NCBI GenBank assembly: GCA_019044685.2
Contig: JAGTXX020000008.1
Span: 124,001-188,000 of the forward strand
Direction: 5' to 3'
Source: Nannochloris sp. 'desiccata'
Lineage: Eukaryota > Chlorophyta > Trebouxiophyceae > Chlorellales > Chlorellaceae
DNA length: 64,000 bases
Shown here: in pieces, positions 1 through 64,000 of the stretch
Position numbering within the stretch: the stretch's first letter is position 1
How the letters are laid out: every line of letters begins with the position of its first letter
The notes under the pieces: generated by a model
What the model saw: only the letters and a program-made list of their open reading frames with translations
Told to the model about the DNA's origin: nothing
Database searches by the model: none
Position numbers and translations under genes: made by a program

Positions 1-1
1 T

Positions 2-2048
2 GGATGGTATCGAAAATTTATTGAAAAATATTCCCACGTGGCAGCACCCATGACTGAATTATTAAAGAAAGAAGTTCCTTTTATTTGGGGTGCCCCACAG
101 CAAGAAGCTTTTGAATTATTAAAGAAGAAATTGACTAATGCACCTGTTTTGATTTTACCTAGCCCTGATTTTCCTTTTCATATGTATACTGATGCTTCTG
201 ACTTTGCTTTTGGTGGTGTATTAATGCAAGACCAGGGCCAAGGTTTGAGACCGGTGGCCTACTCATCCAAGAAGCTGAGTGAAGCTGAGCGAAAATATAC
301 TATTTACGAGAAAGAAGCACTTTCCCAGATCCATCACTTGCAGCTTTGGCGTTGTTACTTGCAGGGCGCACCTAGAAGTACTGCTTATACCGATAATGCT
401 GTCTTAAAAAATCTGCAGACTCAACCTCGACTGTCGCCCCGACAAGCCCGCTGGATGCTGGTACTACAAGAATATAATCTTTACGTAGAGTATATAGCTG
501 GTAAAGCAAATGTGGTAGCAGATGCTTTATCTAGAAGACCTGATCTTGCTATGACTGTGGTTATTGCTCATCAGGATAGTGAATGGTTGTTAGAATTAAA
601 AGAATCTTACGAGAAAAATGACGATGCCAAGAAAATTATTAAATTAATTCAAAATGGTACTAGTAGAAATTATGCATTTGACCATGGTTATATTGTACGT
701 AGAACTCCTACACGTACTCAATTATATATCCCTGATGTAGGAACACTGCGACACGATCTGTTGATAGAGCACCATGACTCTCTTTTAGCTGGGCATTTTG
801 GCGCAGCAAAAACTGGCGCTCTGCTGTCCCGTCATTATTATTGGCCACAGCAGCTACGCGATGTGCGTGAATTTGTTCAAGCTTGTCAAGAATGTGGTAA
901 TTCTAAGAGTTCTAATCAGAAGAAGCCTGGTCTCTTAAAATCTTTGCCTATTCCTAAAAGAAGATTTGAAGTTATAACGATGGATTTTGTTACGAAGCTG
1001 CCGGAAGCTGACGGCTTTACTGCAATTATGATTATGGTGGACAAATTGACTAAAAGAGTCTTTTTAGCTCCCACAACTGATGCAGTAACTGCTGAAGAAG
1101 CTGCTACTATGTTCTTTGAGCACGTAATTAGAAACCAAGGAGTACCTTCAATTATTATTTCTGATCGCGGCACTCAATTTACGAGCGTCTTTTGGAAGTC
1201 GATGGTGGCACAACTTGGAATCAAGCACAAACTTAGTACTGCATACCATCCTCAAACAGATGGTCAATCGGAAATTACGGTTAGAATAGTTATAGATCTT
1301 TTGCGTACCTTGCATTATCAATACAAGAACTGGGTTAAAATTTTACCCGCTGTCGAATTTGCTATTAATAACAGCGTCAATGCTTCTACTGGAAAGACTC
1401 CCTTTTTCCTTTGCTATGGTGAAGAAGTTCCTACTCCCGCAAGTATTAACCTTCAATTTTTAGCAAGGAATAATCCCAATCAACCTTCAGTGGATTTTGC
1501 TGAGCGAACTCAAGTTGCTGTTCAGCAGGCGCAGCGAGCGCTGGTGAAAGCACAGCAGCGACAGAAAACTTATGCTGATAAAAATAGAAGATACCTTACT
1601 TTTGAAGTAGGTGACCAAGTGTATATTTCTACTACTGATTTACCTTTGAAAGGTCCTCGAAGATTAGCTCCTAAATGGTTTGGTCCTGTTCCAATAATTG
1701 AGAAACTTAGCGATTTAAATTACCGTGTAGCGTTGCCAGAAATGTGGAAGCGCAGACACCCTGTCTTTCACATTGAAAAATTAAAACCTTTTGTAGTGAG
1801 TACTAAATTTCCTAGTCGTTCTGATCGTAGACCTCCTCCTGATCTGGAGCAAGGTTCAGATGTCTATAATGTTGAGAAGATTTTGAATCGCCGCTCGACC
1901 CGTCGAGGTCGTGGTTGGAGAATAGAGTATTATATTAAATGGGAAGGATATCCAATGTGTGATTCCACTTGGGAACCAAAAACTAATTTACAAGATGCAG
2001 GCACTAAGGTGCAGAGAATGATGCAAGAAGTAGATCTACAGCATAACA

Positions 2049-2053
<5 letters not shown>
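2..2053 (+). CDS. Ty3/gypsy pol, C-terminal part (family D, copy D1)
   Basis: The frame is open from the first bases of the window, so the 5' part of this LTR retrotransposon lies to the left. Seen in order: the tail of the reverse transcriptase (GWYRKFIEK), an RNase H-like domain (YTDASDFAFGG near 186, ADALSRRPD near 520), the integrase HHCC finger (HHDSLLAGHFG to CQECG, about 770-900), the integrase core with its acidic triad in MDF, SDRG and GQSE (about 980-1275), and a C-terminal chromodomain (YNVEKIL, YIKWEGYP, STWEP; about 1864-2010). Chromodomains of such elements are thought to direct integration into particular chromatin. No frameshift is seen in this copy. A run of about 30 A follows the stop codon directly. 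Confidence 0.93.
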
Positions 2054-2087
<34 letters not shown>

Positions 2088-2200
2088 TATCCCGTTGTTT
2101 GATCTTACTTTCCAGTTACTTTGTTTGTTTGTTTATTTTTCTCATTCTATCTACCCCAATTCTAGCGTGAGGACACGCTTACAGAGAGAGGGGGGAAGAA

Positions 2201-2425
2201 TGTGACGATACTGCAGCCAGGGTAGTTAAAAAGAAGCTATCCTTTGCAGCATGCATTTTGTACCGCTTTCAATACTACTTGAACACCCAATGGGTGACTT
2301 GCACAGGGACTTGATTGCTTGATTTTCGCTTGTTACTACTAGAATACGTGTAAATAGTTACTAGAACACCTACTTGAAGTTGACTTGCACTTGGTGAAGT
2401 TCAGCTCACAAGGCTGCTCTTTACA
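2201..2425 (+). repeat. LTR of family D (first copy)
   Basis: It begins TGTGACGATACTGC directly after a polypurine tract and ends about TTTACA. The repeat at 2733-2957 matches it. A related minus-strand LTR lies at 22283-22481. Confidence 0.8.
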
Positions 2426-2580
2426 CTCGACCCGTCGAGGTCGTGGTTGGAGAATAGAGTATTATATTAAATGGGAAGGATATCCAATGTGTGATTCCAC
2501 TTGGGAACCAAAAACTAATTTACAAGATGCAGGCACTAAGGTGCAGAGAATGATGCAAGAAGTAGATCTACAGCATAACA

Positions 2581-2585
<5 letters not shown>
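2426..2585 (+). pseudogene. Orphan chromodomain tail of family D pol
   Basis: This is the second copy of the pol C-terminus made by the 532-bp tandem duplication. It encodes only the last ~50 residues (STRRGRGWRIEYYIKWEG onward) and has no upstream pol. It is not expected to be an independent gene. Confidence 0.85.
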
Positions 2586-2619
<34 letters not shown>

Positions 2620-2732
2620 TATCCCGTTGTTTGATCTTACTTTCCAGTTACTTTGTTTGTTTGTTTATTTTTCTCATTCTATCTACCCCAATTCTAGCGT
2701 GAGGACACGCTTACAGAGAGAGGGGGGAAGAA

Positions 2733-2957
2733 TGTGACGATACTGCAGCCAGGGTAGTTAAAAAGAAGCTATCCTTTGCAGCATGCATTTTGTACCGCTT
2801 TCAATACTACTTGAACACCCAATGGGTGACTTGCACAGGGACTTGATTGCTTGATTTTCGCTTGTTACTACTAGAATACGTGTAAATAGTTACTAGAACA
2901 CCTACTTGAAGTTGACTTGCACTTGGTGAAGTTCAGCTCACAAGGCTGCTCTTTACA
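2733..2957 (+). repeat. LTR of family D (second copy)
   Basis: Second LTR in the tandem duplication, again starting TGTGACG after the polypurine tract. Its right edge at 2957/2958 meets family A pol sequence, so D1 probably inserted into A1. The matching left junction lies outside the window. Confidence 0.78.
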
Positions 2958-2958
2958 C

Positions 2959-3353
2959 CTAGTATGGCGCAGCACACGGTCACCAGCATGGCGACGACCA
3001 TCAGCCAGCTTGACCCCCACGGGGTAAGCTGCAGCAGTTTTCAACGCGTTAGCGTTCACAAAAGACTCAGAGACAATGTTCAAACTAGATCCGCAGTCGA
3101 CCAAGACTTTGATCTTCTTCTTATTCAACTCAGCAGCAAAAACAGTAGTCAGCGGTGAGGCATCGTCAGCTACCTCGTCAGCAAAATACAGCTCAGATGT
3201 CCAGCCAACTCCAGATTCTTGAGGAAATCCAGAGAGAGTATTTAATTCAAGCTTATTTAATTCCAGTCCAGCATCGTTGGCATCCAAAGGCCAACTCATA
3301 GCCACTGGACAGCACCTGCTGGCAACGCTGCCCAGCTTCACAGTAGCGCTCAT
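2959..3353 (-). pseudogene. Pol N-terminus with aspartic protease, family A, truncated
   Basis: The pol frame opens at the ATG that overlaps the gag stop. About 90 residues in lies the retropepsin-like core (VLVDCGSSLNIVSE), which has Cys where D-[ST]-G is usual. The coding match to family A ends at RVLRHTR at position 2959, where D1 sequence begins; the few codons after that belong to the D LTR. It therefore lacks reverse transcriptase and integrase. Confidence 0.85.
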
Positions 3354-4339
3354 TTTCTGGCGGCTCCCTTGGCGGGGCAGCCAGTGGAGCTATGACCAGG
3401 AGCACGGCAAACGTAACACAAACGATGATGATTTAAGAAGGATTTCAGCTTGGCAGCATCGGGATTGACAGCAGCGTCGCTGCAGTTGGCTTTGAGCGCA
3501 GCAACATCTTTAGGCTTGTAAAAGCCACCTTCTGGCAGGGGTGCAGCAGCGAGAGAGTTCAGCAGCACAGCAAACTCGGTCTTATCAGCAACCTTACCAC
3601 CAGGTTTGTATTGCCCAGTATCATTCGAGGATTTATGTCCTTTGCTGGGAGGACGATTGTCAGTTTTTGGTTGGGACGGTGGTTGGTAAGATTCAATCAG
3701 CGGTAAGGCCTTGCTCTGCAGCTCGGTCAAAGACATGTTAGAGTAATCGCGTCCATGCATAGAGTTCAATACTGTGCAAGCCGCATCGGGCATACAGGCC
3801 AGGAAGAAATAGTTGCTCATGGGAGCAGTAATCTTGAGCTCTCTCAAGGCTTCCTCAAACTCTCGCAGCTGCTGGGTCAAGGCGCCCTTCGTAAATCGCA
3901 AGGTCTTGAGCGTGCGAGCAGCTTGGCAGCGGGGATCTTCAGGATCGGAATAATGCAACTGAATCCACGCCTTGAGATTATCCCAAGAGTCGCGGATGGT
4001 GGGATCACGTCTCGTAGCTTCCGCCCAAGCTTCAATGATAGTGTCGTGGAAGGCACCGGTGACAGCTTCAGCTTGTTGTTTTGGGGTGAGGAATTCACCA
4101 GCAGTACCCCAAAACTCACGATCAGCACGAAGAATGAAGCCTTTAGTTGTGGTTTTCTCACCATCGAAAAGGCCTCCAGAGCGGATAGACTCAGAAACTT
4201 GCTTAATTAGCCGCACTTGGTTAGCGATGTTCTGGCCAGCAGCGTCAGTTGAGGGTTGTTGGTTCTCGAGCTCGGCAGCGGTTCCTTGCGTGTTGGTGCT
4301 CATGGTAGTGTATTCTAAACCAGAACGAAGTGTTGGCAT
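3350..4339 (-). CDS. Gag polyprotein, family A
   Basis: A 329-codon Gag of a Ty3/gypsy element. It forms the virus-like particle and binds the element's RNA. The C-terminus carries one CCHC zinc knuckle (CYVCRAPGHSSTGC, spacing C-x2-C-x4-H-x4-C), the nucleocapsid hallmark. The middle (YSDPEDPRCQAARTLKTLRF) resembles the capsid region of retrotransposon Gag. The stop codon overlaps the pol ATG as ATGA (3350-3353). That arrangement suggests pol translation by termination and reinitiation; I see no slippery heptamer at this junction. Confidence 0.85.
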   Translation of the reverse strand: MPTLRSGLEYTTMSTNTQGTAAELENQQPSTDAAGQNIANQVRLIKQVSESIRSGGLFDGEKTTTKGFILRADREFWGTAGEFLTPKQQAEAVTGAFHDTIIEAWAEATRRDPTIRDSWDNLKAWIQLHYSDPEDPRCQAARTLKTLRFTKGALTQQLREFEEALRELKITAPMSNYFFLACMPDAACTVLNSMHGRDYSNMSLTELQSKALPLIESYQPPSQPKTDNRPPSKGHKSSNDTGQYKPGGKVADKTEFAVLLNSLAAAPLPEGGFYKPKDVAALKANCSDAAVNPDAAKLKSFLNHHRLCYVCRAPGHSSTGCPAKGAARK

Positions 4340-4570
4340 ACAACAGAAAGGGCGTTAAGGTCAAATTGGGATTTTTGAAAAACTCGATTAAACAATTAGA
4401 TCGAGTTCCCCAGGACCTTGAAGCCAAAACCAGTGTAAGGTAATGACCTTTGTCAGTATCTCTATTCAGCTTATCAGCGTTACAGCAGTTCAGCAAACAA
4501 TTGAAAGATATCAGCCAAGAAGCAGCGAGGGTTTATAGAAGGAATCAGGGACAGCACATGTTGCACTTTA

Positions 4571-5507
4571 TGTTGCAGATGGGGTTCGTAGCCCCATGGG
4601 AGAAAGACCCATGTAGTGGCGGATAATGCCACCCGAAGGCATGTTACCTTTTGGGTCTGCAATAGTGGTTTCAGCTTCTCGGTTCGAACCTTACCGGAGT
4701 CTTTCTTTAAGAAAGGGAGGATGTTGCAGATGGGGTTCGTAGCCCCATGGGAGAAAGACCCATGTAGTGGCGGATAATGCCACCCGAAGGCATGTTACCT
4801 TTTGGGTCTGCAATAGTGGTTTCAGCTTCTCGGTTCGAACCTTACCGGAGTCTTTCTTTAAGAAAGGGAGGATGTTGCAGATGGGGTTCGTAGCCCCATG
4901 GGAGAAAGACCCATGTAGTGGCGGATAATGCCACCCGAAGGCATGTTACCTTTTGGGTCTGCAATAGTGGTTTCAGCTTCTCGGTTCGAACCTTACCGGA
5001 GTCTTTCTTTAAGAAAGGGAGGATGTTGCAGATGGGGTTCGTAGCCCCATGGGAAAAAGACCCATGTAGTGGCGGATAATGCCACCCGAAGGCATGTTAC
5101 CTTTTGGGTCTGCAATAGTTTAAAAAAGGTAACATGCCTTCGGGTGGCATTATCCGCCACTACATGGGTCTTTTTCCCATGGGGCTACGAACCCCATCTG
5201 CAACATCCTCCCTTTCTTAAAGAAAGACTCCGGTAAGGTTCGAACCGAGAAGCTGAAACCACTATTGCAGACCCAAAAGGTAACATGCCTTCGGGTGGCA
5301 TTATCCGCCACTACATGGGTCTTTCTCCCATGGGGCTACGAACCCCATCTGCAACATCCTCCCTTTCTTAGAGAAAGACTCCGGTAAGGTTCGAACCGAG
5401 AAGCTGAAACCACTATTGCAGACCCAAAAGGTAACATGCCTTCGGGTGGCATTATCCGCCACTACATGGGTCTTTCTCCCATGGGGCTACGAATCCCATC
5501 TGCAACA
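4571..5507. mobile_element. Miniature LTR element array, palindromic compound
   Basis: Four direct LTRs of 94 bp (4571-4664, 4722-4815, 4873-4966, 5024-5117) are separated by three 57-bp interiors, giving an exact 151-bp period. After a short junction (gtttaaa) comes an inverted half with one partial LTR (about 5123-5205) and two full LTRs (5263-5356, 5414-5507). Each interior begins G + TGGTTTCAGCTTC (PBS) and ends AAGAAAGGGAGGA (polypurine tract), so this is a TRIM-like non-autonomous LTR retrotransposon. The compound starts TGTTGCAG, ends CTGCAACA, and is flanked by CTTTA at 4566-4570 and 5508-5512. It was therefore probably integrated as one 937-bp unit. The right flank is itself a short CTTTA repeat, which slightly weakens the duplication call. 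Confidence 0.85.
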
Positions 5508-5983
5508 CTTTACTTTACTTTACTGTGGGTTACATAGCCATGCACCGCCAGCTGGCGGCGTCTATAAAACTCTTATAAGTCCCCAGCTTGGTGCTGCAGA
5601 ACACAAATGCAAGATAAATGACATACATACACGAAACCAAGGCTTTCTAAAAGAAATTTCAGAATGCAGAAGCACAGGCCAGGACTGAAAGTCCAGTAAC
5701 AGAAAAAAGTGTATTTGAATATTTTAGAAAAAAATAAATTTTGGGAGAGGGGCGGCAGGGAATAGAGTGCTCTGCCCCAGCTGCACTGCCTCAGGCTGGT
5801 GAGACGCAATACTGCCACCTAGCTTTCAGCAATAGCTATAGCATCACACACCTAAACCACACCTCAGCCCAGAGGAACCATGCCGAGACCGCCCCCAAGG
5901 GTAAAGGAGGGGGAGGAGAAGGAGCGGTGGCGGCGGTGGCGAAGATGAAGAATTAAAATTTGCCATTATAAATAGCTACAGAG
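5508..5983. other. No gene recognised; probably includes LINE 3' UTR
   Basis: It starts with three CTTTA units. It contains a purine-rich stretch near 5895-5945 (ggagggggaggagaag, then ggtggcggcggtggcg) that would be pyrimidine-rich in the sense of the adjacent minus-strand LINE, and could be its 3' UTR. No conserved coding sequence or clear poly(A)/poly(T) tail was found. Confidence 0.4.
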
Positions 5984-6970
5984 TTATCCAGACCCAGAGC
6001 TGCGGTTTAAAGTCCACTTTTCTGAGTCTGTATTAAAAGATATAAAGGGGTGTGTCGTGGACACTTGGCCACGCCATGCTCTAGGAGCTAAATTATGGCC
6101 ACAAAAACTAGCAATGTTTGCCCAAAACTGAGCACAAGCTCGAACACCCACCGAGGCTGCTAGAGCTGTTCTAGGCTGAGCACCAGCGAATTGCCTTTTG
6201 AACAAGCCCGCTCTAGTGCTGTCCATCGCTTTCAAGGCAGAAATACAAACTACATCCCAGATTCCTTGGTGTATCGCTTCTGTAGGGCGTACCGCCATCC
6301 ATAGGTGATGGCACTGAAGGGACGGTGCTTGGGGTGGTAACGCCCACTCATCCTGAAGTTGTTGTTCAATGGAATCTATAATAGGGCGTATAGCTGCACA
6401 GTTAAAATAAACATGTTGCCGTCCAGCGGCATCGCCTACTGCTCCACCACAGCCACACACTTGAGTAGGACGGTGTAAACGCTGAATAGTGGGCAGCCCA
6501 TCTAGAGCTAATCTCCATACTATCTCCTTATGGGAATTATCTATAGGCAGTATCCACAATCTGCCTAATGTCGCTACTACCTTATCCTTACTAAGCCCGC
6601 CTCCAATTTGGAGAGCAAAATCTCGAAATTTTCTTGACCGTGGGTGAAGCCAGTTAGGATGGAGCGGTGCTTTCGGGTAAGGGGGTTGAGTGACTAGGGT
6701 CGTAGCAATCTTCACAGTGAGATTTTCAGGAGTATAAGAACGGTTTCCAACCTTCCATCCAATGCTCTTGCATAGTTTGTCTACGACAGCTGCCTGGTCT
6801 GGTAGCGGCTGGCCTGCAAGTACCAAAGCTGATTCAGCCGCTTCCGCTGCCAATATCCAGGCAGGCTTATTTAAATAGTTGAGGAATTCCTCAATTTTCT
6901 CAAGAGCATCTCCACGCTGGGTTCCGAGACCATAGTAACCAATATACGTGGCAAAAGTACTACCGTGCAC
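5984..6970 (-). pseudogene. LINE C-terminal domain with zinc-binding motif
   Basis: Continuation of the LINE protein after the internal insertion. It carries HKEIVWRLALDGLPT followed by CGCGG and QHVYFNC, the cysteine/histidine pattern found at the C-terminus of many L1/Tx1-type and plant LINE reverse transcriptases (zf-RVT). The frame has no natural start; the apparent first codon is a GTG at the edge of the insertion. The stop is at 5984. Confidence 0.75.
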
Positions 6971-6974
6971 TAGT

Positions 6975-8030
6975 ATGTACTAATGGTCCTAAAAGTGTCC
7001 TAAATCTATCCTGACAAAAGATGAATTCAGGATACTTTCAGGACACTTTCAGGTTTGCAATTATGATACTTACAGGAAAAGTGATAGGACAACTTCAGGA
7101 TAAAAAAAGACGAGTAGGAACTTTTAGGAGAAAAGTCCAGGACAGTTTTAGGATAAAGAAAAGATGGCTAGGGAAGTTTCAGGAGAAAAGTCCAGGAACG
7201 TTTTAGGATAAAGAAAAGATGGCTAGGGAAGTTTGCATGAAAAGTCAAGGATGAATATAGGATAGACAAAGGATACTTTCAGGAGGAAGAAATGACATTA
7301 TTAGAAAGAAATAAAGACAAGTTGGGGAGAGTTCCAAGAGAGGATATACACACATCATTATTAAGGCGCTATGGGTAACTGTAATGCAGGACAACAACAT
7401 AGCAACAACCTCAAGACTTCTATCTTTGACTTCCAGTACGTCTATTACGTTGGCTACCACTAGCAGCACCCACTGCTGTTGCGACGGCAGCTGCAGCACG
7501 CTGGCTACCACCAGCTGCACCTCGCTCCTTCCTGGCATCCTTTTTGCTTTGCTGCTGTTGCAAAGCAATTTCTTTTGCATTTAATTGTCCACTTTCCCAA
7601 TCATATTGTTCCGCCTGCTGTTCAGCATCTTCCTGCCCTGCAGCCATTGCTTCCGCCAATTGTTCCTCGTCCATCTCTTCCTCTTCTTGCTCCTCTTCCT
7701 CTTGCATCTCTTCCTCTTCTTGCTCCTCTCCCTCTAAGTTTTCAAGATGGGATACGATTTCCTTGGCTTCAGCAAGTGTCATTGCCTTCCACTTTCTCTG
7801 CAAATAATTAATTGTGGAATAATTAGTCTAGGGCGGTAACAAAACAATAAGTACCACCTGCAATAATATTCACTCACCCTCATCCCCTGTAGTTTGCAGT
7901 ACACATCAGATTGTCTTCAGATAAGCTCTGAGTCTACTACTGAATCTTGGCTGTTTTATTGTTGTTTTAACGCTGTTTTCGCTGTAATTGCTGATATAAT
8001 TAATATATTGATAGACTGGCACGTCAATAG
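6975..8030. mobile_element. Unclassified insertion in the LINE, with subterminal repeats
   Basis: About 1 kb separates the two halves of the LINE protein. The left 300 bp (6985-7285) is packed with variants of a short motif like AGGAnACTTTnAGGA in both orientations and contains a two-copy 58-bp repeat (gatggctagggaagttt in both). Arrays of short subterminal repeats are typical of DNA transposons, where they bind transposase. The right part holds a possible exon (7420-7810). I could not find clean terminal inverted repeats or a convincing target duplication, so class and borders are inferred. Confidence 0.5.
7420..7810 (-). CDS. Possible exon of an acidic protein inside the LINE insertion
   Basis: A minus-strand open frame that begins just after a plausible splice acceptor (TTATTTGCAG, about 7801-7810), the same acceptor style as the host genes here. 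The product starts RKWKAMTLAEAKEIVSHLE, continues into long Glu-rich and Gln-rich stretches, and ends basic (SQRNRRTGSQR). A donor-like GTGAGTG upstream near 7880 could define a short 5' exon. I do not recognise the family. It could be an accessory gene of the inserted transposon or a chance low-complexity frame. Confidence 0.3.
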
Positions 8031-10493
8031 CAACCGAACTGTGACAGCAGGTAAAGGTTGGGTTGGGGGAACTCCAATAAAAAGTAGCTGCGTTTTGGCT
8101 GGCAATAAGTGCTGGCCAGACGCTGTAGCAAAGGTAGCCATTGCTGCTTTGAAAGCAGGGATCTGTTGTGGACCATCCAAGAGAGCCTTCAGATCATCAG
8201 CAAACTGGCTGCCACTGAGTAGAGAGCCTGCTATCTGAATTCCAATGCCTTGGTCTTTGATCCAACACAGCAGTGCCTGTCCAATGAGTAGATACAGCAA
8301 GGGAGCGAGGGGGCAGCCCTGCCTCACACCAGCTAAGAGAAGCTTTGGTTCTGCTAAATAACCATTAATAATAGCTGCAGAGAGTGTGCCTTCGAGTAGT
8401 AGGCGAACCCACTGGACGAACCCATGCCCTAAGCCCAATTTTGTTGCCACGGCTAGCAAAAAGTATCTATCTACAGTGTCGTACGCTTTACGAAAATCAC
8501 ACAATGCCAGCACAGCAGATCTACCTTCCTCTTTCAGTAGAGCTGCGACAAATTGTAGTAACATTGCATTATCTCCTATACATCGACCCTTTATGAAAGC
8601 AGTCTGAGCTGGATCCACCAGGTCAGGTAGGACCTCGCCAAGTCGTCCAGCCAGTACCCTAGCAAGCACTCGATAGTCAGTATTGGTGAGAGAAATTGGA
8701 CGATAGTTTCCAGCATCGACACGATCACCTTTTTTATACAGCACAGTTATAACACCATCCAGGAATCCACAAGGTAGATTCTTCAGGACTCCTATAGCAG
8801 TAAACACACCTGCTAATATAGGTACAAACTGTGTTTTAAACTTTTTATAGAGTTCGACAGGGATTCCGTCTCTGCCGGGTGCCTTGCCAGGTTTGCTGCG
8901 ACGTAGCGCCACGAGGACCTCCTGTTCTGTTACCACTACAGAACCCAACACTTCAGCACGACCACTGTCCAGTACAGGGCTACCTTGGCGCTCCATTGCA
9001 TCTAATACTAAATTTTGAGCTGCATTAGTTGTTGTAGGCTTGGCTGAGACTGCAGCGCAATGGGTAGTGACCACCCGAGCACAACCGATAGCGGTGCCGA
9101 CAATTTCACCATTGGCAGCACGCAATGCAGAGACCCCCTGGTGCTTCTTGGGATTGAGTTGCCCAGTGAGAGCACGTGTGGGTCTTTCATGGTTGTGGAT
9201 CCAATCTCGCTTTTGCTTAAGTTGAAAAACCTCCTCTAACGCCTCTTCAGCAGCAGCTACTGCTTGTCGGGCTTCCGGCAGCGCTGCCAGCGATGTTGCA
9301 GCAGCAAGCGGGTCAGATCCTTCTATAAAAGTATATAACTCTTCTAACTCTTCACGCAATACTGCCACTGGAGCTCGTTGCCGGGCTCGTTGGATACCAT
9401 TAAGGCGAAACACTTTTCGGCTGATATCACGCTTGAGGCGCCGCCACCATTTTAAGCGGGCTTTGTAATTAATAGGCATGTGTGCTTTCTTACTGGCCAG
9501 CCAAGTAATGAATTCAGTGACCAGGTCGTTTTCAGAAGCAAAATACATCCTTAATCTAGGGGCAAAGGAAGCTCCACGATCTCCCTCTATAATTTTCTGG
9601 GCCAACTCCATCACGACAGGGCAGTGGTCAGAGAGGAAGCTTCCATTTTCTCTTCTGGGACGCTGGATTCGTGAATTAACACCAGCATAAGCTGTGCCAT
9701 CATCCCCTATATAAAATCTATCCAGCCTGGCAGCAGAGCGACCCCCAAAGTGAGTCATCATTCTACCCGTCGGATGGCGGTGCCGCCAGATATCAGAGAC
9801 CGAAGGTAGTTGGTCACACCAAAATTTTCCAACTGTGTGTTCTGTTTCAGGAGGACGGTACATACCAGGGACCTCTCCAGGAACGGCAGCCCGTTTACTC
9901 AGCCTGTCCAGATTAGGATTATGAACAAAATTAAAATCACCACCCCACAGCGTTAAGCGTTGACCAGCAGCTGTTTTCATCGGGGCCAAAGGTGATTCAA
10001 TAAATATTTTTTGTGATGCCGCATCATTTGGCATATAAATAGAGGCTAGTTGAAGTTTATGGCCACGCCAATCAGCATTTATACTGAGGCAGCGGCCGTC
10101 GTCAGGGCCCCAAATCTTCAAACTATTCTCTGCTATTTTTAAAGCGCCAGAAGTAACCAAATTGCGCTTGACTACTATTAATACTCCACTAGTGGATGAG
10201 CCAGAAGAAGAACCTCCACCCACGTTGTTAAAAGCCCAAAACGCTTTCCAACCTCGCCTTGAAAGTCCTAATTCCATCTCATGCACTAGTCCACTAATAT
10301 GATGTTCTTGAATAAACACCACGTCTAACTGAAGTCTGGCCCACTCCTTCATGGCCAGTGTGAGTTTCTTTCGTAGGCCATTAATGTTATGGGTACCAAC
10401 CTTCAGTGTAGCGGCACCACGTCTAGCGTGATGCCTATTCCTGTTGTTTGTCACTGGGCCCATCAGCTCCCTCTGGAGCAGGTGAGGCCTCAT
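7956..10493 (-). pseudogene. LINE endonuclease-reverse transcriptase, interrupted
   Basis: It copies element RNA at a nicked target. The APE-like endonuclease shows HNING, QEHH, GDFNF and SDHCP in order (about 10380-9610). The reverse transcriptase follows with GKAPGRDGIP, NYRPISL, a FADD catalytic box and the usual thumb (about 8890-8060). The frame is open upstream of 10493, but that part is family C sequence read in reverse, so I place the LINE start at the ATG 10491-10493. After about 8030 the reading frame runs into the inserted DNA and stops at 7956. The C-terminus resumes at 6970, so this copy cannot make a full protein. Confidence 0.88.
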
Positions 10494-10907
10494 AATCCAA
10501 CTTTTCTGCTCGGAACAACCCCTGTGCTGACGTCCGCAGCTTCTGCACTCGCTAATCATGTTCGTAAAACTACTGCGGATGTTGAGAACGAGCAAAGAAG
10601 AGTTCTTCCACGACTTTGAGCAAACTGAATTTTAGCATTGATTGAAAATCGAAACTGTTTCACTGAAGTCTTTCTCTCCTGTTTTCGTTCTGCAGAGATT
10701 GTTACTGACTTCACAAACGGGAATCAATAGGTCGCTCCTGTTGGTTCAGCTAAATTTTTGCTCACTGGCCTGTCAAAAGCCAGCTCCACTCACCAGCGGA
10801 AATCTCTCTCGTTGGTAGCCCATAGCCGGTTAAATTGTAGCTCCACACTGCAGTTAACCCAGTCTACGCCCTAGTAGTCCCCTCCCTAGTTGTTAGTAAT
10901 CGTTGTG

Positions 10908-11174
10908 ATGACTGACAAAATTGGAGAGCCATCTGGCTCTGCTCCTCCTTCTCCCACTGGCTCCCAGCCGGTGGATGTTGACACTCTCAATTCTACTCTT
11001 GCTGAATTTGCTGCTGTCATGACTTCTACTTTGACGTCCGTTATTGATGACAAGCTGGCTGCTGCCGCGTTCCATCGCCCTCAACCGTTTGTTTTGGAAG
11101 ACAACGCGTTGTTCAGTCCCACCGGCACCACCGCCAGCCACGTTGAACCGCTGAGTGTAGTGATAGTTCTTTAG
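10908..11174 (+). pseudogene. Gag remnant of family C (capsid and zinc knuckle missing)
   Basis: The frame starts MTDKIGEPSGSAPPSP and stops after 88 codons. No capsid region or CCHC knuckle follows, although the related element E has both in this place. Downstream another frame holds a short repeat coding GTVDTGTVNTGTVDTG and then a basic stretch (KKKMRREKKKRVTF) equivalent to the start of E's pol. The same truncated Gag occurs in C2 (56957-57223), so the deletion belongs to the family and not to one copy. Confidence 0.7.
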
Positions 11175-11179
11175 GTAGT

Positions 11180-11300
11180 GATCCTGGTACTGTAGATACT
11201 GGTACTGTAAATACTGGTACTGTAGATACTGGTCCTGTAGGTAGTGGTACTGTAGGTAGTGGTAGTAGAAACAGTAGAAAGAAAAAGATGAGAAGAGAGA
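11180..11300 (+). repeat. Short tandem repeats (ACTGGTACTGTAGAT-like) in family C
   Basis: Degenerate 15-18-bp units such as ggtactgtagatact follow the Gag remnant and read as Gly-Thr-Val-Asp-Thr repeats in one frame. They are repeated in C2 at 57229-57349. Confidence 0.75.
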
Positions 11301-11318
11301 AGAAGAAGCGAGTCACCT

Positions 11319-14300
11319 TTGCTGGTACCTCCTCCTCCTTGTTACCAAAACAGGAGTATCAAGCTCGCGTCGGACAGTGACTGTGATACTCCTGTTTCGA
11401 AGGATCGTACAAGTGGTACAATGAAAGATCCAGATCTGGCTGCAATACACGCATGTATTACACAGTGCTATGCGCAGAGGGCATCGGACCCTACTGCTGC
11501 ACTCGTGGCGTCTATTCAACAACGAGCCAGGCGACGCAAGCAGAAGAATCGTCTGATTTTGGTTAAAGCCAAGCTCGGTAGTGTGCAGGTCACCTGCTTG
11601 GTTGATTCGGGGGCTGAAGCGAGCTTAGTTTCTGAAGCTGTGCAGCGCGCTGCTGGTCTCAAGACCACCCCCGGTGAGAAATTATTGGTGCAGGGATGGG
11701 ATGGTTCCCAGCGCGAATGTGGACGTGTCCTGCGAAATATTTCTCTGGTTGCTGGCGAATATTCTGGTCAACACACCTTTGTGGTTGCTCCTTTGGAAGG
11801 TTCCTTTGATGTCATTCTGGGCAATGATTGGTTGCATGCCAACGCTGAAGCCTATAAAGTCCACACTGATCGTGGCATGGTGGAGCTCCATCAACGCAAT
11901 GGTATTGTCGCTCGCTTGTACGCTATCGATTCTCCTGAATCTAAAACCTATGCTTCTGCCTCTGCTGCTACAGTGGAGCGATGGAAAAAGCAAGATGAGA
12001 TCGAGGACTGCGTGCAGGTATCGCTGCGTTGGGCTAGTGATGAGGAAGAAGACCTTGTTGCGAAGCCACTGGAACCAGATATACGCACTGATGAAGAAAA
12101 GAGAGCTGCTATTGAGAAGATGCGTGTTGATCTTGATGGTGTCAAGAAGAAGCATATGGAGCTGGTGCTGAAGGGAGTCATTGATGGCCTCCCGCCAGAC
12201 CGAGAAGCAACAGGTGGAAACTTCAAGATTGATTTGAAGCCTGGTGCTGAAGCTTCTAAGCAAGCTCCATACAGAATGAGTGCTCAGCTTGTTCCTGAGC
12301 TGGATCGCCAGCTTGCTGATATGATGGCACGTGGTTATATCCGACACAGCACTTCTGAATTTGGCGCTCCTGTGCTCTTTGTTAAGAAGAAGAATGGTGA
12401 ATGGCGTTTATGTGTTGATTACAGGGATTTAAACTCTAAGACTATCAAAGATCGGTTTCCTTTACCTAGAATTGATGATCTGCTGGATACTTTGGATGGT
12501 GCTGCTGTTTTCACTAGCTTGGATGCAGTGCAAGGCTACCATCAGTGTCGCATTCGTGCTGAAGATGTTCATAAGACTGCCTTTCGTACACAATATGGTC
12601 ATTTTGAGTACTTAGTACTGCCTTTCGGTCTTGCTAATGCTCCTGCTCACTTCCAGCGATACATGAATCGTACGTTCAGGGAAGCTGGCCTGCTGGGTGT
12701 CACTGTGCTGGTCTATATTGATGACATTCTCATCTTCAGTGCAGATCCTGCTGAGCATGCAAAGCATGTTGATGCTGCTCTACAAGTCGTAGCTGATAAT
12801 CATGTTATTTGCAACCCTGCTAAATGTCATTTTGGATTATTGGAAGTGGAATTTCTTGGTCACATCGTGTCTGCTGAAGGCATTCGTGCTGACCCAAAGA
12901 AAGTTGCTGCTATTGTGGATTGGCCTGAACCACGTAATGTCACTGAAGTGAAGTCATTTATGGGTGCTGTGAATTTCCATCGCAGGCATATTGAAAACTG
13001 TGCTCGGTTGGCAGCTCCACTGAATGATTTAATGAAGAAAGATAAGGCTTACGTGTGGGGAGAAGACCAGCAGGATGCTTTTGATGCTTTGAAACATGCT
13101 TTGGTAACTGCTCCTGTACTTCGTGCTCCCGTGTTTGGTGCTGATTTTGTTTTATATACTGATGCTAGTGGTACTGGTATGGGTGCTGCTCTGTATCAAG
13201 AGTTTGGTGAAGATGGTCCTCACCCGATAGCTTATTGGAGTCGCTGTTTTACACCAGCTGAATTGAATTATATGACTACTGATCAAGAATTATGCGCTAT
13301 CGTGAATGCTATAAAGGCTTTTCAGCATTATCTGCGGAATGCCAGCGTCACTGCGTTGACTGATCATCAAGCCTTGACTACTTTCCTTACTAAGAAGACC
13401 TTGAAAGAAACAAGCCGCCATGTTCGCTGGGCTGATTACCTGGCAGAATTTGAGTTGGAGATCAAGCATTTACCTGGAAACAGTAATGTGGTTGCTGATG
13501 CACTGAGCAGAAAAGGTTTTGAGCAAGTGACTGTCACTGTAGTGGTCACTCCTACTGCTGGCGCTGGTCAACGTGGTACTTTTTTTAGAGCTGCTTTGGA
13601 AGCTGCCTGTGCTGCTGATGAATACATTCAAGCTCAGGTTGCTGCTCTTAAGGCTGGTAAATTATCTAGAACCAAGTATCATGAGCATGCTGGCCTGCTC
13701 TATCGTCGGTATGGAAGTCACTGGTGTCTGGTTGTGCCTCACTCGCAGGTGCAGATGGTATTGCGTGAGATGCATGATGCTCCTACTGCTGGTCATATGG
13801 GTGTTGAGCGTACAGCTACATCTGTACGACGCCTGTTCTGGTGGAGTACTCTCGCTGCTGATGTCATAAAGTATGTTGGCTCTTGCCCTAGTTGCCAGCG
13901 CACTAAACCTCACAACCACCCTGTTTATGGTACTTTGCAGCCTGTGCCAGTCCCTAAGACTCCCTGGGAAGTAGTTAATATGGATTTCTTTGGTCCTTTC
14001 CCTGCTGACTCTGCTGGTTTTGACTATGCAATGAGTGTGACTGATCGCTTTACCAAGATGCTGCACATTATTCCTTGCCAGCACACCCTTACTGCCAAGG
14101 ATGCTGCTTCTATGTTTATTAATGTTGTCTTCAGATATCATGGTATGCCTAAAGGTGTCGTTTCTGATCGTGATGCAAAGTTTACTTCACTGTTTTGGAG
14201 AGAACTCATGAGCAAGTTGGATACCTCGCTGCTGATGTCTACCGCGATGCACCCTCAAACTGATGGGCTGGCAGAGCGACAGCACCGTACCATTGAAGAA

Positions 14301-14741
14301 ACGTTGACTAATTGGACTGCTGCTAGGCCTACTGACTGGTCTGCCTATGTTCCCTTGGTGGAATTTGCCATTAATAATTCTAAGCAAGCTGCTACTGGTG
14401 ACACTCCTTTTTTCCTGAATTATGGACAACACCCTCGCACTCCTTTGGCTATTGTTGCTGACTCTTTGTTGCCTGCTGAATTGAACCCTGCTTCTGCTGA
14501 TTATTTACAATCACTGCAAACAGCATGGAAGTGTGCACACAAGAGTATTGAGCAAGCGCAGCGCAAGATGAAGGAGAGAGCTGATCAACACCGTCGTCCT
14601 AGTCCTTTCAAAGTGGGTGATAAAGTTAGTATTTCTAGGAAGGTATTGTCTTTGCCTGACACTACTGATCGCAAATTGCAGTATCGCTTCTATGGTCCTT
14701 TCACTGTTAAAGCTTTACGCGGTCCCAATGCAGTATACTAG
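11319..14741 (+). CDS. Pol polyprotein, family C (frameshifted near its end)
   Basis: A 1140-codon frame. Seen in order: retropepsin (LVDSGAEASLVS, about 11600), reverse transcriptase with LFVKKKNGEWRLCVDYR and the YIDDIL box (about 12710), RNase H (YTDASGTGMG, about 13155), integrase HHCC finger (HMGVERT to CPSCQ, about 13780-13900), and integrase core with MDFFGPF, SDRDAKF and GLAERQ. The frame ends prematurely at 14741, where a 2-nt duplication (agtatactagta) shifts the reading frame. The chromodomain continues in the next frame (14740-15307). All core enzymatic motifs upstream are intact. The ORF start codon (11319) is not certain. Confidence 0.9.
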   Translation: MLVPPPPCYQNRSIKLASDSDCDTPVSKDRTSGTMKDPDLAAIHACITQCYAQRASDPTAALVASIQQRARRRKQKNRLILVKAKLGSVQVTCLVDSGAEASLVSEAVQRAAGLKTTPGEKLLVQGWDGSQRECGRVLRNISLVAGEYSGQHTFVVAPLEGSFDVILGNDWLHANAEAYKVHTDRGMVELHQRNGIVARLYAIDSPESKTYASASAATVERWKKQDEIEDCVQVSLRWASDEEEDLVAKPLEPDIRTDEEKRAAIEKMRVDLDGVKKKHMELVLKGVIDGLPPDREATGGNFKIDLKPGAEASKQAPYRMSAQLVPELDRQLADMMARGYIRHSTSEFGAPVLFVKKKNGEWRLCVDYRDLNSKTIKDRFPLPRIDDLLDTLDGAAVFTSLDAVQGYHQCRIRAEDVHKTAFRTQYGHFEYLVLPFGLANAPAHFQRYMNRTFREAGLLGVTVLVYIDDILIFSADPAEHAKHVDAALQVVADNHVICNPAKCHFGLLEVEFLGHIVSAEGIRADPKKVAAIVDWPEPRNVTEVKSFMGAVNFHRRHIENCARLAAPLNDLMKKDKAYVWGEDQQDAFDALKHALVTAPVLRAPVFGADFVLYTDASGTGMGAALYQEFGEDGPHPIAYWSRCFTPAELNYMTTDQELCAIVNAIKAFQHYLRNASVTALTDHQALTTFLTKKTLKETSRHVRWADYLAEFELEIKHLPGNSNVVADALSRKGFEQVTVTVVVTPTAGAGQRGTFFRAALEAACAADEYIQAQVAALKAGKLSRTKYHEHAGLLYRRYGSHWCLVVPHSQVQMVLREMHDAPTAGHMGVERTATSVRRLFWWSTLAADVIKYVGSCPSCQRTKPHNHPVYGTLQPVPVPKTPWEVVNMDFFGPFPADSAGFDYAMSVTDRFTKMLHIIPCQHTLTAKDAASMFINVVFRYHGMPKGVVSDRDAKFTSLFWRELMSKLDTSLLMSTAMHPQTDGLAERQHRTIEETLTNWTAARPTDWSAYVPLVEFAINNSKQAATGDTPFFLNYGQHPRTPLAIVADSLLPAELNPASADYLQSLQTAWKCAHKSIEQAQRKMKERADQHRRPSPFKVGDKVSISRKVLSLPDTTDRKLQYRFYGPFTVKALRGPNAVY

Positions 14742-15307
14742 TAGCTGTCGAGCTTGTTGATGGCAAGCCTTTGCGAAGTTTTAATGTTTCCAACCTGAAG
14801 CCCTGGATTGACGATGATGGATCTTTCCCTGGTCGTGATTATGCCCCACCTGCTCCTGAATTGATTAACAATGAAAAGCATTTTGCTGTGGAAAGTTTTG
14901 CTCGCAACCGCTGGCGCAGATTCCGTGGCTGGTATAAAGAACAGTTTTATGTGCGTTGGAAAGGCTACCCTGCCTCTGACAACACTTGGGAAGATGTTAA
15001 ATCTCTGATGAAAGATATGCCTGATCATGGTTTCCTTGAGTTGCTGCCTACTTTGAAGAAAAGACTTGATCCTCCCAAGCCCCGCCCTGATGACTGGTTG
15101 TCGGAATCTGAAGAGGAGGAGGAAGAAGCTCCTAAGCCTGCTGCTCCAGTCCCTGAAGCGACTGAACCTGAGTCTACGGAAGAAGAAGTTGCAGCTGCAC
15201 TGCCACCGCCGCCATTACGCAGAAGTAAAAGAAATTTAAAGTCGATTACTAACATGATTAAAAAGGTCTTGAATAATACCCTTGGGCCCCGTCTGAATTT
15301 GTCTTGA
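14740..15307 (+). pseudogene. Integrase tail and chromodomain, family C
   Basis: Continuation of pol after the 2-nt frameshift. It contains RSFNVSNLKPW, then a chromodomain with an insert (FARNRWRRF, YKEQFYVRWKGYP, NTWEDV) and an acidic, proline-rich tail (SESEEEEEE, LPPPPLRRSKR). The pol product of an intact copy would end at 15307. The polypurine tract taaaggggagaaga lies just before the 3' LTR. Confidence 0.85.
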
Positions 15308-15435
15308 TTATGAATACCGCACTTTTGTTATTAGTTGTTCTTCTGCATGGTTTTGTATAGTACTGGGCTCAGTGCTGTTGGTGCACTGCCTTGTACGAAA
15401 TCTCTAGTGTGCCTTCTGAATAAAGGGGAGAAGAA

Positions 15436-15566
15436 TGTTACAGATATAAAGTGACATTTGACCCTGGTAATGGATGCAAGCTAGGAAAGCACTACATAAC
15501 CTGCATTTGTTGTATAGAACGACAGTTAATTGTAATATATAAATAGTAGTAGAAATACTTCTATCA
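15436..15566 (+). repeat. 3' LTR of family C1 (131 bp)
   Basis: It starts TGTTACAGATATAAAG and ends ACTTCTATCA. The same 131-bp sequence is the 5' LTR of C2 at 56210-56340. Confidence 0.92.
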
Positions 15567-15568
15567 CT

Positions 15569-17665
15569 GACGATGCCTCACCGCTGACTACTGTTTTTGC
15601 TGCTGAGTTGAATAAGAAGAAGATCAAAGTCTTGGTCGACTGCGGATCTAGTTTGAACATTGTCTCTGAGTCTTTTGTGAACGCTAACGCGTTGAAAACT
15701 GCTGCAGCTTACCCCGTGGGGGTCAAGCTGGCTGATGGTCGTCGCCATGCTGGTGACCGTGTGCTGCGCCATACTAGGCTGAAGCTGGGTCGTCTTAATG
15801 ACGTACTAAATCTGCGTGTATTCCCAGTACAACAGTACGACGTTATTCTAGCTTTACCGTGGTTGAAGGCTGGTAAAGTTCAAGTCGATTGGGATACTGG
15901 AAATATTGCTGTTTGGAAAAAACGGCGCTGGCATAAAATTAAATCTTTACCGAGCCAACAGAAGAAAGTTGCTGCACGACGTCCGGACTGGCTGGGTAAA
16001 AAGTCGTTTAAAAAGCTGGTGAGTGAGGATGCTGTCAATTGCTTTATGCTTGATAGCCAATTCCTACAAGAGCTGTATGTCTCTGAGCTGGCAAATGAAG
16101 GAGAAGATTCTGCTGCTGCTGCTGGTACTGGTGATGCTGGTACTGCTGCTGGTATGTTGGATGAGAGGATAGAGCGCCTCATTAAGAAGTATTCTACTGT
16201 ATTTCCCTCTACTCCTCCTGGTGTGCCTCCTGAGAGAGCTATTGTGCATGAGATCAAGCTGGTAAAGGGTGCTGCCCCTGTACACCGGGCCCCATACAGG
16301 TTGTCGGTGTCTCAAGAAAATGAGCTGCGTTTAAGATTGAAAGAGCTGATGGAGCTAGGTTTAATTCGTCCTTCTAAATCTCCCTGGGCTGCTCCCATCT
16401 TGTTTGTGCCGAAGAAAGACGGAACTCTACGCTTCTGTGTTGACTACCGTGGTTTGAATAAAATTACTGTCAGAGATGAGCACCCGCTGCCCATCCCTGA
16501 AGATCAAATTCGAAGGCTGCATGGTGCTAAGGTGTTTTCTAAAATTGATTTACATTCTGGTTATTATCAGATAGCTGTAGCTGAGCGTGATAGAGAGAAG
16601 ACTGCGTTTACTACCGTCTTTGGTCTTTTTGAGTTCGTGGTGATGCCGTTTGGACTCACTAATGCCCCTGCTACGTTTAGTAGGTTGATGATGGATGTTT
16701 TTAAAGATTTTCTCTACGATTTTGTGCTGGTTTATTTCGATGACATCTTGATTTTCTCTGAGAATGAGGAAGAGCACAATAAACACCTCAAGTTAGTACT
16801 GGACAAGCTGGCAGAGCACCAGCTAGTTGCAAAATTGTCCAAGTGTTCTTTCTTTAAATCTGAGGTGGAGTATTTGGGATTTGTTGTCTCTGCTGATGGT
16901 GTGAAGATGGCTAAAGATAAGATTCAAGCTGTGCTGGAGTGGCCTAAGCCACAAGATGTGCGTGATGTGCGTGATTTCCTTGGTCTAACTGGTTTTTATC
17001 GTCACTTTATTAGAAATTATGCTCACATCGCTGCACCGCTGAATGAATTGACCAAGCAAGGTGTGCCCTTCATCTGGACTCCGCTGCATGAAGGTCACTT
17101 TAATGAGTTGAAGAAAGCTATTACTAGCTCTCCTGTGCTGCAAGTCTACAATCCTGCTGCTGAGTGTGTTGTTTGTACCGATGCCTCTAATATTGCTGTT
17201 GGCGCTGTGCTGCTGCAAGCTTCTGCTGATGGTCCCGCTGCTGAATTGAAGCCCGTGGCTTTCTTTTCTAAGAAACTACGTGGTGCTGAGCTGAATTATG
17301 ATGCTAGAACTCGTGAGTTCTTAGCTATTAAGATGGTTGCTGCTAAATGGAAGCACTACCTTAACAACGGGAAGACCCCGATCTTCTACACCGACCATGA
17401 GAGCTTGCAGTACCTCAATAGTCAAACTGACTTGAGTCCTAAATTTATTCGCTGGTACGGTAATATTACTAGTTGGCTTGGTGGTCCCCCTATTATTCGT
17501 TACAAGCCTGGTAAAGAGAATGTTGTTGCAGATGCTTTGAGCCGCCGCCCTGATCATGCTTTGTGTGCTTTGTCTCTGGTGATGCCAGCGGATGAGGTGA
17601 TGCAACAGATTAAAGAAGGGTTAAAGCTTGATAAATTTGCCCTGGAGGAAGCTGAAAAGGATTAA
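15569..17665 (+). pseudogene. Pol (protease-RT-RNase H), family A2
   Basis: The open frame covers protease (VLVDCGSSLNIVSE near 15628, Cys in the catalytic triplet), reverse transcriptase ([20 protein letters not shown] near 16730) and RNase H (CTDASNIAVGA near 17175, ADALSRRPD near 17530). It stops at 17665 because one extra G in GAAAAGGATTAA shifts the frame. Copy B1, which lacks this base, reads straight through into [10 protein letters not shown]. The 5' end is cut by C1. Confidence 0.9.
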
Positions 17666-19082
17666 AGCTGGTACTACTGCTTATTTTTGGGAGAATGGTT
17701 TACTTTATCGTTTTATTAATGGTCGTTCACAGCTGTATGTGCCTGATGTTGGTGATTTACGTGAGCTACTGATCCATGAAATGCATGATTTGCCTCTGGT
17801 TGGACACCAAGGTATAAATCGAACTTTGAAGCGTTTGATCGAACAGTTTGGTTGGCCTTATATGGGCAGGGATGTTGCTGAGTATGTGCGTAGCTGTCAT
17901 GAGTGTCAGAGTAACAAACCTCGCCACCAACTACCCGCTGGTTTGCTGCAGCCGTTGGAGATGCCTAGTGGACCCTGGGAGTCTATCTCAATGGATTTTA
18001 TTGTGAAGCTGCCTAAAACTAAAGAAGGTTTTGATGCTATTATGGTTGTTGTTGATCGTTTTTCGAAATATGTTGAATTTATTCCTACTTATACTTCTGC
18101 TACTGCTGAGGACACAGCCATGGCTCTATTTTATAGTCATATTTTGTGCCGTCATGGCTGCCCCTCCTCTATTGTTTCTGACCGGGATTCTAAATTTATT
18201 TCTTCTTTTTGGCAATCACTTTGGTCTTCTGTGGGTACTCGCCTGAAACTCTCTACTTCTTATCACCCTCAAACTGATGGCCAAACTGAGCGCGCTAATC
18301 GTGTTTTGGAAGAAATGCTTCGGTCTTTTTGTTTGCTCGAACCAGAGCGCTGGGTAGCCTTTCTACCACAAGCTCGCTTTGCTGTTAATACTGCTGTTAA
18401 TATTTCTACTACTATGAGTCCTTTTTCTATTGTTTATGGTCGCAATCCCCGGATGCCTGCCTCCTATGTTGCTGGGAATAGTGATGCTGTTCCTGTTTCA
18501 GTGGAGCGGTTCCGCCAACGCCATGAACAGATTTTGTCTAAAGTTGCTGATCTTTTGAAAATTGCTCAAGAAAGACAAGTTAAGTATGCTAATCGAAAAC
18601 GTATTGATGTTGTTTTTGATGTTGGTGAAGATGTGTTGCTGAATTCTCGCAATTTGTCTTTGGATGGTTCGAATCCTCCAAAGTTAAAACCGTTGTTTGT
18701 CGGTCCTTTTAAAATTTTGAAACAAGTTAGTCCTGTTGCCTATACTTTGGATATGCCTTCTACTTTCAAAGGGCATACTACTTTTCATGTTTCTGTTTTG
18801 AAGAAGTATAGAAATGCTGATTCCAAGTTCCCTGTTCGTGCTGCTACTTCTGAACCACCGCCTTTGTATTTTCAGCGTGGTGATGCTTTTTATGAAGTTG
18901 AAAAAATTATTTCTCATCGTGGTCCTAAACCTAAGCGCGAATTTCGTGTCAAATGGAAAGGATATGAGGAACCTACTTGGGAACCTGAGCAGAATTTAAA
19001 GGATAATGAATTTTATCTTGAGTATATTGCTAAATTAAATGCTGCCCCGCCTGGTCGTCGCTCGCGTCGAGGACGACGCTGA
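17666..19082 (+). pseudogene. Pol (integrase-chromodomain), family A2
   Basis: Second half of the frameshifted pol. Integrase finger (HQGINRTLKR to CHECQ, about 17810-17910), catalytic core with MDFIVKL, SDRDSKF and GQTERAN (about 17990-18295), and a chromodomain at the C-terminus (YEVEKIISHRG, FRVKWKGYE, PTWEPEQNL; about 18890-18990) followed by a basic tail (GRRSRRGRR). The stop is 18 bp before the LTR, leaving room only for the polypurine tract. Confidence 0.9.
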
Positions 19083-19100
19083 TTTCTAACAGGGGGGTGG

Positions 19101-19261
19101 TGTAACATAATGGGCTATTTTCCTTACTTTCTTTTGTGTGCTGTCCCTGATTCCTTCTATAAACCCTCGCTGCTTCTTGGCTGATATCTTTCAATTGTTT
19201 GCTGAACTGCTGTAACGCTGATAAGCTGAATAGAGACACTGACAAAGGTCATTACCTTACA
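19101..19261 (+). repeat. 3' LTR of family A2 (161 bp)
   Basis: It starts TGTAACATAATGGG after a G-rich polypurine tract and ends ATTACCTTACA. Its reverse complement matches the partial 5' LTR of A1 at 4434-4560. The tips TGTAA and TTACA are inverted repeats. Confidence 0.92.
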
Positions 19262-19916
19262 GTCACTACAAGCCCGACTTTAAATATTTGGCTCCGCAAG
19301 CAAAGAAGATATTGAAGATGCCATCAAACTTGCTGTACGGTTAACCGACGCCAGCGCTGAAGTGGAGCTTCGTCGTTGGCTAGTCTATGGGCACGCTGAT
19401 GCAGGATGTGCATCAATTTGTGGCACTTTTCAGGCAGCTGAAAATGGCCAAGTGAAAATGACGTCGGTAGTGAATGTTAGGGTAATGTGGGAAGGAACTC
19501 TAAACAATGAATACCCTCAGCTAGCACGCATTGCTTCCAGATTGCTGTTGCTTCATGCTACCTCTTGTTCTACAGAGAGGTTGTGGTCTTTGCTGCGTTG
19601 GGTGTATAGAGATAACCGCTCCCGCCTTGGTTTTGAAAAGGCTCGTAAGATGGCACTTCTCGCCATGTTCAGGCGCTCCCAGGCAAAGAATGATGATCTA
19701 TTTGAAGATGATTTGCTGCTTGAATGGTTTTTAGATCAAGAGGAGGAAGAAAACGAAGAGATTATCGAAATTGATGATCTCATTGAATGATTAACTGCAC
19801 CACTATAGATTCGTGTAATATGCACTATATATAGTACCCTGATTTTACTATAGATACTGTAATTACATGTAATTACATATAATTATAGTTTTGTTTTAGC
19901 TATAGTGACATCCCTA
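19262..19916 (+). mobile_element. hAT DNA transposon, 3' fragment
   Basis: Contains the C-terminal dimerisation region of a hAT transposase and ends near TGACATCCCTA, which resembles the 3' terminal inverted repeat of Ac-like hAT elements. The 5' part is missing; A2's LTR abuts it on the left and a family D fragment on the right. Simple AT-rich repeats (aattacatgt, aattacatat) lie just inside the proposed end. No 8-bp duplication can be checked because the other end is absent. Confidence 0.7.
19287..19790 (+). pseudogene. hAT transposase, C-terminal dimerisation domain
   Basis: The protein shows YPQLARIASRLLLLHATSC followed by STERLWSLLRWVYRD and a conserved NRSRLGFEKARKMALL segment, the usual end of hAT transposases that mediates multimer formation. 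An acidic tail follows (EEEENEEIIEIDD). Upstream, YKPDFKYLAP-like and EDIEDAIKLAVRL segments are in different frames, so the reading frame is broken near 19310. The RNase H-like catalytic core is missing. Confidence 0.75.
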
Positions 19917-20258
19917 CCTATGAGGCGGGCATCGCCAGAAATTAAAATGCGACGCATTTATTTAGATGATATTATGATTTTTCCCAAGACTTTTGAAGAC
20001 CATCTAAGGCATGTACGCCATGTGTTTCTAAAATTAAGAAAGCAACGTTTTTATGTTAATAAAGAAAAGTGTTCATTTTTCAAAACTAAAATTTGCTTGG
20101 CTTGGCTACATTATCTCTGATCAAGGTATTGAAGTTGACCAAAGCAAGATTACAACAATTCTAGAATGGCCCGAGCCAAAGAATACTACAGATATTTTAT
20201 CTTTTTTAGGTTTTACTGGATGGTATCGAAAATTTATTGAAAAATTCCCTCGTTTCTG
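19917..20258 (+). pseudogene. Family D reverse transcriptase fragment (copy D2)
   Basis: Codes for the RT palm and connection (RRIYLDDIMIF, then in another frame WLGYIISDQGIEVDQSK, ILEWPEPKN and GWYRKFIEKF). The last part matches the first bases of the window, so it is family D. One frameshift lies near 20095 (tgcttggcttggct). It has no LTR on either side and ends about 190 bp upstream of the transporter gene. Confidence 0.82.
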
Positions 20259-20446
20259 AGATTCCACCCCGAATGAATTTCTCCCCTAATGGCGGTGTCA
20301 TGGGAAAAAATGCCAAGTCAAAGTTCTTTAAGGATTTGACTCAAATCTTAAAAAAAACACTGGACAAGGCGTTAAGCTCACTAAGTTGCTGAATGCAGTT
20401 GTTGCAACATCGTCTCCAAGCCAGCAATCCATCCCAATAACCCAAG
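20259..20446 (+). other. 5' region of the transporter gene
   Basis: About 190 bp between the family D fragment and the transporter start. A short upstream frame starts at about 20271 (MNFSPNGGVMGKNAKSKF) and stops before the gene. It could be an upstream ORF or chance. No promoter motif is evident to me. Confidence 0.3.
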
Positions 20447-21738
20447 ATGCCTTCTAGCAGGAGTTATGTTTATATGGCAATTAACGTCACAAGTAGTGTG
20501 GCAATAATCTTTGCAAACAAACTTCTGATGAAGAACTGCCAATTTTATTTCGCAACTACTTTAACAGCTCTTCATTTTTCATTGGTTGCGGTTGCAACAA
20601 GATTACTTCCGGCAACTAGCAATGCCAGCACGAAAACAAGGGTAATCCCAGCATCAGGCAAGGACAGCATTTAACATGTATATCAATATACATATAACCC
20701 CATAACCCCCATATATTTCTCACATTGTAGTTATAAGTTGATTCTTACAGAAATATTATTATTTGCCCTGGTAGCGAATACATCGATTGTTAGCCTCAAT
20801 TTGTCTCTCCTGGTTAACCCGGTCTCTTTCTATCAGGTGGGTCGAAGACGAGAAGGAATCATGCTAATTAATGGTGTTCATTATGCCTCATTATTTTGGG
20901 TTTTGTTGCAGTTGAGCAAATTGTTAATTATACCAGCTTGTGTTGCCCTTGAATGGTTCAAATCAGGGACCTGTATAAATGGAAGGCAAAGCAGCGGCAT
21001 ACTATTAGTACTGTTTGGAGTAGGAGCAGCGTAAGTATTTTTTATATGAGTGTATACCCCGCATTATTTTTGTAGGATTTAGGAATTTTATCTGATTTGC
21101 TTCCCTATGAATACAGCACTATCGAGGAATCCAATTATGAACTGACCACAAATGGGCTTCTTGTTGCCACGGTATCCGTAATATCTAGTAGTCTACAACA
21201 GTACTATGTGCGATCCCTGCAACTGAGTTATGAGGTATCTGCCTTGCAGCTTCTTTCAAAAACTGCGCCAGTACAGTGTTTTTTTCTTTATGTTGTAGGG
21301 CCGATCATTGATTATAAAATCGCCTCCGTGTGGGTTTTTGACTACATTTGGACCGGTCAGGCTATTTTTATGGTGTTCCTTTCCTGTGCTCTGGCTGTTA
21401 TAGTGAACTTCTCTCAGTTTTTTTGTCTTGGTAAATTTAGTGCAGTTTCCTTCCAAGTGAGCACACACAAAAAATCAGTTTTCATGATCTGCTAGTTAAA
21501 TGTTCAAAGCCACAGTGTCGGTAGCTATCAAGTGGTCTATAAATCTTATGCTTACAAATAACTATTAATTATAAAAACTGTCTACTTTCAGGTACTGGGA
21601 TATGCAAAAACAATAATTATATTTATATTAGGCTGGTGGGTATTTGGGGAAGCTACAACTCCTGCAAAACTGGTAGGAATTCTTACTGCAATAGCTGGTG
21701 TGTACTGGTACAATAGACACGACAATATAAATATTTAG
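20447..21738 (+). CDS. Nucleotide-sugar/triose-phosphate-type transporter
   Basis: A 300-residue polytopic membrane protein of the drug/metabolite transporter superfamily, TPT/SLC35 branch (UDP-xylose transporter/SLC35E3-like by motif). Such proteins exchange nucleotide sugars for nucleoside monophosphates across Golgi or ER membranes. My model has five exons: 20447-20657, 20751-20836, 20912-21030, 21117-21456, 21592-21738, with all phases consistent. Hallmarks are ALVANTSIVSLNLSLLVN with FYQ split by intron 2 from LSKLLIIP, ISSSLQQYYV, KTAPVQ and SFQ split by intron 4 from VLGYAKT. Intron 1 uses a GC donor (TCAG|GCAAGG). Substrate cannot be told from sequence. With three glycosyltransferase-like genes nearby, glycan synthesis is the likely context. 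Confidence 0.87.
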
Positions 21739-21774
21739 GGTTATGGAAGCTACCCAACAGTCACCAAGCATATA

Positions 21775-21895
21775 TGTTGCAGACGTTGATATTCAGTAGC
21801 TTCAAGGAAGGATGACCAAAAAGGCATTTGTCTGTAAAAGATATTACAGGAGCAATTTATAAAAGATTAAAAATGTCGGAATCTGAGTGGAAATA
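21775..21895 (-). repeat. Partial LTR of G/H type
   Basis: Starts TGTTGCAGACGTTGATATTC, 36 bp after the transporter stop, and is similar to the G LTR at 46092 and the reverse of the solo LTR at 47477 (agtagcttcaaggaagg, tctgtaaaagatattacagg). The similarity fades after about 21895, so the other end is lost. Confidence 0.65.
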
Positions 21896-22282
21896 TGGAG
21901 GCTTTCTGGAAAGAAAGCCGTGGCTTTCTGAAACGACCAGCTTATAGGTAGCTGGACAGCTTCCAGCTGGTTATCTTGTGTAATCTTATTGATCAGAATT
22001 TATTTTCTCCCACCCAACCTCCCCAACTCTAACTTACCCAACAACGCCGCCATAAACCAAAAAAAAAAGAAAAAAAAATTTTACAACCTGTTTTCTTTAA
22101 ACATTTTTTGTTAAATTTAGTTAAACTGAATACCATTTTTTAATATATGTAAACTAAAGGGGGTCAGAGTTGTGAATGCTCTGATTGCCCTTCCTCCTAA
22201 AGTTGGAAGTAAAGAAAGTGGATTATAAAAGAATTTAGGAAACCAGGGTACCCGTGCATCCTTTAGCCCCATGCACTCTCCC
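21896..22282. other. Intergenic, no gene recognised
   Basis: AT-rich sequence with a duplicated ggctttctg motif near 21900-21930 and a hairpin-like stretch around gctggacagcttccagctgg. No coding sequence or complete element is visible. Confidence 0.4.
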
Positions 22283-22481
22283 TCACCAAGTGCAAGTCAA
22301 CTTCCAAGTAGGTGTTCTAGTATCTATTTATACGTATTCTAGTAAGTAACAAGCGAAAATCAAGCAATCAAGTCCCTGTGCAAGTCACCCATTGGGTGTT
22401 CAAGTAGTATTCAAAGCGGTACAAAATGCATGCTGCAAAGGATAGCTTCTTTTTAACTACCCTGGCTGCAGTATCGTCACA
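22283..22481 (-). repeat. 3' LTR of family D3 (partial)
   Basis: Reverse complement of the D1 LTR from TGTGACGATACTGC (right edge 22481) to CACTTGGTGA. The last ~25 bp present in D1 are replaced by unrelated sequence. Confidence 0.8.
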
Positions 22482-22616
22482 TTCTTCCCCGCTCTCTGTA
22501 AACGTGTCCTCACGCTAGAATTGGGGCAGATAGAATGAGAAAAATAAACAAACAAACAAACAAACAAATTAACTGGAAAGTAAGATCAAACAGCGGGATT
22601 TTTTTTTGTTTTTTTT

Positions 22617-22931
22617 TTAAGTGTTATGCTGTAGATCTACTTCCTGCATCATTCTCTGCACCTCAGTGCCTGCATCTTGTAAATTAGTTTTTGGTTCCCA
22701 AGTGGAATCACACATAGGATATCCTTCCCATTTAATATAATACTCTATTCTCCAACCACGACCTCGACGGGTCGAGCGGCGATTCAAAATCTTCTCAACA
22801 TTATAGACATCTGAACCTTGCTCCAGATCAGGAGGAGGTCTACGATCAGAACGACTAGTAAATTTAGTACTCACTACAAAAGGTTTTAATTTTTCAATGT
22901 GAAAGACAGGGACACGTGTCTGCGCTTCCAC
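22617..22931 (-). pseudogene. Chromodomain tail of pol, family D3
   Basis: Begins VPVFHIEKLKPF and carries YNVEKIL, YIKWEGYP and STWEP, the same chromodomain as D1. The stop codon is followed by the reverse of the A-tract seen in D1, here interrupted (ttttttttgtttttttttt on the plus strand). Confidence 0.85.
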
Positions 22932-24566
22932 ATTTCCGGCAACGCTACACGGTAATTTAAATCGCTAAGTTTCTCAATTATTGGAACAGGACCAAACCAT
23001 TTAGGAGCTAATCTTCGAGGACCTTTCAAAGGTAAATCAGCAGTAGAAATATACACTTGGTCACCTACTTCAAAAGTAAGGTATCTTCTATTTTTATCAG
23101 CATAAGTTTTCTGTCGCTGCTGTGCTTTCACCAGCGCTCGCTGCGCCTGCTGAACAGCAACTTGAGTTCGCTCAGCAAAATCCACTGAAGGTTGATTGGG
23201 ATTATTCCTTGCTAAAAATTGAAGGTTAATACTTGTGGGAGTAGGAACTTCTTCACCATAGCAAAGGAAAAAGGGAGTCTTTCCAGTAGAAGCATTGACG
23301 CTGTTATTAATAGCAAACTCGACAGCGGGTAAAATTTTGACCCAGTTCTTGTATTGATAATGCAAGGCACGCAAAAGATCTATAACTATTCTAACCGTAA
23401 TTTCCGATTGACCATCTGTTTGAGGATGGTATGCAGTACTAAGTTTGTGCTTGATTCCAAGTTGTGCCACCATCGACTTCCAAAAGACGCTCGTAAATTG
23501 AGTGCCGCGATCAGAAATAATAATTGAAGGTACTCCTTGGTTTCTAACTACGTGCTCAAAGAACATAGTAGCAGCTTCTTCAGCAGTTACTGCATCAGTT
23601 GTGGGAGCTAAAAAGACTCTTTTAGTCAATTTGTCCACCATAATCATAATTGCAGTAAAGCCGTCAGCTTCCGGCAGCTTCGTAACAAAATCCATCGTTA
23701 TAACTTCAAATCTTCTTTTAGGAATAGGCAAAGATTTTAAGAGACCAGGCTTCTTCTGATTAGAACTCTTAGAATTACCACATTCTTGACAAGCTTGAAC
23801 AAATTCACGCACATCGCGTAGCTGCTGTGGCCAATAATAATGACGGGACAGCAGAACGCCAGTTTTTGCTGCGCCAAAATGCCCAGCTAAAAGAGAGTCA
23901 TGGTGCTCTATCAACAAATCGTGACGCAGTGTTCCTACATCAGGGATATATAATTGAGTACGTGTAGGAGTTCTACGTACAATGTAACCATGGTCAAATG
24001 CATAATCTCTACTAGTACCATTTTGAATTAATTTAATAATTTTCTTGGCATCGTCATTTTTCTCGTAAGATTCTTTTAATTCTAACAACCATTCACTATC
24101 CTGATGAGCAATAACCACAGTCATAGCAAGATCAGGTCTTCTAGATAAAGCATCTGCTACCACATTTGCTTTACCAGCTATATACTCTACATAAAGATTA
24201 TATTCTTGTAGTACCAGCATCCAGCGGGCTTGTCGGGGCGACAGTCGAGGTTGAGTCTGCAGATTTTTTAAGACAGCATTATCGGTATAAGCAGTACTTC
24301 TAGGAGCGCCCTGCAAGTAACAACGCCAAAGCTGCAAGTGATGGATCTGGGAAAGTGCTTCTTTCTCGTAAATAGTATATTTTCGCTCAGCTTCACTCAG
24401 CTTCTTGGATGAGTAGGCCACCGGTCTCAAACCTTGACCCTGGTCTTGCATTAATACACCACCAAAAGCAAAGTCAGAAGCATCAGTATACATATGAAAA
24501 GGAAAATCAGGGCTAGGTAAAATCAAAACAGGTGCATTAGTCAATTTCTTCTTTGATAATTCAAAA
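22886..24566 (-). pseudogene. Pol (RNase H-integrase), family D3
   Basis: Same domain order as D1: RNase H (YTDASDFAFGG), HHCC finger (HHDSLLAGHFG, CQECG), integrase core (MDF, SDRG, GQSE). The frame breaks near 22911-22918, where a 5-bp insertion (gtgtc) follows the codons for KRRH; D1 without it reads KRRHPVFHIEKL. The chromodomain continues in another frame (22617-22931). The 5' end lacks reverse transcriptase. Confidence 0.88.
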
Positions 24567-25080
24567 ATAAAATAAAATAAAAGAACCCCATTAGGGTGAC
24601 TTGAGGGATCGTGAGAAGCTTGCACCCAAGCTTCAGGCCACCCCTATTTAAGAGAGTAATTAGAGGGTTAACCCACGCCAGTAGGTAATATGAGGTTAGA
24701 ACGAAGTTGTCTTAAGACGATGCCGTGTAAAGCTTAGGTTAGAGTTTGAGTTGAGGGTGTGTTCACTAGGGGAAAAGTCTCCCTTTATAAAAATATAAAC
24801 GTTTAGGTAGAATACTATGAACCGGTCAAGAGCCGTGCAAAATGCCTTGAAATAGTTTGTAGAGTGTATACTAGCTGAATTCTGTCGAAAAACAATTAAT
24901 TCAAGGTGTTTAAGGTCACTTTCATTAGAAGTGCCGTTATAAAGGTCCTGCCAGTGCATTTATAAAAAATCCAGAATATAAATGGTTTTCTTGAAATCTC
25001 GTTAATGGTAAAAGAATATGGAAATGAAGACGACAATGTATCACTATGAACTTTTAGGCACATCCTTGTTCTTTAGAACT
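24567..25080. other. Intergenic, no gene recognised
   Basis: Lies between the truncated D3 element and the Penelope-like element. It starts with an AAAAT repeat (ataaaataaaataaaa). Short open frames are present on both strands but none shows a recognisable domain. It is probably host DNA downstream of the 38769-40008 gene before the insertions. Confidence 0.4.
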
Positions 25081-25093
25081 ATAAAATTGTATT

Positions 25094-28000
25094 CGCTTAT
25101 CATACAGAATGAGCTTCTCTAGGAGAAAACACTTACTGAAGATTGACGCAGCAAGCTGCGTGGGTTTGTAATATATTCTTTATTCGACTGAATCTCTAAT
25201 CCAAAACTCGCGCTAGCATAGAGGAGATAGTGGGCAAAATAGAAAAATGGGATGCAGACAGCAGGTATAGTGTTTTACGTACCTACAGAGGGGCTTGGGA
25301 AGAGGTGAGGACTGATTCCAGGTTAGTTAGCACGAGTTTTGATTAGAGACCATCGTAGGAGGAACTCGGCTGTGTATAGGTGCTGCAGGGTTGTCGTCGA
25401 AGGTGCTACTGGGTGCTCCCAGTCAGCAGCACAGCACACTTTTCAGGGTGCTAAGGTTGTCAGAGCAAAAATAAACGCAAAATGCGAAAAAGATATAGAT
25501 AAAAATGTAAGAAATCTAAGAACAAACTTTTTATTGTTAGGAAAAGGGGTGAAGTGTGGGGAAGGGATCAAAATAAGAAAAAGTATTTTCGATCAAAGAT
25601 GTGTTTGAAAAATTAGCAGAAAGAAGAGAGATTAAGTGAATGGGATTGATAGCTTGAGAAATGGAGAGACGATGTTGTAGAATGAAGTGGAGAAAAGTTA
25701 GTATCGCCGGAAATTGGCGTTTAGTGGAAATATTGTGGTGTTAGTGGAAGGAAAATTCTGCCGCCGCTGTCGGTTTTTTTGAAAAGCTTGCTGTGTAGAA
25801 TCCAATTGACGGACTCACGAGGAGTTCTCCGTCAAGAAAGCCGTAACTTGATGCATTATTCGTTGTTGGGTGGATCGGGATGCATGGGTATAAAGGTAGG
25901 GGTAAGTCTGAAGTAGTTTAAATAATCTGCGGAAAAGGCGTCTTTCGTTGTATCCTCTTCTAATAAGTTGAGCTATGACGAGTGCTGTAGCTTGGCAGAA
26001 GCTGTTTCGATCTGTAATGTTTCTTCGTAGAGCGTGAAATCTTCCAGTTAATATGTTGTCTTTAATTCTTCTTGCCAGGTTGGAGCTATTATGTACGTAG
26101 CGAGTTTTTGATAACGCTGCAAACTCGGGTTTGGAGAACTTGTTGTAGAAAGTAGTTCGTAGTGGTGGACTGCCATTCCCATTCTTAGAGCTGAGTGTTA
26201 TATCTAGGAAATCGGTAGTAGGTCCTAGGGTAGATAAAGTAATCTGCAGCTCTGATGGGTAGATGCCGCTGATGCCGTAGAAAGTATTGTTGTTGTAGAG
26301 TAGCTGCTGAAGGAAAATATTAGTAATAGTAATGATATCATCTATATATCTGAAGAGCCATTGGAAGAAGACTAGCAGATATAGAGCTACAGAGCCAGAG
26401 TCGTAGGTTTCCTGCCAATTTGGTGGCTCTGTGGCTGGAAGAGAAGTCAGAATTTGAAGATTAGTGCTGGTCGCCACCAGCTGCTGCAGTTGTGAATAAA
26501 AAGCTAATTCATAGGTAAATAAGAAGTGGTTTGCTACGTAGACAGAAGCATTACCGCCCATAGCTATGCCTTGGGTTTGCTTGAGAATACGTTGTGCGAA
26601 ATGAACGTAGTTGTGGCTAATAATGAACGTGAGAAGTACTTTAAGATCATCCAAGGTGAAAATTGTATAGCGGTCGTAGCCAGTACCGCCGTGGCGAGGT
26701 TGGCCTGGTATGTAGGTGGACAGCCACTGGGGTTTCTTCGTTGGAGAGTCAAATATTTTGATAGCTACGCCAAACTTATCAAATAGCTTTGTATATAAAT
26801 CGACGAGTCGCTGGAGTAGAGCTATAAGTTGGAGGTTGGTATATAATCGGCTGACGTCTCCAGTTTGAAATTGTACTTCTGGGTCGGTAGGCATAGCGTT
26901 GAAACTACGTAGTCTGGTAACCATATCGATAGCATTGCGTAGTATAGTATGGTGACCGTGCCAATTGAACGAAGGTGGAGGGGTGCTGGAGGTAGAAGGA
27001 AGAGAAGAGAGGTGGTTGTTCAGCGCAGTGAAGACGTCGTCTAGCAGGTGTTTTGTAAATGGATCCAGTGCACTCAGGAGCGTGCAGAGAGTTTTGGCTG
27101 GTGGGGTGCTATAACAGAAGCCTGCACTGACTATAAATCTAGGTTGTGGAATTGGTTTATGCAGCTTGACTGTGCAAACATAATTAGGGACAGATCCATC
27201 TCCGAGCGTCAAGACGCGTCTGGCTTGGTCAGATATACCAGCATCCAGAGAAGGTATAAGAAGAGCAGCTGTAGTATTTAATGGTTGAAAGACAGTGCTG
27301 TTAGTAAGATCGTCGTTTATCCAAATAGTGTATTGCTTTTTGCATACAAAGGCGAAAGATGTGTCTGCTTTGTCGACGCTGGTAATTGCAAAATGGCGCT
27401 GGAAATGGCGCAGAGCATGGAAATCAGCTGTGGAGAAAGGGAGTCCAGAAGCGTTACTAGGGATAGTAACGGGTTTTCCTAAGGGTAGGTCAGCATCAAT
27501 TTGCTCCTGGATTAGTGGTTGAAGACTATTTCGCCAAGCTTCCCACCCAGTAATACGGAGACCGTTCTCGTAGCGGTTTGAGAATTTATTGAAGGCTAGG
27601 AGTGCGAGCTGGAGAGCTTCTGCACGCATTGCTTCATCGACCGTAAATCCACCAAGTCCAATACGGTATTTTGTGCCCATTTTTGCCAGGGAGCGTAAGG
27701 AGCTAGTAGGTAGAATATTGACATCGCTAGTACAGACGTGGCCCAGCGCTGTGTGAACAAATGGTTGGAAAAGAGGGGAGCTGCAAGAACAGGGGGAAGA
27801 AAGAATACTGCTAATAGTAGCAGGTGAGTAGCGGGCTATATTATGCGTATTATTGAAAGTTGAAGAAATAGGGTTAGAAAAGCTAGAAGTGATAATAGGT
27901 TTTAATGTCACCCCGGCTGGCAGAAAAGTTTTCGAGCGATTGAAAACTGCTGCTAGGTTTAAACAATCAAAATATGGCTTGAAATCACCGGGAATCTTGA

Positions 28001-28119
28001 TGAGTTTGTAGGTTGTAAACACATCATTTCTTGGGGGGAAACGCGTTGCAACGGCTGCTGCCAAAATGTCTCGTAGTTGGCTATGTGTAGCAACGGGGAT
28101 TTGTAGTTCCCACGCAGCA
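25094..28119 (-). mobile_element. Penelope-like retroelement, apparently full length
   Basis: A 3.0-kb unit flanked by a 13-bp direct repeat ATAAAATTGTATT at 25081-25093 and 28120-28132. Its left (3') 336 bp recur at 51503-51838 with a different 12-bp flanking repeat, which fixes the 3' end as GTATGATAAGCG on the minus strand. It has one large ORF and no LTRs. Target duplications of variable length and 5' truncation of the second copy fit target-primed reverse transcription. I saw no hammerhead-ribozyme core and no telomere-like repeat at the ends. Confidence 0.85.
25815..28064 (-). CDS. Penelope-like reverse transcriptase, no endonuclease domain seen
   Basis: An intact 749-codon frame. Motifs typical of Penelope-like reverse transcriptases appear in order: KLHKPIPQPRFIVS (about residues 300-315), GDVSRLYTN (motif A with the first Asp), QTQGIAMGGNAS (motif B), FRYIDDIITI (motif C, two Asp) and DFLDITLS. 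After the thumb the protein ends basic (RRLFRRLFKLLQ) with no GIY-YIG endonuclease, and I see none in the N-terminus either. Endonuclease-lacking relatives (Athena, Coprina) and domesticated rvt genes are known. The target duplications and the second truncated copy speak for an active mobile element rather than a domesticated gene. Confidence 0.8.
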   Translation of the reverse strand: MAAAVATRFPPRNDVFTTYKLIKIPGDFKPYFDCLNLAAVFNRSKTFLPAGVTLKPIITSSFSNPISSTFNNTHNIARYSPATISSILSSPCSCSSPLFQPFVHTALGHVCTSDVNILPTSSLRSLAKMGTKYRIGLGGFTVDEAMRAEALQLALLAFNKFSNRYENGLRITGWEAWRNSLQPLIQEQIDADLPLGKPVTIPSNASGLPFSTADFHALRHFQRHFAITSVDKADTSFAFVCKKQYTIWINDDLTNSTVFQPLNTTAALLIPSLDAGISDQARRVLTLGDGSVPNYVCTVKLHKPIPQPRFIVSAGFCYSTPPAKTLCTLLSALDPFTKHLLDDVFTALNNHLSSLPSTSSTPPPSFNWHGHHTILRNAIDMVTRLRSFNAMPTDPEVQFQTGDVSRLYTNLQLIALLQRLVDLYTKLFDKFGVAIKIFDSPTKKPQWLSTYIPGQPRHGGTGYDRYTIFTLDDLKVLLTFIISHNYVHFAQRILKQTQGIAMGGNASVYVANHFLFTYELAFYSQLQQLVATSTNLQILTSLPATEPPNWQETYDSGSVALYLLVFFQWLFRYIDDIITITNIFLQQLLYNNNTFYGISGIYPSELQITLSTLGPTTDFLDITLSSKNGNGSPPLRTTFYNKFSKPEFAALSKTRYVHNSSNLARRIKDNILTGRFHALRRNITDRNSFCQATALVIAQLIRRGYNERRLFRRLFKLLQTYPYLYTHASRSTQQRIMHQVTAFLTENSS

Positions 28120-28132
28120 ATAAAATTGTATT

Positions 28133-28208
28133 ACAAAAAGTGTAAAACACCTAGCATATTATTCCTTTAGTCATAGTGATTCCTTTTAAAGGACCTTTAG
28201 TCGCCTAA
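28133..28208 (-). other. Host sequence: former 3' UTR of the 38769-40008 gene
   Basis: Short stretch between the Penelope-like element and the family B1 LTR. Read on the minus strand with the B1 insertion removed, it continues the 38769-40008 gene: ACC ACA AC joins T TAG, so the original stop codon lies here at 28206-28208. Confidence 0.65.
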
Positions 28209-28213
28209 GTTGT

Positions 28214-28380
28214 TGTAAGATATTGACCTCTGTCGGTGGCTATAATCAGCAGTTCAGCTTACAGCAGTTACAGCAAACAATAAAAGACCCTCATTAAGAT
28301 AACAATCAGCATTCTAGAAGCATCAGATAAAAATAATAAGATCAGCTTAAAGAAAGTAGGAAAGGAGGCGCTATGTTACA
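28214..28380 (-). repeat. 3' LTR of B1 (167 bp)
   Basis: On the plus strand it runs from TGTAAGATATTGACC to CTATGTTACA. The adjacent caccccccgttt (28381-28392) is the polypurine tract in the minus sense. Confidence 0.93.
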
Positions 28381-28398
28381 CCACCCCCCGTTTAGAAA

Positions 28399-31159
28399 TC
28401 AACGTCGTCCTCGACGTTGGGGCAGCTTCTCTAAGTATTCGAGATAAAATTTATTATTCAGCAAGTTTTCCTCAGGTTCCCAGGTACGTGTTTGATAACC
28501 TTTCCATTTAATGCGAAACTCACGAGCATCTTTAGGACCTCTATGAGCAACAATTTGCTCAACTTCATAAAAGGCATCGCCTCGTTGGTAGTACAACGGT
28601 GGAGGCTCAGAAAAAGCAGCACGCAAAGGGAACTGAGAAGAAGTATTAGGACAGCGTTTTAAAACAGAAACATGAAAAGTAGTATGCCCTTTAAAAGTAG
28701 AAGGCATATCCAAAGTATAAGCAACAGGACCAACTTTCTTTAATATTTTAAAAGGACCAACAAACAACGGCTTCAGCTTAGGTGGATTCGAACCATCCAA
28801 AGAAAGATTTCTAGAATTCAATAAAACTTCATCGCCAACATCAAAAGAAACATCAACTCGTTTTTTATTAGAATAGAAGGCTTGCCGAGCTTGTGCAGCG
28901 TTTAACAACTCAGAAACTTTAGAAATAATATGCTCATGACGCTCTCGGAACCGCTCTACTGAAACCGGAACAGCACGACTGTCCTCAGCAACATAGGATG
29001 CAGGTAATTTAGGAGTGCGACCATAAACAACAGAAAAAGGACGTGATTTCAAAGAAGCATTAACAGCAGTATTATAAGCAAAGGCAGCTTGGGGAAGAAA
29101 GTTAACCCAACTGGCGGGATCGAGTACACAAAAAGAACGAAGCATCTCCTCTAAAACACGATTAATGCGCTCAGTCTGGCCATCAGTTTGAGGGTGATAA
29201 GATGTAGAAAGCTTCAAACGAGTACCAACAGAAGACCAGAGTGATTGCCAAAAAGAAGAAATGAACTTAGAATCTCGATCAGAAACAATAGAAGAAGGAC
29301 AGCCATGACGACACAAAATATTTTTATAAAATAAAGTGGCAATGTCCTCAGCAGAAGCAGTAGTAAAAGTAGGAACAAATTCAACATATTTAGAAAATCT
29401 ATCAACAACAACCATAACAGCATCATAACCTTCCTTAGTTTTTGGCAGCTTCACAATAAAATCCATAGAAATAGACTCCCAAGGTTCACCAGGACGCTCG
29501 AGCGGTTGCAGCAAACCAGCAGGGAAACCCGTGCGAGGCTTGCTTTGCAGGCAGGATTGACAGCCGCCAACATACTCTTCGACATCTTTAGCAATACCAG
29601 GCCAACCAAATTGTTCAATCAAACGGCGTAAAGTGCGATTCGTACCTTGGTGTCCAACCAAAGGCAAATCATGCATTTCAGAGATCAGCATCTCTCGTAA
29701 ATTTCCAATTTTAGGCACATACAGCTGCAAGCGACCATTAATAAAACGATATAACAGCTCATTATCCCAGAAATAATCAGAAGTACCAGCTTTAATCTTC
29801 TCAGCTTCTTGTAGAGCAAATTCATCAAGCTTTAACCCGTCTCTGATCTGTTGAATTAAATCATCGGCCGGTACAACCAGCGACAAAGCACAGATGCAGT
29901 GATCAGGGCGACGGCTCAGGGCATCTGCTACCACATTCTGCTTTCCAGGCTTGTAACGAATATCAGGAGGACCACCTAACCAACCAGTAATACTACCGAA
30001 CCAGCGCATAAATTTAGGACTTAGCTCAGTTTGACTGTTCAAATATTGGAGACTCTGGTGGTCGGTATAAAACAGCGGCGTCGTTCCATTATTCAGGTAG
30101 TGCTTCCATTTATAAGCAGTGAGCTTAATGGCCAAAAATTCTTTAGTACGAGCATCGTAATTCAACTCAGCACCACGTAACTTCCTAGAAAAGAAAGCAA
30201 CAGGTCTCAAAGCTTCAGTAGATTCACCAACTTGCAGCAGCACAGCACCAACAGCGACGTTAGAAGCATCAGTGCACACAACACATTGCTTGCTAGCATC
30301 ATAGACTTGCAGTACAGGGGAACTAGTAACGGACTTCTTCAACTCTTCAAAAGCATGGGTATGTAGCGGAGTCCAAAGAAAACGTAGACTTTTCTTTGTC
30401 AACTCATTCAGCGGGGCAGCAATATGGGCGTAGTGTTTAATAAAATGCCTATAATAACCAGTTAAACCAAGGAAACCACGTACCTCAGTGGCATTACTAG
30501 GCGTAGGCCACTCCAACACAGCTCTGACTTTATCTTCAGCCATCTTCACACCATTACCAGAGACAACAAAACCCAAATACTCAACCTCAGCTTGGAAGAA
30601 AGAACACTTGGACAGCTTGGCAATTAAATTATGTTCTTTCAACCTATCCAGCACCAGCCTAACATGTTTTTCATGTTCTTCCTCATCTTTAGAAAAGATT
30701 AGGATATCATCCAAGTAAACCAGCACGAAATCGTAAAGGTAGTCTTTAAAAATCTCCATCATCAGCCTACTAAAAGTAGCGGGGGCGTTACTCAGACCGA
30801 ACGGCATCACCAGAAATTCATACAGCCCAAAGGTAGTAGTAAAAGCAGTTTTGGTAACATCTTCTCCAGCAACAGCAATTTGGTAGTAACCAGAATGTAA
30901 ATCAATCTTGGAAAATACTTTAGCTCCATGTAATCTTCGAATTTGGTCTTCAGGGATCGGCAGCGCATGCTCGTCTCGGATAGTAACTTTATTCAGCCCC
31001 CGATAATCAACACAGAAACGTAGAGTGCCATCCTTCTTAGGTACAAACAGCACAGGTGCAGCCCAAGGTGATTTGGAAGGACGAATCAACCCTAAATCTG
31101 ACAGCTCTTTTAATCTCTTCTTCAGCTCATCTTCTTCAGCCACCGACAACCTGTATGGG
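28399..31159 (-). CDS. Pol (RT-RNase H-integrase-chromodomain), B1, distal part
   Basis: Part of the B1 pol downstream of the nested insertion. Reverse transcriptase ([20 protein letters not shown] near 30715), RNase H ([20 protein letters not shown]), integrase finger ([10 protein letters not shown] to CLQSK, where the last Cys pair differs from the usual CxxC spacing as C-x2-C in GCQSCL), integrase core (MDFIVKL, SDRDSKF, GQTERIN) and chromodomain ([28 protein letters not shown]). The frame is intact to the stop at 28399. Its N-terminal continuation lies at 36596-37541, so it is only interrupted by E and not frameshifted. Confidence 0.92.
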
Positions 31160-31300
31160 TGTTACGCTCTAAAACGTACCTTTCTTCCTAGTAGCTGTTC
31201 GGAAGCTACTGCTGCCAGATAATGCTTATAGCTTGCATTCTATAGATCTTAAAGAACAACTAATTGTAAATATATAATACTAACACTAGACAGCGTTATA
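31160..31300 (+). repeat. 5' LTR of E (141 bp)
   Basis: Starts TGTTACGCTCTAAAACG and ends CAGCGTTATA. It is identical to 36455-36595 by eye, which implies a recent insertion. Confidence 0.95.
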
Positions 31301-31667
31301 TTTGGTTTCAGCTTAAGCTTACTTTCGCCTAAGTAGCTAAAGTCGCGGGTAAGGTTAGGGTATCTCAACCCTGTGGCCACGGCCACAGGAGGGTTCGCCG
31401 GTGCATTTAAAGGCTAGAATCTCGTCTTCTGGAGTTCTAAAGCCTATAGATGTAGCGGGTGTCGCGCTGCTACGAAAGTTTAGATCTTAGTCGCAATTCA
31501 TGCTATATGGGTAGCATGCAAGCCGACGGGTCTTTGTGAGGGCACTCGCAGCTCGCACGGCTTCATCCTGTGTTTAGATAATTACTGTCTACACTATGCT
31601 TGCCGTCCCAGCAACTTTACGCAACTTTGAGTGGTTTCGAAACTTTCACAGATGTTTCATTGACTGA

Positions 31668-32270
31668 TATTTCGTCCAGAGTATAACTCGCGACGTCAAA
31701 GCATTTTTGCTTAGAATGGAACAAGAGTATTTGCAAATCGATGTCAAGACGTGGCTCAACACCCAACTCTCCACTGTGACTATGCAAAGAGACAATGTCC
31801 ATTCGTTTGCTACCAAACTGAAGGATCTGAACTCCATGTTGCTGGCATATGACGGTGCTGTGGAACTCAAGGTACTGCATAAGTTTTTCTACTCTGGTTT
31901 ACCTCAACACCTCCGTACTGAATACACCAGTCTGGCAGATAGGTTTAGGGTTGAGAGGCAGATTGACATCGACACATTGCCACTCTCAGGATACCTTCCT
32001 TCCTTACTCCAAGCCAAAGAGGAGGAGGTAAAGACGCAGGCAAGGAATGATGCACAGCGCCACCAGGCAGCCCTCAATGCTATAAATGTTGGTTTGAATG
32101 CTATGTCTACTCACCAGCGTGGTCGTTCTTTGAAAGATAAGAATATGGCTAAGTTCAACCTCAGTTCAGCAGAGCATGATAGGCGTCAACGAGCAAGCTT
32201 GTGCTACAAGTGTGGTAATCCAGGTCACCGAGCGCCGAGCTGTAGTTCCCCAAATGGCAACTCCCAGTAG
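31668..32270 (+). pseudogene. Gag of element E (N-terminus out of frame)
   Basis: The open frame begins at 31668 after a stop and has no good ATG before MEQEYLQID (31716). It shows a capsid-like region (VKTWLNTQLSTVTMQR, KFFYSGLPQHLRTEYTSL) and a CCHC knuckle (CYKCGNPGHRAPSC near 32210). The residues expected upstream (near FETF.DVSLTDISS) are in another frame, so an indel near 31660 probably breaks this copy. The gag stop is at 32268-32270. Confidence 0.72.
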
Positions 32271-33502
32271 TTCCTTTGGGAGGTATTGGGAAAAAGAAAG
32301 TTAAATTTAGAGATAAGCCCAGCAGTGAGGCTGGTGGCAGTACAGATGGTACTGTCCAGGGCAGTACAAGCGGTACTGTGCCTGTTAAGTCAGTGGATGA
32401 TCAACAACGACGTAGCGCTGGTAGCCGTACGAGCTGTACTGGCCAGGCAGCCCAACAGGGTAGACGTCAGAAGAAAAAGAAAACTGCAGAAGATAAAGAT
32501 TATGAATTAATATGTGCAGCTGTTAAGAGCAGCATTCGAGAATGGATGGAGCAACCTTTGTATCTGACCTTAGCGAATATTGCTGCTGAAGCTACTGCAA
32601 AACAACAAGAATGTGCCTTAGCAATTTTTAAAGGCAAGTTTGGTGCCATTGAGGTCGAGTACTTCTTTGACCCAGGCGCTCAAGGCAGTTTTGTTTCAGA
32701 GTCACTGGTCCGTGCACATGGCATTCAAGTTAAGGATGGTGATCCTGTGCTAGTGACTGGTTTTGAAGGCACACAGCACTGGTGTAGACGTGCTGTGCGC
32801 AACATTTCTGTGAAAATAGGAGAGTATTCTGGTTCCCACACGTTTGTTGTCGCCCCACTAGCTGGTTTTCAAGTCATTCTTGGCATGGATTGGTGTAGAA
32901 GGCACTTCGAATTTGTGACTTTCCACAATGCAACACAACAACTGGAACTGGTTCTCTGGAGTGGAATCTCTGCTTTCTTGCATCCTATACATTCCCCTGC
33001 ACAGCATTTTAAAGCTTTGACAGCTATGCAAGTACAGCGAATGCACCAGGCTGATGAGATTGATCAGATCGTACAAGTTGCAGTGCGTTGGATTTCACCA
33101 GACTCCAAGACTCCAGGAGTTGTAGCTGCTGCTATCGTTACTGATTTTCTGGATGGGCAAGAGGGTGCTGAGAAAGATGCTGCGATGGAGGAGTTGGCTA
33201 AGCAGCTGGAACAGCTGCAGAAGAAATTTGCTGACTCTGTACTATCCGGTGTACTTGATGCACTGCCTCCAGATCGAGATAAAGATGGTGGTAATTTTGG
33301 TATTAATTTGAAACCTGGTGAAGGTCCCTCAAATCAACCCCCTCGGCGGCTTGGTATCCATCTGCAACCTGAGATGGAGCGCCAGCTGGCTGAGTTGCTG
33401 GCACGTAATTTTATACGTGAAAGCACTTCTGAATTCGGTGCTCCGGTACTGTTTGTGAAGAAGAAAGGAGGTACCTGGCGTGTGTTGATTATAGGTCTCT
33501 GA
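32246..33502 (+). pseudogene. Pol of E, proximal part (protease, start of RT)
   Basis: Basic N-terminus (GKKKVKF), Ser/Gly-rich linker, retropepsin-like region (YFFDPGAQGSFVSESLV near 32665, with D-P-G at the catalytic triplet), and the first RT segment (EFGAPVLFVKKKGGTWR). It ends at 33502 because four bases are missing next to TGGCG near 33480; the relatives read WRLCVDYR. The D-P-G triplet may itself be a damaging change, since D-[ST]-G is the rule. Confidence 0.85.
32249..32255 (+). promoter_or_regulatory. Candidate -1 ribosomal frameshift site (CCCAAAT)
   Basis: In the 25-nt overlap of gag and pol frames, the sequence C CCA AAT sits in the gag frame exactly as X XXY YYZ requires. A -1 slip reads CCC AAA TGG and continues into the open pol frame (open from 32246). 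I did not verify a downstream pseudoknot. Confidence 0.5.
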
Positions 33503-36267
33503 ATGACAAGACTATAAAAGACAAGTACCCGCTGCCTCACATTGACGCTTTATTGGATACGCTGCATGGTGCAAAGGTATTTACTAGCTTGGATGCGGTA
33601 TCTGGATACCATCAGTGTCGTGTACGAGCTGAAGATATACATAAGACTGCCTTTCGTACTCAATACGGACACTTTGAATATCTAGTTTTACCTTTTGGCT
33701 TGACTAATGCTCCCGCTCACTTCCAGCGCTATATGAATGGTATGTTCAGAAGAGCTGGTCTGCTTGGTGTCACTGTGTTGGTGTATCTTGATGATATCTT
33801 AGTCTTCAGTAGAGACCCAGGCAAGCATGCAGAGCATGTTGAAGCAGTATTACAGGTCTTGAAGGACAATGGTATTGTTTTAAATCCAGAAAAGTGTCAT
33901 TTTGGTGTACTCGAAGTAGAGTTTTTAGGTCATATAGCTTCTGGTGAAGGCATCAAGCCTGACCCTAGGAAGGTTGCTGCTATTAAAGAATGGAAAGCTC
34001 CTACTAATGTGACTGAAGTGAAGTCTTTCGTTGGTGCAGTCAATTTCCACAGGAGACACATTGAACACTGTGCTAGCATTGCAGCCCCATTGAATAAGCT
34101 TATGCGGAAAGATACTCCTTTTGAGTGGAGAAGAGAGCAACAAGAGGCTTTTGATGCACTTAAAAATGCACTGATCAGCGCTCCTGTGCTACGCTCGCCC
34201 GTATTTGGTGGTCATTTCTACTTGTACACTGATGCTAGTGGTACAGGCATGGGTGGTGCTTTGTATCAAGAGTTTGAAGATGGGAATCATCCGATAGCTT
34301 ATTGGAGTAGATGCTATGCTCCTGCTGAAAAGAATTATATGGTCACTGATCAAGAAATGTGTGCAGCCATTTTTGCTGTCAAAGCTTTTGAACATTACTT
34401 GAAAAATGCTACTGTCACTGTGCTTACTGATCACTCAGCTCTTACTACTTTCCTTACCAAGAAAGATATTAAAGAGACTAGTCGTCATTTGCGTTGGGCA
34501 GAGTATTTGGCTGAGTTTGACATAAAATTCAAGCATGTTCCTGGCAAAAGCAATGTGGTTGCTGATGCTTTGAGCAGGAAAGAGTGGAAAGGCATGGAAG
34601 TTAAAGTAATGGTGCTGGTAATTGATACTGCTACTCCTTCTACTGCTGGTGCCACTGCGGAAAATACTAATAATACTGATTTTAGAGCAGTATTAGAAGC
34701 AGCTTGTGCTTCTGATACAGCCTTGCAGGCAAAGATTGCGGCTTGTGCTGCTGGCGAGCTGCCTAAATCAAAGAAAAAGAAAAAATTATATCAAGTGCAT
34801 GGTTCGTTATTATACAAGAAATGTGGTTCTATCTTTTGCTTGGAGGTTCCTACCTCTATGGTGCCTGCTGTGTTGCGTGAAATGCATGATTCTCCATCTG
34901 CTGGACACATGGGAGTAGAGCGCACTGAAGTGAATATCAGGCGACACTACTACTGGGAAACTTTGACTGCTGATGTGGCACAGCATGTGGCTTCTTGTCC
35001 GCATTGCCAGCGCATTAAACCAGTTAACCAAACTACTTTTGGTACTATGAAGCCCCTTCCCATCCCTACCAGACCTTGGCAAGTTGTCAATATGGATTTC
35101 TTTGGCCCTTTCACACCGCAGTCTCGTAATGGTTTTAATTACGCTATGAGCGTAACCGACAGGTTTACGAAGATGGTGCACATCATGCCCTGCATGAAGC
35201 AATGCAATGCTGTGGAGTCTGCGGAGTTGTTTATTAGTAATATCTTTCGTTTTCATGGGATGCCTGAAGGCATTGTATCTGATAGAGATCCTCGCTTCAC
35301 TTCTGAATTTTGGAAAGAACTAATGAAAACACTGGACACCTCGCTGCTGATGTCTACTGCTATGCATCCTCAAACTGATGGCTTAGCAGAGAGGCAGCAC
35401 CGCACCATTGAAGAAACGTTGAGTAATTGGACTGCTGAGAACCCTAGTAGCTGGGTTAAGTTCCTGCCCTTAGTCGAATTTGCTATGAATAATGCTAAAC
35501 AAGGAGCTTCACAGCATTCACCTTTCTTTCTCAACTTTGGGCAACATCCTCGCACTCCTGCAGCACTGGTCGCTGAAGCTCTTATGCCTGCTACTCTATC
35601 GCCAGTCACTGATGATTATCTTCAACAGATGAAGACAGCCTGGAAGTGTGCACACAAATGCATAGAGTCAGCTCAAAATAAGATGAAGGAGAGAGCGGAC
35701 CGCCACCGCCAGCCTAGCCCTTTTAAAGTTGGTGATCCTGTCCTGGTATCTACTTACGTATTGCCTATACCTGGTGTTACTGATAAGAAGCTGCAACATC
35801 GCTATAACGGTCCTTGGGAAGTGAAAGCTTTGCGTGGAGAGAATGCAGTAGCGCTGGAGTTGAAACCTGGAAAACCCTGGAAAACTTTCAATGTGTCTCG
35901 TCTCAAGTATTATAATGATCCTGGGCCTGAGCGTGATTATGCTAGACCTGGACCTGACTTAATAAATGATGAAGAGTTCTGGCCCATTGTGAGCTTTGCT
36001 AGGAACAGATGGAAGCGCTGCAAGCAGGCTGAGGGTGGTTACAAAGAACAGTTTTTCGTACGCTGGAAAGATTACCCAGATTCTGATAACACTTGGCTTG
36101 ATGTAGGTCCTTTGGAAGCTGGAATGGAAGCTGCTGGATTTGCAGAATTGCTGGCAACTCTTTCTACTCGCGTTCCTATGCCTACACCTGCACCACAGCA
36201 GTTTACAATTAAAAAGAAATCTGCTGCTGCTGCAGGGCCAGCCAGAGTCACAAGAAGTAAAAAATAA
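33481..36267 (+). CDS. Pol of E, distal part (RT-RNase H-integrase-chromodomain)
   Basis: Resumes with CVDYRSLNDKTIKDK and runs without stops: YLDDILVF (about 33785), RNase H (YTDASGTGMGG, ADALSRKEW), integrase finger (HMGVERTEVN to CPHCQ), integrase core (MDFFGPF, SDRDPRF, GLAERQ) and chromodomain (FARNRWKRC, YKEQFFVRWKDYP, NTWLDV). A basic tail ends VTRSKK. It is related to family C throughout. Alone it lacks a start and must have been part of one pol before the 4-nt deletion. Confidence 0.9.
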   Translation, partial: CVDYRSLNDKTIKDKYPLPHIDALLDTLHGAKVFTSLDAVSGYHQCRVRAEDIHKTAFRTQYGHFEYLVLPFGLTNAPAHFQRYMNGMFRRAGLLGVTVLVYLDDILVFSRDPGKHAEHVEAVLQVLKDNGIVLNPEKCHFGVLEVEFLGHIASGEGIKPDPRKVAAIKEWKAPTNVTEVKSFVGAVNFHRRHIEHCASIAAPLNKLMRKDTPFEWRREQQEAFDALKNALISAPVLRSPVFGGHFYLYTDASGTGMGGALYQEFEDGNHPIAYWSRCYAPAEKNYMVTDQEMCAAIFAVKAFEHYLKNATVTVLTDHSALTTFLTKKDIKETSRHLRWAEYLAEFDIKFKHVPGKSNVVADALSRKEWKGMEVKVMVLVIDTATPSTAGATAENTNNTDFRAVLEAACASDTALQAKIAACAAGELPKSKKKKKLYQVHGSLLYKKCGSIFCLEVPTSMVPAVLREMHDSPSAGHMGVERTEVNIRRHYYWETLTADVAQHVASCPHCQRIKPVNQTTFGTMKPLPIPTRPWQVVNMDFFGPFTPQSRNGFNYAMSVTDRFTKMVHIMPCMKQCNAVESAELFISNIFRFHGMPEGIVSDRDPRFTSEFWKELMKTLDTSLLMSTAMHPQTDGLAERQHRTIEETLSNWTAENPSSWVKFLPLVEFAMNNAKQGASQHSPFFLNFGQHPRTPAALVAEALMPATLSPVTDDYLQQMKTAWKCAHKCIESAQNKMKERADRHRQPSPFKVGDPVLVSTYVLPIPGVTDKKLQHRYNGPWEVKALRGENAVALELKPGKPWKTFNVSRLKYYNDPGPERDYARPGPDLINDEEFWPIVSFARNRWKRCKQAEGGYKEQFFVRWKDYPDSDNTWLDVGPLEAGMEAAGFAELLATLSTRVPMPTPAPQQFTIKKKSAAAAGPARVTRSKK

Positions 36268-36454
36268 GAAGAACACTTAAGTCGATTAAATATTATTAAT
36301 TCCATTTTCATATTTTATTCTATTTGCTTGATCTGCTACAGTACTTGTTGTTGATACTCAGATATTGAGATCTGGTACACGAAAGCTCGTACTGTGCTGC
36401 ACCCTTCGAATCTGAGCAGCTTGTGTGTGCTTTCGGAATAAAGGGGAGGAGAAT

Positions 36455-36595
36455 TGTTACGCTCTAAAACGTACCTTTCTTCCTAGTAGCTGTTCGGAAG
36501 CTACTGCTGCCAGATAATGCTTATAGCTTGCATTCTATAGATCTTAAAGAACAACTAATTGTAAATATATAATACTAACACTAGACAGCGTTATA
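36455..36595 (+). repeat. 3' LTR of E (141 bp)
   Basis: Preceded by the polypurine tract taaaggggaggagaat; identical to the 5' LTR. The ATGGG duplication follows at 36596-36600. Confidence 0.95.
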
Positions 36596-37541
36596 ATGGG
36601 GCCCGGTGTACAGGCGTAGCGCCCTTCTGCAGTTTAATTTCGTGAACAATAGCTCGATCAGGTGGCAATCCAGGAGGATTAGGGGGAAATACAGTATCAT
36701 AGTCTTTAAGGAGTTGAGGTACCCTCTCTGATGAAGTACCAGCTCCTAAGACAGCAGCAGAGACAGCAGCAGCAATAGAAGCACCAGCAGGCGCACTTTT
36801 CTCACTTTCCAGCTCCACCATGAACAGCTCTTCTACATGCTCACCAGCAACCATATAACATGTATCCCACACAGAATCATCTTGTCGTAACAGCTTTTTG
36901 AAACTCTTCTTACTCAGCAACCAATCAGGGCGTCGTACAGCTCTTCTTTCTTTAGCAGCGCTGGTGACAGATTTGACCTTTTTGACTCGGCCATTTTGCA
37001 GCACAGTAAGGTCACCAGTATTCCAATCAGGTATAACAGCATATCGTTGCAGCCAAGGTAATCCAAGGATAACATTATACTGCGGCATAGGTATGACACG
37101 CAGGTTCAGCACTTCAGTAACACAGCCCAGCTTCAGCTTCGCATTTTTCAGCACTCGCTCGCAAGCGACACGTCGACCATCAACCACTTTGACATTGAGG
37201 GACGCAGCAGCAACAGTTTTCAGCTTATTTTTCGTCACAAACGACTCAGAGACAGCATCTAGACTTGATCCACAGTCTACCAGCACTCGAACTTTCTTGT
37301 TTACGAGCTCAGCATCATAAATAGTAGTCAGCGGTGAGGCATCTTTGACCTCGTTTTCAGCAAAGTATAGCTCAGGTGTCCAGCCAACTCCAGTCTCGGT
37401 TGGAAGACTAAAACTAGAGAGAGTATTCATTTCCAGCATATTTATTTCCAGCCCAGCATTTTTGTCGGCTTGTAAAGGCCAACTAAAGGAAACGGGACAG
37501 CACCTACTGGGAGTGCGGCCCAGCTTCTCGGCAGCTCTCAG
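36596..37541 (-). CDS. Pol N-terminus with protease, B1 (continues at 31159)
   Basis: Reads from the gag/pol junction through LRAAEKLGRTPSRCC, the protease (VLVDCGSSLDAVSE, near 37275) and a second conserved segment (VILGLPWLQ), to VHKAP-type sequence HRAP at the E insertion point. The catalytic triplet is D-C-G. There is no ATG at the junction: the frame opens at CTG that overlaps the gag stop as CTGA (37538-37541). The first ATG is at 37439, after residues conserved with family A, so translation probably starts earlier by reinitiation at CTG or by frameshifting. Confidence 0.85.
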
Positions 37542-38518
37542 TTGCCGCCTGCCCCGTCCTTACTCTTGGAGGGGCAGTTGCTCGACATATGGCCAGGACC
37601 ACGGCAGACAAAGCATAATTTTTGATGTAACAGGAACTCCTTCAACTTCTCATGCAAAGGAGCTTTGAGAGGGGCGACGCTCTCCGGCTTGTAAGGACCA
37701 TCCTTCAGATTGACAGGCTCCAGCTTCCTCAGCATACTTTCAAAGTGAACATCTCTATGACCTTTATTACCACCACGTGAGCCATAAGAAGCATCTTCTT
37801 TACCAGCAGGGCGTCCATTAGCAGGCTTACGTTGCTGCTTTTGCTGACGGGAATTTCCACCCAGCGGCATCACATGCTTCACCAGCTTAGGCAGCTCCAT
37901 AGACTCAAATTCCTGAGCATACATTGACTGGAACAATGAAGATACGTCGTAATCCAATGCAGCTACAAAGAAAAGGTTGCGCAGGCTCTTGTCCAGGGGT
38001 GTAGGTAAATCAGCGAGAATCTTCTTAAATTCAGCGACTCCATTAGCAAGACAATCCTTGTGTAAACGTAGTTTCTTCAGCTTAATCACAGCAGCCAAGC
38101 GCGGATTCTCTGGATCTCGGAATTGGTCAAACCAAGGCTTCATACTAGCCCAAGAAACCTTCAACTCAGGGTTTTGTTCCACAGAAACATTCCATCGCTT
38201 GGTGATGGTACTGCCCAGCGCCATTTGAACACAACGGCTTTGCAACCGTGCAGGGGTGTCAGGGACAATATCGTTGAAAACAGCATCAACATGATCGATA
38301 AACGCATCAGTCTTATCAACCTCGCCATCGAATTGTCCATCCTTAGCGATCAGCTTCGTCACAGCTTTCACCAACTGCAGGTCCTTCAGAGACTTCGAAG
38401 CTTCTGGAGCTCCCTGGCTTCCAAGCTCCAAATCTTCTTCTTCATCGCTCATAAAGTGTTGCTCTTCGTTTTCTTGGCTCATGATTGATGTTTCAGCACC
38501 ACTACGGGTTGTTACCAT
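37538..38518 (-). CDS. Gag polyprotein, family B1
   Basis: A 326-codon Gag. Acidic N-terminus (SDEEEDLELG), capsid-like middle (WASMKPWFDQFRDPENPRLA), and one CCHC knuckle at the C-terminus (CFVCRGPGHMSSNC, C-x2-C-x4-H-x4-C). It is nearly identical to the B2 Gag. The family A Gag is a distant relative with the same capsid motif (DPEDPRC) and knuckle position. Confidence 0.9.
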   Translation of the reverse strand: MVTTRSGAETSIMSQENEEQHFMSDEEEDLELGSQGAPEASKSLKDLQLVKAVTKLIAKDGQFDGEVDKTDAFIDHVDAVFNDIVPDTPARLQSRCVQMALGSTITKRWNVSVEQNPELKVSWASMKPWFDQFRDPENPRLAAVIKLKKLRLHKDCLANGVAEFKKILADLPTPLDKSLRNLFFVAALDYDVSSLFQSMYAQEFESMELPKLVKHVMPLGGNSRQQKQQRKPANGRPAGKEDASYGSRGGNKGHRDVHFESMLRKLEPVNLKDGPYKPESVAPLKAPLHEKLKEFLLHQKLCFVCRGPGHMSSNCPSKSKDGAGGN

Positions 38519-38611
38519 GCAAAGATAGGGGCTACTAGGTCAGTTCAGAATTTGGGGATGTCTCGATTATAATGAGGTAATCTTTTCCCAAACTTCCCAA
38601 GCTGAGACCAG

Positions 38612-38778
38612 TGTAAGATATTGACCTCTGTCGGTGGCTATAATCAGCAGTTCAGCTTACAGCAGTTACAGCAAACAATAAAAGACCCTCATTAAGATAA
38701 CAATCAGCATTCTAGAAGCATCAGATAAAAATAATAAGATCAGCTTAAAGAAAGTAGGAAAGGAGGCTCTATGTTACA
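38612..38778 (-). repeat. 5' LTR of B1 (167 bp)
   Basis: Minus-sense LTR starting TGTAACATAGAGCC at 38778 and ending ATATCTTACA at 38612. It provides the new stop codon for the upstream host gene (ACT GTA ACA TAG). Confidence 0.93.
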
Positions 38779-40008
38779 GTTGTGGTTCTTGGTCTCTTAC
38801 TTTCCCGGCTTACTACCTCATGTATCACGTCCCCGGGGGTAGTCTCCTTTCCTACTTTATCCTTTATGGCATCAACCACTTCTTTGGTTACCTCGACTCC
38901 CTCCTGCTTGGCCAGTTGTCCAAGCATCGCAATGGCGTACGGCCAATTCGACTGCATCTTACCATCCTCTTCCCCGACAGCAACAGCAAACAGTTTCTTA
39001 TATACCAGAATAAGCCTGCCCCTCTGCTTCCCCGAGATTACAGCGCACCTGTTGTCTAACCCACTTAAAGCTGACAGCGTCGCCTGGTTGCTCTTCATCG
39101 AGTTTCCATTTGCTATCGAATTCGAAGTCTACAACAAATCCCAGATTAGCTACCTCCCATACGTCCTGCATTCATAAAAAAAAAAGGAAAGCTTAATTCC
39201 ACACAACAACAAAATCCGAAAATCGGCGGTGCACTTCTGCCCCGCAGTAGTTGTGATTGTGGACTAGTACCGTGACCCACCTCGTGCACAAGTGCACCAC
39301 CTACCTTTCCTTCTATTTTTTCTACTTTCATCGCTTCCTCTTCCTCATCCTCAGATTCAACATTGGAAAATCTCTGGTTGACGATAATATGTTAATGGTC
39401 TTGACTCGCTGGATTTGGCCTGGGGAAAGTAGACTTGTCAAAGAAAACAATTTTGGCACCGGCCGCGGCAACCAGAAAACTGCTGGACCAGATGCTGTTC
39501 CTACTGGCAACCTCCTGCACCTCCTCCAGCTCCCATAAGTTGGTATTGTGTAGTGTAATAGTATCGCAGCGACCAGTAGAAACAAGAATCGCTGGATTTG
39601 GCCTGGGGAAAGTAGACTTGTCAAAGAAAACACATTGGGAAGGGGGGACCGGGAAAACACAAAACTGCTGGACCAGATGCTGTTCCTACTGGCAACCTCC
39701 TGCACCTCCTCCAGCTCCCATAAGTTGTCATAGCGTCTTGTAATAATATCGCTTTTGAACCGTATCTTGGTTTGCTGCTTTTTAGTGGCTGGAGGCACAC
39801 GGCCAATGTTTGGGCGGAGGAGGTAGAAGGCACCGGCGGAAGCACCGCCATGGAAACGTTGGGGATAACCGGTAATATGGAAGTCACTGCCTATGGTGAC
39901 TGCAACACAGAGCACTGCCAAAGGTAACAATAGGGCAAGGCATGCAGCCTCCTTTCGAAGAAGACGTTTACACGATGCTTGATCAATGCGATTCTTATCG
40001 CATTTCAA
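38769..40008 (-). CDS. Unidentified host gene, 3' end altered by B1 insertion
   Basis: I do not recognise the family. Three C-terminal exons are well supported by phase and splice sites: 39305-39373 (RFSNVESEDEEEEAMKVEK), 39049-39165 (DVWEVANLGFVVDFEFDSKW) and 38951 down to the stop (SNWPYAIAMLGQLAKQEG, ending KRPRTTT). Introns are 39166-39304 (GTAGGT...GCAG) and 38952-39048 (GTGCGC...TGCAG). Farther upstream the model is unclear: a 183-bp tandem duplication and a candidate first exon at 40008 (MKCDKNRIDQASCK, then a hydrophobic LALLLPLAVLCVAVTI) are in the same orientation. B1 sits two bases before the original stop; the LTR now adds Val-Thr-stop. It is transcribed divergently from the 40257 gene, with 248 bp between. 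Confidence 0.5.
39407..39760. repeat. 183-bp tandem duplication in the unidentified gene
   Basis: 39407-39589 and 39590-39760 share long identical blocks: cgctggatttggcctgggg, gtagacttgtcaaagaaaac, and ctgctggaccagatgctg through agctcccataagtt. On the minus strand the conserved block reads NLWELEEVQEVASRNSIWSS in one frame, which could be a duplicated exon. The parts between the blocks differ. Confidence 0.75.
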
Positions 40009-40256
40009 AGTTAGTGTACCAGTCAGATATTAGTTTCGCGTAGGATTTAATGATGATAATAAATATCTTATAGACTATTGAAGCGCAGAGTAAAACGGGG
40101 CATTTAAGCATAGATACTAAAATAATGGTGGAAAGTAACAAGTCGAGTTAACAAATCGCCAGGCGAAATCCTTAAATGCAACCCTGCCTTTGGATTCCAT
40201 ACGAAATCTAACGGACCTTTTTAGTATAATAAAATAAAGGCAGGGCGTAGTTTATA

Positions 40257-41503
40257 ATGTTAAAATGGAAACCGCAAAACAGACTGGTCAGATTGGGAAT
40301 CCTATCTTGTTTGATCGTTTGCAGTGTGTTTGCATTGTTTATGCCTAGATCTTGTGGTGAACCACTTTGGAAAACGAATATTTCCAATGATGGCCATCTT
40401 TCTCGTGCTAAAACAAGCACTCTGGTCGTGTATGTATTCAGCCCAACAGATGCGGAATATGGCAATAATCTTGCCTTCTTCGTGCAAAACGCAGTGAAGG
40501 TGGGCTTAACTCTATCTCATTATTGACCTTCATCATACGCATTTTAAGTATATTTTAAATGTTATGGGTGTATAATGCTTCATATTGACCCAACAGATAA
40601 TATGTATAAACCTGGAATAATAATTAGTTAAGCCATCAATGCGGTTCTTACTCTATCATTTATTTGCAGGAGAACGACAACTGTGTGTATTACATTATTA
40701 TCCAAACAACTAACGACGGGTACAGCTATTCTTCTGAAGGTTTTGCTATTTTAGGCGAAGTTGAACTGCTCCAAAATGTGCATGTAATTAGGAAAAGAAA
40801 TAGCTGCTACGATATAGGCACTGTGGGGTGGTTACTCAGACAAATAGATCTATTGCCGTACCAATATTACTTCTGGATAAATTCTAGTGTTAGAGGGCCC
40901 TTCTTGCCTGTGTACGCGACTATGCATTGGACAGATCCGTTTGTTTCTAAAATTAATGAAAATGTGAAGTTGGTTGGTTGCACCATTAACTGCCAGATCC
41001 AGCCACACGTACAATCATATGTGGTGGCAACAGATAAAATAGGAATAGATATCCTGATGCAGTCCGAAAGGGTATTTAAATGCTATGACGAACTTCAAGG
41101 AGTCATCGACAACTCGGAGATAGGGGCCAGCGCAGAAATATTGAAGGCTGGATACAACATCGACAGTCTTATGGTTCGGTATCAGGTGAGACATTAACCA
41201 GCTTTTCGACGTTAAATTTAATCCTAAATTAGAAAGATGTTTATTCTATAGCCATAAATGCATTTATGACCTAACTACACCCATTTGCAGGGTGTCGATT
41301 GGCACTCACAACTGGCACAGAATTGTAATCAGAAGTACAACCCTTTGGAAGAATTTCAAAATGACGGTACTCCTATGCATATTTTTGAAGTATTGTTCGT
41401 CAAAGTTAAGGAAGCTATGGATGGAGATAAGGTAAAGTACCTCTATGCAGCAGCGGCAAAAAAGTACTCTACATGGATCGTGAACCCAGGTTCAAGGCTA
41501 TAA
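40257..41503 (+). CDS. Putative Golgi glycosyltransferase-like protein, type II membrane
   Basis: Three exons (40257-40499, 40670-41185, 41291-41503), all phase 0, give 323 residues. The N-terminus is a short basic tail followed by one hydrophobic segment (LGILSCLIVCSVFALFM, about residues 13-29), as in Golgi enzymes. The body has NNLAFFVQNAV, RKRNSCYDIGTVGWLL and YYFWINSSVRGPFLP. The pattern of an Asn/Asp-rich turn followed by NSSVRGPF is familiar from uncharacterised algal and protist glycosyltransferase-like proteins and vaguely recalls rhamnan-synthesis (RgpF-like) enzymes. Donor, acceptor and linkage are unknown. Introns are GTGGGC...TTTGCAG and GTGAGA...TTTGCAG. Confidence 0.72.
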
Positions 41504-41725
41504 GACTGAATGCGATACATTTCCGTCTGATCACCTTTTCCAAAAGTTGCCTTTTACCTCCTTGGAACTCCAGAGTCATGCACTTTACAAATTATTACTT
41601 TTTTGTTTTTTCCTCCTTTCGAGATTTTCAATATTTGATATGGTTTAGCAGCTGTGCCTTTGGTTTCCCAGATATGTCCTTGTATGCAACAGTTCTTTCT
41701 TTGACTGTCGGCATGTCTCTGTCCA
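41504..41725. other. 3' flank of the 40257 gene
   Basis: AT-rich sequence up to the tetranucleotide repeat. No second gene was recognised. Confidence 0.4.
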
Positions 41726-41834
<109 letters not shown>

Positions 41835-42029
41835 ATGCGTTTCTGCTGGTGGACCGCCGTCGCTGCACCGCTGAAACTGCCCCCACCCCAGTGACCGTTT
41901 CACACGGTGTAGCTGCCCATGTCTCGCTGCACCTATAGCACATTGGCATACCTGTATGTGTTTGCTCCCTTTTTTCCTATTAAATATCAATTTTACCCAA
42001 GAAATTCATTTTCTTTTGCTGAATTAGTA

Positions 42030-42578
42030 CAGCGTATATATACTAAGGTGGCAACCCACCGTTTATTAGGACTGGTGTTGGTGCCCCAATATAGAGCCGA
42101 CCGTTTATTAGTATAGTACTCGTCCTATACTAACACAGTCATCACCCGTTTTATTAGTACATGGTTGTTTGTCCTAATGTAAGCTAAATCCATTATTGGG
42201 ATAGAAGAAATTGTATACTAGTGTTGAAGTTGCCGTTTATTGGTATGCAGAATTCCTGTACTACTAGAGGTAGTCAAGACTATACTAATATGTCACAATC
42301 GGTTTATTAGTATGCAAACTTCCTGTACTAATGGTAATGGCTACATTAGTATACGAATTGCCATTCTATACTAATGGGAGTTCTGTACTAATAAGCCAAA
42401 AATTAGTATAGATGTCTCTATTTTAATTTGTACTAATAAGGCCACCACGGTTTTTAGTATAGAGCAAAATGACAGGTTTAGTACACAATTTGTACTAATA
42501 TATTAGTATAGAAACCCCTCATTAATATAGGTTCCCACGTATATTTCTATACTAATATGGGTACCTTCCCTCCTAGTG
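42030..42578. repeat. Block of ~16 TATACTAAT/ATTAGTATA motifs
   Basis: About 550 bp with the 8-9-bp motif TATACTAAT (variant TGTACTAAT) or its complement repeated some 16 times at irregular spacing and in both orientations, sometimes as close pairs (tgtactaatatattagtata near 42491). No ORF of note. It abuts the truncated end of family B2. It looks like a DNA-transposon end with subterminal transposase-binding repeats or a degenerate satellite. The left border of the insertion in the LINE (agtatgtactaatgg, 6970) carries the same motif. Confidence 0.6.
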
Positions 42579-42579
42579 A

Positions 42580-44426
42580 GCGACGTTAGAAGCATCAGTG
42601 CACACAACACATTGCTTGCTAGCATCATAGACTTGCAGTACAGGGGAACTAGTAACGGACACCTTCAACTCTTCAAAAGCATGGGTATGTAGCGGAGTCC
42701 AAAGAAAACGTAGACTTTTCTTTGTCAACTCATTCAGCGGGGCAGCAATATGGGCGTAGTGTTTAATAAAATGCCTATAAAAACCAGTTAAACCAAGGAA
42801 ACCACGCACCTCAGTGGCATTACTAGGCGTAGGCCACTCCAACACAGCTCTGACTTTATCTTCAGCCATCTTCACACCATTACCAGAGACAACAAAACCC
42901 AAATACTCAACCTCAGCTTGGAAGAAAGAACACTTGGACAGCTTGGCAATTAAATTATGTTCTTTCAACCTATCCAGCACCAGCCTAACATGTTTTTCAT
43001 GTTCTTCTTCATCTTTAGAAAAAATTAGGATATCATCCAAGTAAACCAGCACGAAATCGTAAAGGTAGTCTTTAAAAATCTCCATCATCAGCCTACTAAA
43101 AGTAGCGGGGGCGTTACTCAGACCGAACGGCATCACCAGAAATTCATACAGCCCAAAGGTAGTAGTAAAAGCAGTTTTGGTAACATCTTCTCCAGCAACA
43201 GCAATTTGGTAGTAACCAGAATGTAAATCAATCTTGGAAAATACTTTAGCTCCATGTAATCTTCGAATTTGGTCTTCAGGGATCGGCAGCGCATGCTCGT
43301 CTCGGATAGTAACTTTATTCAGCCCTCGATAATCAACACAGAAATGTAGAGTGCCATCCTTCTTAGGTACAAACAGCACAGGTGCAGCCCAAGGTGATTT
43401 GGAAGGACGAATCAACCCTAAATCTGACAGCTCTTTTAATCTCTTCTTCAGCTCATCTTCTTCAGCCACCGACAACCTGTATGGGGCCCGGTGTACAGGC
43501 GTAGCGCCCTTCTGCAGTTTAATTTCGTGAACAATAGCTCGATCAGGTGGCAATCCAGGAGGATTAGGGGGAAATACAGTATCATAGTATTTAAGGAGTT
43601 GAGGTACCCTCTCTGATGAAGTACCAGCTCCTAAGACAGCAGCAGAGACAGCAGCAGCAATAGAAGCACCAGCAGGCGCACTTTTCTCACTTTCCAGCTC
43701 CACCATGAACAGCTCTTCTACATGCTCACCAGCAACCATATAACATGTATCCCACACAGAATCATCTTGTCGTAACAGCTTTTTGAAACTCTTCCTACTC
43801 AGCAACCAATCAGGGCGTCGTACAGCTCTTCTTTCTTTAGCAGCGCTGGTGACAGATTTGACCTTTTTGACTCGGCCATTTTGCAGCACAGTAAGGTCAC
43901 CAGTATTCCAATCAGGTATAACAGCATTTCGTTGCAGCCAAGGTAATCCAAGGATAACATCATACTGCGGCATAGGTATGACACGCAGGTTCAGCACTTC
44001 AGTAACACAGCCCAGCTTCAGCTTCGCATTTTTCAGCACTCGCTCGCAAGCGACACGTCGACCATCAACCACTTTGACATTGAGGGACGCAGCAGCAACA
44101 GTTTTCAGCTTATTTTTCGTCACAAACGACTCAGAGACAGCATCTAGACTTGATCCACAGTCTACCAGCACTCGAACTTTCTTGTTTACGAGCTCAGCAT
44201 CATAAATAGTAGTCAGCGGTGAGGCATCTTTGACCTCGTTTTCAGCAAAGTATAGCTCAGGTGTCCAGCCAACTCCAGTCTCGGTTGGAAGACTAAAACT
44301 AGAGAGAGTATTCATTTCCAGCATATTTATTTCCAGCCCAGCATTTTTGTCGGCTTGTAAAGGCCAACTAAAGGAAACGGGACAGCACCTACTGGGAGTG
44401 CGGCCCAGCTTCTCGGCAGCTCTCAG
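42580..44426 (-). pseudogene. Pol (protease-RT), B2, truncated
   Basis: Opens at CTG overlapping the gag stop as in B1, then protease (VLVDCGSSLDAVSE) and reverse transcriptase ([24 protein letters not shown] near 43030). The catalytic region is intact, but an Arg/His change is seen in the segment before VDYRG (LHFCVDYR, where B1 has LRFCVDYR). It is cut in RNase H. Because it is uninterrupted at the site where E sits in B1, it shows the empty site. Confidence 0.9.
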
Positions 44427-45403
44427 TTGCCGCCTGCCCCGTCCTTACTCTTGGAGGGGCAGTTGCTCGACATATGGCCAGGACCACGGCAGACAAAGCA
44501 TAATTTTTGATGTAACAGGAACTCCTTCAACTTCTCATGCAAAGGAGCTTTGAGAGCGGCGACGCTCTCCGGCTTGTAAGGACCATCCTTCAGATTGACA
44601 GGCTCCAGCTTCCTCAGCATACTTTCAAAGTGAACATCTCTATGACCTTTATTACCACCACGTGAGCCATAAGAAGCATCTTCTTTACCAGCAGGGCGTC
44701 CATTAGCAGGCTTACGTTGCTGCTTTTGCTGACGGGAATTTCCACCCAGCGGCATCACATGCTTCACCAGCTTAGGCAGCTCCATAGACTCAAATTCCTG
44801 AGCATACATTGACTGGAACAATGAAGATACGTCGTAATCCAATGCAGCTACAAAGAAAAGGTTGCGCAGGCTCTTGTCCAGGGGTGTAGGTAAATCAGCG
44901 AGAATCTTCTTAAATTCAGCGACTCCATTAGCAAGACAATCCTTGTGTAAACGTAGTTTCTTCAGCTTAATCACAGCAGCCAAGCGCGGATTCTCTGGAT
45001 CTCGGAATTGGTCAAACCAAGGCTTCATACTAGCCCAAGAAACCTTCAACTCAGGGTTTTGTTCCACAGAAACATTCCATCGCTTGGTGATGGTACTGCC
45101 CAGCGCCATTTGAACACAACGGCTTTGCAACCGTGCAGGGGTGTCAGGGACAATATCGTTGAAAACAGCATCAACATGATCGATAAACGCATCAGTCTTA
45201 TCAACCTCGCCATCGAATTGTCCATCCTTAGCGATCAGCTTCGTCACAGCTTTCACCAACTGCAGGTCCTTCAGAGACTTCGAAGCTTCTGGAGCTCCCT
45301 GGCTTCCAAGCTCCAAATCTTCTTCTTCATCGCTCATAAAGTGTTGCTCTTCGTTTTCTTGGCTCATGATTGATGTTTCAGCACCACTACGGGTTGTTAC
45401 CAT
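44423..45403 (-). CDS. Gag polyprotein, family B2
   Basis: A 326-codon Gag, practically identical to B1 Gag (one visible change, SVAALKAP for SVAPLKAP). It has the acidic N-terminus, capsid region and CCHC knuckle (CFVCRGPGHMSSNC). It is the only complete product B2 could make. Confidence 0.9.
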   Translation of the reverse strand: MVTTRSGAETSIMSQENEEQHFMSDEEEDLELGSQGAPEASKSLKDLQLVKAVTKLIAKDGQFDGEVDKTDAFIDHVDAVFNDIVPDTPARLQSRCVQMALGSTITKRWNVSVEQNPELKVSWASMKPWFDQFRDPENPRLAAVIKLKKLRLHKDCLANGVAEFKKILADLPTPLDKSLRNLFFVAALDYDVSSLFQSMYAQEFESMELPKLVKHVMPLGGNSRQQKQQRKPANGRPAGKEDASYGSRGGNKGHRDVHFESMLRKLEPVNLKDGPYKPESVAALKAPLHEKLKEFLLHQKLCFVCRGPGHMSSNCPSKSKDGAGGN

Positions 45404-45496
45404 GCAAAGATAGGGGCTACTAGGTCAGTTCAGAATTTGGGGATGTCTCGATTATAATGAGGTAATCTTTTCCCAAACTTCCCAAGCTGAGACCAG

Positions 45497-45663
45497 TGTA
45501 AGATATTGACCTCTGTCGGTGGCTATAATCAGCAGTTCAGCTTACAGCAGTTACAGCAAACAATAAAAGACCCTCATTAAGATAATAATCAGCATTCTAG
45601 AAGCATCAGATAAAAATAATAAGATCAGCTTAAAGAAAGTAGGAAAGGAGGCGCTATGTTACA
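45497..45663 (-). repeat. 5' LTR of B2 (167 bp)
   Basis: Same LTR as B1, from TGTAAGATATTGACC to CTATGTTACA on the plus strand. Confidence 0.93.
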
Positions 45664-45992
45664 GGAATAATTTCCATTAACTGTTGACTAGTGAAACCAG
45701 TAAATTTAGCCATTTTGGAAAATTGGATCAAATAGTCTTCTGGCTGAACACCATTATCACCAGAGAAGGTGGGGAAATCCTTAGCTAACTTAAGAAAGTC
45801 AACTTTAGAAATGTCAACGAGGCGTTGACCTTGACTTTGACGATTTTCAGGTTGACTTTGACCAGGATTTTCTCGAGGTTGACCACCACGACCTTGGGCT
45901 GAAGTTTGACCGACGCGACCTCCACCACGACCAACAAGATCACCCGTTTGACCAGTGCCACGGCCAGCAGAACGAAAAACGCGAGTAGACAT
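45664..45992 (-). pseudogene. Gag N-terminus of the G-type element
   Basis: Starts MSTRVFRSAGRGTGQTG with an Arg/Gly/Gln-rich basic region, followed by VDFLKLAKDFPTFSGD and PEDYLIQFSKMAKFTG, which resembles the start of a Ty3/gypsy capsid domain. B2 interrupts it after about 108 codons, and the last residues come from the B2 LTR. Confidence 0.7.
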
Positions 45993-46091
45993 AGCAATAC
46001 AAAGCTATTAGGAGATGAAAGAGATGGAAAGAGGGAGCGGACAGGACCGAAAGGCGAAAGAGTCGATTTTATGTAAGCTGAAACCAGTGTT

Positions 46092-46296
46092 TGTTGCAGA
46101 CGTGGTATTCGGTAGCTTCGAGGAAGCTAACCAAAGGTATTTGCCTCAAAAAGATCTTACAGGAATAATATTTATATATTAATAACAATAATAATCCTAG
46201 AATCTCAGTGGGGGATCGAATATATATATAGAATCAAGGAGATGAATAGTCAAAACGTGATCACGTGATCTGGGCGCAAAGCAGCGCCCTGCAACA
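46092..46296 (-). repeat. LTR of the G-type element (205 bp)
   Basis: Plus-strand edges are TGTTGCAGACGTGG and GCGCCCTGCAACA. It is the same length as the solo LTR at 47477-47681 and similar in the opposite orientation. Confidence 0.85.
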
Positions 46297-46812
46297 CCTT
46301 GCAGTCACCTCTCAGGTACGTTCTGTATCTATTCCTTGCCCCTCCTTCAACAATTTTACTCTCCAATGACTCAATCATAACCACAAATGCCAATCTGCAG
46401 GAACTCGACCTTAAAACGTTGCGACAGCCTCTCAATAAGAAGCCCTATTTTTTCTCGTCATGACCTGCTAGTTTTTTCTGCATGTTTTCCTGCTTTTATT
46501 CAATTATTCTCTGATTTATCTTGTAATAAGCCTCGATAACATATATAAAATATAGTAAAATAAAGAAAGAAAAATGCCCCGCTAGAAATGCCGGGGAAAA
46601 ATGCCGTTTTTTTTTTCAATTTGAATTAAAATGCCGGAAATCTCAGTTAATTTTAAAGCCCTAAATCAGCATAAGGTTCTTTCTAACGGGTTATTCCTGC
46701 ACTCCCTCCATGGTTATCAGTGATCACTCCAATGCTTAGGAATTTGTCCACACCTTGCAAGTCCACACCTCCAATTGGTTACGGCAATGAAGTTACACAG
46801 TAGTATGAACGT
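46297..46812. other. Intergenic, no gene recognised
   Basis: AT-rich, with short homopolymers (ttttttttt near 46610). Nothing recognisable is coded. Confidence 0.4.
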
Positions 46813-46893
46813 TGTTGCAGACCCAAAAGGTAACATGCCTTCGGGTGGCAGTTAATTAACCGCCACTACATGGGTCTTTTTTTCCCATCAACA
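46813..46893 (-). mobile_element. Solo LTR of the miniature element, 81-bp variant
   Basis: Flanked by the 5-bp direct repeat AACGT (46808-46812, 46894-46898). On the minus strand it matches the 94-bp miniature LTR, except that the first hairpin is missing and the GTGGC hairpin is longer, with a different loop (TTAATTAA). Both tips are TGTTG/CAACA-type. This is a diverged, independently inserted copy. Confidence 0.8.
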
Positions 46894-47245
46894 AACGTAG
46901 CATTCTTACCACTTTTTTTAGGTGGTTTACTATAAAAAAATTTAGCACCCTCTTATTTTTGACTTGGATACGATTGGGCTACTATGTCTATCACAATAGT
47001 TACTACTAAAATTTATAACTGTCAAAACGCGGTTGCACCGCGGTAGCACAGTTTAATGTTGCAACTCTCCTATATAGCAGGGTAGCACTTGCAACCGCAT
47101 TTTTTAGTTTAACTGTCACTTTCTTCGGGCATGGTTGCAGGGCCAATTAACCTCCATATCCGCTTATTTCGCCATTAAAACAACTCTATTATTTATGTAA
47201 ACTTGCTACCATCGCCGCTTGCGGGTCAGGAAACGTTAAGGAACG
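46894..47245. other. Intergenic with inverted GCGGTTGCAC motifs
   Basis: No gene recognised. A spaced inverted pair, GCGGTTGCAC (47029) and TTGCAACCGC (47089), could form a hairpin. The same motif is in the small inverted-repeat element at 47822. Confidence 0.4.
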
Positions 47246-47476
47246 TTAAGCATGGAGGTAAACGCCGGAAAGGGTGTTTAACGCGCCAGCCAAATTCAAA
47301 AGCCAACCACCGCGAGCACTGGCAAGCCTTGAATCGAAAGACAGGGCTCCAGGCTGTGCTTGGCCATGAGCAGTCGGAGGGATGGTAGCTGCAGCAGGGT
47401 GATTGGTGATATTGTCTAACGAACCTGATACTCGAATTTCCGAAAGGATCAAAGCAATTGGAAGAGCTTGCATTAT
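47246..47476 (-). CDS. Possible host exon, unidentified
   Basis: A minus-strand frame of 75 codons (ALPIALILSEIRVSGSLDN, LSFDSRLASARGGWLLN) without low complexity. The 205-bp solo LTR interrupts it at its 5' side; with the LTR removed, a CTATTACAG acceptor-like site precedes it. It might be the last exon of an unrecognised gene. Weakly supported. Confidence 0.25.
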   Translation of the reverse strand: MMQALPIALILSEIRVSGSLDNITNHPAAATIPPTAHGQAQPGALSFDSRLASARGGWLLNLAGALNTLSGVYLHA

Positions 47477-47681
47477 TGTTGCAGGGCGCTGAGCCGCTGC
47501 TTTGCGCCCAAACTTAGCCCACCTTTTGACTATCTATTTCTCTGATTCTTTATATTCGTGTTTCCACCCAGATTCTGGGATTCTAATAATATATTATAAA
47601 TATAATTCCTGTAATTTCTATTACTGATTAAAGACCTTTAGGCAGCTTCCTTGAAGCTACTGAATATCAACGTCTGCAACA
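47477..47681 (+). mobile_element. Solo LTR, G type (205 bp)
   Basis: TGTTGCAGGGCGCTGAG to GTCTGCAACA, flanked by the 5-bp direct repeat ATTAT (47472-47476 and 47682-47686). It is a product of LTR-LTR recombination of a former full element. Confidence 0.92.
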
Positions 47682-47821
47682 ATTATTGACGCGCTGTAAT
47701 AGACGCTCAGAATAATTTAGAATTGAAATGATAAGGTTTACACAGGAAATGAAGCGTAAATATGATGGAAACTTGCGCCAGCTGAGGAGTTCGTTCAACC
47801 GTAGGAAAATTTCTAACAAAA

Positions 47822-47898
47822 TAATAGGCGGTTGCACCCGGGGTTCCACAATTGAATTAAAAACATGTGCAACCGCCCCGGTGCGCACACGCCTATTA
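47822..47898. repeat. 77-bp inverted-repeat element (MITE-like)
   Basis: Outer arms TAATAGGCG and CGCCTATTA, inner arms CGGTTGCAC and GTGCAACCG; the whole can fold into one long imperfect hairpin. No clear target duplication beyond TA. Confidence 0.5.
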
Positions 47899-48154
47899 CA
47901 GGAATAATAAATAAACTTTTTCCGTGAAGCAAATCTGGGGTTGTAGGTGATTAAAAGTGGATATATTTGCAGTGGATGGCACTCGATATTAAAAAGAATA
48001 TTAGCGGCCGGAGGGATCCAAAATAGGAGGGATCCAAAATGTCAGGAACGCTGGATTATTAATCTGTGAATTATTCCGAACCCCACAATTATAGCCAAGA
48101 AAATCCCAGAAAGATGTTTAACAAAAAAATCACTCATTCTCTATACTCAATTTT
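47899..48154. other. 5' flank of the GT2-GT4 gene
   Basis: About 250 bp with a short repeat (gagggatccaaaat twice near 48015-48040). No promoter motif was recognised. Confidence 0.35.
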
Positions 48155-51100
48155 ATGTCTTGCACAACAACAACAATTTCTAGGTTTTCACGCGGGATGA
48201 AGCAGGTCAAACTAGGGAAACATTCGAATTCTAGGAAAGGCAGCCGCTTTTCAAATCTGCCATTTTTTTTGCTTGCGATCGCTTTGATTATTAGAGCTAT
48301 ATATCCAGACCGCGATGAAGGGAATATCCGTGCCTGGCAAGCTACAAATCTCGAGGAATTTTTGAACAATACTGCCATCGGTGTTTGTTTTCAAGCTATT
48401 TCCCTGTTGCCAGATCAAGTCCACGACAGGCACTGTCAACACCAAATAAAAGTTTGGTCTGCAAAGCGAAAAAAATGTATTGGTATTGCATTAAGATCTC
48501 TATTGCCTTTCGGGATGTTTGATGCTTTGATACCTTGGTGGGGAAGGGCGGGAAGACCTGAAGCTTGCCCCATGGCTGGAGGTAGTTTGAGCAGAGCACA
48601 ACCTGCCCAACAACCAGCACTAAGTGTCATCATGACGGTGCACAATAATGTAGCTGTGGCAGCCCAAGCCCTTCTAGAAATATTTATCCATTCGCAAGAA
48701 GTCGAGAGCATGGAATATATTGTTGTTGATGACGGTAGCACTGAAAGTTTTGCTCCGATATTATTAATACTAAGAAGCATTGAAAAATACTTTGGAATAA
48801 CAACGGTAATTTTACGAAACAAACAAGCGGTGAGAAGCAGTTCTTTAAAAATATTGTCTACTCTCTTTTGCAGTGTTAAGAGTAATTATCTTTGGACATT
48901 TTGCAGAGGGGGTTTTCTGGAGCAAATAATCAAGGTGCCATATTGGCCAACGGCACATATATTTTATTCACTAATTCTGACATGTGAGTGCGGAGGATCA
49001 TCCCTCACGATTGAACATCCTTAACAGAAGCTGTTCTGTTCTATAAAATCGGCTACAACCCCGTATTCTTACGTAGATTTATGCCATGCAGGCTTGTGAC
49101 CAAAGGTGCTATGGCACTTCTTAAAAGTACTCTTGATACAAACCCCAGTATTGCAGCGGTCGGCCCAATGTTTGTGGGAGATAATCACGTCATTCAAGAA
49201 GCGGGGGGAATAGTGTTTAATGATGCGAGTGCAATGAATGCCGGGAGAGGTGCAGACTTGAGCCGCTTCCTACATCGGGTGCGACAGGTTGACTACATTT
49301 CCGCTGCATGTTTGATGGTTAGAAATAAATTATTTTGGAAGGTAGGCTGCCTAAAAATATATCTGTAATAATTATATCCACTTGAACTTGCATTATGGAC
49401 TTTCGATGACTGTTTGCAGGCTGGCGGCTTTGATATGCGATATGGCAAGGGTTATTACGAGGATACAGATTTGGCAATGGCTCTTAGAGAAGCAGGCTGG
49501 CAAGTCGTTTTGCAACCATTTGCTGTTGTCTATCACCAAGAAGGAGGTGTATTTGGTTCCGATTCTGTGGAGAAGACACAACTCATGGTTGAAAACCGTG
49601 CAAAGTTTCAACGAAAATGGGAGATCCAACTTCAGGTATGCAGTTTCAGTGAATAAAAGTGCTATTTTAGTTTTTTTAAATCAAGCAGAATCCATCTAAT
49701 TGTCGTAGCAACCACTTGATTTGCAGAACCACTGTCCGCCCAATACGGGTCTTATGGCAACAGCCAGATTTACCAAAGGTGCTATAGCAGTTATTGATGA
49801 ATTGGTTCCAGAACCGGATCGAGATTCGGGCTCTCAACGGGCTTACCTTTTGTTTAAAGCTCTTCTTGAATTCAATTTCACTGTCGTCCTTTATACCAGA
49901 TTTCCTGGACATATCAAATATCAAATGGAAATGCAAAATTTAGGAGGTGTAATTATGCCGGCCAACTCATTGGTGGGTAATTGGAATTTCATGGAAAATG
50001 GCCGCTGTGTATTTGATGCCTTCATAGTTGCTCGAAGGGACTTATTTTCTATGGCGCTCCCGGTAATAAAAGCACAGTGCGCTGACGTGCCAATAATATA
50101 TGATACAGGCAAGTAGTCCCCTTCTACGCGCAGGTTTTCGACTGCTATTAAATATTCCGTTTTTGTATTTCATGCAGTGGATCTCCATTTTCTACGGGAA
50201 GCTAGGGACCATCTCTCTCAAGACCGAAACTTTGAAAACTTATCGATATCCAACATAGCTAGATGGATAGACCAGGGTAAGTAAAATCAAATTCTGCTTG
50301 CTGCACCTGTTTAGTGCACCGAGTTTAAAATTTCCACCAGATCCTTACCTTACTTATGCATGCAGGAGAGGGAGCCACAGCAGAAAGAATCCGCGCTGTG
50401 CGTAATCAGGACTTGGCCCTATTTGATGCAGCAAATGCGACCATTGTTCTTAGTCCTGTTGAAGCTTATTTATTGAATGATATATATTCAATCAATAATA
50501 AAGCAGATATACTGTCAAATATATACGAATTATCTAAATCCTCCCCTTCAAGAGTGACACTGCCTTGCGAAAAAACTCATGGCGCGCTTTTTGTTGGTGA
50601 GACAATAAGTTATTCATTGGGTTACCAGATTGTTTATATGAAGGTTATAGTCACCAGTAGTTGAATTTTCTTGAATTTCCCCCTTAATTTATTACTCCCA
50701 ATGCAGGGAATTTCATTCATCCACCTAATAGGCAGGCAATGAAATATCTCCTAGCTATGTTGCCCAGTCTTCTTGGAGCCCTACCACCTAAGGAACAAGA
50801 GACATTCATCCTGCACATAGTATCATCTAATCTTCCAAAAGATTTTGATTGGGGCATTGATGCCTTTTTGTTGAAGAAAGTGAGATTTCACAGTGGCATT
50901 TCTAGACAAGAGGTAAGATTGCAATTCACAAACTGTGAGAAACAATAAGCAGCAAACTAATACTCGAGATTGCAGTTACACGAAAAGAAAAAAATTGTAT
51001 CACAGAAACTAAGCTTTCCTTCTATTCTCAGCTTGAACATCTTTATAGGTTCGTGAGATTGGCCATTGCGCCCTTATTAAGTGGCGCTGGGGTCAAAGGG

Positions 51101-51492
51101 AAGGTAAAAAAAACATCCCAAGTACCATCAATCTAATAAACTTCTTTATATAATCTGGTACGTTGCAACTATCCCTTTACTTAATTGCTTCCATCGATTC
51201 TGCGCATTTGTAGGTTGCAGAAGCCTGGTTAATGGGCGTGCCTATCATAGTCAGTCCCATAGCTGCTGAAGGGATGCTAGGGTTCCATAACCAAGACTTC
51301 CTTATTGCAAACAATACTGATCAGTTTCATTATGAATTTCAGAGACTGTATATGGACTGCAACTTAAGGGAACAGCTTATAATTGGTGGCAAATCAGTGT
51401 TGAAACAATTTTCTTACAGGGCAGCTAAACCGAGAATATTGGGCATTCTCAGTGGTATTGGTGTGCAGAGGCGAAACCATTGTTTCCCTTGA
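48155..51492 (+). CDS. Bifunctional GT2-GT4 glycosyltransferase fusion
   Basis: Ten exons with consistent phases give 828 residues: 48155-48829, 48907-48983, 49092-49341, 49420-49635, 49727-50108, 50178-50276, 50366-50596, 50707-50912, 51032-51103, 51214-51492. A single hydrophobic anchor lies at about residues 35-48 (FFLLAIALIIRAI). From residue 155 a GT2 (GT-A fold) domain shows SVIMTVHNN, VVDDGS, GFSGANNQGA, the acidic TNSDM (split by intron 2), AGGFDMRYGKGYYEDTDLA. From about residue 410 a GT4-like (GT-B fold) domain shows YDTVDLHFLREAR, FVGNFIHPPNR (split by intron 7) and VAEAWLMGVPIIVS. Such fusions build polysaccharides or complex glycans. Intron 5 has a GC donor (ACAG|GCAAGT). The ATG choice at 48155 is the first in frame, and an upstream exon is possible. 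Confidence 0.88.
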
Positions 51493-51502
51493 TAACATTA
51501 TT

Positions 51503-51838
51503 CGCTTATCATACAGAATGAGCTTCTCTAGGAGAAAACACTTACTGAAGATTGACGCAGCAAGCTGCGTGGGTTTGTAATATATTCTTTATTCGACTGA
51601 ATCTCTAATCCAAAACTCGCGCTAGCATAGAGGAGATAGTGGGCAAAATAGAAAAATGGGATGCAGACAGCAGGTATAGTGTTTTACGTACCTACAGAGG
51701 GGCTTGGGAAGAGGTGAGGACTGATTCCAGGTTAGTTAGCACGAGTTTTGATTAGTAGACCATCGTAGGAGGAACTCGGCTGTGTATAGGTGCTGCAGGG
51801 TTGTCGTCGAAGGTGCTATTGGGTGCTCCCAGTCAGCA
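51503..51838 (-). mobile_element. 5'-truncated Penelope-like copy (336 bp)
   Basis: Nearly identical to the left end of the full element (25094-25430; one TA insertion and one C/T change seen). It is flanked by the 12-bp direct repeat GATAACATTATT (51491-51502, 51839-51850). It sits exactly between the stop codons of two convergent glycosyltransferase genes. Confidence 0.92.
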
Positions 51839-51848
51839 GATAACATTA

Positions 51849-53621
51849 TTACAAATGGTTCAAAGCATAGCATAATGGGTCTGTATTTGTGGCAAGATCC
51901 TTGAAACTTTCTTGCATTTCTTTCGACTGCTGAAAAGCTTTGCTATTCAACAGCGATCTCACAGTGCTAATAATGGTATCTTTGTTAGCAAAAGTAATGT
52001 ACTTAGAATATAGGGCATCTAATACCGGGTCTGAAGACGGTACGGCAATGACACTTTTACTTGCAAGAAGCAAAGCATCTATCCGGTGCGTCTCTAAAGA
52101 GGCATTTGCATAATAATGCTCAACAACAATTATTTTAGCTCGACAAACAAAAAAATTCAGCAGATGTCCAAAAACTTGATGCAAGCAAGTAGTCCGAAAC
52201 CCTGCATTGTGTAACTTATCGCATAAATTCTCTCTACAGTTATTGTGACTGCATGGAAGATATCCATACAAAAGAACCTCAGGTTCTGGCCACAGATCAT
52301 GCGCATCTTTTTTATTGCAGCTTTTGCCACATGGAGATGGAGCAATATTAATAGGGGTGAAGGTTGCAGAAGCGTAGCTCCAATTAACATAGCACCCATC
52401 CTTGTATGACTGCATTGATTGCACTCCTTCAGGAAATATACCGTCGCATACGATTGGTGGGTCCTCAGAATCATACGTTGTTCTTGTAGGCACTGTAAAG
52501 ACATTCGAAATATTTAGTTTTGATTGCAATTTTAATGCGTTGGTAGGCGAAAATTCCCAGACTTGCATTGCGGACTTCAATTTCATGATATAATCTGGAG
52601 TAAAAAATCCACTGCTATGCTGCTCTAGTTGAAATTGAATATATTTCGAGCTCATTGGCGGAGTGTTTGATCGAAAAATAATATGTATAGGTCCTTGAAC
52701 GCCTGAACGTAAGCATCCTCTCTCCCATGCTTTGCGTAATGCTTTTTCTAAGCCCAAAACATTTCTCCCAAAATAAATGTCGTCTTTTTCACTAAATATG
52801 AAAGGGAATTCTTCCGCTCTAAACGTTTCTGCAATGACGTTTTCAACTGCTTTCGTGGATACCGTCTCCACACTACGAGAGTCTTTACCTTTATATAAGG
52901 TAGAGTGCATTAAGCAGTCTCGTTTCAAGCAAAACGATTGAATTGAGGAAAAGTTCCTATCAGCCGTAGCAAGAGCTTTAACTCGAACAGCGTACCCATC
53001 TTTATCTCCTACAAAGAAATTTCCAGTAATTAATTTTGGCTCACTACCTAGGTAACTTGAAGAAAAAATAATACCATCAGGTCCTGTCAAGTCCATGCCT
53101 TTCAATAGAAGTTCTATAAACGTCTCATCTATTTCGAATACATCATTCAAAATGAAAACCCAAGGTGTTCTTGCCCTAAATAATGGCTCCGTCCAAATCT
53201 GTTCATTGGATTCCATGAGTCTAAAACTAAATCGATTATCATTTGCGAAATCCAAGGTGTTATGCGCAAACGATGAGAATGAGTGAATCCTATGTTGCTC
53301 AACCTTGAATCCAGTGAATATAACATGTGCTTTCCATCTTTGTTTGTTCAGATTCCGCAGAGATAACAGTGTTCTGAAAACGTTATTTGTCGACCACATA
53401 ACACGGAGTGTTATCAGGGGTTGCTCATTACGGGCCCAATGAAGTCCGTTAGTACCCATCAGTTTAATGCTCGCAAAGCTAGCAATAAAGAGGAAAGATA
53501 TAGCCACAAATACATAAGGATCATTGAGGGCAACCTTGTTGTCAATTTTTCGGAACCTATGGGGCTTCTCCGCTAGGCTGCGCTGTTTGTCTGTATGCTC
53601 TTTCTTCCGTCTTTTGGTCAT
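51849..53621 (-). CDS. Putative type II membrane glycosyltransferase, intronless
   Basis: A single 590-codon frame. A basic N-terminus (MTKRRKKEHTDKQR) is followed by a membrane anchor (YVFVAISFLFIASFASIKLM, about residues 36-55), fitting a Golgi type II enzyme. Residues ~65-260 resemble a GT-A nucleotide-sugar domain: LITLRVMWSTNNVFRTLLSL, FRARTPWVFILNDVFEID (the position of the usual acidic motif) and DLTGPDGIIFSSSYLGSE. The C-terminal half is Cys-rich (SPCGKSCNKKD, YGYLPCSHNNCRENLC) and contains HLLNFFVCRAKIIVVEHYY, reminiscent of a second, GT-B-like or exostosin-like half. I cannot assign a family. It is convergent with the GT2-GT4 gene. Confidence 0.65.
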   Translation of the reverse strand: MTKRRKKEHTDKQRSLAEKPHRFRKIDNKVALNDPYVFVAISFLFIASFASIKLMGTNGLHWARNEQPLITLRVMWSTNNVFRTLLSLRNLNKQRWKAHVIFTGFKVEQHRIHSFSSFAHNTLDFANDNRFSFRLMESNEQIWTEPLFRARTPWVFILNDVFEIDETFIELLLKGMDLTGPDGIIFSSSYLGSEPKLITGNFFVGDKDGYAVRVKALATADRNFSSIQSFCLKRDCLMHSTLYKGKDSRSVETVSTKAVENVIAETFRAEEFPFIFSEKDDIYFGRNVLGLEKALRKAWERGCLRSGVQGPIHIIFRSNTPPMSSKYIQFQLEQHSSGFFTPDYIMKLKSAMQVWEFSPTNALKLQSKLNISNVFTVPTRTTYDSEDPPIVCDGIFPEGVQSMQSYKDGCYVNWSYASATFTPINIAPSPCGKSCNKKDAHDLWPEPEVLLYGYLPCSHNNCRENLCDKLHNAGFRTTCLHQVFGHLLNFFVCRAKIIVVEHYYANASLETHRIDALLLASKSVIAVPSSDPVLDALYSKYITFANKDTIISTVRSLLNSKAFQQSKEMQESFKDLATNTDPLCYALNHL

Positions 53622-53889
53622 TTAACTACTACGGCTATCGAGTAAAATGAAATTTCTGTAATGCGGGTTAAAAGGCTGGGTTAAGCTTTAAAAAGACATT
53701 CAGGCGGATCCGGATGCATCCGAATATATAATTCAGAGAGCCCTCTCAAGTGTTATCTACTAACATCGATATCGATATGAGTAAAGGATGTTAGTATATG
53801 TAAAGTGCTTTTTCTGTCTTTATTACTTGTCTATTTTATCAATTAAAATATTTGAAGGGATACTGAGGGATCACACATGTGATGATACT
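53622..53889. other. 5' flank of the minus-strand glycosyltransferase gene
   Basis: About 270 bp with short palindromes (ggatccggatgcatcc; atcgatatcgat). No gene. Confidence 0.4.
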
Positions 53890-54132
53890 TATTGCAGACC
53901 CAAAAGGTAACATGCCTTCGGGTGGCATTATCCGCCACTACATGGGTCTTTTTCCCATGGGGCTACGAACCCCATCTGCAACATCCTCCCTTTCTTAAAG
54001 AAAGACTCCGGTAAGGTTCGAACCGAGAAGCTGAAACCACTATTGCAGACCCAAAAGGTAACATGCCTTCGGGTGGCATTATCCGCCACTACATGGGTCT
54101 TTTTCCCATGGGGCTACGAACCCCATCTGCAA
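53890..54132 (-). mobile_element. Miniature LTR element, complete single copy
   Basis: On the minus strand: LTR, 57-bp interior (53984-54040), LTR. The right LTR starts at 54041 and ends CTGCAA at 54132, two bases short of the usual CTGCAACA. The full unit would be 245 bp. The interior has PBS G+TGGTTTCAGCTTC and polypurine AAGAAAGGGAGGA. There is no coding capacity. No target duplication was found, perhaps because the damaged tip removed it. Confidence 0.9.
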
Positions 54133-54156
54133 GTCAAAAAAAAAAAATCTAGCTAT

Positions 54157-54205
54157 TTTGAGAGGGAACCAATTAACTCCTTTTGTTAATTGGCTCCCTC
54201 TCAAA
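54157..54205. repeat. Hairpin, 21-bp arms with 7-nt loop
   Basis: TTTGAGAGGGA...CAATTAAC (54157-54177), loop TCCTTTT, and GTTAATTGG...TCTCAAA (54185-54205), with one mismatch. An AT-rich palindrome, CGAAAAAAATATTTTTTTCG, follows at 54236-54255, flanked by ATCAAAG/CTTTGAT. Confidence 0.9.
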
Positions 54206-54255
54206 GTGCTGGGATTATATATCAAAGGTGTTCAGCGAAAAAAATATTTTTTTCG

Positions 54256-55092
54256 TTAGCATTCTTTGATCGACAAACTAAAACTCTCCCGTGCGTGCTT
54301 TCGCCGTCAGCGGGGGATGTATATTATAGCTCTAATTATATTGGAGCTATCTGAGGCCGCGCGGTCTCTAATAATGCGGTATTGGAGGAGTTATTTTCTC
54401 AACTAACCGGCAATTTAACAACACTTCAGAAATCAACCTCTGCACGTTGTTTCACAGATCGAAGATAGATGGAGAGCCTCATAACTCACCTCTATATTCG
54501 AGCTTCTTCAGCCCAGGGGTCCGCTGGACTCCATCACGCTGACTTTTTAACCCCCATATTCGGGTGCTCGCCATCGAGCCCCGATGCTGCCACCCACTGG
54601 GAGGCAGGATTTCTACCATCAATAATATTTTATTGATTAAGCTATCTCAGCAAAACAACGCAGGGAAACCTCGTTCCTCAACTGAGTAGTGATGAGAGGT
54701 CCAACATCATTCCCTTGCATGTGGTTGGTGGCGTTTTGCATATTCACCGTCATATGCCGTGGATTGGTGGTGGGCAGCTTTTTCTCTACTCTTTCAATAC
54801 TCGCGCAGAATTTCTGCACGACCTGGTTTTACTTGACTGATTTATCACCAATAAAACCCCTCTTTTTGTATGGTGCTTCTTATCATACCTCCCAGTGGCG
54901 TTTCTGAAACGCCGCTCTTGAACTGAAGATGTTACATGACTGAGCTCCTCTGGAGCATTAGCATATATAGGATGAAAGCTGAACAGGAGAAGAAGAATTG
55001 TATACCAGGAAACACATCTGCAAAGAAAACCACCACCAAAACGCTCTTTTCATTCAGACCCTGAAAAATGGATCTGGATCCTTTCCAGTGAC
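54256..55092. other. No gene recognised
   Basis: Moderately GC-rich stretch with small hairpins (gctctaat/attggagc; gaggccgcgcggtctc; ggcgtttctgaaacgcc). A minus-strand frame (54637-54800) coding KFCASIERVEKKLPTTNPRH ends before an AATAAAA signal-like sequence, and could be a small 3' exon, but nothing supports it further. Confidence 0.35.
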
Positions 55093-55417
55093 TATTGCAG
55101 ACCCAAAAGGTAATAGTGGTTTCAGCTTCTCGGTTCGAACCTTACCGGAGTCTTTCTTTAAGAAAGGGAGGATGTTGCAGATGGGGTTCGTAGCCCCATG
55201 GGAAAAAGACCCATGTAGTGGCGGATAATGCCACCCGAAGGCATGTTACCTTTTGGGTCTGCAATAGTGGTTTCAGCTTCTCGGTTCGAACCTTACCGGA
55301 GTCTTTCTTTAAGAAAGGGAGGATGTTGCAGATGGGGTTCGTAGCCCCATGGGAAAAAGACCCATGTAGTGGCGGATAATGCCACCCGAAGGCATGTTAC
55401 CTTTTGGGTCTGCAATA
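55093..55417 (+). mobile_element. Miniature LTR element array with inverted stub
   Basis: Begins with 21 bp of an inverted LTR end (tattgcagacccaaaagg), then directly a plus-strand interior (to 55172), LTR (55173-55266), interior (55267-55323) and LTR (55324-55417). Both outer tips are thus the LTR 3' end (TATTGCAG / CTGCAATA). No target duplication was found (flanks agtgac and ctcgg). Confidence 0.88.
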
Positions 55418-56209
55418 CTCTCGGCCCGCCGTCCCGAGGAGGTGAGAGCGTTGTCGTGGCTGAAGGCGGAGCAGCTGCTTGCTACGTGGGAAAAAAACGT
55501 GCAGATCAACTTTTGATGACATGCACCGATGTGCATTTTGCGGGATTTGCAACCTCGGTGGGAAAAACGGCAATTGGACCACCGTTGATCCGCACGAAGA
55601 AGATGGGCAGGTTTTAAACGCCGCCCCATACCTCGCCATTCACCATGGACATCACTTGGATTCTGCTGATGGGGCAGTTGAAGAAGACGTCTCTGCTGTT
55701 GAAAGACCAAAAAGAGGGTGCTTTTGAGAAGGACCTGAAAGCTAGACGGCTGCAAAACCCGGAAGAAAACATGGAGGAGTCGTACCGAAGCCTCATGCGG
55801 CACAGCGTTCAGCGCCAAGTAACGCACTCTCCATAGTATTGGAAGGATCAGTACGACGACCTGCTGGCTCTTGTAGATGCGTATGGTGTTCCTCAGTTCT
55901 TCCTGACCCTCACCGCCGACGATTGCAGCCAACTGCGGTGGGAAGAGTACGGCAGCATCGAGGCTTTCGCCAAGAGATTCAACGCCTCTGCGACGGTGGC
56001 CGACGCTCCTTTAGAGTCGGCGGCTCTCTTTTGCCACAGAACGGAGAAGTTTATGGAGCTGCTCACGTCTAAATTGGGTAGCACTATGTTGGGGAAGGTG
56101 CTCAGGTATGTTATCCGGTACGAAATGCAAGGTAGAGAGGCCGTCCATGCGCCGAACAAGGCATTAAAATCAAGCTCTACCACGCCGTCAGCTACCTCAC
56201 CAAGTTCGG
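55418..56209 (+). pseudogene. Helitron-like HUH Rep fragment
   Basis: The plus-strand frame shows DDLLALVDAYGVPQFFLTLTA, then VIRYEMQGREAVHAP, which matches the Helitron_like_N pattern (alternating hydrophobic FFLTLT followed by the H-x-H box in a GRGAVHAH context). Here the second His of the box reads Pro. An in-frame TAG (55837-55839) interrupts the protein before YWKDQYDD, and a frameshift separates the more upstream part (FCGICNLGG). The helicase half is absent, cut by the C2 LTR at 56210. GC content is clearly higher than in neighbouring elements. Confidence 0.6.
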
Positions 56210-56340
56210 TGTTACAGATATAAAGTGACATTTGACCCTGGTAATGGATGCAAGCTAGGAAAGCACTACATAACCTGCATTTGTTGTATAGAACGACAGT
56301 TAATTGTAATATATAAATAGTAGTAGAAATACTTCTATCA
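56210..56340 (+). repeat. 5' LTR of C2 (131 bp)
   Basis: TGTTACAGATATAAAG to ACTTCTATCA. Same sequence as the C1 3' LTR. Confidence 0.92.
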
Positions 56341-56956
56341 ATTGGTTTCAGCTTTTTGCTACGAAACTTTGCAAGACCACTCCTAGGGTAAGCAATTGTG
56401 ATTGCGTGGCGCAAGCCACGGGGTCTCGCTAGGGCATCCAATTGGTGTAACTCGAGGTCTTGGGCCTAGAACCAGACTGATTGGATGGGAAAGAGTCGCG
56501 CTGATACGTTGAATTGGGTCGGTTTCCGCGAATGATGCATATGTGGTGCCATTTCTGCTCGGAACAACCCCTGTGCTGACGTCCGCAGCTTCTGCACTCG
56601 CTAATCATGTTCGTAAAACTACTGCGGATGTTGAGAACGAGCAAAGAAGAGTTCTTCCACGACTTTGAGCAAACTGAATTTTAGCATTGATTGAAAATCG
56701 AAACTGTTTCACTGAAGTCTTTCTCTCCTGTTTTCGTTCTGCAGAGATTGTTACTGACTTCACAAACGGGAATCAATAGGTCGCTCCTGTTGGTTCAGCT
56801 AAATTTTTGCTCACTGGCCTGTCAAAAGCCAGCTCCACTCACCAGCGGAAATCTCTCTCGTTGGTAGCCCATAGCCGGTTAAATTGTAGCTCCACACTGC
56901 AGTTAACCCAGTCTACGCCCTAGTAGTCCCCTCCCTAGTTGTTAGTAATCGTTGTG

Positions 56957-57223
56957 ATGACTGACAAAATTGGAGAGCCATCTGGCTCTGCTCCTCCTTC
57001 TCCCACTGGCTCCCAGCCGGTGGATGTTGACACTCTCAATTCTACTCTTGCTGAATTTGCTGCTGTCATGACTTCTACTTTGACGTCCGTTATTGATGAC
57101 AAGCTGGCTGCTGCCGCGTTCCATCGCCCTCAACCGTTTGTTTTGGAAGACAACGCGTTGTTCAGTCCCACCGGCACCACCGCCAGCCACGTTGAACCGC
57201 TGAGTGTAGTGATAGTTCTTTAG
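56957..57223 (+). pseudogene. Gag remnant of C2
   Basis: Same 88-codon truncated frame as in C1 (MTDKIGEPSGSAPPSP to SVVIVL) with the same downstream repeat block, lacking capsid and zinc knuckle. Confidence 0.7.
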
Positions 57224-57367
57224 GTAGTGATCCTGGTACTGTAGATACTGGTACTGTAAATACTGGTACTGTAGATACTGGTCCTGTAGGTAGTGGTACT
57301 GTAGGTAGTGGTAGTAGAAACAGTAGAAAGAAAAAGATGAGAAGAGAGAAGAAGAAGCGAGTCACCT

Positions 57368-58195
57368 TTGCTGGTACCTCCTCCTCCTTGTTACCAAAAC
57401 AGGAGTATCAAGCTCGCGTCGGACAGTGACTGTGATACTCCTGTTTCGAAGGATCGTACAAGTGGTACAATGAAAGATCCAGATCTGGCTGCAATACACG
57501 CATGTATTACACAGTGCTATGCGCAGAGGGCATCGGACCCTACTGCTGCACTCGTGGCGTCTATTCAACAACGAGCCAGGCGACGCAAGCAGAAGAATCG
57601 TCTGATTTTGGTTAAAGCCAAGCTCGGTAGTGTGCAGGTCACCTGCTTGGTTGATTCGGGGGCTGAAGCGAGCTTAGTTTCTGAAGCTGTGCAGCGCGCT
57701 GCTGGTCTCAAGACCACCCCCGGTGAGAAATTATTGGTGCAGGGATGGGATGGTTCCCAGCGCGAATGTGGACGTGTCCTGCGAAATATTTCTCTGGTTG
57801 CTGGCGAATATTCTGGTCAACACACCTTTGTGGTTGCTCCTTTGGAAGGTTCCTTTGATGTCATTCTGGGCAATGATTGGTTGCATGCCAACGCTGAAGC
57901 CTATAAAGTCCACACTGATCGTGGCATGGTGGAGCTCCATCAACGCAATGGTATTGTCGCTCGCTTGTACGCTATCGATTCTCCTGAATCTAAAACCTAT
58001 GCTTCTGCCTCTGCTGCTACAGTGGAGCGATGGAAAAAGCAAGATGAGATCGAGGACTGCGTGCAGGTATCGCTGCATTGGGCTAGTGATGAGGAAGAAG
58101 ACCTTGTTGCGAAGCCACTGGAACCAGATATACGCACTGATGAAGAAAAGAGAGCTGCTATTGAGAAGATGCGTGTTGATCTTGATGGTGTCAAG
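57368..58195 (+). pseudogene. Pol N-terminus with protease, C2, truncated
   Basis: Matches the C1 pol start. It contains the retropepsin core (LVDSGAEASLVS) and VILGNDWLH, and ends at LDGVK, where the H LTR begins. One visible coding difference from C1 is SLHWASD for SLRWASD. Confidence 0.88.
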
Positions 58196-58387
58196 TGTTG
58201 CAGACGCTAGTCTTATGTAGCTTCAAGGAAGCTACCCTAAAAGGTATTTGTCTATAAGAGATTACAGAGTGGTTATTTATGTAATAATAAGAATAATCCG
58301 AAGGTAAAGAGAAGTCAGAGTAAATAATATTGGAAAAAGAAACCAGTGGGCGAAATGAGGGCGCAATGAACTTTGCGCCCTGCAACA
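58196..58387 (-). repeat. 3' LTR of H (192 bp)
   Basis: Plus-strand edges TGTTGCAGACGCTAG and GCGCCCTGCAACA. It differs from the LTR at 62920-63111 by about three bases. Confidence 0.92.
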
Positions 58388-58533
58388 TCCTCCCTTTCTT
58401 AAAGAGGAACCCAGATCTAGAGGCTAAAAACTAAACATGTCGTACGCATCTGTCCTACCGGTGACGCAACCTGAAAACCCAACGGGCAAAAACAGGACGT
58501 ACTGAATCCATGTGTAGGTGAGTGCTGCGACAA

Positions 58534-59022
58534 TCAACGACGAGAGCGCTTGCGGCGCTGCACAGGGATGGAAGCCTCATAAGCATCAACATCTGCTTGA
58601 ACACCAGATAAATTACTAGCAGGTTCATAGAGATTTTCATCAACAGGCCAACCTTTCCATTTTACGAGGTAGTCGCGATTGTTTTTAGGACCACGATGAG
58701 CCAAAATTTTCTCGAATTCATAAAGTGGTTGTCCGCTCTCGTAGCCAATGGGAGGTGGGCGAGGAAATTCACGATCCGTTTCCTGATAACGCTTCAATTG
58801 AGTAACGTTGAAGGTAGAAGAGGTGTTTTTAAGACGAGGAGGTAAGTGTAAAACATAAGCATTATCATTTAGCACTTCAGCGACTTCAAAAGGACCAACC
58901 CATTTGTGAGTCAATTTACCACGCGGTGCCTGGTAAAGACGGGAAGCATCGACCAAAACACGTTCACCAACTTCATATCTCACAAAGCGCCTGCGTTTGT
59001 TAACTTGGTTTGCATTTGCTCC
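58534..59022 (-). pseudogene. Integrase tail and chromodomain, H
   Basis: After a one-base frameshift near 59020 the frame reads NQVNKRRRFVRYEVGERVLV, then a chromodomain (YEFEKILAHRG, YLVKWKGWP, ENLYEPASNL; the aromatic before EP is Tyr instead of the usual Trp) and a basic tail (RRKRSRR). Confidence 0.85.
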
Positions 59023-60274
59023 TGGTTTTTAGCTAAATTAGTACGAGATTGAGTCAGAGTCTCAGTAATTCGAGCTAAAAAATCATCAACAGCAGGAGAA
59101 AGGCTGACAGTAGCACGCAGCAAGGAAGCAGGAGTATTGGGATTTTGACCATACAGCATGAAAAAAGGAGAAAAGCCTGTAGCCCTATTGACAGAGTTAT
59201 TGTAAGCAAACTCAAGAGCAACCAAATGCTCATCCCAATCATCCCTAGTAGATGGATTGACGTAAGCACGCAACATATCTTGAATAGTACGATTATGGCG
59301 TTCAGCTTGTCCATCAGACTGAGGATGGTAGGCAGCAGTCATATGCAAAGAAATGCCTAAATGATCCATCAAAGCACGCCAAAAATTGCTGGTAAAACGA
59401 GGATCTCGATCAGAAATAATGATTGAAGGAAGACCATAATGTCTGAAGACATTATTAAAGAAAAGCTCTGCTAATTGCCTTGCAGTCACAGTCATAGTAG
59501 TGGGAATAAAGACAGCAGCTTTACTCAAACGATCTACAATGGTGACAATTGCATCAAAACCACGAGGGGTGGCAGGTAAAGGACCAATCAAATCGATATG
59601 AATTTGCTCCCAGCGTCTACAAGGGATATCCAGAGAAGACAACAGCCCAGGAGTTACTTGATTTGAAGATTTGACCACTTGACAGGTAGGACATTCAGCA
59701 ACATAACGAGCAATATCTTCTCTCATACCAGGCCAGGTATATGTAGTACCAATAGCAGCAATAGTTTTATCTCTTCCAAGATGGCCAGCAATTGCGGCAT
59801 CATGATGATCATGAATAATTAAATCTTTTAAAGATTTAGAAGCAGGGACATAAATAAGCTTTTCACCATTCTTCTCTGCATAAATGAAGCCATCGTGCAG
59901 AGACCATTTGCTTGGACCAGCACCTCCAGTGAAGAAAGTCTCAGTAAGAGGATCAGAGACGTAAGCTACAGCAAATTCATGCAGAAGCTCAGGAGAAGGA
60001 CCAAGTGTTGAGATAGAATTCAGATTAGGAATTCTGCTCAAAGCATCAGCAACTACATTTGAACGACCAGGTTTGTATTTGATAATCAGATCATTACCAA
60101 ATTCAGCAAGAAATTGCAAATAACGATTGTGACGACGATTCACAAAGGTTTGAGTTTGAATAGAGATCAACGCTTGATGGTCAGTGTAGACTGTAGTAGG
60201 ATGGCCATGAATGTAATGTCTCCAAGCACGCAGAGCAAGGATAATAGCCAGAAACTCTTTATCATAAGTAGAAT
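58980..60274 (-). pseudogene. RNase H end and integrase, H
   Basis: Starts at the hAT insertion with the codons for TYDKEFLA, continues with the RNase H end (YTDHQALISIQ, ADALSRIPN), the integrase finger (HHDAAIAGHLG to CPTCQ, about 59800-59690) and the core (IDLIGPL, SDRDPRF, GQAERHN). The frame ends at 58980 after the frameshift near 59020. The catalytic acids are present. Confidence 0.88.
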
Positions 60275-61031
60275 CAGTGTTCCTGGGGCCTTAAATTTTT
60301 TTTGCGTGCCAGGCTCACTTTCTTTGTGTTTCATCACTCAAGCCCCAAATATTTTTTGCGTTAGCAATATTTTTTTTGCGCTGCGCGCGGCTTAGCGCTG
60401 CGCGCGGCCGTAGAACTTCTCAATTATTTGCTGTTACATGGAATTATTTAAGCTGCGTCGGTTAATCTGTCTGCTCAGCAAGCAATTCTTTGGTACGGTT
60501 CAACACCGCCACCACCTCCTTGGTTAATACGGCCCCCTTCTCCCCCATTATGGCCAACTCTGGGCCATTTATACTAATATGCATACACTTTTCAACTGTG
60601 TTAACCTTTAACCTATTTCTTAACTTGCTTTTTATGATATTCATTTTTGAAAAACCACGCTCGACGATGGCGGTGTTGAGCGGCAAAATCAAGTCATTTT
60701 GAGAAGAAGTAGGCGCTGCTTTTTGAGGGGATCGCTCAGATGCAGTGCGCTTGCTGCCGCCAGGCTGGCTCAACCAGGCGGAAAGTGGTCCCTTGGGGTT
60801 GTTACTACTCATAACTATAAGAATTAATGGTTTTTACAATGAAAAAATGAATTAACAGTGCACGCAAAGACCCAAAATCTCTTGTGTTTCGCCACTCTGC
60901 AGCACGCATAGCCCCGAAATTTTTTTGCGTGCTCCGCACGCAAACCTCTATTTTTTCTTGTGTTTCGCCCATTTTTTCTTGCGTTCTTCATACATGGCGC
61001 ACGCAAGAAATTTGCGGAGCCAGAAACACTG
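60275..61031 (-). mobile_element. Non-autonomous hAT element (757 bp)
   Basis: Terminal inverted repeats CAGTGTTCCTGGGGCC / GGAGCCAGAAACACTG and an 8-bp target duplication AGTAGAAT (60267-60274, 61032-61039), the hAT signature. Internal hairpin-rich repeats of gcgtgc/gcgcgcgg type lie near both ends. It splits the H pol inside RNase H. Confidence 0.92.
60462..60812 (-). pseudogene. hAT transposase deletion derivative
   Basis: A 116-codon frame whose N-terminus (MSSNNPKGPLSAWLSQPGG) looks like a transposase start and whose middle (LNTAIVERGFSKMNIIKSK, RLKVNTVEKCMHISINGPE) is the hAT C-terminal dimerisation region. The BED finger and catalytic core are missing, so an internal deletion has fused both ends. 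It cannot transpose itself but could compete for multimerisation. Confidence 0.78.
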
Positions 61032-62237
61032 AGTAGAATAATTGAGTTCAGCAGGTTTGAAAACGTGAGAAAGAAAAGCTATGGGATGATTCCCTTCTTG
61101 AGAAAGCACAGCACCAGCAGCAAAATCAGAAGCATCAGTGTGAATTTCAAATGGAAGATTGAAATCAGGAGGAGCAAGCACAGGAGCAGTAGTTAAAGCC
61201 AACTTTAACTGCTCAAAAGCTTCTTGATGACGAGGCAGCCACGTGAATATCTGATTTTTCCTGGTAATCTGATACAAGGGAATAGCTTTATGAGCAAAAT
61301 GCTCAACAAAATGGCGATAGAAAGTAGCCAATCCCAAGAAAGATTTGACTTGACTGGCAGTAGTAGGTACAGGCCAGTTTAAAATAGCATCAACTTTCTT
61401 TGGCAGCATGTGAATGCCTTCAGCAGTAAGCAAATAACCAACAAATTCAATTTCAGTTTGGAAAAACCGACACTTCTGCAGACCAGCATGTAACTGATGC
61501 TCACGTAAACGATCTAAAACATAACGAATATGTCTGTCATGTTCTTCTGCAGTTTTACTGAAAATGAGGATATCATCAAGGTAAACGACCAGAAATTTCT
61601 CCATGCTGTCAGCAAAAATGTTATTCATCAGCTTTTGGAAGGTGGCAGGAGCATTAGTAAGTCCAAAAGGCATAACACGAAACTCGTAATGACCATATCG
61701 AGTATTAAAAGCCGTTTTAGGGATGTCTTCTTCCTTGACTCGAACTTGATAATAAGCAGATTTCAAGTCAATCTTACTAAAATAACGAGCACCTTCCAGG
61801 CAATTGAGCAACTCATCCATTTTAGGCAAAGGAAATTTATCCTTAATGGTAATTTTATTGAGAGCTCTGTAGTCAACACACATACGGAGTGTACCATCTT
61901 GCTTTGGAACAAAAATGACAGGAGCAGCATATGGAGAAGAAGAGGGTTGAATAATGCCAGCATCGATCATTTCTCGAATTTGCTTCTGTAATTCTTCCAT
62001 TTCCCTAGGAGAAATCCTATAAGGACGTTGACAGGGAGGCATATGACCAGGCTCCAAAGGAATTTCATGCTGAACATTCCTTTCAGGAGGGAAGAAAGTA
62101 CGCAAATCAAATACATCGAAATATTCTTTTTCATAAGTTTCATGAATATTAGCCCAAGGATCTTCATCTGTAGTAAGACGAGGGATTAGATCACCATCTT
62201 CATCAAACTCTTCATCATCATCATCATTAGTAGCAGC
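61032..62237 (-). pseudogene. RT and start of RNase H, H
   Basis: Reverse transcriptase with [35 protein letters not shown] (about 61580), then RNase H start (IHTDASDFAAGAVLS). Codes up to AELNYST, where the hAT element interrupts. Upstream, an Asp/Glu-rich linker (NDDDDEEFDEDGD) is separated from the protease frame by a frameshift and stop near 62240. Confidence 0.88.
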
Positions 62238-62595
62238 CTAGAATTCACAGCAGAAGGTGGAGGAGAAGGTTCAACCAGATTCAGATTGATTAAGAAAACA
62301 GGAGTATTTTTATTACGCAGAATTCTTGCCAGCTGAGTAGCAGAGATAAGAGAAGTCTCAGAAGTAGGGGCAGCAGGAGCAGCGTCCGCTCCAGAAGTGG
62401 ACAACAAGATCTGCTGATCTTGATAAACAAATTCCACAGTATTAAGTCGCCAATCAATGTGGGGATTGTGGAATTCCAACCAATTCTTGCCAAGAATAAT
62501 ACCTACAGCAGAATCAACATCCAAGACGAACATTCGTACAGACTGTCGATAAGTACTAATACGCAGAGGCACTGTGACTGTTTCACGACATTGAT
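62186..62595 (-). pseudogene. Protease C-terminal part, H
   Basis: Contains VPLRISTYRQSVRMFVLDV and VGIILGKNWLEFHNPHIDW (the second half of a retropepsin-like fold), then a linker. The compound insertion at 62596 separates it from the catalytic DGGA motif at 63112 onward. After about 62240 the frame runs into a Met/Lys run by frameshift. Confidence 0.8.
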
Positions 62596-63111
62596 TGTTG
62601 CAGATGGGGTTCGTAGCCCCATGGGAAAAAGACCCATGTAGTGGCGGATAATGCCACCCGAAGGCATGTTACCTTTTGGGTCTGCAATAGTGGTTTCAGC
62701 TTCTCGGTTCGAACCTTACCGGAGTCTTTCTTTAAGAAAGGGAGGATGTTGCAGATGGGGTTCGTACTATTGCAGACCCAAAAGGTAACATGCCTTCGGG
62801 TGGCATTATCCGCCACTACATGGGTCTTTTTCCCATGGGGCTACGAACCCCATCTGCAACATCCTCCCTTTCTTAAAGAAAGACTCCGGTAAGGTTCGAA
62901 CCGAGAAGCTGAAACCACTTGTTGCAGACGCTAGTCTTATGTAGCTTCAAGGAAGCTACCCTAAAAGGTATTTGTCTATAAGAGATTACAGAGTGGTTAT
63001 TTATATAATAATAGGAATAATCCGAAGGTAAAGAGAAGTCAGAGTAAATAATATTGGAAAAAGAAACCAGTGGGCGAAATGAGGGCGTAATGAACTTTGC
63101 GCCCTGCAACA
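62596..63111. mobile_element. Chimeric compound: miniature LTR element plus H-type LTR
   Basis: Order: plus-strand miniature LTR (62596-62689), interior (62690-62746), 20 bp of a second LTR (62747-62766), then an inverted LTR (62768-62861), an inverted interior (62862-62918) and a 192-bp H-type LTR (62920-63111). The whole is flanked by TTGAT (62591-62595, 63112-63116), so it entered H as one unit. Confidence 0.88.
62920..63111 (-). repeat. H-type LTR within the compound (192 bp)
   Basis: Plus-strand edges TGTTGCAGACGCTAG and GCGCCCTGCAACA; matches 58196-58387 with about three differences. Its outer tip forms the right end of the compound. Confidence 0.92.
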
Positions 63112-63393
63112 TTGATAGGTACTACCATTAGCCAGTCGTACAGTGATAGATCCAGCACGAGTACGCGGGTGAAGGTTAAGACGTTTTGCACACTTTCCAG
63201 TAATGAAAGTAGCACCAGCACCACCATCAATCATGACTTTGACAGGAAGAGTACTCACGGAACCTTCCATAATCAATAATTGATTAGCACAAGTAGGAAC
63301 ACCATCAGCAGAAGTAATCATGTCTGTGGACACAACACCCAAATCTATGACTGCAAGATTGAGTAGGAGAAAGAAAGAAACATTTGAAATTAA
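63112..63393 (-). pseudogene. Protease N-terminal part, H
   Basis: The minus-strand frame is open from about 63393 and reads VIDLGVVSTDMITS, then KVMIDGGAGATFITGKCAKRL, the retropepsin catalytic loop with D-G-G in place of D-[ST]-G. It ends at the compound insertion (NGSTYQ). A TTGCAG near 63350 would also suit a splice acceptor. No Gag is seen upstream. Confidence 0.7.
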
Positions 63394-64000
63394 TCATTCG
63401 TACAATGAATACCAAATTTCAAATTACTTGATGCAAGCACAGCAGCAAAAAGTACGAAAGTACTGTATATCTTCTCAGTGCAAGTACACAGCAACAGAGA
63501 TCAATGATTTAGATGAGAGTTGCAGCATTTGATGCATATCAGCAATCAAATAAAGAGAGTTTTGGTGCAAGATCTTGAAGATCCTTGAAACAGCAACCAA
63601 ACAAATGATGATTTGAAGTGAGGAAGTTTCTTGGATCTCCTCCATTTACTATGAAAGGAGCCAGAATGGGTACCTAGGTTACATTACTGTTACAGCATTG
63701 TCATTTGTGTGCCAGATCAAATAACTATTAGGGCCAGTAATAGTTTATGCAGGCAAAAACACAAACCAATACACAGTAAAAAGGTGATGATATTCAGGCA
63801 TACGCAGAGTATGTACCATCATCAAAAGAAACATTGCTAAGAACAAGCAATAATCATCATCAAACAGCAACAAAAATATCATCTTTACGCATCATTAAGA
63901 AGAGATAAGAAAAAGAAAAGAAGAAAAACAAGATATTTTGCAGCAGCAAGAAATATCTTCAAGAGGAAAGACCAAAGTGACAGTAATGCCAGTTCATTGA
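63394..64000. other. No gene recognised; possibly H leader or unrelated AT-rich DNA
   Basis: AT- and A-rich sequence with many cagca/aagaaa words. I see no Gag, LTR edge or conserved coding region. Family H's 5' end may be here in degraded form or beyond the window. Confidence 0.35.

Follow-up and report, generated by a model that had tools for sequence, protein, structure and literature searches.

A TRIM-type non-autonomous LTR element without genes is present in the green alga Nannochloris sp. 'desiccata', and this element, whose interior is hardly more than a primer binding site (PBS), an anti-T-arm stretch and a polypurine tract (PPT), is very probably copied and integrated in trans by a chromodomain Ty3/gypsy element resident in the same genome. 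The reading was drawn from sequence, namely from LTR ends, PBS and PPT shared by the two elements, and from 5-bp target-site duplications (TSDs), LTR pairs, solo LTRs and hybrids of the two elements enclosed by single TSDs. The algal element is a real, unusually stripped TRIM, and its best value lies in its hybrids with the helper. The window (the whole 64,000-nt stretch of DNA analysed) lies within contig C8, and copies were searched for in the 21.55-Mb, 18-contig assembly, the counts from these searches of its own genome being lower bounds. An SRP68 frame of this assembly has 54-57% identity with four Chlorella proteins and one from Parachlorella, the nearest of those that carry an organism name, 38-39% with Monoraphidium and Volvox, and up to 92% with metagenome proteins that carry none; this frame and a TTTAGGG telomere at one contig end fit a small green alga near Chlorellales. 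Coordinates in the window are collected in Table 1.

In minus-strand orientation the unit comprises two 94-bp LTRs (TGTTGCAG...TCTGCAATA) on either side of a 57-bp interior. The copy at 53890-54132 contains 92-nt direct repeats, 100% identical and 151 bp apart (53890-53981 and 54041-54132), and TRF detected three indel-free arrays with a period of 151 bp (4570-5119, 5124-5507 and 55112-55417); the preliminary description had given these unit dimensions and an exact period in three arrays, and both were borne out, as was its assignment to a dispersed element of the LTR-retrotransposon type with two short LTRs, a PBS and a PPT. The interior begins with G followed by TGGTTTCAGCTTC, the PBS TGGTTTCAGCTT coming directly after this G, and ends with TTTAAGAAAGGGAGGA; AAGAAAGGGAGGA abuts the next LTR. 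Within the 57-bp interior, 44 bases were assigned (1 spacer, 12 PBS, 13 anti-T-arm, 18 PPT region), the remaining 13 being the 3 mismatched bases between the PBS and the anti-T-arm match and 10 others. An interior of almost only PBS and PPT had been proposed at the outset; both are there, and the tRNA-Met primer had been missed. Classical TRIM interiors span 100-300 bp, and 57 bp falls below this range. The LTR termini are TG...TA (CAATA) in young copies and TG...CA (CAACA) in two old copies; the TA end of the young copies differs from the canonical CA, which counts against the preferred explanation.

Table 1. Positions of the TRIM copies, helper DNA and related features in the window
Feature	Positions	Strand	Details
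TRIM copy	53890-54132	-	LTR 54041-54132 (92 nt), interior 53984-54040, LTR 53890-53983 (94 nt)
Primer binding site, 12 nt TGGTTTCAGCTT	54028-54039	-	complementary to tRNA-Met 3' end including CCA
Anti-T-arm stretch, 13-nt GGTTCGAACCTTA	54012-54024	-	T-arm complement of the PBS-matching tRNA-Met, collinear
Polypurine tract region, 18-nt TCTTTAAGAAAGGGAGGA	53984-54001	-	compared with helper PPTs
Old, partly deleted solo LTR	46813-46893	-	TSD ACGTT (C8:170813)
Array composite C8:128571	4571-5507	.	TSD CTTTA at 4566-4570 and 5508-5512
TRIM array	55093-55417	+	starts with inverted 21-nt LTR end; both outer ends are U5
Dispersed repeat X	54137-55091	.	about 0.95 kb; also on C10 and C1
Composite C8:186596-187111	62596-63111	.	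TSD TTGAT at 62591-62595 and 63112-63116
Helper-type 192-bp LTR at hybrid joint	62920-63111	-	PBS joint to TRIM interior, CAACA-A-GTGGTTTC
Helper chromovirus copy	58196-64000	-	3' LTR 58196-58387, PPT 58388-58405, TSD CTTGA

A 245-bp query returned at least 22 matches in the genome, which fall into 13 loci; C8 has eight of these, and C1, C3, C6, C14 and C16 have one each. With a 19-position interior pattern and one mismatch allowed, there were 18 genome matches, all exact, and 0 for the reversed control; these two counts exclude a chance origin. The five loci found in the window, at 4571-5507, 46813-46893, 53890-54132, 55093-55417 and 62596-63111, agree with the at least five loci in 64 kb reported earlier. 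Exact-pattern scans of IMG/VR and GTDB contigs gave 0 matches each.

Exact 5-bp TSDs flank 10 of the 13 loci (the C8:52672 array, C8:128571, C8:186596, C8:218958, the old copy at C8:85367, C8:170813, and the loci on C14, C6, C3 and C1), a single exact abutting 5-mer having a probability of 0.0012 by chance in the window. Two loci, 53890-54132 and 55093-55417, have none, and this counts against the preferred explanation, as does the ambiguous locus on C16, where the left joint shares CCGC with the helper, the right flank reads CCGCC and there is no clean 5-bp TSD. The preliminary description had asked whether most copies lack such duplications and whether copies are always embedded in a longer conserved element; duplications are present at the 10 loci above, and a single unit, arrays and solo LTRs occur outside any longer conserved element. 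The C14 copy is a clean single unit with a TSD and has the same extra T in both LTRs, which is absent from the other 26 LTR copies listed; a shared change of this kind is expected when one RNA rebuilds both LTRs in reverse transcription. TRIM LTR pairs are identical or have a shared private change; the pair on C1, which differs at one base (C24A), is a point against the preferred explanation. Young solo LTRs, each with a TSD, are found on C6 and C3, and a paralogous site on C3, empty and with the target present once, matches the joined flanks of the C6 solo at 90% over 240 bp.

When the T-arm was combined with AGCTGAA, the pattern led to one tRNA gene, a tRNA-Met(CAT) on C4, which we take to be of the initiator type from its GGG/CCC anticodon stem. 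The complement of this tRNA with CCA is TGGTTTCAGCTTAAGGGTTCGAACCTTAGACC and the TRIM reads TGGTTTCAGCTTCTCGGTTCGAACCTTACC, giving 12 matches, 3 mismatches and 13 matches. That the PBS match is 12 nt and not 18, with 3 bases separating it from the T-arm match, counts against the preferred explanation. The 13-nt match passes tRNA position 58 and may therefore be a second contact, not a copy of the primer; second contacts with the primer tRNA are known for Ty1 and Ty3. The same tRNA (L025 1501-1572; C4:563192-563263) has a U1-A72 pair despite its initiator-like anticodon stem.

The genome pattern with the full interior end matched only 18 interiors and no tRNA. A looser T-arm pattern gave 33 matches, made up of the 18 interiors, the C4 tRNA-Met, one exact match on C11 and 13 matches with one mismatch (reversed control, 8). 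The exact match on C11 lies inside an SRP68 gene, and ARAGORN found no tRNA in 10 of the 13 one-mismatch matches, the other three being without a locus. In the Rfam tRNA survey of the genome, 63 of 825 candidates were scored. A self-priming PBS of the Tf1 kind was also rejected, as by eye the helper LTR contained no complement of TGGTTTCAGCTT.

Four TRIM loci adjoin a 192-bp LTR that starts TGTTGCAGGGCGC and ends CGTCTGCAA(C/T)A. This helper LTR (TGTTGCAG...TCTGCAA(C/T)A, both CAACA- and CAATA-type termini occurring) has its outer 8-9 bp in common with the TRIM LTR and was found at 18 places in the genome. Full copies of the helper number two, of 5.9 kb (L032 and L033). Identity of the LTR pairs was 192/192 in L032, 192/192 in L033 and 191/192 in L035. 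The TSD is TCGAG in L033, CTTGA in L034, a copy split by a composite, and ATTCC in the internally shorter L035. The helper copy in the window extends beyond the window end and hosts the composite at 62596-63111. L033 has a gag-like frame of 364 aa, whose zinc knuckle only just reaches the threshold score, and a pol frame of 1176 aa in which Pfam domains follow in the order protease, reverse transcriptase (RT), RNase H, integrase and C-terminal chromodomain, which makes the helper a Ty3/gypsy chromovirus; in L032 pol is broken up into two ORFs, one of 391 and one of 799 aa, and this counts against the preferred explanation.

In 4/4 helper copies with a readable PBS the sequence is LTR-AC-TGGTTTCAGCTT (2 bp from the LTR), with variable sequence thereafter. 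The 18-nt PPT region of the TRIM is identical in 6 of the 7 helper PPTs found and matches at 17/18 in L035; copies L037, L038 and L039, which are fragmentary or old, yielded no PPT. The chromodomain Ty3/gypsy element is likely to be the helper of the TRIM in this genome, and its mobilisation of the TRIM in trans is suggested by the shared signals together with the hybrid insertions described below.

Other helper-related DNA was noted elsewhere in the genome. At the end of C1 (L014 4300-4504), a TTTAGGG telomere is fused to a truncated helper, as if a broken end had been healed there. A helper fragment on C16 (L058 715-5561) contains an insertion of about 4.8 kb with about 20 bp repeated at its ends, perhaps a LINE. 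On C9 (L038 1086-1281) there is an old helper-like LTR, 71% to the helper LTR, with TACCTTTTGGGT identical in the TRIM LTR; this sharing is a possible trace of the origin of the TRIM.

Three composites join TRIM and helper DNA, each within one 5-bp TSD, and one of them is jointed at the PBS. At C8:218958-225123, a full helper, ACTGGA and a TRIM LTR-interior-LTR lie within one TSD (ACCTA); ACTGG is the first five interior bases of the helper, and the joint thus resembles a U5 end that has kept PBS bases and is ligated to the U3 end of a TRIM. The composite at 62596-63111 is a TRIM LTR, an interior and 20 nt of LTR followed by an inverted TRIM LTR, TRIM interior, A and helper LTR, and sits inside a helper copy, the uninterrupted form of which is seen in L032. 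At its hybrid joint the TRIM interior starts from its G, and the joint position is the PBS common to both elements, the site of plus-strand strong-stop DNA transfer, and the simplest account would be a strong-stop transfer from the helper to the TRIM minus strand. The third composite, C1:1044661-1046823 (2163 bp; TSD AAAAG), consists of TRIM, helper 3' part, helper LTR, A and TRIM, and lies inside a gypsy RT gene, the RT frame being continuous through the joined flanks; C1:1044661 and C1:1046579 are one composite, not two insertions. Its helper part begins at about base 4048 of the helper interior, just past a purine-rich run (GAAGAGAAGAATG), as a secondary plus-strand start might. The locus on C16 consists of helper 3' part, helper LTR, A, TRIM interior and TRIM LTR, with the PBS joint as in 62596-63111. 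The TRIM-type element had been recognised in the preliminary description; the helper and the TRIM-helper hybrids had been missed.

The array at 4571-5507 consists of four LTRs and three interiors, tail to tail with an inverted set of three LTRs (one partial) and two interiors; the U5 ends face each other, and LTRs with and without A32G are mixed. That satellite-like arrays grew by unequal crossing over from rare insertions, with composites arising by later recombination between nearby LTRs, would agree with LTRs shared in perfect register within arrays and with the placing of 8/13 loci on a contig that makes up 2.6% of the genome. This is nevertheless very unlikely: single 5-bp TSDs enclose a tail-to-tail array and TRIM-helper joints with extra bases (GTTTAA; A; ACTGGA); two arrays combine different LTR variants inside a single TSD (in L010, LTRs that have or lack A32G; in L009, C64A and a deletion of 4 nt); and a single unit and solos with TSDs are found on other contigs. 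The single TSDs of C8:218958, C8:186596, C1 and 4571-5507 argue for joining before integration, for which unequal crossing over alone would be insufficient. The three TRIM-helper composites are the strongest evidence on mechanism and would imply co-packaging, intermolecular plus-strand transfer and pre-integration joining.

The copy at 53890-54132 had been presented as a 245-bp example. Its structure stands; its length is 243 bp, since the bases at 54133-54134 differ from the CA that intact LTRs have and the unit therefore stops at 54132, and the two outermost U3-end bases are missing. No TSD was found in its flanks (ATGATACT and GTCAAAAA) or for the TRIM array at 55093-55417. The copy, repeat X and this array form a patchwork with U5 ends outward, for which no TSD was found either for the TRIM parts singly or for the whole. 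Repeat X matches C10 at 54137-54919 (97.6% over 784 columns) and 55042-55091, the C10 match stopping at most 5 bp from both TRIM junctions, and its positions 54401-54777 match the flanks of the C1 helper; the empty site of helper L033 is present within the repeat X of the window. The patchwork may have arisen by break repair with captured cDNA. Repeat X also contains a 21-bp hairpin (54157-54205), and elsewhere in the window there is a perfect CTAT microsatellite of 27 copies (41726-41834).

By eye, no TATA-like box was found in the 94-bp TRIM LTR, and the helper LTR has TATATAAATA. This counts against the preferred explanation and would suit one in which RNA polymerase III makes the RNA, as proposed for TRIMp3 elements, from a B box in the interior and with a cloverleaf-like LTR fold. 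The interior GGTTCGAACC is palindromic and can hence be read as a B box too, GGTTCGAACCT agreeing with the consensus of the B-box core. The predicted fold of the TRIM LTR has a closing stem from the terminal inverted repeat and four hairpins; for the LTR of the copy at 53890-54132 with two interior bases it reached -38.8 kcal/mol (z -3.6, 0/200 shuffles), and for the intact 94-nt LTR z was -3.7 (1/300 shuffles). The fold leans largely on the terminal inverted repeat, however (z -1.9 and 11/300 when this was removed), and the helper LTR folds equally strongly (z -4.3); for the cloverleaf-like fold, therefore, only a shared architecture of terminal repeat with a hairpin right behind it is claimed. 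TTTT stands between the LTR start and the interior, a convincing A box was not found by eye, and Rfam at E up to 10 gave no tRNA, 5S or ribozyme family match in 53880-54145, the two matches obtained (E 1.1 and 1.3; a CRISPR repeat and a human lncRNA) being taken as chance. Transcription by RNA polymerase III is unlikely on these grounds, and an origin from Helenus or a tRNA was rejected for want of a tRNA match in the same search. The head-to-tail period of 151 nt and the strong RNA fold would also be expected of a retrozyme or other self-cleaving circular-RNA element with 151-nt circles, but this is barely credible, since Rfam detected no hammerhead or other ribozyme in the window at gathering or in 53880-54145 at E up to 10.

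In the trans-mobilisation preferred here, the TRIM RNA would be packaged together with the helper RNA, tRNA-Met would prime minus-strand synthesis and the PPT would prime plus-strand synthesis. The plus-strand strong-stop DNA of the helper would sometimes anneal to TRIM minus-strand DNA at the shared 12-nt PBS, yielding a helper LTR joined to TRIM interior and TRIM LTR. Other cDNAs would form tandem or inverted concatemers by end-joining or recombination ahead of integration, and the helper integrase would insert the outer ends of the concatemers. We lean, by a little, towards a more general proposal, that a near-minimal replicon (integrase ends, a two-part tRNA-Met contact and a PPT) may suffice for mobilisation in trans by a chromovirus, its cDNA repeatedly becoming linked with that of the helper inside the particle, by PBS plus-strand transfer or end-joining, and the composites being integrated as single units.

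With most of the bases in so short an interior assigned, the element sets a natural lower limit to the cis signals required by an LTR retrotransposon, namely the LTR ends, the PBS, the PPT and perhaps a further contact with the tRNA. The genome also contains a likely helper, one copy of which combines long open frames, gag-like and pol, with LTRs that are identical. Hybrids of TRIM and helper in single TSDs would be genomic traces of co-packaging and intermolecular strand transfer, which to our knowledge have mostly been studied in engineered systems.

Among known systems, Dasheng and RIRE2 of rice are a non-autonomous element with a Ty3/gypsy partner, and chimeras of the two occur; Dasheng is much larger. 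A rust-fungus genome paper mentions TRIMs (PMC10067951), and in the accessible literature on green-algal TRIMs, smallest TRIMs, TRIM template switching and Ty1 multimers nothing was closer than the systems cited. Tandem and inverted TRIM arrays with a single TSD are already described in maize, as TA-TRIM arrays of Zma-SMART (PMC4717578). Pol III transcription has been proposed or shown for Helenus, Ajax and Cassandra (TRIMp3), which resemble the algal element in small LTRs, PBS, PPT and tRNA-iMet among their primers, and fungal and plant Helenus elements also in the 5-bp TSD (PMC10886601). They differ in LTR sequence derived from tRNA or 5S, which was not found in the algal TRIM. Helenus elements are moreover 311-1263 bp long, Helenus-1_SMo having a 120-bp LTR and an 85-bp interior (PMC10886601), and fungal Helenus is linked to Copia, whereas the algal helper is Ty3/gypsy. 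The SMART element FRetro129 (292 bp, 85-bp LTRs, 122-bp interior) likewise has a 5-bp TSD and a PBS and PPT similar to those of its putative helper FRetro64; unlike the algal TRIM, it shares its interior (96%) and an 11-bp LTR motif with the helper, and hybrid insertions are not among the features described in the available part of that paper (PMC3281118). The preliminary description had placed 245 bp at or below the smallest known size, which does not hold, as CcaRetroS9, a pigeon pea TRIM with 52-bp LTRs, is 233 bp long (PMC4717578). CcaRetroS9 is likewise a TRIM under 250 bp, but it belongs to a flowering plant and its interior is near 129 bp by subtraction. Among the TRIMs described in the text of the papers cited, the algal element is thus second to CcaRetroS9 in total size, and its 57-bp interior is the shortest.
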